Assembly: GCA_002696315.1 (NCBI GenBank)
Contig: NZRR01000021.1
Location: 46,419 to 83,053 of the forward strand
Source: Methanobacteriota archaeon
Lineage (GTDB): Archaea; Thermoplasmatota; Poseidoniia; Poseidoniales; Poseidoniaceae
Reading direction: 5' to 3'
Length of the DNA stretch: 36,635 bases
Part shown: positions 1 through 36,635 of the stretch, piece by piece
Layout of the letters: each line of letters starts with the position of its first letter
How positions within the stretch are numbered: the first letter of the stretch is position 1
Notes under the pieces: generated by a model
What the model was told of the DNA's origin: nothing
What the model saw: the letters and a program-made list of their open reading frames with translations, nothing else
The model's database searches: none
Position numbers and translations under genes: made by a program

Positions 1-918
1 TCACTACCTAATGAAAAATTAAAACCTGGAGCCAGAGTTACACTTAATCAAGACACACTGGCTATTATTGATGTTTTACAAGATGGTTGGGACCCATTAG
101 TTACTGGAGCTGAAGTTTCTGACAAACCCACAATCACTTTTGATCAAATTGGAGGGTTAAATACTCAAATTGAATTATTAAGGGAGGCAATTGAATTACC
201 ACTCACTGAGCCTGAATTATTTACTAATGTAGGTATTACTCCGCCGAAAGGAGTTCTACTTACAGGACCGCCAGGATGTGGAAAAACGATGATTGCAAAG
301 GCTGTAGCAGCAAATGCTGATGCAACATTCATACAACTAGTAGGAAGCGAATTAGCACAAAAATACATTGGTGAAGGTGGTAGATTAGTAAGAGAATTAT
401 TCGCACTAGCACAAGAAAAAGCACCTTCAATTATATTTATTGATGAAATAGATGCAATTGGTGCTAAGAGACTAGATACTGCAACAAGTGGTGATAGAGA
501 GGTTCAAAGAACATTAATGCAACTTTTAGCAGAATTAGATGGATTTAACCCTCTTGATTCCGTGAAGATTATTGCAGCCACAAATAGACCAGACATACTA
601 GACGATGCACTATTAAGACCTGGAAGATTTGATAGGATTATCGAAATACCCCTTCCAAATGAAGAAGCAAGAAAAGGTATTTTTGAAATAAATGTAAAAA
701 ACATGTCAACATCAAATATTAAAATCAACAGCATAATAAATGCTTCTGAAGGGTATAGTGGAGCAGACATAAAAGCAATGTGTGTAGAGGCTGGAATGCA
801 AGCTATAAGAGCTCGGAGAAAAAAAGTTCTTTCAAAAGATTTCACTGCGGCGTTAAAAATTACAGAGAAGATGAGGAAGGATTCTGAATCAGAAAAAATC
901 AATACATTGTATAGTTAA
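1..918 (+). CDS. pan: Proteasome-activating nucleotidase (PAN), 5'-truncated by window edge
   Basis: AAA+ unfoldase that feeds substrates to the archaeal 20S proteasome in the cytoplasm. The reading frame is open from base 1, so the N-terminal coiled coil and part of the OB domain lie outside the window. Visible features are the Walker A motif GPPGCGKT (about 270-293), an aromatic-hydrophobic pore-loop candidate KYIG, the Walker B motif IIFIDEID, a second-region RPGRFDR carrying arginine-finger residues, and a C-terminal helical subdomain. The protein ends in Leu-Tyr-Ser, which fits the HbYX motif that docks the ATPase into the 20S alpha ring, so a proteasome partner is more likely than a Cdc48 or Lon role. 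The formiminotransferase gene follows 37 bases downstream on the same strand. The C-terminal half is confidently identified; nothing can be said about its start. Confidence 0.93.
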
Positions 919-955
919 TCAAATAATTGAAAGACTAATTTTGTAAGCGTATCAT

Positions 956-1984
956 ATGAGCGAAGCATTAATTGAGTGTGTGCCTAATTTTAGCGAAGGT
1001 AAAAACACTGAAGTAATTCAAAAAATAACGAGATCAATTAAAGAAATAGAGGGAGTTACGCTACTAGATGTTGATTCTAGTGAAGATTTCAATAGAACTG
1101 TTATTTCTTTTGTTGGCTCGCCTGAAAATGTATTGATTGCAGCTAAAAAATGTGCAAAAAAGGGTTTAGAATTAATCGATATGAGAAAACATTCAGGAGA
1201 ACATGCTAGAATGGGGGCTGTAGATGTAGTTCCTTTCATCCCAATCAGTAATTGTAATATGAAAGATTGTATTTCTTTGGCAGAAAGATTTGGAAAATAT
1301 TTAGGCGAAGAATTGAACATACCCGTATACCTTTATGCAAATGCTGCCAGAACTAATGAAAGAAAATTGTTACCAAATATTAGAAAAGGTGAATATGAAG
1401 GATTCAATGACAAAATTAAACATGATGAATGGAAACCTGATTTTGGACCTCAAGAATTTATTGCTAAAAGTGGAGTTACTGCATCTGGGGCAAGATCTGT
1501 TTTAATAGCGTTTAACATAAACTTAGATACTGATGATAAATCATTAGCAAATTCCATAGCTGGAAAGATTAGAACGAGTGGGGTCTTAAAGAAAGATAAA
1601 GAGGGAAATAAGATTATTGATGTTAATGGAAAACCAGAAAGAATTCAAGGAAAATTTAGTGATCTTCAAGCAGCAGGATGGATGTATGATCAAACAACTG
1701 CACAAGTTTCTATGAATTTATTGAATTTTTCAAAAACTGGAATGCATGACGTCATGGAGGAAATTAAAAAAGAGGCTACAAAGTTAAATCTTAAAGTCAC
1801 GGCTGGAGAATTAGTTGGATTAGTACCTCTAAATGCAATATTAGATTCTGGAAAATTTTATCACTCAAATCCATCTAGTGCATCTGTAGAGGATTTAGTT
1901 AATGCCGCAATAGACGGTTTAATGCTTAGTAATCTCGGTGAATTCGATTCAAATAGAAGAATAATTGAATGGGCTGCAAAATAG
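956..1984 (+). CDS. Glutamate formiminotransferase (FTCD N-terminal type)
   Basis: Transfers the formimino group from N-formimino-L-glutamate to tetrahydrofolate, releasing glutamate; this is a late step of folate-dependent histidine breakdown. The 342-residue protein begins with the family signature IECVPNFSEG and carries EHARMGAVDVVPFIP (about residues 82-96), where His83 aligns with the catalytic histidine of mammalian FTCD. Both formiminotransferase subdomains appear present. The next gene, 9 bases downstream, encodes the cyclodeaminase half, so the bifunctional mammalian enzyme is split into two genes here. Imidazolonepropionase, which acts upstream in the pathway, is encoded at 33792-35111. 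Histidase and urocanase are not in the window. Use of this enzyme implies tetrahydrofolate rather than only methanopterin as C1 carrier (inference). Confidence 0.92.
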   Translation: MSEALIECVPNFSEGKNTEVIQKITRSIKEIEGVTLLDVDSSEDFNRTVISFVGSPENVLIAAKKCAKKGLELIDMRKHSGEHARMGAVDVVPFIPISNCNMKDCISLAERFGKYLGEELNIPVYLYANAARTNERKLLPNIRKGEYEGFNDKIKHDEWKPDFGPQEFIAKSGVTASGARSVLIAFNINLDTDDKSLANSIAGKIRTSGVLKKDKEGNKIIDVNGKPERIQGKFSDLQAAGWMYDQTTAQVSMNLLNFSKTGMHDVMEEIKKEATKLNLKVTAGELVGLVPLNAILDSGKFYHSNPSSASVEDLVNAAIDGLMLSNLGEFDSNRRIIEWAAK

Positions 1985-1993
1985 GGTGAGAAT

Positions 1994-2617
1994 ATGGATG
2001 ATGATTATTCTAGAATGACAGTTAAAGAATTCCTCACTGCATTATCAAGTAGTTCACCGACTCCAGGAGGAGGTTCAGCGGCGGCTATATCATTAGGAAA
2101 TGCAGCAGCATTAACTTGTATGGTATGTGATTTAACATTAAGTAAAGAAAAATGGAAAGATAGTTGGGAACTTGTAGAAAAAATACAAAGTATTGCTGCA
2201 CCTATTTTTTTAGATTCTTTCGAATTAGCAAATAATGATGCATTATCTTTCAATAAAGTAATGGATGCTTGGAAATTACCTAAAAATACTGATGATGAAG
2301 CCATTAAGAGGAAAAATGAAATTAATGACGCCACACTAAATGCTGCATTAGTTCCTTTGGAAACTGCAAAAAAAGCATCAGCCATACTTGAATTACTTCC
2401 AGAACTTGCAGAATATGGAAATTCAAATGCCATCACAGATGTTGCAGTGGCAGCACTATTAGCACATTCATCAGCAATAGGAGCAATATATAATGTAAGA
2501 ATTAATTTACTAGATCTAGATGAGGTTGAAATTAAAGAAAAAACGATTGAAATCAGCAAGAATGCAGAAATTAATCTTTCAAAAACTCTAGAAATCGTAG
2601 AAAGGAAGATGTCTTAA
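1994..2617 (+). CDS. Formiminotetrahydrofolate cyclodeaminase / methenyl-THF cyclohydrolase family (FTCD C-terminal type)
   Basis: Converts 5-formimino-THF to 5,10-methenyl-THF and ammonia, completing one-carbon recovery from histidine. The 207-residue, mostly helical protein carries the family motif SSSPTPGGGSAAA at residues 19-31 and has the normal length of the stand-alone FTCD_C/FchA family. The ATG at 1994 lies after a GGGTGAGA ribosome-binding-like stretch and only 9 bases after the formiminotransferase stop, so the two are almost certainly cotranscribed. Methenyl-THF cyclohydrolase activity alone, as in FchA proteins, cannot be excluded from sequence. The stop codon at 2615-2617 faces the convergent dehydrogenase gene with a 14-base gap. 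Confidence 0.9.
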   Translation: MDDDYSRMTVKEFLTALSSSSPTPGGGSAAAISLGNAAALTCMVCDLTLSKEKWKDSWELVEKIQSIAAPIFLDSFELANNDALSFNKVMDAWKLPKNTDDEAIKRKNEINDATLNAALVPLETAKKASAILELLPELAEYGNSNAITDVAVAALLAHSSAIGAIYNVRINLLDLDEVEIKEKTIEISKNAEINLSKTLEIVERKMS

Positions 2618-2631
2618 TCATAAATTCCTAA

Positions 2632-3594
2632 TCAGACTAATACGCCCTTATTTACTACAGATTTCGGAGTAATACCATTAAAATAATCAATTAAAATATT
2701 AGCCATTTCGAAACCTATTCTTTTCTGAGCCTCACGAGTGGATGCACCAATATGAGGTGATCCATGAAATCTAGGGTGATTTAATAGAGGGTGGGTCGTT
2801 TCGGGCTCATTCTCAAATACATCTAATGCACAGGAACTTAGAATTCCCTGATTTAGAGCAATGAGTACATCTTCTTCATTCACAACACCACCTCGAGCAC
2901 ATGAAACAAGATGATTCCCACATTCAATTCCGTCTGCACCTATACCTGGCATCATTGAAAGTGTCGTCAAATTCACTAGATGGTGAGTTTCATCGCTTAA
3001 ATTGCAATGAACACTAATATGTGTGCAACTTTTGAATAAATCTTCAATATTTTCATGTAAATTACATTTTTCATGTTTGGCAATTCCTTCAGGCAAGTAC
3101 GGATCATAAGCATGTAATTCCATACCCAGAGATTTTGCTACTTTACCAACACCTTGAGCAATTCTACCAAATCCAATGAAACCGATTCTCTTACCACAAA
3201 GTTCTGTACCTTTAAGATTACTTTTAGTCCATTGACCCTCTCTTAAATCTCTATCTGCGGTTGGAATATGGCGAACAGATGAGAGGAGATGTCCAAGTGT
3301 TAATTCTACAACCGATTGTGTCGATGATGACGGTGTATTGCACACTAAAATATTTGCATTTGTAGCAGCTTCTAAATCAATATTATCTACTCCTACACCA
3401 GCTCTTCCGATAATTTTCAATGATGGTGATGAAGAGATGACATTTGATGTGATTTTAGTTGCTGAACGTATTACGACAGCATCATAACCAGTTAAGTTTG
3501 AAGTACTAGTGAGTAAATCAACTTCATGTCCTTCTTTTCTCAACATTAATACGGCATCCTCGGCCATACCATCCGTTATAGCAATCTTGGCCAT
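2632..3594 (-). CDS. serA: D-3-phosphoglycerate dehydrogenase-like D-2-hydroxyacid dehydrogenase
   Basis: NAD-dependent D-2-hydroxyacid dehydrogenase, most likely oxidising 3-phosphoglycerate in serine synthesis. Over 320 residues it shows RAGVGVDNID (about 64-73), the Rossmann stretch IGFIGFGRIAQG (about 137-148), and the catalytic triad as Arg234 (SCARGGVVNEED), Glu263 (DVFENEP) and His281 (SPHIGAST). It lacks the C-terminal ACT or intervening regulatory domains of long SerA proteins, so no serine feedback site is visible. There is a short extra stretch, about residues 217-227, before the ARGG motif compared with typical members. It is divergent from sodN. The exact substrate among phosphoglycerate, glyoxylate or other hydroxyacids is inferred; motif evidence favours PGDH. 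Confidence 0.85.
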   Translation of the reverse strand: MAKIAITDGMAEDAVLMLRKEGHEVDLLTSTSNLTGYDAVVIRSATKITSNVISSSPSLKIIGRAGVGVDNIDLEAATNANILVCNTPSSSTQSVVELTLGHLLSSVRHIPTADRDLREGQWTKSNLKGTELCGKRIGFIGFGRIAQGVGKVAKSLGMELHAYDPYLPEGIAKHEKCNLHENIEDLFKSCTHISVHCNLSDETHHLVNLTTLSMMPGIGADGIECGNHLVSCARGGVVNEEDVLIALNQGILSSCALDVFENEPETTHPLLNHPRFHGSPHIGASTREAQKRIGFEMANILIDYFNGITPKSVVNKGVLV

Positions 3595-3672
3595 ATTACC
3601 TTACAACAATTCGTACTGCTTCAATATTTTTATAATACTAAAATTCAATAAGCAGTTTTCATAGGAATAATC
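3595..3672. promoter_or_regulatory. Divergent promoter region between serA-like gene and sodN
   Basis: This 78-base A/T-rich gap separates divergent starts. A TATA-like run TTTTTATAATA at 3627-3637 is about 40 bases before the sodN ATG and, read on the other strand, about 35 bases before the dehydrogenase ATG, so it could serve either gene. The arms CTGCTT (3616-3621) and AAGCAG (3650-3655) form a widely spaced inverted repeat around it. I infer promoter function from position and composition; no factor site is recognised. Confidence 0.4.
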
Positions 3673-4134
3673 ATGCGAAGAGTAACTAATGCAGTAACAA
3701 AAATTTTGAGAACGGCAGATGCCCACTGTGATGGGCCTTGTGGAGTATACGATCCTGCAAGTGCAAGGATTGCGGGAGAAGCCGTTCAATCAATGACTAA
3801 GAAGATGGTAGCACTAGAAGAAAACCATGGAGGAGATTGCAATACTGCGGCCTATTTGAACACTATGAGTCGTTATGCTGCAATTAAAGAAGAAGAAGCA
3901 CAAAAATGTAAAGATGAGTTATTAGTTCTATGGACTGATTATTTTAAACCCGCGCATTTAGAAACATATCCCGACCTTCATGAGATATTTTGGAAAGCTG
4001 CTAAATTATGTAGCGCTTGCAAAGTTGAAGTCAGCATAGTTCATGCTCAAGAATTAATGGATGCAATCGAAAATATTCATGTCATGTTTTGGCAATCAAA
4101 ACAAAAAGATGTTCCTTGGATTAGAGCGTCTTAA
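3673..4134 (+). CDS. sodN: Nickel-containing superoxide dismutase precursor
   Basis: Disproportionates superoxide in the cytoplasm using Ni bound by the mature N-terminus. The 153-residue precursor carries a 17-residue leader followed by HCDGPCGVYDP at residues 18-28. This matches the Ni-hook HCDxPCGxY: His18, Cys19, Asp20, Cys23 and Tyr26 correspond to mature positions 1, 2, 3, 6 and 9. The fourth hook residue is Gly, where Leu is common. The rest is helical, as expected for the four-helix bundle of each subunit. Cleavage between Ala17 and His18 is required to expose the ligand amine, and the processing peptidase is encoded 9 bases downstream. NiSOD is mainly known from actinobacteria, cyanobacteria and marine bacteria, so acquisition by transfer is likely (inference). 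Confidence 0.96.
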   Translation: MRRVTNAVTKILRTADAHCDGPCGVYDPASARIAGEAVQSMTKKMVALEENHGGDCNTAAYLNTMSRYAAIKEEEAQKCKDELLVLWTDYFKPAHLETYPDLHEIFWKAAKLCSACKVEVSIVHAQELMDAIENIHVMFWQSKQKDVPWIRAS

Positions 4135-4143
4135 TGAGATTAA

Positions 4144-4476
4144 ATGTTTTTTAAAAATTTAATTAAATTATTTTCGGGAAAATATAGATTGATTATTATT
4201 CGTGGAGAAAGTATGTCTCCAACATTAAAGAATAATCAAATCGTATGGGTTGACTATCATAAAGATACTATAAAAAATTTAAAAAAAGGTGATATTGTTC
4301 TTTTCAAGAATCCATTCGGAGAGAATCTTATCGTCAAAAGAGTCAATCATTATAAGCAACAAAAAGGTTATTGGATGAAAGGTGACAATCAAAATATTAT
4401 GGAAAGTTCTGATTCGGAAATGTTTGGTTATGTAAAACAAGATCTTTTGAGAGGTAGAATTTGTAATAAAAAGTAA
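4144..4476 (+). CDS. sodX: S26-family peptidase, probable NiSOD maturation protease (SodX-like)
   Basis: Short serine-lysine peptidase expected to remove the SodN leader so that His18 becomes the N-terminus. In 110 residues it has the S26 box RGESMSPTL (20-28) with nucleophile Ser23, a middle KKGDIVLFKNP segment, and NLIVKRVNH (61-69) with general base Lys65, followed by a KGDNQ box. There is no convincing transmembrane segment or the large extra domains of housekeeping signal peptidases, which suits a cytoplasmic substrate. It sits 9 bases after sodN in the same direction. The link to NiSOD processing follows from the known sodN-sodX pairing and this adjacency; cleavage itself cannot be seen from sequence. 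Confidence 0.88.
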   Translation: MFFKNLIKLFSGKYRLIIIRGESMSPTLKNNQIVWVDYHKDTIKNLKKGDIVLFKNPFGENLIVKRVNHYKQQKGYWMKGDNQNIMESSDSEMFGYVKQDLLRGRICNKK

Positions 4477-4531
4477 TAATTTTGATTAAATCTAACCCTT
4501 CCCATTAATGAACTAAATCTTACCGCAGGTC

Positions 4532-5635
4532 ATGGATAGTGAGATAGAACTCATTCAAATTCTATCCGCAATTGGAATTCTATGTATCCCGATATTAGCT
4601 GCAATTCCAATTAGAATTATTTGGAAAAGATATGTTGGAGGAGCATATCAGCATGAAGAATATAGAAGATTATTGAGTTTGGTAATTAATGCAGGATATT
4701 CCCTTTCACAATTTAGAGATCAATTAGACGAGGCAGCAAGAAGAAGAAGGATACCGAAAGACAGACAAAAATTAATTGAGACTGATTTCTTATTCCCATT
4801 AAAAACACCTCACTTCATTCTTCTTCCTAGTTTATTTTTTACCCCCTTAGTTCTTCTTTTTGCAACTCCATTATTTCTATTAGCGCTACCATTACTTTCT
4901 CTAGCAGAATATATCCTCATAAGAAAAGGACTTCTTGCTTACATAATCATGCAATTGCAAAATATTTCAAAATGGCAATTAATCCATATCCCAAAACCAA
5001 GACATAATCAAAAAGATTTGAGGGGAGATATTGTAGCATTTAGTAAAATGCTTATGACAGTATATTTGGGATTATTCGCCTGGTTGATAGTACATTGGAT
5101 TTTTAGAGGTTTGGATTATTGGGTATTAATTCTAATTTCTGCATTTTCATATTTAATATTAGTCTCAATTTTAGGTGTAATCAAAACAGCAATAGATACA
5201 GAATTTGTTTTTGCAGATCCTGCGGGTACCGCAATAATACCAATTGAACGATTCTTTCGCGAACTTTTAGAACCACTTATAGGTCTTGGTTTACTATTTT
5301 TACTAATTAGAGATTTAACCGCAATTTTCAGAGAAGGCGGAGATTTAATACTATTCTCATTATCTATATTAATAGTACTATTCAGTGCAACATTGGTAGG
5401 AATTGGAGTCGAAGTAGGTCATGCCACAAGAAGGAGAAATTCAATACATTCAAAATTTAGTGAAAAATTAATCAAATCTTGTGAGCCAAGAACTTATTAT
5501 TTCCTTAGAGAAAAAGGGCTGATTAAATTCATTGAATACGGTCCTACCCCTATTGATCCTGTAGAACGTAAAAATTTGAGAACAAACGCGCCTTTTTCAA
5601 CAATTCCGGAAAAGATGAAAAATATTGATGATTAA
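4532..5635 (+). CDS. Multi-pass membrane protein of unknown function
   Basis: I do not recognise this 367-residue protein. Hydrophobic segments occur near residues 8-30, 95-125 (probably two passes), 168-190, 197-218, 245-262 and 271-293. Between the first and second is a cytoplasmic-looking segment rich in Arg and Glu (40-82, with an RRRR cluster near 70). The last 70 residues are polar and probably cytoplasmic, including a YYFLREKGLIKFIEYGP stretch. No transporter or enzyme signature is evident. It starts 55 bases after the peptidase gene and converges on the Fe-S carrier gene with 3 bases between stops. A link to NiSOD is not supported beyond proximity. Confidence 0.75.
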   Translation: MDSEIELIQILSAIGILCIPILAAIPIRIIWKRYVGGAYQHEEYRRLLSLVINAGYSLSQFRDQLDEAARRRRIPKDRQKLIETDFLFPLKTPHFILLPSLFFTPLVLLFATPLFLLALPLLSLAEYILIRKGLLAYIIMQLQNISKWQLIHIPKPRHNQKDLRGDIVAFSKMLMTVYLGLFAWLIVHWIFRGLDYWVLILISAFSYLILVSILGVIKTAIDTEFVFADPAGTAIIPIERFFRELLEPLIGLGLLFLLIRDLTAIFREGGDLILFSLSILIVLFSATLVGIGVEVGHATRRRNSIHSKFSEKLIKSCEPRTYYFLREKGLIKFIEYGPTPIDPVERKNLRTNAPFSTIPEKMKNIDD

Positions 5636-5638
5636 AAA

Positions 5639-6031
5639 TTATCTAAAACTTTCACCGCAACCACAACTTTTAGATGCATTAGGATTATTCAACTTAAACC
5701 CACCACCCATTAATTTATCTTCATAATCTATTTCAACTCCATCAAGAAGACTTGAGGCGGTTTTGGGAACATATACTTGGATTCCATCAATTAATAATCC
5801 AAAATGCTCACTATCTTCCAATGGCTCAATAATCTGTAAATCATATTTATACCCAGAACATCCTCCAGATAAAACATCAACTAATAATGCAGATTCTGAA
5901 TCATCTCCCATTACCCCAAGTAGGGTATTTTTAGCTTTTTCAGTAATAGTAAGTGTCATCTCCTTAGTTTCAGGAATTACAACTTGTAAGGGCGAAGTTG
6001 AGGGACATGCCTCGCAATCCATATCAGACAT
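5639..6031 (-). CDS. A-type iron-sulfur cluster carrier (HesB/IscA/ErpA family)
   Basis: Carrier that delivers Fe-S clusters to apoproteins in the cytoplasm. The core (about residues 25-130) has the three conserved cysteines of the family: Cys58 in GGCSGYKYDL and Cys123/Cys125 in the C-terminal SCGCGESF. There is an extra N-terminal stretch of about 24 residues with a CEAC pair (Cys6, Cys9) that ordinary IscA proteins lack. A Met at residue 25 could be the start if that extension is not translated. It follows the molybdoenzyme gene at 56 bases on the same strand and may help load its cluster, although it could equally be the general carrier of the cell. Confidence 0.88.
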   Translation of the reverse strand: MSDMDCEACPSTSPLQVVIPETKEMTLTITEKAKNTLLGVMGDDSESALLVDVLSGGCSGYKYDLQIIEPLEDSEHFGLLIDGIQVYVPKTASSLLDGVEIDYEDKLMGGGFKLNNPNASKSCGCGESFR

Positions 6032-6086
6032 GCTATATTCTCAGAGAAGACACTTAAAAACACTTACATTCAGTTAGTCAAAAATA

Positions 6087-8369
6087 CTAAGTTAATGGTT
6101 CAAATCTTACTGGTATACTTTTTGAGGCTGGAGTATTTGATTTTAATGCAACATGATTAATTGGAACCAAAGGATTTGCTTCAGGGAAATATGTTGCAAC
6201 ACATCCTTTGGGGATATCATAACTCATTATTTTAAATCCATCAACAAACCTATTTTCACCGTCATGATCGCTAATTATTCTAACAATTTGGTTAATTTTC
6301 AATCCTAATTCATTTATGTCATCATCATTCATTAAAACAACATAACGGTTACCTTTTATCCCTCTATATCTATCGTCTAATCCATAAATTGTAGTATTGT
6401 ATTGATCATGACTTCTAATCGTCATCATAGTTAAGTAACCTTCTGGATTTTTATTGTCTGGTATTTCATTTACCGAAAAGTTTGCTTTTCCGTTTTTTGT
6501 AGAAAATGATTTAGAATCCTTAGGAGGATTAGGCAAATAAAATCCAGAATTATTTTTTATTCTTTCATTAAAATTTTCAAAACCTTCGATACAATCTTCA
6601 ATTACATTCCTAATATTGTCATAATTAGAAACCAAATTATCCCATCGTATACTATTTTCTATAGATATCGCATTTTTGGCAATATTAGCTATGATATAAG
6701 GCTCACTTTTCAAACTTTTAGAGGCAGGTTTTAAATTTCCACGAGATGAATGAACGAAACCCATAGAATTTTCAACAGTAACAAACTGCTCCTTTCCGTT
6801 AATTAAATCTATTTCAGTTCTTCCGAGACAGGGTAAAATTAAAGCCGATTTACCAGTAACCAAATGAGAGCGATTTAATTTTGTTGAAATCTGGACACTT
6901 AAATCTAATTTTCTAATTGCAGATGCTGTAAAATCTGTATCAGGAGTAGCCGAAATAAAATTACCTCCAAGTCCGATAAATATCTTTATTTTTCCTTTAT
7001 TCATAGCTTTAATCGAGGATACTGTATCATATCCATGCTCTACAGGGGGTTTAAAATTGAATCTTCTTTCTAAACTATTTAGGAATCTCTCTTTTGGTTT
7101 CTCCCAAATCCCCATGGTACGATCTCCTTGAACGTTAGAGTGACCACGAACGGGGCAAACTCCAGCACCGGACCTACCAATATGACCTCCCTGTAATAAT
7201 AAATTAACAGTTTCTTTAACATTATCAACTCCATTAACATGCTGTGTCAATCCCATCGCCCAACATATTATTATAGAATCTGATTCTAAGAAAAATTTTC
7301 CTGCTGTTTCAATTAAATCTTTTTTGATTCCAGAAGAAGCAGTGATAAGATCCCAATCAGTTTCATCTAAAGATTTAATATAATCTTCAAAATTTGTTGT
7401 TTTTTCAGAAATAAAATCTTCATCAAAAATATAGTTTCCTTTCCTTTTTTCATCGAGTAAGTATTTACCGATTCCTTTCATTAAGGCTATATCACCATTA
7501 ATTTTAACGGGTAAATGTAAATCAGCTAATTTAGTCGATTTGAGTGATAACTTCATATAATCTTGGGGATGTTTAAACCTAACTAAACCTGCTTCAGGTA
7601 AGGGATTAACATGGATTATTTTTCCTCCATTTTTTTTATTTGATTCCAATGCAGAAAGCATTCTTGGATGATTGGTTCCAGGATTTTGCCCCATTACAAC
7701 AATCAAAGATGCATTATTAAAGTCATCTAATGTAACAGTTCCTTTACCAATTCCAATTGTCTCAGTTAAACCAGCCCCACTAGATTCATGACACATATTT
7801 GAACAGTCAGGAAGATTATTTGTTCCGAAGGTTCTTGCGAATAATTGATACAAAAATGCGGCTTCATTACTAGTTCTTCCAGAAGTGTAAAATATTGCTT
7901 CATTTGGAGAATTTAAATCTTTTAATTGCTTTCCTATCATCTCAAATGCATCATTCCAATTTATTTCTTTATAATAATCCGAATTTTCTGCTTTGAACAT
8001 TGGATTAGTCAATCTACCCTGTTTATTTAGCCAGTAATCGGATTTTTTTGATAATTCAGAAATAGAATATTTTGAGAAAAATTTAGGATTTACCTTCTTT
8101 TTCATAGCTTCGTCCGCTACAGCTTTTGCACCGTTCTCACAAAATTCGAATTTTGTTCTTTCATCATCTGGATCAGGCCAAGCACACCCCGGACAGTCGA
8201 AACCTTCTTTTTGATTTACCATTTTTAGAGTCTTAATTGAATTTATAATTCCCATTTTTGTTATTGCATGTTTAGTGGTTGAAATCACTGCAGGAATTCC
8301 TGCAGCACTTTTTTTTCTAGATTTTTGTCTCGACTTAGACTTGTCTGGTGGTGCTCTATGACCGTTCAC
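6087..8369 (-). CDS. YdeP/FdhF-like molybdopterin oxidoreductase, alpha subunit
   Basis: Large molybdenum/tungsten bis-MGD enzyme of the formate-dehydrogenase-alpha-like (YdeP) branch; the substrate is not known. The 760-residue protein opens with a basic N-terminal stretch, then FDCPGCAWPDP with Cys59 and Cys62 and a third Cys77, a partial cluster-like pattern short of the four cysteines of FdhF. CSNMCHESSG (189-198) places Cys193-His194 where FdhF has Sec140-His141, so Cys is the likely metal ligand and no selenocysteine is needed. Cofactor-binding stretches such as GQNPGTNHPRM and the C-terminal MGD-binding domain are present. FdhD lies directly upstream with a 21-base gap. Formate oxidation is possible but should not be assumed for this branch. 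No beta or gamma electron-transfer subunit is adjacent. Confidence 0.87.
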   Translation of the reverse strand: MNGHRAPPDKSKSRQKSRKKSAAGIPAVISTTKHAITKMGIINSIKTLKMVNQKEGFDCPGCAWPDPDDERTKFEFCENGAKAVADEAMKKKVNPKFFSKYSISELSKKSDYWLNKQGRLTNPMFKAENSDYYKEINWNDAFEMIGKQLKDLNSPNEAIFYTSGRTSNEAAFLYQLFARTFGTNNLPDCSNMCHESSGAGLTETIGIGKGTVTLDDFNNASLIVVMGQNPGTNHPRMLSALESNKKNGGKIIHVNPLPEAGLVRFKHPQDYMKLSLKSTKLADLHLPVKINGDIALMKGIGKYLLDEKRKGNYIFDEDFISEKTTNFEDYIKSLDETDWDLITASSGIKKDLIETAGKFFLESDSIIICWAMGLTQHVNGVDNVKETVNLLLQGGHIGRSGAGVCPVRGHSNVQGDRTMGIWEKPKERFLNSLERRFNFKPPVEHGYDTVSSIKAMNKGKIKIFIGLGGNFISATPDTDFTASAIRKLDLSVQISTKLNRSHLVTGKSALILPCLGRTEIDLINGKEQFVTVENSMGFVHSSRGNLKPASKSLKSEPYIIANIAKNAISIENSIRWDNLVSNYDNIRNVIEDCIEGFENFNERIKNNSGFYLPNPPKDSKSFSTKNGKANFSVNEIPDNKNPEGYLTMMTIRSHDQYNTTIYGLDDRYRGIKGNRYVVLMNDDDINELGLKINQIVRIISDHDGENRFVDGFKIMSYDIPKGCVATYFPEANPLVPINHVALKSNTPASKSIPVRFEPLT

Positions 8370-8390
8370 TATCCATACGTAAAAGTTACA

Positions 8391-9218
8391 TTAGTTAACT
8401 GTTGACAAGATTCTACTCTCACAAGTGTAAATATTATACCCTTTATCACTAACGAAACCAACTAAAGTTATTGAGCAAGCAACTGCTAAATCAATCGCAA
8501 GAGATGTTGGAGCACCAATACATATCAAGATTTCAATACCAGCCATTGCCGCTTTTTGTACCATTTCATAACTCGCTCTACCAGATAAGCACGCACCAAT
8601 TATCTCTTTTCCTAAATCTTCAATTACATACGCATTCCCAATAGCCTTGTCCATTGCATTATGTCTTCCAACATCTTCTTCAATACATATTATGTTACCA
8701 ATTTTTGTAAATAAACCAACAGCATGAACCCCCCCTGTTTTTAAAAATAAATTTTGTTCTCCTTTCATTTTTGTACAAATTTTCTGAATAACTTTTCCAG
8801 ACATATTAGTTTCTATAGAATTTTTAGATTTGGGGATTTTTTTCAGTATTTCTGAAATAGCTTCTTTTCCACAAATCCCACAACTTGAATTAGAAATAAA
8901 ATTTCTTTTCATTTCAGAAAAATCCGGTAATTGATTACTTTCCAATATCAAATTTATTTTATTTTCTGAAATTTCACATTTAACATCTTTAAGTTCTTTT
9001 GCTGACAAAATACCTTCAGAAAATAAAAAACCAAGAATTAATTTTTTATCATCACCAGGAGTCCTCATTAAAATTGCTAAATTTTCAGAATAGCCATCAC
9101 TAGTACTCATTGTCAATTCTAAGGGCCTTTCTACAGCAACAAAATCTGTTTGCAAACTAATCTTATTATTTGAAAATCTTCTTGAGATAATCTTGTTAAA
9201 TTGCTCGTCATGCCCCAT
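8391..9218 (-). CDS. fdhD: FdhD, sulfurtransferase for formate-dehydrogenase-type molybdoenzymes
   Basis: Transfers sulfur to the bis-MGD cofactor, needed for activity of FDH-family enzymes. It has the conserved SSCGICGKE motif (Cys113 and Cys116 in my numbering), the N-terminal ERPLELTMS region, and the GGVHAVGLF / EDVGRHNAMDKAIG core, at the normal length of about 275 residues. I chose the ATG whose complement is at 9216-9218. A TTG nine bases upstream (9225-9227) would add three residues and overlap the stop of the upstream TPR gene. The downstream neighbour is the YdeP-like enzyme, its likely client. The pairing strengthens the molybdoenzyme call. Confidence 0.93.
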   Translation of the reverse strand: MGHDEQFNKIISRRFSNNKISLQTDFVAVERPLELTMSTSDGYSENLAILMRTPGDDKKLILGFLFSEGILSAKELKDVKCEISENKINLILESNQLPDFSEMKRNFISNSSCGICGKEAISEILKKIPKSKNSIETNMSGKVIQKICTKMKGEQNLFLKTGGVHAVGLFTKIGNIICIEEDVGRHNAMDKAIGNAYVIEDLGKEIIGACLSGRASYEMVQKAAMAGIEILICIGAPTSLAIDLAVACSITLVGFVSDKGYNIYTCESRILSTVN

Positions 9219-9223
9219 AATTA

Positions 9224-11266
9224 TCAATTATTGTTCTCTTTTGCTAATTTTTTACATATTTTTATTTGATCCTTCACTCTATAAATTGTATCTGAGTCTA
9301 AACCCCTAGGTATTGCCTGTTCAAAACATTTAATTGCATCTGTAAATGCATTCATTTCAGCATATGACATACCTAAATTATACAAAATATGTCCTGATAC
9401 ATTAGAGGGGTTTAGTTTCATTGCATCATGATAAGCATTGATGCTATCCGCAAATTTCTTCATTCCATAAAGGCTACTGCCCCTTCCATTCATTATCTTA
9501 ATCTTCATTTCAAGATCATCACCCACTTGTGATAAAGCCTTGTCATAACAACTTAATGCATCTGAATATTTTTCTTCAGATAAAAGAATCATTGCCTTAT
9601 TAAACCATTCAGAAGCATTATTCTCATTTATTTGAATTTCAGAGTTTTTTATTTGATTCAAATCCGCTGCAGCTTGTTCAAGATTTACTTCATTTAAGTT
9701 AAAATCATCAGATTTTGAAATAGTTTCTTCAGTTTTTTCTATTTTTTCTGATAAAATACCCAATCCATCACTAATACCGGATAATTCTCTATATTTTAAT
9801 TTACATTTTTCAGACTTTTCATACTCTCCCATTTTTTCCAAACAAATAGATAAGCCCAGCCAAATTTTGCCTTCATTAGGATATTCTTCAAGCAGATTTT
9901 TCCATTCTTTTACTGCTTCGACATTTTGTTCTGCTAAAGACATAGCTTCTGGAATTAACATAGATTCTTCTAAATTATTACCGGATTTAAGGTGTAATAA
10001 AGCTTCTTTAGCTAATGTTGGACCTTCCTTGATAGTCAAAGGTTGATCCGTATAACCCATTACTTCTGATTCAGCCTTCGCGATTGAAAGTAATAATCTC
10101 ACAAAATCTAGTCGATTAGGATGAGACCCATTCTCTCTTAATATTGTCCTGTAGCCCTTAATTTCTAAATCACTTCTACCTAATTCTTTAGCAGTACTAG
10201 CTAAATTTTTTGCTGCCTTCAAATATTCATCATCTAATTCTAAAGCCTTTTCAAAATGTGTTAATGCTTCTTCTGTCCTAAGTGATTTTTTTAACATCAC
10301 TCCAACATTATGATGGGCCGTTGAAGATGTTGGGTCTAATTCGATTGATTTTTTAAGATCCCTAATCGCAGAATCTAAGTCCCCTAATTTGGCTTTAGCA
10401 CCACCAGAAAGTGCCCATAAAGGTGCAGAATCGATATTATTCGTCAAGTTAGGTTTTGCTAACTCAATGGCTTCTTTAGGATTTCCAGCCTTAATTAAAT
10501 TTCTTAGTTCCTCTTCCAAAAACTGGAGATTAACTTCCATTGAAGAACTACTAGGTGTCTCTATTTTACCTTCAATAAACTTGACAGTTTTTGCAGCAAT
10601 CTCTAATTCCTCTTTATCTAAGACTAAATTTGTATCTCTATCATGCATAGTTGCTTCCCTAAGCAAAACTTCTTGATCTTCTAGTCCGTGTTTAGTCATT
10701 ACATTTTCAATGTCTTCTTCGCTATAATGATACGATTCTATTTCTTCAGGACCGCCGTCAAAAACAACTTCTTCACCTTTTTCAGGTGGTATAATAATCG
10801 CTGGACTTGGAGCGTTTCCTTTTTTTGCTGAACCCCAGCCACTAACTTCTTTCCAGTCTTTTACGGGGGATTTTTGTATTGCACCCGATGATTTATCCAC
10901 TATAGCTTTCAATAAAGGATGACCATCAAATGTACTCATTGCAGTCAATGCCCACTTTGTAGCCTCTGTATAATCACCTATACGATCTAATAAAACTGCT
11001 AGGTTGGCTGCTGCTGGAGCAAATGATGAATCAAGATCTAAAGCAATTTCAAATGATTGTTGTGCACCTTTTAAATCACCTTTCGTTTCCAGTAAAACTC
11101 CTCTATTAAACCAAGCTAAACTTTGACTTGGGTCTAAACTAATTACATGATTAAAAACTCTTAATGAATCTGCATATCTCCCTTTTCTGTATAGAAATTC
11201 TCCTTCAGCAATTAATTCTTCAGGATCTTCAACTTCGCTACTCTCAACGTCACCTTTTTCTTGCAT
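9224..11266 (-). CDS. Tetratricopeptide repeat (TPR) protein
   Basis: A 680-residue soluble TPR scaffold without signal peptide. Clear TPR units occur at the N-terminus (about 14-115, including AWFNRGVLLETKGDLKGA), in the centre (about 275-375, including AHHNVGVMLKKSLRTEEAL), near 465-490, and at the C-terminus (about 555-670). Between them are acidic, low-complexity linkers, e.g. around residues 165-230 and 505-545. Such repeats mediate protein-protein contacts; the partner is unknown. It is the first gene of the minus-strand run that continues into fdhD with a 5-base gap, so coexpression with the molybdoenzyme is likely, but a functional link is inferred only from this order. Confidence 0.85.
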   Translation of the reverse strand: MQEKGDVESSEVEDPEELIAEGEFLYRKGRYADSLRVFNHVISLDPSQSLAWFNRGVLLETKGDLKGAQQSFEIALDLDSSFAPAAANLAVLLDRIGDYTEATKWALTAMSTFDGHPLLKAIVDKSSGAIQKSPVKDWKEVSGWGSAKKGNAPSPAIIIPPEKGEEVVFDGGPEEIESYHYSEEDIENVMTKHGLEDQEVLLREATMHDRDTNLVLDKEELEIAAKTVKFIEGKIETPSSSSMEVNLQFLEEELRNLIKAGNPKEAIELAKPNLTNNIDSAPLWALSGGAKAKLGDLDSAIRDLKKSIELDPTSSTAHHNVGVMLKKSLRTEEALTHFEKALELDDEYLKAAKNLASTAKELGRSDLEIKGYRTILRENGSHPNRLDFVRLLLSIAKAESEVMGYTDQPLTIKEGPTLAKEALLHLKSGNNLEESMLIPEAMSLAEQNVEAVKEWKNLLEEYPNEGKIWLGLSICLEKMGEYEKSEKCKLKYRELSGISDGLGILSEKIEKTEETISKSDDFNLNEVNLEQAAADLNQIKNSEIQINENNASEWFNKAMILLSEEKYSDALSCYDKALSQVGDDLEMKIKIMNGRGSSLYGMKKFADSINAYHDAMKLNPSNVSGHILYNLGMSYAEMNAFTDAIKCFEQAIPRGLDSDTIYRVKDQIKICKKLAKENNN

Positions 11267-11410
11267 TAAATCACTCTCACTGACCTTTCGTAGGCAACTT
11301 GCGGTGTTGAATCATGTCTTTGAATCTAACTAATAGATTCTCGGCTGTAGGTTATACATTACTACAGTGATAATGGTAAAAGGTAATACCATACACCCCT
11401 ACGCGCACAT
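11267..11410. promoter_or_regulatory. Divergent intergenic region with two short inverted repeats
   Basis: The gap separates the TPR-fdhD operon (-) from the flavoprotein gene (+). CTGTAG (11345-11350) pairs with CTACAG (11362-11367) around GTTATACATTA, a TATA-like core about 45-60 bases before the plus-strand ATG. A second pair, ATGGTA (11373-11378) and TACCAT (11387-11392), follows just downstream, near where transcription would begin. These are plausible regulator sites flanking a promoter; no regulator is identified. Confidence 0.35.
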
Positions 11411-11956
11411 ATGGCTGCAAAGGTAAAGGTAATGGGTATTTCAGGGAGTTATGGTAACGATTCAAATAATACTAAATTAGTTAAGTTAGGTCTTGAAATT
11501 TTATCTAATTTAGGTGCTGAAACTCATTTTTGGGATTTAAACGAAAAACCTCTCCCGCTTGTAGGGGAAGAAGGTTGCTGGGAAAATGAGAATGTTAAGG
11601 ACTTTCAAAACCTTGCAACTGAAGTCAATGCATACTTACTTTCATCGCCAGAATACCATGGGTGTATGTCTGGAGTAATGAAAAATCAATTAGATTGGAT
11701 TTACAGTAAACACGTAAGTGGTAAAGCCTTCGGATTAATGTCAACGCTTGGAGGCCAATCAAATTCAAATACCCTAAACCAGATGAGAATAGCAGTAAGA
11801 TGGATTCATGGTTGGGCGATACCTGAACAAATAGCTGTTCCGAATATAAAAACAGCATTTAATGAAGATGGGATGTTACAAGATGAAAAATTAATTGAAA
11901 GATTAGAAAATACAATGCAATCTTTATTTGATACTGCATTGATGCTAGAAAAATAG
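11411..11956 (+). CDS. NADPH-dependent FMN reductase family flavoprotein
   Basis: Small flavodoxin-fold protein (181 residues) of the NADPH-dependent FMN reductase/azoreductase group. The N-terminal beta strand and phosphate loop MGISGSYGNDSNN (9-21) bind FMN phosphate. SPEYHGCMSGVMKNQLDW (78-95) is the typical SPEYxxxxxGxLKNxLDW family signature, and FGLMSTLGG (107-115) is the third FMN contact. Probable roles are flavin or quinone reduction or redox defence; the substrate cannot be told. It stands alone on the plus strand between minus-strand operons. It converges with the PqqD-like gene, whose stop follows immediately. Confidence 0.88.
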   Translation: MAAKVKVMGISGSYGNDSNNTKLVKLGLEILSNLGAETHFWDLNEKPLPLVGEEGCWENENVKDFQNLATEVNAYLLSSPEYHGCMSGVMKNQLDWIYSKHVSGKAFGLMSTLGGQSNSNTLNQMRIAVRWIHGWAIPEQIAVPNIKTAFNEDGMLQDEKLIERLENTMQSLFDTALMLEK

Positions 11957-11957
11957 T

Positions 11958-12479
11958 CTATTTCCATTCTGAGTTTTCATTTCCATGAAGTGTAAGGTCT
12001 AATTCTAATTTTTTTTCAACATCTGGAAGAGGTTTTTTTGGATCAATGATTCCGGGTCCTGTGGGCCATGAACCATCAAATTTTTCTTTTAACATCAATA
12101 AAAAACCCAATGATTCAAATTGTCTTAGTGCGATTGCAGTCCTCTCTTCTACTGGTGAAATATGTTCTTGAAAAACTTCATCCATGACTTTACAAATTTC
12201 TTCAAAGGTTCTTGAACCATCACATAATTCCCACAGAAGGCTATTCATATCATCTAAATTCCTCCTCAAATCTTTGGGTCCTTTTGTGATTTTAAACATC
12301 AAATTTTCTAATAGATTAAAAATCCTTGCAAATCCTTTGACATTTTTTGATTCTTTCCAAATTCGAATTACGATTAATCGTCCTGTAACTCCTGGCTCAT
12401 TTCTGTTTAATTCTACGAACCCCCTCCTTGCCCACCAAACGGGTGTCCTTGTAGGATAAATATTCTTTAATTCACTCAT
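11958..12479 (-). CDS. PqqD-like domain protein of unknown role
   Basis: About 173 residues. The centre, roughly residues 75-145, resembles the PqqD/RiPP-recognition fold: LDDMNSLLWELCDGSRTFEE followed by a helix and a FESLGFLLML strand. PqqD domains bind leader peptides in RiPP pathways, but no radical SAM enzyme or precursor peptide is nearby, so that role is not claimed. The N-terminal part (WWARRGFVELNRNEPG) is not recognised, and the C-terminal tail is acidic. I chose the ATG complementing 12477-12479 because it falls 2 bases after the stop of the small membrane-protein gene. The upstream ATG at 12506 would overlap that gene by 25 bases. Confidence 0.7.
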   Translation of the reverse strand: MSELKNIYPTRTPVWWARRGFVELNRNEPGVTGRLIVIRIWKESKNVKGFARIFNLLENLMFKITKGPKDLRRNLDDMNSLLWELCDGSRTFEEICKVMDEVFQEHISPVEERTAIALRQFESLGFLLMLKEKFDGSWPTGPGIIDPKKPLPDVEKKLELDLTLHGNENSEWK

Positions 12480-12481
12480 AA

Positions 12482-12655
12482 TCAAACATCCATCGTCAAA
12501 GTCCAAATCAATAAAGTAATCATTGAAATTACACCTGAAATTGCAACAAATCTAAGCAATTGAACTCTTTCGGTATAAGTTCTTAGATACCACGAAAGAA
12601 CACCGAAAAAAGATACAAAGAACCATAAAAGATACCAAAAAGGCGGGAAATACAT
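12482..12655 (-). CDS. Small two-helix membrane protein (57 aa)
   Basis: Short reading frame opening with ATG (complement of 12653-12655) and ending at a TGA (12482-12484). It encodes MYFPPFWYLLWFFVSFFGVL, then a polar turn near WYLRTYTERVQ, then a second hydrophobic segment (about residues 34-54), giving two membrane helices. Its stop lies 2 bases before the PqqD-like gene start, and its start lies 16 bases after the stop of the 1211-residue surface protein gene. This spacing suggests one transcript. The aromatic-rich first helix and the fit between neighbours argue for a real gene, but no family is recognised. Confidence 0.6.
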   Translation of the reverse strand: MYFPPFWYLLWFFVSFFGVLSWYLRTYTERVQLLRFVAISGVISMITLLIWTLTMDV

Positions 12656-12671
12656 TTCAAAACACCTCTAA

Positions 12672-15600
12672 TCAATCCTCACCGTCTTCATCATTTTTAG
12701 ATAATAGAGAACCAAATGCGTCTTGAAGATTAATTTTTTCATTATTAGGCGGCCTAGAAGTAGGTTGTGAAAATTGTTTTACCTTTTCATGTTGAGTCTG
12801 GTATGTAGAAGAGTTTAGAATTTGCTGAGGTTGGTTTGGTATTTGTATAGGAGGCACAACAGAATTAGAATAATTAAGATTATATTGATAATTACTATCC
12901 TCCTCTATTACTTCATAATCTTCTGATTTTTTTTGCAGAATTATTATTACCAGCAAAGAAATTATTACTCCTGCAAATGTTAGCATCAAACCTTTTAGCA
13001 ATCCATTTTCGGAGAAAAATAATTTTATCCCTGATTTACTCTCTTCTGAATTAACGGCTAATTCTATTTTCCAAGAGAATAGAGTATTATTTTCAGAATC
13101 TAAAATATTTAGCTGTATTTCATTTAATCCCTGAGTTGAACCAATTTGCAAACTGCAATCTATTCTTGAATTTCTATTAATTCCTGAAAGTGAAGCTGGA
13201 ATTACCACCCTAAATTCACCATCATTTGAAGGATCCTCGCAAGATAAATACCAATCACGAGGTATATTATTCTCTAATTTTAAATCTTCAATGATTGATG
13301 ATGAACTTGAAAAGTTTATCGTAAAATATTCTAAAGAAGATGGAGAAACCATTCCGGAGAAAAGATTCAATTCTGCATTTACATTTCTATATATTGAAAC
13401 ATCAATAATTGAAAGATTTGTCAAAGTCAATGATTCTCCCAACTGATTACTTCCTCCCTGCACATACCATCTAATTTTTATTTCTGAAGGAATTTGAATG
13501 TCAGGAGGAACCATCACCAATATTTCGATTCTAGCTAATTGGTTTTTATCCAAAGGAATAGACGCCCATTGGCCAGATGAAAAATATTCATCGCCAAATG
13601 TAGGAATACTTAGAACGACACTAATTGGACTACTAATTAGGTTATTTTCCAACTCAAATTTGACCTTTAATTGACTATCCATCGAATTTCCAGAATTTAC
13701 TATTGTTGCATTAAGCAGAATATTCTGATCTGCTTCAGAACTGACAAACTCCAAAGGACTAATTACCCACTCAGGGATAAATGCCATTGCAGTTAATCCA
13801 TTATATGAAATGCGATTATTTACCAAATCGGTCTCGGAATCAGTGATATCAGAACTAATTGAAATTATAAAATTTATAGATATATCCCCAGGTACATTTT
13901 TTGGAACTTCTATATGTAGTTGAATATTTTTCACATTTAGACCTTCATATTCTGGAGATAATTCTACTAATTCCACAATATTTCCTTCATTCGTGAACCA
14001 ATATTCCCAATCAAAAATAAAATTTTCTAATTTTAATAATACTGTATCTGCGCCATTCCCAAAATTAGTAATATTGAAAGTAAGTATATTCTCACTGCCT
14101 GGAGAAAAATAACTATCTGATTCTAAATCCATAATTATTAAATCACTAACCATTCTTACTGAAATACCATTAAAAGGTAAAGATTGTATCACATCACCAC
14201 TTCTAACACTCTTTATTATTGGCGTCAATAATGGTCCTGAATCATTTTTTTGAGCATTTTCGGGTATTGAGATGATAATATCAATATCCATAGAGGTTAA
14301 ACCTGGAACCTCAAAAATATAGGGATTAATACAATCTTCACCGTCTTCAATTATCATTCCATCGTGTTCTGAATTAACTCCCCAACTCCTTGAGCCACTT
14401 TTGAAAATACATAATTCAAAAATATCAAAAGTTGAAGCGTTATTCCAAAGCGTGAATGGTAATTTTATTTCTGTATTAGGAATCGGATTAATTACATCAG
14501 CATCTAAATCATCAATATTTACAGAAAATACAGCATTTGAAATCATTCCCGCAGTAGCATTGATTCTAATCAATGTAGAAATATCATCTCTTGTATCACT
14601 TGTCGCAGTTAAAATCAAACTACTATATTGGCCTGGAATTGTTTCTGGAGGTATATCTACTGTCATCCTTATTGGAATAGATTCACCAGATTCAAGATCA
14701 ATTTGAAGTGGCTGATTCCAAGATAAATCAAAAGACCACCCATTACGAAGTATTAGCAAATCTGATGAAATTTGAAAGCTATCAGAAACATCACCAGCAT
14801 TGGTAAGAATTGCAAAAATTTCGCAACTATTTCCAGGTCTACAAAAACCATTTTCTTCTTCAAATTGAAGTTCTGGCAAATAAGTTGGTAATACATCTAA
14901 TTGAAATTCTTTAGAATCATAAGAACTTACAGAATTTTTTGAACCTAATTTAAAATTTAAATTTTCTATTCCTAAAGTTGAATTTGAGGACGGTTTAATT
15001 CTAATAATTATTTCACGAGTTTCCCCTTTACCCACTTCAATACCACTTTGAGGGTCTATAGGCCCTCCATTTTTGTAATTTACAGCCCAATCCCATCCAG
15101 ATGGTAAATCAATAATATCCATAGAAAGCTTATCTTCTAAATTTCCTCCGTTATATATCTCAAGTTCATGTTGAGACCATTCTTCAGCAGAAGTTTCTCC
15201 TTTGGAAATACTGAGAATTTGAGGGTTATATTCTTCTGCTCTTGCAGATTGATCATAAACCATTACAAAATCATCAATCCAATATCCTGAATCTGTATTT
15301 ACTGCATTAGAAACAAAATTAAATCTTAATTTACTATTAGAATTCATATCTATTGGATTAACATTAAAATTAAATAAATTCCAATTTGCTGCAGATGAAT
15401 CTATTATTGTATTAATATTACCAAGATTTTTCCATACTCCGGGTGAAGTTTCAATCTTTAAAATTAAGTTATCTCCCACCTTACTTGCACCTGATAATAA
15501 AAATGAAATTTGGAATGGGCGTAAAGGGTTTGTAACCCTATCTCCAAAATTGATTATCGAAGTATCCATATTTTCATTCCAATTATTCCCATATGTCGTT

Positions 15601-16307
15601 GTTAGAGTATCACCAACATAAAATGAATTTTTATTAAAAGTTGCAAAATCATGAGGTGTTATACCAGTATCTGTATCTATAGACCAATATGTTGACATTG
15701 AACTCCAAATTCCTGCCGAATTTGCATTCTCATAAAGATTACCTATTGTATAATGTCTAGATTTTTGATCATTTGAAGTATCGTCATCTTGAGGATGTTG
15801 GGTTATTGCATGTATTGTGTGATTACCAGAATAATCTGGAATCCAATTTAAATAAACCATTTTCGAACTTGAACCAGAAATTGTCGAAACCTGTATAGTT
15901 TGATCTAAAATAATAAATTCATCATATTCATTGTGCTCAATGTAGACTCTCAAATCGAATTGTCCACTTGATGTTGAACCAATGTTTTGAATCGTAATTC
16001 CAATTTGTTGCTCCTTATTCAACATTCCATCAATAATCCATAAATCTGATGGACGATTAACTGTATCACAACAAGAATAACTTGAAAGTAATCCATAGTT
16101 TTGAAAATCCGCATCGTTAGAATATTGAAATTCAAAACCAGAGGGAAGTAAATTAATTCCACTAGATTTAGATGATGAATGCTGTTGATGGGAATTATGA
16201 AGGTAAGCATAATCACTAAAACTCATTGAAATTAAAGCCGCCAAACACAGAACGGCTAGAATAACTCGAGAAGACACACAGTAGAGAAAACAAGATTGGT
16301 ATTTCAA
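12672..16307 (-). CDS. Giant secreted, C-terminally membrane-anchored beta-domain protein
   Basis: A 1211-residue exported protein. A signal-peptide-like hydrophobic segment occurs near residues 15-30, followed by a long extracellular region rich in Ser, Asn, Ile and Asp. The first module (about 90-190, with GSTSSGQFDLRVYIEHNEYD) resembles a CARDB adhesion/immunoglobulin-like domain. It is followed by a jelly-roll-like stretch with a YWIDDFVMVYD strand, then several NEW3/CARDB-like repeats marked by phrases such as NGGNLEDKLSMD, NAGDVSDSFQIS and NFGNGADTVLLK. One transmembrane helix lies near 1102-1125, then a tail of about 86 residues rich in Gln, Pro and Asn. It is probably a cell-envelope or adhesion protein; ligand unknown. 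The two-TM protein gene is directly upstream, 16 bases away. Confidence 0.8.
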   Translation of the reverse strand: MKYQSCFLYCVSSRVILAVLCLAALISMSFSDYAYLHNSHQQHSSSKSSGINLLPSGFEFQYSNDADFQNYGLLSSYSCCDTVNRPSDLWIIDGMLNKEQQIGITIQNIGSTSSGQFDLRVYIEHNEYDEFIILDQTIQVSTISGSSSKMVYLNWIPDYSGNHTIHAITQHPQDDDTSNDQKSRHYTIGNLYENANSAGIWSSMSTYWSIDTDTGITPHDFATFNKNSFYVGDTLTTTYGNNWNENMDTSIINFGDRVTNPLRPFQISFLLSGASKVGDNLILKIETSPGVWKNLGNINTIIDSSAANWNLFNFNVNPIDMNSNSKLRFNFVSNAVNTDSGYWIDDFVMVYDQSARAEEYNPQILSISKGETSAEEWSQHELEIYNGGNLEDKLSMDIIDLPSGWDWAVNYKNGGPIDPQSGIEVGKGETREIIIRIKPSSNSTLGIENLNFKLGSKNSVSSYDSKEFQLDVLPTYLPELQFEEENGFCRPGNSCEIFAILTNAGDVSDSFQISSDLLILRNGWSFDLSWNQPLQIDLESGESIPIRMTVDIPPETIPGQYSSLILTATSDTRDDISTLIRINATAGMISNAVFSVNIDDLDADVINPIPNTEIKLPFTLWNNASTFDIFELCIFKSGSRSWGVNSEHDGMIIEDGEDCINPYIFEVPGLTSMDIDIIISIPENAQKNDSGPLLTPIIKSVRSGDVIQSLPFNGISVRMVSDLIIMDLESDSYFSPGSENILTFNITNFGNGADTVLLKLENFIFDWEYWFTNEGNIVELVELSPEYEGLNVKNIQLHIEVPKNVPGDISINFIISISSDITDSETDLVNNRISYNGLTAMAFIPEWVISPLEFVSSEADQNILLNATIVNSGNSMDSQLKVKFELENNLISSPISVVLSIPTFGDEYFSSGQWASIPLDKNQLARIEILVMVPPDIQIPSEIKIRWYVQGGSNQLGESLTLTNLSIIDVSIYRNVNAELNLFSGMVSPSSLEYFTINFSSSSSIIEDLKLENNIPRDWYLSCEDPSNDGEFRVVIPASLSGINRNSRIDCSLQIGSTQGLNEIQLNILDSENNTLFSWKIELAVNSEESKSGIKLFFSENGLLKGLMLTFAGVIISLLVIIILQKKSEDYEVIEEDSNYQYNLNYSNSVVPPIQIPNQPQQILNSSTYQTQHEKVKQFSQPTSRPPNNEKINLQDAFGSLLSKNDEDGED

Positions 16308-16323
16308 ACCATTGACAAGACTT

Positions 16324-17172
16324 TTAACTTATTTTATCCTGTTCGAGAGCTAATTCTAATTCTTTCCTCTCATTTCTTGTAGAGTTTTGGGAAATAAAAT
16401 ATACCAAAAATGCTGGTACTAATAATATCATAAAACATCCGATTAGTGCAGCCATAGACCATAACATCTCAGTAACAGCATCGATTTTAAATAATTCTAC
16501 TGAAATTATTTTTTCATTAACATAGGAAACTTCAACTGAAGGATTAACTTCTGTATGATCCCCTTCAACCTCAATAGAAATTTGCCATGATTTAGATTCA
16601 TGTGTTCTGTTGAAAATAGAATTTACCTCAGCTAAACCAGATTCATAATCATCGGATCTTACAGTTCCACCATCCCTTAATGCTGGATCTGGATGGCTTA
16701 AAGATATGAAATTCCCATTTCCGTTTTCAAGTGACATTGTATGTGTCGAACCCACCTGACAATCTATAGTAACCCAAACATACTCGCCGTCTTTCTTTAT
16801 TCTGTCTGCACAGTTGGTATCTGTGTTTAATGCATCGCCTAACTCAGGGTGAGACCAAAAATTACCATCAATATTAATTACCTTTAAAATTGAATTTTCG
16901 ACTCCACCTTCAACTGACACATTAATCCAAGTCAAATTATTAGTATTTGTTTCAAATTCCCATATCCATACTGTTTTTCCATTCTGATAAATGGGGTTAG
17001 TACCAATTGCAGATAATTCAGGTGAAGTACTATTTTGTTCTGACTCATACACATAGTAACCAGAATTTGAAGATGCACCATAAACCGCATAAGCCAATAA
17101 AAATATCAAGGTAAATGAAAGTAATAATAGTGTACGAATCATGTTAGGATTTTGCCTCATTGCGGCTCGCAT
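16324..17172 (-). CDS. Exported protein with N- and C-terminal membrane helices
   Basis: A 282-residue protein that I do not recognise. It has a hydrophobic N-terminal helix (about 12-32), an outside domain of about 200 residues with beta character and two cysteines (Cys121, Cys138) that could form a disulfide, a second membrane helix (about 236-261), and a short charged tail. Several Met codons near the start (residues 1, 5, 11) make the exact initiation uncertain. Its gene is just upstream of the giant surface protein in the same direction, so the two may form an envelope complex (inference). Its 5' end is divergent from the ribosomal S19e gene. Confidence 0.72.
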   Translation of the reverse strand: MRAAMRQNPNMIRTLLLLSFTLIFLLAYAVYGASSNSGYYVYESEQNSTSPELSAIGTNPIYQNGKTVWIWEFETNTNNLTWINVSVEGGVENSILKVINIDGNFWSHPELGDALNTDTNCADRIKKDGEYVWVTIDCQVGSTHTMSLENGNGNFISLSHPDPALRDGGTVRSDDYESGLAEVNSIFNRTHESKSWQISIEVEGDHTEVNPSVEVSYVNEKIISVELFKIDAVTEMLWSMAALIGCFMILLVPAFLVYFISQNSTRNERKELELALEQDKIS

Positions 17173-17240
17173 GGTTATTGGAAAAATTCAACCCGTTTCA
17201 AGTTTCGTAGTAGAATTACAAACAACATTGACTCCATCGT

Positions 17241-17283
17241 AGTTTTATACGGGAAGTTAGTCGGCAGGTCGCTCGGTGGTACT
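17241..17283 (+). promoter_or_regulatory. Promoter and ribosome binding site of the S19e-L39e-L31e-S17e operon
   Basis: A TATA-like TTTTATAC at 17243-17250 sits about 34-41 bases before the chosen S19e ATG, the usual archaeal distance allowing a short leader. GGTGGT at 17275-17280 is a plausible ribosome binding site three bases before the ATG. This site decides the start in favour of 17284 rather than the ATG at 17152, whose extra 44 residues do not resemble S19e. Confidence 0.5.
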
Positions 17284-17778
17284 ATGACAACGCACTATGA
17301 CGTTCCAGCAGAATTATTATTGCCTGTAGTTGCAAGCAAATTAGAGCAATTTGATACCATAAAACAACCTGATTGGTCAGATGATGTAAAAACAGGACCA
17401 AATAGAGAAAGGCCACCTACACAAGAAAACTGGTGGGAAATGAGATGTGCTGCAATATTAAGAAAAGTCGCTATTTTGGGGCCAATTGGTGTTAAACACT
17501 TAGCAGATAAGTTTGGTGGACCAAGAAACAGAAATGTTAGACCAAACCGAGTTAAAACAGCGTCTAGAAATATTATTCGTACTGCAGTAGGCCAATTAGA
17601 AGAAGTTGGATTAGTTGAAAAAGTAGTGACTAAAATGGTTGAAAATGAATATGGTGAGACCGTAGAAATTACAAAAGGGAGAAAATTAACTAGTTCTGGT
17701 CAGAAATTATTAGATGAATGTGCACATTCAATTAGGGATGATGCAAATACTATGGCTCCTGGACTTTCAAAATATTAG
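17284..17778 (+). CDS. rps19e: Small-subunit ribosomal protein S19e
   Basis: Archaeal/eukaryal 30S protein. The 164-residue product starts [20 protein letters not shown] and carries the family hallmarks: [16 protein letters not shown], the Trp-Trp stretch in [28 protein letters not shown], and a winged-helix C-terminal half ending with [14 protein letters not shown]. The frame stays open upstream to an ATG at 17152, but those 44 residues are unrelated to S19e and run into the divergent membrane-protein gene, so I place the start at 17284. It leads a ribosomal operon: the L39e gene begins 8 bases after its stop with a GGTGAT binding site between. Confidence 0.95.
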
Positions 17779-17786
17779 GTGATTAC

Positions 17787-17942
17787 ATGGCAAGACACAA
17801 ACCATTAGCTAAGAAATTAAGACTTCAAAAAGTTACAAAGCAAAATAGAAGAGTTCCTGTTTGGGTCACACTAAAAACAGCAAGAAGGATGACAAGTCAT
17901 CCAAAAAGACATATGTGGAGAAGGAGCAAACTACAAAGGTGA
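17787..17942 (+). CDS. rpl39e: Large-subunit ribosomal protein L39e
   Basis: Very short, strongly basic 51-residue protein that lines the ribosomal exit tunnel in archaea and eukaryotes. It starts [20 protein letters not shown] and ends in a WRRSKLQR tail; PVWVTLKT and [17 protein letters not shown] match the L39e pattern of alternating Arg/Lys with Trp. GGTGAT precedes the ATG by 3 bases (17779-17784). Its TGA stop overlaps the binding site of the next gene. The position between S19e and L31e is typical of archaea. Confidence 0.95.
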
Positions 17943-17946
17943 TATT

Positions 17947-18222
17947 TTGGCAAGAGGAGCAGTAAGTGAATTAATAGTACCTTTAAGAGTTGCTTGGATG
18001 GTTCCAAGAAACAGAAGGGCATCTAGGGCAGTAAGTGAAGTCAGAAATCAAGTTCAAAGACATCTTAAGGTCACATTAGAAGAAAAGGTATGGATTGATC
18101 CAGAAGTCAATGAATATATTTGGAAAAATGGGATAGAAAATCCACCAAGAAAAGTTAGACTACAAATTACAAGACATGATGAGGAAGACATTCCAATCGA
18201 AGTAAAATTACTGGAGGATTAA
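17947..18222 (+). CDS. rpl31e: Large-subunit ribosomal protein L31e (TTG start)
   Basis: A 91-residue 50S protein of the archaeal/eukaryal L31e family. It has the RRASRAVSEVRNQVQRHLKV helix and the VWIDPEVNEYIWKNGIENPP region typical of L31e. No ATG is available at the proper place. The start is TTG at 17947-17949, supported by GGTGAT at 17939-17944, which overlaps the L39e stop, so L31e translation is probably coupled to L39e. Encoded residues just after the TTG (ARGAVSELIVPLR) align with family N-termini, confirming the choice. Confidence 0.93.
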   Translation: MARGAVSELIVPLRVAWMVPRNRRASRAVSEVRNQVQRHLKVTLEEKVWIDPEVNEYIWKNGIENPPRKVRLQITRHDEEDIPIEVKLLED

Positions 18223-18223
18223 T

Positions 18224-18415
18224 ATGGGTAGAATAAGACCATCTTTTGTTAAAATTAGAGCTATAAGATTAGTTAACGAATATCCAGGAGAATTCACTCC
18301 TGATTTTGAAAATAATAAAATTCTAGTCGAAAAATATACAGATGGTGCAAATAAACGTATGAGAAATTGGATTGCGGGTTATATCACAAGATATGTTCAA
18401 AGAAGAACGGATTGA
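18224..18415 (+). CDS. rps17e: Small-subunit ribosomal protein S17e
   Basis: A 63-residue 30S protein with the diagnostic N-terminus MGRIRPSFVKIRAIRLVNEY, then FTPDFENNKILVEK and a basic C-terminal RMRNWIAGYITRY. GGAGGATTAAT just before the ATG is a strong ribosome binding site, and the gene begins one base after the L31e stop. Archaeal L31e is often followed by the initiation factor aIF6 gene; here S17e occupies that slot, which is a local rearrangement rather than a change in the protein. Confidence 0.94.
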   Translation: MGRIRPSFVKIRAIRLVNEYPGEFTPDFENNKILVEKYTDGANKRMRNWIAGYITRYVQRRTD

Positions 18416-18420
18416 GGTAA

Positions 18421-18633
18421 ATGTCAATTCAAATTGATTGGGCTAGAAACCCAATTAGTGTTAAAAGCCAAGTAAAATCAGAGTTAGATGATTTTCTAAA
18501 TTTTTTAAATGAATTAGGTATTCGTAAACATAGTATTATTATGTCAGATCGGGAAACTAAAGGACACATCTTATTCATATACCAAAAATTAGATGAAGAA
18601 ATCATAGAAAAATGGAAAAAGGGGCGTGAATAA
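18421..18633 (+). CDS. Small conserved-looking protein of unknown function (70 aa)
   Basis: I do not recognise this 70-residue protein. It starts 5 bases after S17e with a GAGGT binding-site candidate, and its TAA directly abuts the ATG of the methyltransferase gene, so it is tightly embedded in the operon. Predicted pattern: helix (about 12-31), strands KHSIIMSD and KGHILFIYQKL (about 36-58), then a short basic helix. No membrane segment and no cysteines. An RNA- or ribosome-related job is suggested only by its neighbours. Confidence 0.65.
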   Translation: MSIQIDWARNPISVKSQVKSELDDFLNFLNELGIRKHSIIMSDRETKGHILFIYQKLDEEIIEKWKKGRE

Positions 18634-19458
18634 ATGGGAGACCATCAAAAACTACCGTTACCAAATTTTCCATATTCTCTAAAAGTTATTTTAGTAAAGC
18701 CTTCAATCGAAGGCAATTTAGGAGCTATTGCCAGAAATATGCTAAATTTTGGATTTAATGATTTAAATCTAGTTTCCCCAGAATTAACAATTGGTGAAGA
18801 AGCAAGAAAGAGAGCTAAACATGCTAAATCAGTACTAGAGAACATTAAGACCTATCAATCATTAGATGAAGCAATAAATGATTGTTCTTTAGTAATTGGC
18901 ACTAGTGGGAAAAGAGAATTTGGTGATAAAACAATAACAAGACATTTCTTAACACCAGAAGAAGTTTCAGAAAGAATTTACACAAATAATGGTAAAATTG
19001 CCATTGTGTTTGGTCCGGAAGGTCTGGGTCTTACTCAAGAGGAACTAATTAGTTGTGACCTTCTTACAAGCATACCAACTTGGGAAGGTTATCCAATAAT
19101 GAATCTATCACATTCTGTTTCAGTAATATTATACGAATTTTATAAGTTTCATATCTCTAATAAAGAATTAGAAGACCCGAGCATCATAAATAGTTCAATT
19201 TCTATAGAAAGAAATCTAGACCCAAAGATTCGTCAATTATTAAGAAAGCAATTAAAAGAATTAGAAGAAGCACTTCCTTGGCCAGAATCAAGAAAACATT
19301 CTATCGCTAAAACATTTATTAGAACTATTTTAAGAGGTAATCCAACCGATTTAGAAGTACAACAGATGTTAGGAGCATTAATTGATTCTACTACCGCAAT
19401 ACAATATGTTAATAATAACGAAAAATGGAAAAGAAATAGGAAAAGAAGAGTTGAATAA
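18634..19458 (+). CDS. trmJ: TrmJ-family (SpoU/SPOUT) tRNA 2'-O-ribose methyltransferase
   Basis: SAM-dependent knotted methyltransferase expected to methylate the 2'-OH of tRNA nucleotide 32; archaeal TrmJ prefers cytidine. Motif 1 is EGNLGAIARNMLNFGF, with the catalytic Arg in ARNM. Motif 2 is IAIVFGPEGLGLTQEE, and motif 3 is IMNLSHSVSVILYEF, which together form the SAM-binding trefoil knot. A C-terminal helical extension of about 90 residues is typical of TrmJ. Total length is 274. It is last in the ribosomal operon and converges with the pirin gene, with 6 bases between the stops. Exact nucleotide specificity is inferred from the family. Confidence 0.88.
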   Translation: MGDHQKLPLPNFPYSLKVILVKPSIEGNLGAIARNMLNFGFNDLNLVSPELTIGEEARKRAKHAKSVLENIKTYQSLDEAINDCSLVIGTSGKREFGDKTITRHFLTPEEVSERIYTNNGKIAIVFGPEGLGLTQEELISCDLLTSIPTWEGYPIMNLSHSVSVILYEFYKFHISNKELEDPSIINSSISIERNLDPKIRQLLRKQLKELEEALPWPESRKHSIAKTFIRTILRGNPTDLEVQQMLGALIDSTTAIQYVNNNEKWKRNRKRRVE

Positions 19459-19464
19459 GGATTT

Positions 19465-20295
19465 TTAATTAACAAATGTCCCATTTTGATAATCAATAAA
19501 TGCCTGTTGAATTTCTGCCATTGTATTCATTACAAAAGGCCCATGTCTTGCAATTGGCTCATTTAATTCAGGTCCAGCCAAGATTAAAAATTCTGATTTT
19601 TTTTGTGAGTTTATCAATAGTTTTTCGCCATCTGATAGGAGGGCTAATTGGCCATCTTTTACAACTTTATTTCCAAGATTTATTACACCACCAAATACGT
19701 AAATCATTGCATTCAAAGATTCATCAATTTCTTTCTCTAAAATTGAATTTTCTTTCATTTTTACATGAATAAACTCTATAGGCACCATAGTATCTATCGA
19801 GGATTTTAAACCTAAACATTCCCCTGCTATTACACGAACCCAAACTCCATCTTTCTCTGTAGTAGGGGATTGATCAGCAGGTATTTCTTGGTAACGAGGG
19901 TTCATCATTTTATGTTTTGCTGGGAGATTTATCCAAATTTGAAAACCATGCATTAATCCTCCTTTTTTCTTAAAATCTGAGTGTGGTTCTTCTGAGTGAA
20001 TTATCCCCCTACCTGCAGTCATCCATTGCACATCACCAGGATTTAGGTCACCTTTATTTCCCTCACTATCTTCATGCTGCATCTGTCCAGATAGCATGTA
20101 GGTTACTGTTTCAAAACCCCGATGAGGGTGCCAAGGAGCACCTACTGCTTCTCCAGGACCATAATTTGCAGGACCCATTTCATCTAGAAGTAAAAAAGGA
20201 CTCATCAATCTCCCCATGCTTGCCGGTCTTCTGACTTTAAAACCTCCTCCTTCTAAAACCGTATGAGTCGGAATGATGTGATTTACTTCCCGCAC
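19465..20295 (-). CDS. Pirin family protein (iron-binding bicupin)
   Basis: A 276-residue bicupin. The N-terminal cupin shows HPHRGFETVTYMLSG and GRGIIHSE, giving metal ligands His56, His58, His100 and Glu102, exactly as in known pirins. The C-terminal cupin is present without a second complete metal site. Some pirins act as quercetin dioxygenases and others as redox-sensing regulators; nothing here distinguishes these. It is divergent from the TPR gene at 20398 with a 102-base shared control region. The call is secure at family level only. Confidence 0.92.
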   Translation of the reverse strand: MREVNHIIPTHTVLEGGGFKVRRPASMGRLMSPFLLLDEMGPANYGPGEAVGAPWHPHRGFETVTYMLSGQMQHEDSEGNKGDLNPGDVQWMTAGRGIIHSEEPHSDFKKKGGLMHGFQIWINLPAKHKMMNPRYQEIPADQSPTTEKDGVWVRVIAGECLGLKSSIDTMVPIEFIHVKMKENSILEKEIDESLNAMIYVFGGVINLGNKVVKDGQLALLSDGEKLLINSQKKSEFLILAGPELNEPIARHGPFVMNTMAEIQQAFIDYQNGTFVN

Positions 20296-20397
20296 AAACT
20301 CACCTTGAAAGCAATTCGAATAAATACTTGTATTATTATGACTTAATTTTATGCTAAATTAACAAGAAGTTATATCTAAGATATTTTAGGACTAATT
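20296..20397. promoter_or_regulatory. Divergent pirin/TPR promoter region with a palindrome
   Basis: This A/T-rich gap contains an exact palindrome, ATATCT-A-AGATAT at 20372-20384, ending 13 bases before the TPR ATG, where a transcript start would be expected. TATA-like ACTTAATTTTATGC and TATTATTATG stretches lie further upstream. Position suggests an operator or core promoter element; the interpretation is inference. Confidence 0.35.
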
Positions 20398-22155
20398 ATG
20401 TCGCTAGCACCAACAGATTATGATTTTGGAAAACCATCAAATTACTCATTTGTAGAAAATATTACTTGTTCAGATGAAGAAACACGTAGAGTATTCATTG
20501 AAGCATTTGGACATATGTTGAATTATAACCATGAGCAAGCAATAGCTTGTTTCACAAAATGTACAGAACTTGACCCAAATTGTGCTATGGCTTGGTGGGG
20601 AATTGCATATTGCGTCTCATCTAATTACAATTGGGCACCTGGTTTAGGTTCTGGACATGATGCAATTCAACAAGCCATATCAGTTATGGATCATTGTTCT
20701 GAACTAGAAAAAGACCTAATCAATGCATTATCAACTCGCCACTCAGCTGAAGCTCGTGATGCAGCGGATCCTTCTGTTCTTAACATGGGAAATAGTCCAG
20801 AATTAAATGTAGCATTTGCTGAAGCAATGAAGCCACTGTATGAAAAATATACTGGTAACTTGGATGTGACAGCTATATATGTTGAAGCATTAATGAACCT
20901 GAAAGCTTGGCAGTTATGGGATAAAGATACAAAAACTGGAAAAATTACACCAGCAGATGACAATACACTATTACTAGTTAAGATTATGGAAGATGCTTTC
21001 GAAAGCAGTGATGAAGCAAGAGTGCATCCGGCTCTATGCCACCTCTACTGCCATGCATTAGAGTTATCACCATTTCCAGAAAAGGCTCTATTTGCAGCAG
21101 ATGTCCTAAGAACGAGAATGCCTGGTTTAGGTCACTTAGTTCACATGCCCTCGCACATTGATGCATGGGTGGGACAATGGAAAGAAGCAATTGAATGTAA
21201 TATCGCAGCAGTAGAAGCGGACGATAAATATGTTGAATTAACTGGAAATGAATCTCAATTCTACAAATTTTATAGGATGCATAATCACCATTTCGTTGTC
21301 TGGTGTGCGATGTTCGACGGTCAATATGAAACCGCCATAAAGTATGCTAGAAAAGCCGTAGAAACATTGCCTGCAGGTGATGAAAATTCTGGAGCTCAAT
21401 TCATGTTAGCAGGAATAATTCCGATGGGGGCTATTTTTCTCGAATCCTACGTAACTATGCCTTGGCATGTAATGATTAGATTTGGGAAATGGGATGAAAT
21501 TTTATCTGAACCAATGTATACCGATAAGGATGTATTCCCTGCCACAATTGCTACACAGCACTATGCCAGAGGAGTAGCATATGCTTCAAAAGGTATGGTT
21601 CCTGAAGCGGAAGCAGAGCAAAAATTATTCAAAGAGGCATTACAAAATCCTTCATTAGCTGGAAGAATGATGCATAATAATTTCATGTACCAAGACCCTG
21701 AAGACGGACCTTCTATTCTCAACGTTAACGCTTCTATCCTTGAAGCAGAAATTGAATACAGAAGACAGTTCCTTGCTAAGGCAAATGGTGAAGACTCAGA
21801 TTTCAGTGCGGCATTCGATGAATTACGCCGTGGAGTTGATCTTTCTCTTAACTTAGCATACAACGAACCTTGGGGTCAAATGCAGCCAGTTAGGCATATA
21901 TTAGGTGCGCTACTTCTTGAACAAGGTCATGTTGATGAAGCTGAAGAAGTATACCGTGCAGATATTGAATTGTGGAAGGACAATATGTGGGGGCTGCTTG
22001 GCCTGAAACTTTGTCTAGAAGCAAAAGGAGATACTTCAGGAGAATTAGAAAAAGTTACAGCTTTGTTTAATGAAAGAAGTTCTAGAGCAGATATTGTTCC
22101 AGCAAAAACATGTTTCTGTGCTCAAGACGCTTTAGATACAAAATGCTGTGACTAA
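20398..22155 (+). CDS. TPR-fold protein with a His-rich core
   Basis: A 585-residue soluble protein built of TPR-like helical pairs. The N-terminal part has FGHMLNYNHEQAIACFTKC with DPNCAMAWWGIAY, a pattern also found in bacterial TPR proteins of unknown function. A histidine-dense region, His210, His215, His219, His246, His249, His253 and then HNHH near 293-296, sits on adjacent helices and could bind metal. The C-terminus ends in a cysteine cluster (CFC...KCC within the last 14 residues). No signal peptide or membrane segment. The pirin gene is divergent, hinting at a common regulatory theme. The enzymatic or metal role is speculation; the TPR assignment is solid. Confidence 0.75.
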   Translation: MSLAPTDYDFGKPSNYSFVENITCSDEETRRVFIEAFGHMLNYNHEQAIACFTKCTELDPNCAMAWWGIAYCVSSNYNWAPGLGSGHDAIQQAISVMDHCSELEKDLINALSTRHSAEARDAADPSVLNMGNSPELNVAFAEAMKPLYEKYTGNLDVTAIYVEALMNLKAWQLWDKDTKTGKITPADDNTLLLVKIMEDAFESSDEARVHPALCHLYCHALELSPFPEKALFAADVLRTRMPGLGHLVHMPSHIDAWVGQWKEAIECNIAAVEADDKYVELTGNESQFYKFYRMHNHHFVVWCAMFDGQYETAIKYARKAVETLPAGDENSGAQFMLAGIIPMGAIFLESYVTMPWHVMIRFGKWDEILSEPMYTDKDVFPATIATQHYARGVAYASKGMVPEAEAEQKLFKEALQNPSLAGRMMHNNFMYQDPEDGPSILNVNASILEAEIEYRRQFLAKANGEDSDFSAAFDELRRGVDLSLNLAYNEPWGQMQPVRHILGALLLEQGHVDEAEEVYRADIELWKDNMWGLLGLKLCLEAKGDTSGELEKVTALFNERSSRADIVPAKTCFCAQDALDTKCCD

Positions 22156-22240
22156 TCTTTATCTTCTGTTTCTTAAACGATAACAAGGATATTGTATTGG
22201 ATTTAGCAAAGACTATATCCACTACAAATAATGTAATATT

Positions 22241-22684
22241 TTAAGGATGATAAATAGCTGAATTTTTATCATTCTCACGAACTTCGACTTGATAGCACCA
22301 GGCTCGATTTTTTGTATTTTCCCTAATTAATTCATTAGCAAATTCATAAACAAATTTAGCAGAGAATTCAATTGAGGCGGATTTAAGGACACGAATATCA
22401 CATGCACCTTTAGATTCTAAATCCCTAAACTCGCCAAGTAAAGGGTCATCTTCAGCAAGTAATAGAGTATGATCAAACCAGTGCTCTAAAAATACCTTTA
22501 GATCCTTTAATCCCCCAAAATCAACAACCCAGCCGTGTTTATCTAATTCATTACATGCAAAATGAAAAATAAATTCCCTAGAATATCCATGAACGAAAGA
22601 GCAATGTCCCTCATTCTTCCATTGCCTATGAGCACAAGGTAGATTTCTATATGTTTTAGTCGATGTATATGATTTTGCATTCAT
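22241..22684 (-). CDS. queD: QueD-like 6-carboxytetrahydropterin synthase (PTPS family), altered zinc site
   Basis: Second step of preQ0 formation, dihydroneopterin triphosphate to 6-carboxytetrahydropterin. The 147-residue protein keeps catalytic Cys28 (GHCSF), WVVDFGGLKDLK, and the FDHT motif with Asp71-His72. Zinc ligands His19 (CAHR) and His32 are present, but the usual HGH motif reads HGY, so Tyr34 replaces the third ligand. The insertion CAHRQWKNEGHC differs from E. coli QueD and resembles a divergent PTPS branch that I recall from marine bacteria and phages (memory, not searched). Its ATG overlaps the QueC stop as ATGA, so translation is coupled. It is the last gene of the folE-queE-queC-queD operon. 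Confidence 0.85.
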   Translation of the reverse strand: MNAKSYTSTKTYRNLPCAHRQWKNEGHCSFVHGYSREFIFHFACNELDKHGWVVDFGGLKDLKVFLEHWFDHTLLLAEDDPLLGEFRDLESKGACDIRVLKSASIEFSAKFVYEFANELIRENTKNRAWCYQVEVRENDKNSAIYHP

Positions 22685-23472
22685 TTTTTACCCTCATTAT
22701 ATTTTTTTTGTATTCTTAAAGCATTATTAAGTACTACTTCCCAATCATCCACATATTCAATCGGATCTTTTCTTCCAATCGAATGAAATGCTAGTATTCT
22801 CTCTACATCTGCACCTGATTTACCTGAAGATTTACCGGAAGAATCTGGATTGTAAGAGGTAATTGTATTAGAAAATATCAAATCAAAATCAATTCCTAAT
22901 TTCTTTGTAGATTTCAAAGCTTGTCTCAAAATATAGGATTTATCATATTCTAAATAAGGCAAGTAAAAACTTACTTTATCACTATCCCAATTTCCTACTT
23001 CGAATGCATTTGCTAAAGCATTATAAAATTCAGGTCTACAATCTGGATATATTGCATGATCTCCGGAATGTACTCCTAATGCTATTCGAACATTATTATC
23101 TATCTTAATTGCTTTTGAAAGAGCACATGCATAAATTATTGATGCGAATATAGAATTACGATTTGGAACTACAGTAGATTTCATTTGTTCTTCTTCATAA
23201 TATCCTTCAGGAATTTCAATTTCACTATTAGTTAATGAACTTTCTAATAACTTAGAAATAGAATTTAGATTTACAACATCATGTCTAATTTCAAAACCTT
23301 TTTTAGACAAATATGAAATATTTTCTTTTGCTTTTTCGATCTCAATCCTATGTTTTTGACCATAATCAAAAGAAATTGCATGTATAGAATATCCATCAGA
23401 CAATAAATTTAGTAACAAGCCTGTTGAATCCATTCCCCCAGATAGAGCCATAACTGCAATTTTTGACATCAA
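22681..23472 (-). CDS. queC: QueC-like 7-cyano-7-deazaguanine synthase lacking the zinc-knuckle cysteines
   Basis: ATP-dependent conversion of carboxydeazaguanine to preQ0. The PP-loop motif SGGMDS is at 11-16, FDYGQKHRIE at 35-44, VPNRNSIF at 102-109, and GVHSGDHAIYPDCRPEF at 133-149, all normal for QueC. The C-terminal zinc site, normally SCY...CGxCxxCxxR, reads TSY at 205-207 and SGKSGADVER at 216-225: Ser206, Ser216, Ser219 and Asp222 take the four cysteine positions. The surrounding residues remain conserved (ERILAF, GxKDPI-like), so this looks like controlled replacement rather than decay. It overlaps both neighbours by ATGA junctions. The product is probably active, but this is not shown. 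Confidence 0.88.
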   Translation of the reverse strand: MMSKIAVMALSGGMDSTGLLLNLLSDGYSIHAISFDYGQKHRIEIEKAKENISYLSKKGFEIRHDVVNLNSISKLLESSLTNSEIEIPEGYYEEEQMKSTVVPNRNSIFASIIYACALSKAIKIDNNVRIALGVHSGDHAIYPDCRPEFYNALANAFEVGNWDSDKVSFYLPYLEYDKSYILRQALKSTKKLGIDFDLIFSNTITSYNPDSSGKSSGKSGADVERILAFHSIGRKDPIEYVDDWEVVLNNALRIQKKYNEGKK

Positions 23473-24068
23473 TCAACCCCCATCCATTTATGAGTTTGTA
23501 ATGAAAGGTTCCAATCTGGATTTTCTTTAACGACCTCAACTGTTTGCCTAAATGAGATGCCATTCCAAATTACATCCTTAGATTCGTCATAACAAGGTTG
23601 TAAATATAGGTGTGTGAAACCATCCTTTAATTCATCATAAATTGATAAATCTTGGCCGACATAAACACATTTTAATTCGTCACCATTTCTTTGTTTTATT
23701 GAAACATTGGGATATATTTGATCTTTAGGACTAACACATATCCAATCAAGTAATCCTGGAGGTATTTCCACAGTACCATTAGTTTCTATAGAAAATTTGT
23801 AACCACTTGGCCTTAACGATTTTATTAATGGCTCTAAATTTTGTAATGCAGGTTCTCCACCAGTAAAAATTATTTTTTTACAATTAAATTCGAAGATTTT
23901 TTGATTTATTTGAGATATTGACATTTCCTCAAATTCATCAAAATTTGTATCACACCATTCACATCTTAAATTACATCTGCCGAATCTCACAAAAATGCTA
24001 GATTCACCAGAATGAAAACCTTCACCCTGGACACTATGAAATATTTCTACTATTGGATAAGATGTCAT
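23469..24068 (-). CDS. queE: QueE, 7-carboxy-7-deazaguanine synthase (radical SAM)
   Basis: Radical SAM enzyme that contracts carboxytetrahydropterin to 7-carboxy-7-deazaguanine, the third step to preQ0. The 199-residue protein has HSVQGEGFHSGESSIFVRFG (11-30), then CNLRCEWCD with cluster cysteines Cys32, Cys36 and Cys39, and the SAM-binding FTGGEPALQ. Length and motif order are those of compact QueE proteins. The stop overlaps the QueC start by four bases (ATGA). FolE lies 8 bases upstream. No sign of degradation. Confidence 0.94.
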   Translation of the reverse strand: MTSYPIVEIFHSVQGEGFHSGESSIFVRFGRCNLRCEWCDTNFDEFEEMSISQINQKIFEFNCKKIIFTGGEPALQNLEPLIKSLRPSGYKFSIETNGTVEIPPGLLDWICVSPKDQIYPNVSIKQRNGDELKCVYVGQDLSIYDELKDGFTHLYLQPCYDESKDVIWNGISFRQTVEVVKENPDWNLSLQTHKWMGVD

Positions 24069-24076
24069 TTTAAAAC

Positions 24077-24658
24077 CTAATTTCCTTGGATTAGTTGCAT
24101 TAATTCAGCCCTAGCATCTGATTTTTCAAAAAATACACCCCTCATGGCGCTTGTTGTCATAATTGCATTTTGTTTCTTTACACCTCTACAAGTCATACAC
24201 CCATGACTACCTTCGACAATTACAGCACACCCCAAAGGAGATAGAATATTTTCCAAATCATCGGCGATACCTTTTGTGATTCTCTCTTGATTTTGTAATT
24301 TTTTAGTATGTAACTCTACTAATCTTGCTAATTTACTTATTCCAACAATTCTTTCTACAGGGATATATGCTACATGGGCTTTTCCCTTAAATGGAAGAAG
24401 ATGATGCTCACAAGTTGAATGATATTCTATATCCTTTAGTAAAACAATTCCATCATAGCCTTCAGCATTAAATGTAGATTCTAAGACTTTTTCTGCTTCA
24501 AGTGAATAACCTGTAAATATTTCTTCCCAGGATTTTACTACTCTTTCAGGAGTATCGATTAATCCTTCTCTTAATTCACCTTCATTAGGTTCTAAATATC
24601 TTACAATTGTGTCAATTGCTTTCTTAGCTTCATCTCTTGATATCTTCAAATTAATCAC
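24077..24658 (-). CDS. folE: GTP cyclohydrolase I (FolE type)
   Basis: Forms 7,8-dihydroneopterin triphosphate from GTP, the entry to both folate and preQ0 synthesis. It has the zinc and active-site residues of type IA enzymes: Cys83 and His86 in CEHHLLPFKG and Cys154 in SHGCMTCRGV, with 193 residues from the GTG at 24656-24658. A better-placed start may be TTG at 24647-24649: GGTGAT at 24654-24659 lies four bases before it, and the same GGTGAT-to-TTG arrangement starts L31e. Either way it overlaps or abuts the RHH gene stop. Archaea commonly use the unrelated MptA/FolE2; a FolE1 enzyme here suggests transfer from bacteria. Confidence 0.94.
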   Translation of the reverse strand: MINLKISRDEAKKAIDTIVRYLEPNEGELREGLIDTPERVVKSWEEIFTGYSLEAEKVLESTFNAEGYDGIVLLKDIEYHSTCEHHLLPFKGKAHVAYIPVERIVGISKLARLVELHTKKLQNQERITKGIADDLENILSPLGCAVIVEGSHGCMTCRGVKKQNAIMTTSAMRGVFFEKSDARAELMQLIQGN

Positions 24659-24824
24659 CCCCTATCCTTCCATGTCTTGTATCAATTTCATCCAACTGAT
24701 CTAATAATTTCCTACAAGCAGTTCTAATCGCATCCGCAACACTAACAAATTTATGCTGATCCCCAACATGTAATTTCAAATCATTTAGTAACTCCGCGGG
24801 CATATCTAAACTTATTTTGGGCAT
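24651..24824 (-). CDS. Ribbon-helix-helix (CopG/MetJ-like) regulator, 57 aa, first gene of the preQ0 operon
   Basis: A short frame from ATG (complement of 24822-24824) to TAA (24651-24653). It begins MPKISLDMPAELLNDLKLHV: a beta strand (KISLDMP, about 3-9), helix A (about 10-20), a turn HKFVSVADA, and helix B (about 28-46), the classic RHH layout of dimeric DNA-binding repressors, with a charged tail. Its end overlaps folE by 8 bases when the GTG start is used, so it is cotranscribed with folE-queE-queC-queD. Just upstream are a TATA-like element and a palindrome with tandem repeats. Self-regulation of preQ0 synthesis is a reasonable inference, but the DNA target is not proven. Confidence 0.78.
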   Translation of the reverse strand: MPKISLDMPAELLNDLKLHVGDQHKFVSVADAIRTACRKLLDQLDEIDTRHGRIGGD

Positions 24825-24846
24825 GTTAGGTCGAAATTGTAACCAA

Positions 24847-24882
24847 ATATAATATTACCTGAGTAATATCTGAGTATTATTA
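24847..24882. promoter_or_regulatory. Promoter and operator candidate of the RHH-folE-que operon
   Basis: Reading the minus strand, a TATA-like TAATATTATAT lies about 25-33 bases before the RHH ATG, placing initiation at or next to that codon. It overlaps the perfect inverted repeat ATATTAC-CTGA-GTAATAT (24852-24869). The 11-mers CTGAGTAATAT (24859-24869) and CTGAGTATTAT (24870-24880) also form a tandem direct repeat differing at one base. RHH repressors commonly bind tandem half-sites with such spacing. The element partly overlaps the 3' end of the ABC permease gene. Confidence 0.5.
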
Positions 24883-26118
24883 ATTGATTGATTCCACTAA
24901 ATCTTCTCTTAAAAACTGCCTTGATGCATACCAAGTTGCTAAAGCCGCATAAACGAGACTAGAGAAAAACCATATCAATACATGAAGAATGTAAATCTCA
25001 TTTTGAAGTAATTCTCTCATAGCTAAAAGAACATTTACAGCAGGTATTGCAAACCAAAATAATTCAATACTTTCAAGATTAATGAATTGCGCGAAAATAG
25101 CAGGTAGGAAGAAGAAAAGCATCATAGGCCCAAGTATTGATCCCGCCTCTTTTACACTCCTAGATCTCATTGCAATAGCCATCTCTAAAGCGACTACCAT
25201 AATTCCAAAAATTCCAACCGCAATTAAAAATAATAATATTGAAGCCATACTTAATTCCGGTGGTTGGAGTATAGTTCCGTTCATCAAAAAAGAAATCGCA
25301 AAAATTAATCCTGCTAATTGTAAAAATATACTAACTCCTACTATACAAGTTACAGCTAACCATTTACCCAAAAGTAGCTCTAAACGAGAAGTGGGAGAAC
25401 ATAGTAATGATTCTAGAGTCCCACGTTCCCGTTCACCTGCAGTCATATCTATAGAGGGTTGTACTCCTGAAGTTGCTGTCCAAATAGAAACGAATAAAGG
25501 AATAATGAAACTAAATACAAATCCAGCTTGCTCCGCCTGTGTAGCAATATCACCTTGCAGTAGATTTCCGTCTTTTTGTAAAGGATTTAGAATAACATCC
25601 TCTTCTAAACCAGCTTCATCTAATCTTTGAGTTGTTAGATTGCTCTCCCATTCAGATAGAATTTTTGTGATTCTTAAATAAGCTTCAGAAGAACTTTGTT
25701 GAGTAGAATCGTATATTATTGAATATGTCCAAATTGAACTGTTTGAATCGTACGACAATCTCAACATAGAACTTATATTTGAGTTTTTAATATCTCTTAA
25801 AACATCACTAGTATCATTCAAACTATTATTCTCTTCAAGCTCGAAATATGTGATATTTAACAAATTTTCATTGAATTTAGAGGTCAAAAAACTAATGTTA
25901 GTCACATCTACATTAGATTCAAGATGCACATCTAAGTGCATAGACTGTCTTTCATCTAATTCTGATTGCATTACAATTGGTAAAACAAAGAAAATGGCAG
26001 GAAACATCAATAGTGGTACCAATATCACTGCAAGTAATGTCCTCCAATCTCTAATGTAATCAATTAATTCCTTCTTACAGATAATAAAAATCGAATTGAA
26101 TTTTTTCTTTTGATACAT
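24880..26118 (-). CDS. ABC-2 type exporter permease (NatB-like)
   Basis: A 412-residue membrane permease of the ABC-2 class. It opens with a cytoplasmic KKELIDYIRDWRTLLAVI segment and a first helix (about 27-50), then an external domain of about 140 residues (about 52-195), then five more helices. GERERGTLESLLCSPTSRLELLLGKW (shown here only by its GTLESLL core) before helix 3 is the conserved cytoplasmic coupling helix of NatB/YhaP-like permeases. The ATPase gene stops one base upstream, so the pair makes one exporter. The substrate is unknown; Na+ export is known for NatAB but cannot be read from sequence. Confidence 0.87.
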   Translation of the reverse strand: MYQKKKFNSIFIICKKELIDYIRDWRTLLAVILVPLLMFPAIFFVLPIVMQSELDERQSMHLDVHLESNVDVTNISFLTSKFNENLLNITYFELEENNSLNDTSDVLRDIKNSNISSMLRLSYDSNSSIWTYSIIYDSTQQSSSEAYLRITKILSEWESNLTTQRLDEAGLEEDVILNPLQKDGNLLQGDIATQAEQAGFVFSFIIPLFVSIWTATSGVQPSIDMTAGERERGTLESLLCSPTSRLELLLGKWLAVTCIVGVSIFLQLAGLIFAISFLMNGTILQPPELSMASILLFLIAVGIFGIMVVALEMAIAMRSRSVKEAGSILGPMMLFFFLPAIFAQFINLESIELFWFAIPAVNVLLAMRELLQNEIYILHVLIWFFSSLVYAALATWYASRQFLREDLVESIN

Positions 26119-26119
26119 T

Positions 26120-26953
26120 TCATTCTTCCTCCATTTCCTCGATTAAATCCGTTTTTCTTGTAAATAATTGACGCCATGCCCTAGAAAACCATCCTTCTGG
26201 TTCTGTTTCATCCCTAATTCTTGCATCATCAGAAGTTAACTTAACATAACCTTCCTCAAGACTTAAAGTTGAAGTTTCAGACATCAGATTTTCTGGAGAA
26301 CCATCAAATCGAAGTTGCCCATTATGTAAGATCAAAATACGATCACATACTTTCTCTGCTTCTGAAAGATTATGTGTGGAATAAATTACAGTACCGCCCT
26401 CTTTTTTCAGCTGTAATACTAATTTTCTGACTAATCTAGCGCTAGTTACGTCGAGTCCCGCTGTAGGTTCATCTAGAAGTAAGATTTCTGGACCATGGGC
26501 TAATGCTCTCAAGATGGACGTTTTTTGCCTCATCCCCCTGCTAAATCCCCTGGTATGCCTCATCAGATCATTTGAAAATGATAGAGCCTTAGAAAATCGA
26601 AGAGTTCTTTCCCAAGAAATTGAATCACTCACTCCGTTTAATCGAGAATAATAACGAATATTTTCCCATGCAGTTAAACGATGATAAAGTCCAGTTGATT
26701 CGGGTAATATCCCGACTGCTTCCCTAAATTTATCTATATTCTTTTCTTCACCATCTTTTAAGAAAAATATATCCCCTTTAGTTGGCCTGTAAAGGCCACA
26801 AAGTAATCTGAGTAATGTTGTTTTTCCAGCACCGTTACTACCAACTAAACCAATTATTGAGCCTTTTTCAATGTCAATACTCAAATCCTCTAATGCATTT
26901 AGGTTTCCAAACACCTTACTGACATTTTTAACTTGGAGTAATAGTTGACCCAT
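26120..26953 (-). CDS. ABC transporter ATP-binding protein (NatA-like)
   Basis: A 277-residue ATPase subunit. The Walker A motif is GSNGAGKTT (about 38-46), the signature FSRGMRQKTSILRALA, and the Walker B LLLDEPTAGLD, followed by the H-loop STHNLSEAE. A 60-residue C-terminal extension ends in a Glu-rich tail. It precedes the permease gene by one base and almost certainly pairs with it. This ATPase architecture is shared by ABC-2 exporters of Na+, antibiotics and lipids; no substrate is assigned. Confidence 0.93.
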   Translation of the reverse strand: MGQLLLQVKNVSKVFGNLNALEDLSIDIEKGSIIGLVGSNGAGKTTLLRLLCGLYRPTKGDIFFLKDGEEKNIDKFREAVGILPESTGLYHRLTAWENIRYYSRLNGVSDSISWERTLRFSKALSFSNDLMRHTRGFSRGMRQKTSILRALAHGPEILLLDEPTAGLDVTSARLVRKLVLQLKKEGGTVIYSTHNLSEAEKVCDRILILHNGQLRFDGSPENLMSETSTLSLEEGYVKLTSDDARIRDETEPEGWFSRAWRQLFTRKTDLIEEMEEE

Positions 26954-27004
26954 TATGTTATATCCAATAAGTCAACAAATATGATGGTTTCATTAAATTT
27001 ACAT

Positions 27005-27988
27005 TTAAAATAATTTAATAATAAGCAAATTTCCTAAAGACATTGAAATTGTAATTATAAGGCCAATCAAAAATACTGACTTAGCCGAGGATTTAATATT
27101 CTCTAAATTAATAAAAAAACCGACTGCTGCCATCATTGGAAATAATAGATATTTTCCTAACTCAATAAAAAAAGAGACCATGCTTTCAGGTAAAAACCAA
27201 GTTGACATAATGGCAGAAATTAAAAAACCAGGTATGAAATAAGGTATTTTTATTTTATTTTGAATGTTTTCTTCTTCATTATGGATCTTGTTTCCTAAGT
27301 AAACACATACAGGAACTACAACAATTAGTAAGGCCACTCTTGAAAGTTTTACTGCCGTAGCAATAATCAAGCCTTCATCCCCAATTGCCTCACCAGATGC
27401 AATTGTTTGAGGAACTGCATGTATTACAGAACCTGCCCAAATTCCAGCTTCAATTTGATTCATTCCTAATTCAATTGCAATTATCGGAATAAGAATAAAT
27501 GTTGCTAAACAAAGTAAATTTATTACAGCTAAAACCATTGCAATATTTTCTTCCTTCATTTTTAATGAAGGTGCAATAGCTACTACTGCACTATTACCAC
27601 AAATTGCACCACCTGCACCTAATGCTATTGATGTTGTGAGTTCTATTTTGAATATTTTTCCTAGTATATATGAAATACTAAAACAAATTATTACTGTAAA
27701 AAATACTGTAGTCATTCCTAATAAGCCAATTTCTGGCTGAGTTAGTAGTTTAAGATTTAGTCCAAATCCTAAAAAAACTATAATTATAGGCATCAAATTC
27801 TTTGTACACCATTTCCCACCTTCATCTAATCCTTTCATAAAAATAGAGCATGTAATTCCAATTAGAAATGCAATAGTGGCAGAACCTGGTGAAAATAATT
27901 CAAAGCGATCTAGAGATTTATTAATGTAGAATGCAATAACCGCAGAGATTAAAGCTACAATAATTCCAAATTTTTTATTTGTAATCAT
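27005..27988 (-). CDS. YeiH/UPF0324 family membrane protein
   Basis: A 327-residue, highly hydrophobic protein with about 10 membrane helices. The core carries the family pattern LGFGLNL, then GAGGAICGNSAVVAIAP, WAGSVIHAVPQTIASGEAIG and a KLSRVALLI segment, which are typical of UPF0324. Some members are annotated as sulfate or other anion exporters; experimental support is thin, so I give only the family. It is a separate minus-strand gene between the ABC pair and the unknown membrane protein. An adjacent LysR regulator, common in bacteria, is absent. Confidence 0.87.
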   Translation of the reverse strand: MITNKKFGIIVALISAVIAFYINKSLDRFELFSPGSATIAFLIGITCSIFMKGLDEGGKWCTKNLMPIIIVFLGFGLNLKLLTQPEIGLLGMTTVFFTVIICFSISYILGKIFKIELTTSIALGAGGAICGNSAVVAIAPSLKMKEENIAMVLAVINLLCLATFILIPIIAIELGMNQIEAGIWAGSVIHAVPQTIASGEAIGDEGLIIATAVKLSRVALLIVVVPVCVYLGNKIHNEEENIQNKIKIPYFIPGFLISAIMSTWFLPESMVSFFIELGKYLLFPMMAAVGFFINLENIKSSAKSVFLIGLIITISMSLGNLLIIKLF

Positions 27989-28026
27989 TAAATCACATTC
28001 CCTCTATGAAGAATGTAAGTTAATTC

Positions 28027-29010
28027 TCACTCTGCAGTAACTGTATACGTTAATTCAATAGGTGACTCAGAAATATCACTAGAAACTAATACAGCGCAGT
28101 AATTATCTCTTGAAACTCTTTTAGGGTCAATAGAAGAACTCTTTGTTAAATCTTCTTTAGAAAGAGATGTTTCAGCTATCACTGCGCTATTTCCATCATT
28201 ATATCTATCACAATTAAATTCATCTAAAATTAGCATTGAATAGGTCGAATTATCACCCATCTCTAAAACCTTAATCTGCCAAGAAATGGTATATACACTG
28301 TCTAATTCAATTACTAAATCTTCTCCAGCTGCAAGTACAAGTGTTTCGGATTCCTCAATTCGATTATCGATAACTACTGCACCAATTACGGTTAAAATAT
28401 ACATCAATAATGTGATCATTATCAAAACTTTGGAAGATTTGAAAACACTATCCGATCCTTCTTCAACGTTTTCTTTGAGTTCACCTTCAGAAAATAATTT
28501 AAAACCTCTTAATTCTAATTTTACAAAAGTTAAGAAAAGGAATAATGCTGACAACCCTAAAAGAAGAAAATCTTGTAGAGTTAATGATCCTGCAAATTCC
28601 CATGTAGGCCTAACTGCAGATGTCGATTCAGGATAATTACCTGTGATTTTCTCAAAGAAAACATAGTAGTAAAATTTGTCACCAAATTTACTTTCCCCTA
28701 GCAAACCACCTGGAAAAATACCTAAGATTGCATTAAAATAAACAAAAACAGACATAATCATTGAAAACATTAAACTTATTGAAAAAGTAATTCCAAAGAT
28801 TCCAAGACTCCAAATAGGTTTTTTGAGTTTCACTTCTTTTTCATTCGATTCATTCGATATATCTTTCAAACTTTGAGTAAGTGTTTCCTTTAACTCCGAA
28901 GAAAAATCTTCAATACTCTGTGCGAGTTTTTCTTTTAATTCCTTACTTTTATCATCATCAATTTCAATTTCTGAGTTTTCTTCTTCTTCTTCGACTATTG
29001 CATTGAACAT
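28027..29010 (-). CDS. Membrane protein with acidic, heptad-like N-terminus
   Basis: I do not recognise this 327-residue protein. Residues 1-20 are strongly acidic. Two successive 15-residue units, LKEKLAQSIEDFSSE (25-39) and LKETLTQSLKDISNE (40-54), form an amphipathic duplicated coiled-coil stretch. Membrane helices are near 68-92, 147-165 and 194-214. The final 110 residues after the last helix look like a beta-rich soluble domain with two cysteines. Orientation would place the acidic N-terminus inside and the C-terminal domain outside, if the number of passes is right. No functional link is evident with the neighbours. Confidence 0.68.
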   Translation of the reverse strand: MFNAIVEEEEENSEIEIDDDKSKELKEKLAQSIEDFSSELKETLTQSLKDISNESNEKEVKLKKPIWSLGIFGITFSISLMFSMIMSVFVYFNAILGIFPGGLLGESKFGDKFYYYVFFEKITGNYPESTSAVRPTWEFAGSLTLQDFLLLGLSALFLFLTFVKLELRGFKLFSEGELKENVEEGSDSVFKSSKVLIMITLLMYILTVIGAVVIDNRIEESETLVLAAGEDLVIELDSVYTISWQIKVLEMGDNSTYSMLILDEFNCDRYNDGNSAVIAETSLSKEDLTKSSSIDPKRVSRDNYCAVLVSSDISESPIELTYTVTAE

Positions 29011-29118
29011 TTATGCATTCTCCTTAATTACTCCTGAACAACAAATATTTATAATAACCTCCATTTTAAATTTAATGAAAAGATGATTTTTTGAGTAAAT
29101 GAGATTTTGGAATAAATT

Positions 29119-29541
29119 TCAATGTTGAGACAATTCTACTAAAACTCCGCCTGTACTTTTAGGGTGTATGAATGCAATTAATGCACCACCAGCCCCCTTT
29201 TTAGGAGTTTTATCTATTAATTCTATCCCCGAATTAAGAAGTATTTCCAAAGTTTCTTTCAAGTTCTCAACCCTAATACAAATTTGTTGTACTCCAGGAC
29301 CTTTTTTTGATAAAAATCTTCCAATAGGAGTTTCATCTCCTGTAGGCTCAAGCAGTTCAATCCTTGTATGATTTAAATCAGAATTAGGAGATGACAAATA
29401 TCTAACTTTTACGCCTTGTTCTTCTACAAGTTCATCATCCATTTCCTGAACAAATCCAAGCATCTTCCAAAAGATGTCAGACTCATCTAAACTTTTTGTT
29501 GCTATTCCTATATGATCTACACTAATATTTTTCTCTTTCAT
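29119..29541 (-). CDS. mce: Methylmalonyl-CoA epimerase-like protein with Gln-Gln in the metal site
   Basis: Vicinal-oxygen-chelate protein of 140 residues that should interconvert (S)- and (R)-methylmalonyl-CoA, feeding the mutase encoded 8 bases upstream. Family features are VDHIGIA with ligand His10, TRIELLEP with Glu62, AFIHPKSTGGVLVEL with His126 and Glu136, and the two betaalphabetabetabeta modules. The usual G-V/L-HH motif, one His of which binds metal, reads GPGVQQICIRV: Gln85 and Gln86. Both codons are plain CAA, so this is not an obvious frame error. Activity with changed metal geometry is possible; alternatively it is a related VOC enzyme. Its gene pairing still favours the epimerase call. 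Confidence 0.8.
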   Translation of the reverse strand: MKEKNISVDHIGIATKSLDESDIFWKMLGFVQEMDDELVEEQGVKVRYLSSPNSDLNHTRIELLEPTGDETPIGRFLSKKGPGVQQICIRVENLKETLEILLNSGIELIDKTPKKGAGGALIAFIHPKSTGGVLVELSQH

Positions 29542-29549
29542 ATTATCAC

Positions 29550-31163
29550 TTAAAATCCACTTGGAGGATGATAATCTCCAAAAACATCTCTCATTGAATT
29601 TACTATTTCACCAAGAGTACACCTTGCTTTAACTGCTTCAATAACCTTAGGAAATAGGTTTTCATCTGTTCTAGAAATAGTATTTATTTCTTGAAGTAAT
29701 TTTTCACATAATTTATTATTCCTATTTGAAATTACATGAGCAAGTTTTTCAATTTGCTTTAATCTAATTTCTGAATCTATAGATTGTGGACTTGGAAGAT
29801 CTTTTTCATCATTAATTGCATAATTAACTCCCACTATTTTTCTTTTTTCTGATTCAATTTCTTTTTGAAATTGAAATGCAGATTGATGTATTTGTCTTTG
29901 CTGATATCCTGCTTCAATAGCCCTTAAGCTACCTCCAAAATCATCAATTTTTTTGATTTCTTCTTTGGCTAATTCGTATATCTTTGTAGTCAAACCCTCG
30001 ACTAAATATGAACCCCCTAAAGGATCTGCAACATTCGCTACACCAGATTCTTCAGCAATAATTTGTTGAGTTCTTAAAGCAATAGTAGCACTTTCTTCTG
30101 TAGGTAAACCGATGGCTTCATCATATGAATTTGTATGTAATGATTGTGTCCCTCCACATACAGAAGCTAGCGCTTGAATTGTTACTCTTGAAATATTATT
30201 TTGTGGCTGTTGGGCAGTTAAAGATACACCCGCTACTTGAGTATGGAATCTCAAAATAGAACTTTTAGGATTTTTAGGAGAATATCTCTCATTAATTAAA
30301 TCAAACCATAATTTTCTTGCTGCCCTAAATTTAGATATCTCTTCAAAAAAATCATTATGGCAATTAAAGAAAAATGAAATCTGGGGGGCGAAATCATCAA
30401 TTTCTAGACCTTTTTTAATGGCAGCATCCACATATGCAATACCATTTGCCAATGTGTAAGCTACCTCTTGCACAGCAGTAGAACCAGCCTCTCTGATGTG
30501 ATATCCACTAACACTTATTGTATTCCAACGTGGTAACTCTTCTGCACAATATTCGAAAATATCAGTAATTAATCTTAAACTTGGATTTGGAGGGAATATA
30601 TGAGTTCCACGTGCAATGTACTCTTTTAAGATATCATTTTGTATAGTACCACGTAATTTATCTTTACCTATCTCCATTTCTTCAGCACAAACAACATACA
30701 TTGCTAATAATATCATAGCAGGTGAATTTATGGTCATAGAGGTAGAAACTTGATCTAAAGGTATATCTTTGAATAATTCTTTCATATCTTCAACAGTATC
30801 TATCGCAACACCCACTTTCCCCACTTCTCCTTCTGAAAGAGAATCGGAAGAATCTAGTCCGATTTGTGTTGGTAAATCAAAAGCCACTGACAATCCTTTT
30901 TGTCCTAATTCCAACAACATTCTAAATCTTTTATTTGTCTCAATTGCGGAAGAAAAACCTGCATATTGCCTCATTGTCCAAACCTTACCTCGATACATTT
31001 TTTCATGTATCCCCCGTGTATAGGGTTCCTCACCAGGTAAACTTTGAAATGCTGAATCATACCCTAACTCTTCAGCCCAATTTTTTGTTGCTACAACGGG
31101 TACATCTAATCCGCCAAGGGTCTTACGTGAGTCTGAATGATCTGTGACATCTCGGTCGACCAT
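29550..31163 (-). CDS. mcmA1: Methylmalonyl-CoA mutase, catalytic (alpha/large N-terminal) subunit
   Basis: The 537-residue protein forms the substrate-binding TIM barrel of the adenosylcobalamin mutase. It carries MRQYAGFSSAIETNKRF, SVAFDLPTQIGLDSSD, STSMTINSPAMILLAMYVV and the IFPPNPSLRLITDI / SVSGYHIREAGSTAVQE blocks. The C-terminal B12-binding domain of full-length mutases is absent, as in archaeal and some bacterial split enzymes; the small B12-binding subunit must be encoded outside the window. The epimerase follows 8 bases later. The system connects propionyl-CoA-type catabolism to succinyl-CoA. Related isobutyryl- or hydroxyisobutyryl-CoA mutases share this layout; the epimerase neighbour favours methylmalonyl-CoA. 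Confidence 0.92.
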   Translation of the reverse strand: MVDRDVTDHSDSRKTLGGLDVPVVATKNWAEELGYDSAFQSLPGEEPYTRGIHEKMYRGKVWTMRQYAGFSSAIETNKRFRMLLELGQKGLSVAFDLPTQIGLDSSDSLSEGEVGKVGVAIDTVEDMKELFKDIPLDQVSTSMTINSPAMILLAMYVVCAEEMEIGKDKLRGTIQNDILKEYIARGTHIFPPNPSLRLITDIFEYCAEELPRWNTISVSGYHIREAGSTAVQEVAYTLANGIAYVDAAIKKGLEIDDFAPQISFFFNCHNDFFEEISKFRAARKLWFDLINERYSPKNPKSSILRFHTQVAGVSLTAQQPQNNISRVTIQALASVCGGTQSLHTNSYDEAIGLPTEESATIALRTQQIIAEESGVANVADPLGGSYLVEGLTTKIYELAKEEIKKIDDFGGSLRAIEAGYQQRQIHQSAFQFQKEIESEKRKIVGVNYAINDEKDLPSPQSIDSEIRLKQIEKLAHVISNRNNKLCEKLLQEINTISRTDENLFPKVIEAVKARCTLGEIVNSMRDVFGDYHPPSGF

Positions 31164-31229
31164 GATAATCCTCTAAGCACCAAGTACAAGTTCTTTATTT
31201 AATAAAATTATAAAATAATTAAATATAAT

Positions 31230-31766
31230 TTAGCAACAACCATCGTCATCACAATTTTTATCTGATTTTAGTTCGTTATTTTCTCCATCTGATTCATTTT
31301 CAGATTTATGAACGTGACCGTGATCTTTTTCTGATTCTGATGCTTCTCTTAACTCAATTATTTCAACTTCAAAAGTCAATGTTTTTCCTGCCAACATATG
31401 ATTAAAATCTATTGTTATTTCATCTTCACCAATTTCAACAACCTTGAAGGGCAATTGCATACCGTTTTCCATTTCTGCAGCTAAAACCATCCCTACTTCA
31501 ACCTCTGGAGGAAATTCAGATGCGGGTACTTTTTGAATTGCTCCTGGATCTGGTTGACCATACGCCCTCTCTGGCTCTAACTCAAAAGTTCTCTTTTCAC
31601 CCAATTCTGCACCCATTAATTCCTGTTCAAATCCCGGTATCATTTGTCCCTTACCAACCATAAAGGTTAGGGGTTCTCTACCATGACTAGAATCAAATTC
31701 ATCTCCATTTTCACTTAGAGTTCCCCTGTAATGTACGGTTACAATCATTTCATTTTCTACTTTCAT
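31230..31766 (-). CDS. slyD: SlyD-type FKBP peptidyl-prolyl isomerase with a metal-binding tail
   Basis: A 178-residue FKBP with the SlyD inserted-flap domain. The FKBP core has VTVHYRGTLSENGDEFDSS, PLTFMVGKGQMIPGFEQEL and GEKRTFELEPERAYGQ; the IF domain lies around residues 70-125; and NHMLAGKTLTFEVEIIEL closes the fold. The tail is metal-ligand-rich: HGHVH (149-153) and C...CC at 172, 177 and 178. E. coli SlyD uses such a tail to bind nickel. It probably helps folding or metal delivery in the cytoplasm. A link to the NiSOD of this genome is conceivable but is not shown. Confidence 0.92.
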   Translation of the reverse strand: MKVENEMIVTVHYRGTLSENGDEFDSSHGREPLTFMVGKGQMIPGFEQELMGAELGEKRTFELEPERAYGQPDPGAIQKVPASEFPPEVEVGMVLAAEMENGMQLPFKVVEIGEDEITIDFNHMLAGKTLTFEVEIIELREASESEKDHGHVHKSENESDGENNELKSDKNCDDDGCC

Positions 31767-31770
31767 TATT

Positions 31771-32685
31771 TCACCTTTTTATTGTATAATTTTTAATTAA
31801 CACGACTAATTCGTTCGAAATATCCTCGGTTAATATTCCCTCTTGTTGTTTTTGAGAAACATATTCTATTGCTGAATCAATTCCAATCCTTTCACCCTTT
31901 GCCCAAATCTGCCCAAAAATATTTGATCTATGCTCTTCTGCTACTGAAGAATTATCTAAAATAGCTCTAGCATCAAATCTAAATTCTAATTGTTTTCTTC
32001 GATTAAGTTTTTTCTGCTTAGGTTGTTTTCCTCCACCCTTCTTAGTTTTACGTATTGGTTTTTTAGGCTTTGTAACAGGTTTAGGACTTTTTTCCTCATT
32101 TTTCCTTGTGAACAAGGTCCCCTTATATGAGTCCGAAGAAGGTAATTGTACTCCTGTTTTAGCCGCCAGTGCATCACTTCTTCGCTTTAAATCATCTAAT
32201 TTCGATGTTTCTATATCAACTTTAATTTTTTCATTTGAGCCTTTTGCAAGTTCTTTATCAGCGGTTTTAATTTTTGGAATATTTTTTGATTTATCTTCTA
32301 TTTTCTTCTCAGAAACTTTTTTTTCTTTGACTTCACTTACTTCAACAATAACGGGATTTGATTTTTTTGAATCTGGAATCTTTTGTTCTTCCTTTAATTC
32401 ACTGGATTTTTTTATTGTATCTTTGTTTGAATCTATTTGCTTCTTGATGGATGATTCTTCAGCAATTTTCTTTTTTTCCTGCTGCTCCCTTATTTTTTTT
32501 CTCATCGCATCCATTTTTTCTTGTCTAGTGAGATTTGGAATCTGAGTTTTACTAGTTTCGGGACGATGTTTTTGTGTTTTTTTCTGGGGTTTAGCTGACG
32601 CACCAGGAGCAAATGGATTAAATGGTTCTCTCTTATTACGGCGTGCCAAATTATTCCTCCAATTAGACCCTCTAAAGCCACCCAA
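31771..32685 (-). CDS. Lys/Glu-rich protein of unknown function with a C-terminal folded segment
   Basis: A 304-residue highly charged protein. The N-terminus (MGGFRGSNWRNNLARRNKRE) is Arg- and Asn-rich. Residues about 35-225 are low complexity, Lys/Glu/Ser, with coiled-coil potential near MDAMRKKIREQQEKKKIAEE, and a basic GKKxK-like patch at about 205-228. Residues about 230-304 look folded and helical, starting RKQLEFRFDARAILD and including GERIGIDSAIEYVSQKQQEG. No recognised family. It lies between kae1 and slyD in the same direction, separated by 17 and 4 bases. A nucleic-acid-binding role is suggested by charge only. Confidence 0.65.
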   Translation of the reverse strand: MGGFRGSNWRNNLARRNKREPFNPFAPGASAKPQKKTQKHRPETSKTQIPNLTRQEKMDAMRKKIREQQEKKKIAEESSIKKQIDSNKDTIKKSSELKEEQKIPDSKKSNPVIVEVSEVKEKKVSEKKIEDKSKNIPKIKTADKELAKGSNEKIKVDIETSKLDDLKRRSDALAAKTGVQLPSSDSYKGTLFTRKNEEKSPKPVTKPKKPIRKTKKGGGKQPKQKKLNRRKQLEFRFDARAILDNSSVAEEHRSNIFGQIWAKGERIGIDSAIEYVSQKQQEGILTEDISNELVVLIKNYTIKR

Positions 32686-32702
32686 TTAACACTTACCTTT
32701 TT

Positions 32703-33770
32703 TCAAGCCCACAATATTGGGGTTTGATCTGTCCGAAGATACTGTAAAACAGAACTCTCGCTTAGTTCAGTAATGTCTTCATGCAATAGGTGTAACTGAC
32801 CTAATACAGCAATCATAGAGCCATTATCTACACAAAATTTTCTCTCGGGTACAAAGCTTGTCGCATTTCTTTCATTAGACATGATCTCGCTCATTTCCCT
32901 TAATCTTGAATTACAGGCAACCCCTCCGCCAAGTAATAATTCTGATTTTGATGTGTGTGCTAATGCCCTTTCAGCAACTTCAATACATGCTGCAAATGTA
33001 TGTTCTTGAATACTCCAACAAACAGCACCCAAAGGTGCTCCCTTCTTGATTAAATTACATGCTGCATTCAATACGCCTGAAAAAGCTAAATCCATACCTT
33101 GAACAGCATAAGGAAGGGAGTAATCTTCTAATTTTGCTGTGGGATTATTTTCAACCCATTCTTTAGCCAAAGCTTCTATTTTCGGTCCACCTGGGAACGG
33201 AATTCCTTGCTCTCTTGCAAACTTATCGAGCATGTTTCCAATTCCAATGTCTAGAGTTTCACCTAAAACACGATAACGCCCATCCATTTTAGCGATAATT
33301 TGAGTATTACCTCCAGAAACATAAAGCAATACAGGGTCATCACAGCCACATGTTTTTCTTCCAACTTCTATATGGGCAACACAATGATTAACGCCCAATA
33401 GTGGTATTCGCCATTTTTGTGAAATCGTACGAGCAACAGACGCACCAATCCTAAGACAAGGTCCTAGGCCTGGGCCTTGTGAAAATGATACAGCTGCAAA
33501 GTCACTTGGATTTAAATCGTGTAATTTCAACAATTTTTGCAAAACTTCAGCACCTTTTTGGGCATGATGATCTGCGGCTTCTCTAGGATGAATACCTCCT
33601 TTTAATGGACGTACAGCGACAGAAACTGAATCTAAGGGGTATCCATTTGAATCTGCTACACCAATTGAAAATGTATGAGCTGTGGACTCAATTCCCAAAA
33701 TATATCCACTAGGATTTATGCTTAAATCGTTCACTCCCATATTTCGTGCCCAAGTGGTACACCTTTTCAT
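32703..33770 (-). CDS. kae1: Kae1/TsaD tRNA N6-threonylcarbamoyltransferase subunit
   Basis: Catalytic subunit of the KEOPS complex that makes t6A37 in ANN-decoding tRNAs. The ASKHA-fold protein carries GIESTAHTFSIG (26-37), HAQKGAEVLQKLL (69-81), the glycine loop FSQGPGLGPCLRIG, metal ligands in GVNHCVAHIE (His129 and His133), and the C-terminal CVDNGSMIA with the Asp ligand. Total length is 355 from the ATG at 33770. Met11 (33738-33740) is an attractive alternative start because it lengthens the gap to the divergent hutI gene from 21 to 51 bases. The Bud32 kinase domain fused to Kae1 in some archaea is absent, so Bud32 is separate. Confidence 0.94.
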   Translation of the reverse strand: MKRCTTWARNMGVNDLSINPSGYILGIESTAHTFSIGVADSNGYPLDSVSVAVRPLKGGIHPREAADHHAQKGAEVLQKLLKLHDLNPSDFAAVSFSQGPGLGPCLRIGASVARTISQKWRIPLLGVNHCVAHIEVGRKTCGCDDPVLLYVSGGNTQIIAKMDGRYRVLGETLDIGIGNMLDKFAREQGIPFPGGPKIEALAKEWVENNPTAKLEDYSLPYAVQGMDLAFSGVLNAACNLIKKGAPLGAVCWSIQEHTFAACIEVAERALAHTSKSELLLGGGVACNSRLREMSEIMSNERNATSFVPERKFCVDNGSMIAVLGQLHLLHEDITELSESSVLQYLRTDQTPILWA

Positions 33771-33791
33771 AGATGATGCTTATCGAAGTGC

Positions 33792-35111
33792 ATGCGCCAC
33801 CTAGTTATCGGCATAGGAGATTTGGCACATTTAGATGATGGAACTAGTGGTTTAATTAACGGCAATCAAATGAGCGATGAAAATAAATTAATTTCAAAAA
33901 ACATGGGCATCTTAATTAATGATGGAATTATTGAAAAAGTTCAACCTCAAGAAGAGTTGATTGATGAATATATACCATCAATGAGCAAAAATTTACAAAA
34001 AAATTTTGAAATTCTTGAGATTAATAATATAAAAATTACAAATGCAGGAGGAAATGCCGTAATTCCTGGATTAATCGATAGTCATACACACCTAATTTGG
34101 AGTGGAGATCGATCTAATGAAGTTAGTTTGAGAATGAAGGGGATGAGCTATAGAGAAATTTCTGAAATGGGCGGAGGCATAAAACATACAGTCACAGAAA
34201 CCAGAAAATCCAATGAAGATTTGTTAATAGATTTAGGGGCAAGAAGATTAAAAGAGGCATTAAGAAATGGAACCACGGCTATGGAAGCGAAATCCGGTTA
34301 TGGGTTAAATACTGAATCTGAATTAAGATTGACATCAATTATGAATGATTTGTCAATTGATAAAAATAACCCCTCAATAGATATTACTTGGATGGGCGCT
34401 CACGACATCCCTCCAAAAATCGATAATAAAAAAATTTCAAAATCAGAATATATTGAAGAGCTGATTAATATCCAACTTCCTGAAATTATAGAACAAGGAT
34501 ATGCAAGAAACTGTGATGTTTTTTGTGAACCAGGTTGGTTTAGTATTGAAGAAACTGAAAGAATAATTGATGCTTCATCTAAAGCAGGACTTTCCATTAG
34601 ATTACATATTGATGAGTTCTCCAATGGGAATGGTGCCGAATTAGCAGCTAAAAAAAATGTTGAAACGGCAGATCATGCACTGTACAGTACAGACGAAGGA
34701 AGAGAGAAAATGGCTAAATCAAATGTCATTCAAGGATTCTTACCTGGTGCACCATATACAATGGGACTTGACAAGTGGCCTCCAATTAATCAATGTATAG
34801 AAAACGAACAACCATGGACAATTTCTACAGATTTTAACCCAAATTGTAGAATTCTAAGTTTACCATCAATAGCTTCAATTTGTGTACAAAGATTAGGAGT
34901 TAATCCATTAGCAACCTTATGTGCAGCCACAAGAAATGCTGCAAGTTCTGTAGTTCATAGAACAGAAAAGCCACATGGTATGATTAAAGAAGGATATGTA
35001 GCTAATATCAATATATTGAATGGAGAAAAATGGCAAGGTTGGTGTTTACAACAAGGTTCATCACCTTTCAAAGCTACTATACTGGAAGGTAATACTGTAA
35101 TACATAATTAG
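33792..35111 (+). CDS. hutI: Imidazolonepropionase
   Basis: Hydrolyses imidazolonepropionate to N-formimino-L-glutamate, third step of histidine breakdown. The 439-residue amidohydrolase has the metal-binding DSHTHLIWSGDRSNE (96-110, His98 and His100), EAKSGYGLNTESELR for substrate, WMGAHDIPP with a third metal ligand, LHIDEF, and STDFNPN with the catalytic Asp. It is slightly longer than the usual 400-420, mostly in the N-terminal beta region (about residues 20-85). The product is used by the formiminotransferase at 956-1984, but the genes lie over 30 kb apart, unlike a compact hut operon. It is divergent from kae1. Confidence 0.94.
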   Translation: MRHLVIGIGDLAHLDDGTSGLINGNQMSDENKLISKNMGILINDGIIEKVQPQEELIDEYIPSMSKNLQKNFEILEINNIKITNAGGNAVIPGLIDSHTHLIWSGDRSNEVSLRMKGMSYREISEMGGGIKHTVTETRKSNEDLLIDLGARRLKEALRNGTTAMEAKSGYGLNTESELRLTSIMNDLSIDKNNPSIDITWMGAHDIPPKIDNKKISKSEYIEELINIQLPEIIEQGYARNCDVFCEPGWFSIEETERIIDASSKAGLSIRLHIDEFSNGNGAELAAKKNVETADHALYSTDEGREKMAKSNVIQGFLPGAPYTMGLDKWPPINQCIENEQPWTISTDFNPNCRILSLPSIASICVQRLGVNPLATLCAATRNAASSVVHRTEKPHGMIKEGYVANINILNGEKWQGWCLQQGSSPFKATILEGNTVIHN

Positions 35112-35178
35112 TTAATATAAATCGCATTAAAAAATAAATATCAGGTTAATAGAATAAAAATAGAAGTTCAGTGATAGT

Positions 35179-35478
35179 ATGCTAATGGAAACAATTGTTT
35201 GCTCAGCCAAAAGTGGTAATGAAAAGAGATTAAGGAAATTATTAGAAACAAGAATAACATTCAGGAAAAGATTTGATTCATGCCATAATGCCTGGGTATG
35301 TCAATCTGCAGATGGATCTGGAACTTTTCTAGTCCAATCTATTTATTCAACAGAAGAAGCATGGAAAAAAATTTCTGAGAAGATTCAAGAAAAATTAGAT
35401 CCTAAAGATGGTGGCATAGAATCTTGCCTACTTGGTCCTCCTTTGGTTGGTATGTTCATTTTTGAAGGAGAAATATAA
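35179..35478 (+). CDS. Small protein of unknown function, possible dimeric alpha-beta barrel fold
   Basis: A 99-residue protein I do not recognise. The alternation ETIVCSAKSG / KRLRKLLETRI / WVCQSADGSGTFLVQSIYST / AWKKISEKIQEKL / GPPLVGMFIFEGE resembles the strand-helix-strand-strand-helix-strand order of ABM-type dimeric alpha-beta barrels, but no catalytic residue is evident. ATG codons at 35179 and 35185 compete; neither has a strong binding site. It follows hutI after 67 bases and may share its transcript. The family guess is tentative. Confidence 0.6.
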   Translation: MLMETIVCSAKSGNEKRLRKLLETRITFRKRFDSCHNAWVCQSADGSGTFLVQSIYSTEEAWKKISEKIQEKLDPKDGGIESCLLGPPLVGMFIFEGEI

Positions 35479-35518
35479 CAAAGTATCTCCAGTCATTTCA
35501 TAATTATGTATACTATTG

Positions 35519-35542
35519 GGCGTATAATGTATATTATGCGCC
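35519..35542. repeat. Inverted repeat with 10-bp arms
   Basis: GGCGTATAAT (35519-35528) pairs with ATTATGCGCC (35533-35542) around the loop GTAT; nine Watson-Crick pairs and one G-T (G-U in RNA) pair. TT/AA pairs extend it across one mismatch. It lies 41 bases after the 99-residue gene. No T-run follows, so termination is less likely than a protein-binding site or an RNA stem. Confidence 0.55.
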
Positions 35543-35605
35543 AAATATGTGATATGATGAGGAATAATCCGAATATGATTAAATTTACAAATGCCATTCA
35601 GTACA

Positions 35606-35645
35606 ACGTTTAGAGTATTAATTTAATACTCTAAATGTGTTTTTT
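35606..35645 (+). terminator. Strong hairpin plus T-run, terminator-like
   Basis: TTTAGAGTATTA (35609-35620) and TAATACTCTAAA (35624-35635) form a perfect 12-bp stem with loop ATT. Extending through a G-T pair and two more pairs gives about 15 bp (35606-35638). Six T residues follow at 35640-35645. It probably ends plus-strand transcripts from hutI and the 99-residue gene, or those of a small RNA starting upstream. Archaeal terminators often need only the T-run, so the long stem is unusual and may have another job. Confidence 0.5.
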
Positions 35646-35719
35646 CTAAAATATTACTCATTACACCCCCCCCATTAATACAAATTTTCTTGAAAAGATG
35701 AAATGTTCATAATCATGTT

Positions 35720-35742
35720 TCTCCTCTCAAGGCATGAGGAGA
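35720..35742 (+). promoter_or_regulatory. Hairpin that would sequester the ribosome binding site of the zinc-ribbon gene
   Basis: TCTCCTC (35720-35726) is the exact complement of GAGGAGA (35736-35742), separated by nine bases. The 3' arm contains GGAG, the ribosome binding site, placed five bases before the ATG at 35747. In RNA, folding would hide the binding site, and opening it would permit translation. This is a direct sequence observation; regulation itself is inference. Confidence 0.5.
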
Positions 35743-35746
35743 GTAA

Positions 35747-35899
35747 ATGTCAAAATACGAAGGCTTCTGTTTGAAATGCAAAATATACGGACTCATTAAA
35801 GATCCAAAAATATTCACAATGAGTAACGGAAGGAAAAGAGCAGCAGGGACTTGTTCAGAAAATGGATGCGATGGTAAAATTTCAAAAATCATCGGATGA
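35747..35899 (+). CDS. DUF5679-like zinc-ribbon protein (50 aa)
   Basis: Short frame ATG at 35747, TGA at 35897-35899, encoding 50 residues. It begins MSKYEGFCLKCKIYGLIKDP and has the pattern CLKC (Cys8, Cys11) ... MSNGRKRAAGTCSENGC (Cys36, Cys41) then DGKISKIIG. This fits the DUF5679 type: a CxxC, a strand ending in NGR.A..G.C, and a second cysteine pair, here CxxxxC rather than CxxC. Such proteins are common in archaea and tiny zinc-binding; function unknown. A good ribosome binding site GGAG precedes it inside a hairpin. tRNA-Val follows 47 bases downstream. Confidence 0.8.
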   Translation: MSKYEGFCLKCKIYGLIKDPKIFTMSNGRKRAAGTCSENGCDGKISKIIG

Positions 35900-35946
35900 G
35901 CTAAACCGATTTTGATAAATAGATTTTCTGACACCCCCTAATTATC

Positions 35947-36019
35947 GGGCTCGTGGTCTAGGGGTTATGACGTTGCCTTGACATGGCAAAGATCGCCAGT
36001 TCAATTCTGGCCGAGCCCA
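35947..36019 (+). tRNA. tRNA-Val (anticodon GAC)
   Basis: A 73-nt cloverleaf. The acceptor arm GGGCTCG (35947-35953) pairs with CGAGCCC (36012-36018), discriminator A at 36019. The anticodon stem TTGCC/GGCAA encloses TTGACAT, giving anticodon GAC, read as valine (GUC/GUU). The T-stem GCCAG/CTGGC encloses TTCAATT. CCA is not encoded. No intron is seen. A T-rich stretch (36026-36034) just after the gene may end transcription. Confidence 0.95.
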
Positions 36020-36070
36020 CTGTAACTTGTTTTATCTTCACTTATATCTAATAAAAAAATATTAGTCGAA

Positions 36071-36442
36071 TTATTCTTCTTGTAATTCTTTTTCAGCATA
36101 GGCCGCTTTAGTTTCAAACCCAAGAGGTGCATCTTCGAAATCATCGATACTAAAATCAGTACTCCCCCCACCCCAAGATCTCGTATTATCTTCAATTTCG
36201 ATTTCTTCTAAATCATCCTCTGGTATTTCAGAGTGTGGATTTAAGCTATACATCCCTGGATCAATTGGTTTTGATTTAGTTACCACCACTTTTTGTTGAG
36301 GTTTAACTTCTCTTTCAACTAATATTTCCTGATTAAAGAAAATTCCACACTCAGGGCAACGAGACTGATTGATGGAATGGATCGCCCCACAAGTGGGACA
36401 TATGGCTTTATCAAGATATACATCTAAAGGATCTTTTGTCAT
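36071..36442 (-). CDS. Zinc-ribbon protein with acidic C-terminus
   Basis: A 123-residue protein if read from the ATG complementing 36440-36442. A TTG nine bases upstream would overlap the neighbour and is less likely. CPTCGAIHSINQSRCPECG near the N-terminus (about residues 15-33) is a four-cysteine zinc ribbon. A basic linker (VEREVKPQQKVVVTKSKP) and a Glu/Asp-rich tail of about 60 residues follow. No family recognised beyond the zinc ribbon; such proteins often contact nucleic acid or other proteins. It starts 5 bases after the stop of the acidic gene that runs off the window, so they share a transcript. Confidence 0.72.
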   Translation of the reverse strand: MTKDPLDVYLDKAICPTCGAIHSINQSRCPECGIFFNQEILVEREVKPQQKVVVTKSKPIDPGMYSLNPHSEIPEDDLEEIEIEDNTRSWGGGSTDFSIDDFEDAPLGFETKAAYAEKELQEE

Positions 36443-36447
36443 AAAAA

Positions 36448-36635
36448 TCAATCTTCAAGGAAAATCATATCAAATTCAACTTCAACTTCATCACCATCAT
36501 CTAAAAGTACTACTACAATTTCATCATCATCTTCTTCAATGAATTCAATTATTTTTCCAAATGCTTCTTCACCATCACCCAAGTCAACACCGACTCTATC
36601 GCCAACATCAACACCTTCATCTTCTTCTTCAACTT
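36448..36635 (-). CDS. Acidic protein, C-terminal part only (truncated by window edge)
   Basis: The minus-strand frame is open from the window end and stops at TGA (36448-36450). The visible 62 residues are very acidic: VEEEDEGVDVGDRVGVDLGD at the edge, then GEEAFGKIIEFIEEDDDEIVV and DDGDEVEVEFDMIFLED at the end. GDRVGVDL...GKIIEF...EIVVVLLDDGDEVEVEF has the short-strand rhythm of SH3/Tudor-like barrels. The family cannot be named. The zinc-ribbon gene follows 5 bases later on the same strand. Confidence 0.65.
   Translation of the reverse strand, partial: VEEEDEGVDVGDRVGVDLGDGEEAFGKIIEFIEEDDDEIVVVLLDDGDEVEVEFDMIFLED

Follow-up and report, generated by a model that had tools for sequence, protein, structure and literature searches.

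The window, a stretch of 36,635 nucleotides, belongs to a 1.71-Mb archaeal draft genome whose close relatives are Candidatus Poseidoniales / Marine Group II. Its minus strand carries the gene order RHH-folE-queE-queC-queD, corresponding to synthesis of preQ0, the archaeosine precursor, and a TGT-family gene is also encoded in the same genome. A repeat array lies in the 55-bp gap between the stop codon of an ABC-permease gene (24880-24882) and the RHH start (24824). Profile R1, derived from 71 operators with the window's own array among them, matched it on the minus strand at 24.2 bits, with E = 1.8e-6 across the window. The features are as follows.

22241-22684, minus strand: queD-like 6-pyruvoyl/6-carboxy-tetrahydropterin synthase gene
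22681-23472, minus strand: queC, 7-cyano-7-deazaguanine (preQ0) synthase
23469-24068, minus strand: queE, 7-carboxy-7-deazaguanine synthase
24077-24658, minus strand: folE, GTP cyclohydrolase I, with an 8-bp overlap with the RHH gene
24651-24824, minus strand: RHH (CdrS-like) protein of 57 aa, proposed autorepressor, with strand residues K3/S5/D7
24852-24845, minus strand: TTATATTT, a TATA-like element that precedes the RHH start codon (A at 24824) by 28 nt
24851-24881, minus strand: three-unit predicted operator, 31 bp (profile R1)
24874-24880, minus strand: operator unit 1, ATAATAC, from sequence, inside the R1 match at 24851-24881
24863-24869, minus strand: operator unit 2, ATATTAC, from sequence, the dyad centre (motif centre column 19)
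24852-24858, minus strand: operator unit 3, GTAATAT, from sequence, abutting the TATA-like element with one base in common, at the BRE location

Two departures from this gene order were observed among relatives. An insertion of approximately 1.3 kb separates folE from queE in genus g19 (L074 and L080), and a gene for a membrane protein of approximately 250 aa lies between RHH and folE in three Marine Group III loci (L177, L202, and L203), where the array still stands before RHH. This membrane protein, an ORF reading in L177, appeared NfeD-like by eye.

Read on the minus strand, the array consists of three 7-bp units, ATAATAC, ATATTAC, and GTAATAT, repeated with a period of exactly 11 bp; the full string, ATAATAC-TCAG-ATATTAC-TCAG-GTAATAT, is directly followed by TATATTTGG. 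The consensus of the units, RTAWTAY, is near-identical to its own reverse complement. The sequence-only reading had described the site as a palindrome, ATATTAC-CTGA-GTAATAT, overlapping a TATA-like element, together with an 11-bp direct repeat. Both sequences were confirmed: the palindrome is a perfect 7-4-7 structure (ATATTAC at 24852-24858, CTGA at 24859-24862, and GTAATAT at 24863-24869) that shares one base with the TATA-like element, and the 11-mers CTGAGTAATAT (24859-24869) and CTGAGTATTAT (24870-24880) lie head to tail with 10 of their 11 positions identical. The parsing was slightly refined: the site is made of three 7-bp units with an 11-bp period (up to approximately five in relatives), the palindrome being units 2 and 3 and the tandem 11-mer units 1 and 2. 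Because each unit is nearly self-palindromic, two neighbours can read as a 7-4-7 palindrome and, at the same time, as a direct repeat of 11 bp, and the palindrome is a by-product of this property.

The position of the TATA-like element is shared widely, with 53 of the 81 main-layout loci carrying TTATAT 28 nt ahead of the ATG. On sequence grounds, a transcript started at this spacing would have little or no leader, and leaderless transcripts are common in some archaea (PMC4983044). With TTATAT at -28, unit 3 falls at the BRE position and touches the TATA element; in this majority layout, the units start at approximately -57, -46, and -35 relative to the ATG. Unit 3 is often CGAATAC, which is similar to the haloarchaeal BRE, CGAAA (PMC4983044), and it may serve as both BRE and operator. 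Since its mirror image, GTATTCG, is found at unit 1, the CGAATAC variant would be part of the operator code as well.

The arrays of genera g3 and g4 (L064, L078, L090-L092, L096, L099; L014, L019, L024, L029, L039, L048, L054, L055) are located approximately one or two 11-bp units nearer the ATG, on TATA-like sequence (-29). The last unit starts at -25 in g3, those of g4 begin at -35 and -24, and the stop codon of the upstream gene extends to the array in both. In g3, the units are mostly GAATAY, and helix A of the RHH protein carries K13 and E17.

The RHH protein was present in 98 of 117 relatives. The remaining 19 lacked folE too, with the exception of two genomes whose folE is so close to the end of a contig that RHH would fall off it; in the loci examined, folE adjoins RHH. 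Upstream DNA was taken from 97 RHH loci, yielding 96 readable regions that span two families of the order. Unit-to-unit distances peaked at 11, 22, and 33 bp within 100 bp upstream of RHH, and these peaks were not found 100-200 bp upstream. A Gibbs search retrieved a three-unit motif that is dyad-symmetric about its middle unit (unit 2), with the next-best symmetry centres falling between units, as tandem palindromic units predict. At least three units at exact 11-bp steps, and in some cases four or five, were found in 90 of the 96 Marine Group II upstream regions, versus 5.6% of dinucleotide shuffles and none of 95 segments from the next 100 bp upstream (-200 to -100). The six regions failing this test comprised five from g3/g4 with shifted, degenerate arrays and one (L067) with a degenerate array of the majority type.

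Among the 81 main-layout loci, mean pairwise identity was 66% in the 31-bp array, compared with 29% in the preceding 31 bp and 33% over the last 18 nt ahead of the ATG. Synteny does not account for this conservation because the upstream neighbours vary: the ABC permease was near in 45 loci and far in 13, and no permease match was obtained in 38. The same array also precedes RHH in Marine Group III, another family of the same class, even where a gene lies between RHH and folE. Footprinting of the gap in related genomes, the check proposed along with the sequence-only reading, thus found the repeats conserved upstream of orthologous operons, in 90 of 96 regions and in Marine Group III, between random flanks. 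Outside the class, a search of 392 genomes of the phylum for RHH orthologs gave only three weak, generic matches. Two contigs labelled Rhodobiaceae (L129, CALDQY010000058.1) and Neomarinimicrobiota (L171, SCKS01000100.1) bear the Poseidoniales RHH gene and are probably mis-binned.

When the 117 genomes were searched with R1, the RHH promoter was the best site in nearly every operon-bearing genome, and all matches listed with E < 0.01 were located at the RHH promoter except for one locus. At this exception (G100 contig 13, 754-782; L225/L235), three units abut the start of a gene for a 95-aa protein with no Pfam match; array and gene also occur together in one close relative (L236, G537 C41), and 3 of the 18 genomes of its genus carry the gene, with the array preceding it in 2 of the 3. 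The listed genomes without an R1 match were mostly operon-less or belonged to g3/g4, whose arrays diverge. The only other occurrences of the two-unit pattern across the window's own genome fall within two coding regions. A regulon beyond the operon was rejected for this genome, as the other two-unit matches sit in coding sequence, and a weak match of three units ahead of queD, at 22699, scored 3.3 bits with the profile and was attributed to chance. The TGT gene of this genome was absent among the profile matches listed, and a search for bacterial promoters and terminators found none. As judged from these motif searches, the array is a local operator rather than a regulon motif.

Residues K3, S5, and D7 were invariant in all 97 RHH proteins, with V/I4, L6, and M8 hydrophobic. 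By the general pattern of RHH proteins, K3/S5/D7 would form the DNA-reading face of the beta-strand. The AlphaFold2 monomer model contained helices at residues 8-20 and 23-50 (mean pLDDT 85.6), and the N-terminal strand was not formed. The CdrS profile (NF058555) matched 20 of 20 aligned orthologs with a best E of 1.8e-5, and it aligned collinearly with the window protein at 13.3 bits versus an equivalog cut-off of 100 bits. Other RHH profiles gave E values of 0.024 (NikR) and, weakly, 0.1 (RHH_1, the best value, from one of 20 members) and 0.13 (Arc). A PDB sequence search with the RHH protein returned spurious matches only, and Foldseek and VIA-align gave no meaningful structural match for the 57-aa monomer model. 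By sequence, the protein is therefore best described as a CdrS-like RHH, a distant relative of haloarchaeal CdrS and not CdrS itself. The sole RHH_1-scoring protein of the genome (L204; G000 C16:40904-41017) has approximately 150 aa and an unrelated context, and a gene near it looks like glutamate dehydrogenase.

The analysis establishes the anatomy, conservation, exclusivity, and linkage of the array and its place on the core promoter of the operon, and the sequence comparisons support the earlier reading of it as an RHH autorepression operator. We infer the RHH protein to be the binder and its effect to be repression: it probably occupies the array, blocks TBP/TFB, and autorepresses RHH-folE-queE-queC-queD. 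In this mechanism, one RHH dimer would bind each 7-bp RTAWTAY unit by inserting its beta-sheet into the major groove, and dimers would fill the three units side by side and cooperatively. The spacing of 11 bp, approximately one helical turn, would place all dimers on one face of the DNA. The occupied array would cover BRE/TATA and thereby block recruitment of TBP/TFB, keeping the preQ0 pathway under simple negative autoregulation. Cooperativity with one dimer per unit is presumed, as would be any signal that relieves repression.

Should the RHH protein bind the array but activate, it would do so from just upstream of BRE/TATA by recruiting TBP/TFB. In most genomes, the greater part of the array is upstream of TATA, with units 1 and 2 on that side in the majority layout, a position also compatible with an activator; CdrS, the nearest named relative, mostly binds 41-110 nt upstream of starts and has been proposed to activate ftsZ1 (PMC8406309). 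We nevertheless consider activation unlikely, because unit 3 coincides with the BRE position and, in the window, has one base in common with TATA, and because the g3/g4 arrays overlap TATA-like sequence and extend towards the start codon. Since an array is tolerated on TATA in these two genera, a repressor fits better than an activator.

Another regulator encoded in trans, for example of the winged-helix type, could bind the array instead, leaving the RHH protein a bystander or active elsewhere. The linkage does not single out RHH on this point: neither the motif nor RHH occurs apart from folE, and because RHH and folE always stand together, the motif is neither statistically separable from the label "preQ0 operon" nor assignable to RHH alone. 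However, a single-site motif whose regulator is encoded elsewhere would be unusual, tandem units at 11 bp suit RHH dimers, and the reading strand of the RHH protein is invariant, which together make this explanation quite improbable.

It is scarcely credible that the repeats arose by chance in AT-rich DNA or are no more than the BRE/TATA of the promoter. A lone 7-4-7 palindrome is ordinary here, given that the AT-rich window contains 10 perfect ones versus a shuffled mean of 5.65, and the frequent CGAATAC form of unit 3 is similar to the BRE of haloarchaea (PMC4983044). A chance palindrome was nonetheless ruled out by the exclusivity of R1, the conservation in 90 of 96 regions, and the random flanks; the array is conserved in two lineages of the class, units 1 and 2 fall outside the core promoter, and the GAATAC unit of g3, starting at -25, lies on or after TATA and is not a BRE there. 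An RNA hairpin, acting as a leader attenuator or a riboswitch-like preQ0 element, has a precedent in the preQ1-type riboswitches that control such genes in bacteria, but we give it next to no weight because the element lies upstream of the TATA at 28 nt before the ATG, and transcripts from this promoter should not include it.

Beyond K3/S5/D7, the RHH protein has five residues off the DNA-reading strand, H19, C37, D48, G52, and R53, that do not vary among any of the 97 orthologs. Contact with a ligand, a metal, or a partner is possible for these positions. A speculative and rather doubtful extension would make this Poseidoniia-specific protein a sensor-repressor dedicated to archaeal 7-deazaguanine synthesis, with H19/C37/G52/R53 sensing a pathway signal such as preQ0, GTP, or the zinc that FolE/QueD require. 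If it were true, the array would be a metabolite-responsive switch, going beyond plain autoregulation.

Overall, a 31-bp candidate operator is kept across the class Poseidoniia, a group of uncultured ocean archaea, and its position relative to the start codon differs between genera by approximately whole 11-bp steps. The locus also places a CdrS-like RHH protein, of a kind known from haloarchaeal cell-division control, in a metabolic setting. In the open-access literature searched, we found no description of a transcription factor that controls archaeal preQ0/archaeosine synthesis.

The proposed arrangement is comparable with MetJ on its met boxes and with the Arc and CopG operators, in which short (pseudo)palindromic units are filled side by side by one RHH dimer each. 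MetJ boxes form an 8-bp repeat and require SAM, whereas the period here is 11 bp and the protein is without a co-repressor domain. Arc and CopG operators are examples from bacterial RHH proteins (PMC3325190). Similarities to CdrS, the nearest named family, are a small RHH gene placed just upstream of a linked gene and an invariant beta-strand. In contrast, CdrS is linked to ftsZ2, has 18 sites genome-wide, and affects cell division (PMC8406309, PMC7439475), while the RHH of the window is linked to folE and has essentially one site per genome, a count based on motifs and not on ChIP. CdrS could not be deleted in Haloferax (PMC8406309, PMC7439475), and it activates at some upstream sites (PMC8406309). 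The closest working precedent for tandem-operator autorepression by an RHH protein is F55 of the Sulfolobus virus SSV1, a protein of 55 aa whose 11-nt sequence is repeated over BRE/TSS, including at its own promoter (PMC9608457, PMC5569661). Both are tiny archaeal RHH proteins associated with multi-copy sites of this kind, and F55 represses by promoter occlusion (PMC9608457, PMC5569661); its characteristic trait, tandem units at helical-turn spacing on the regulator's own promoter, is present here. The two differ in that F55 is a viral lysogeny regulator with several targets and the consensus ATAGATAGAGT, as opposed to the RTAWTAY units of the present array. Judged by sequence, an RHH autorepressor with a tandem operator would thus be of a known kind, and its preQ0/archaeosine setting in archaea appears to be new with respect to the open-access literature searched.
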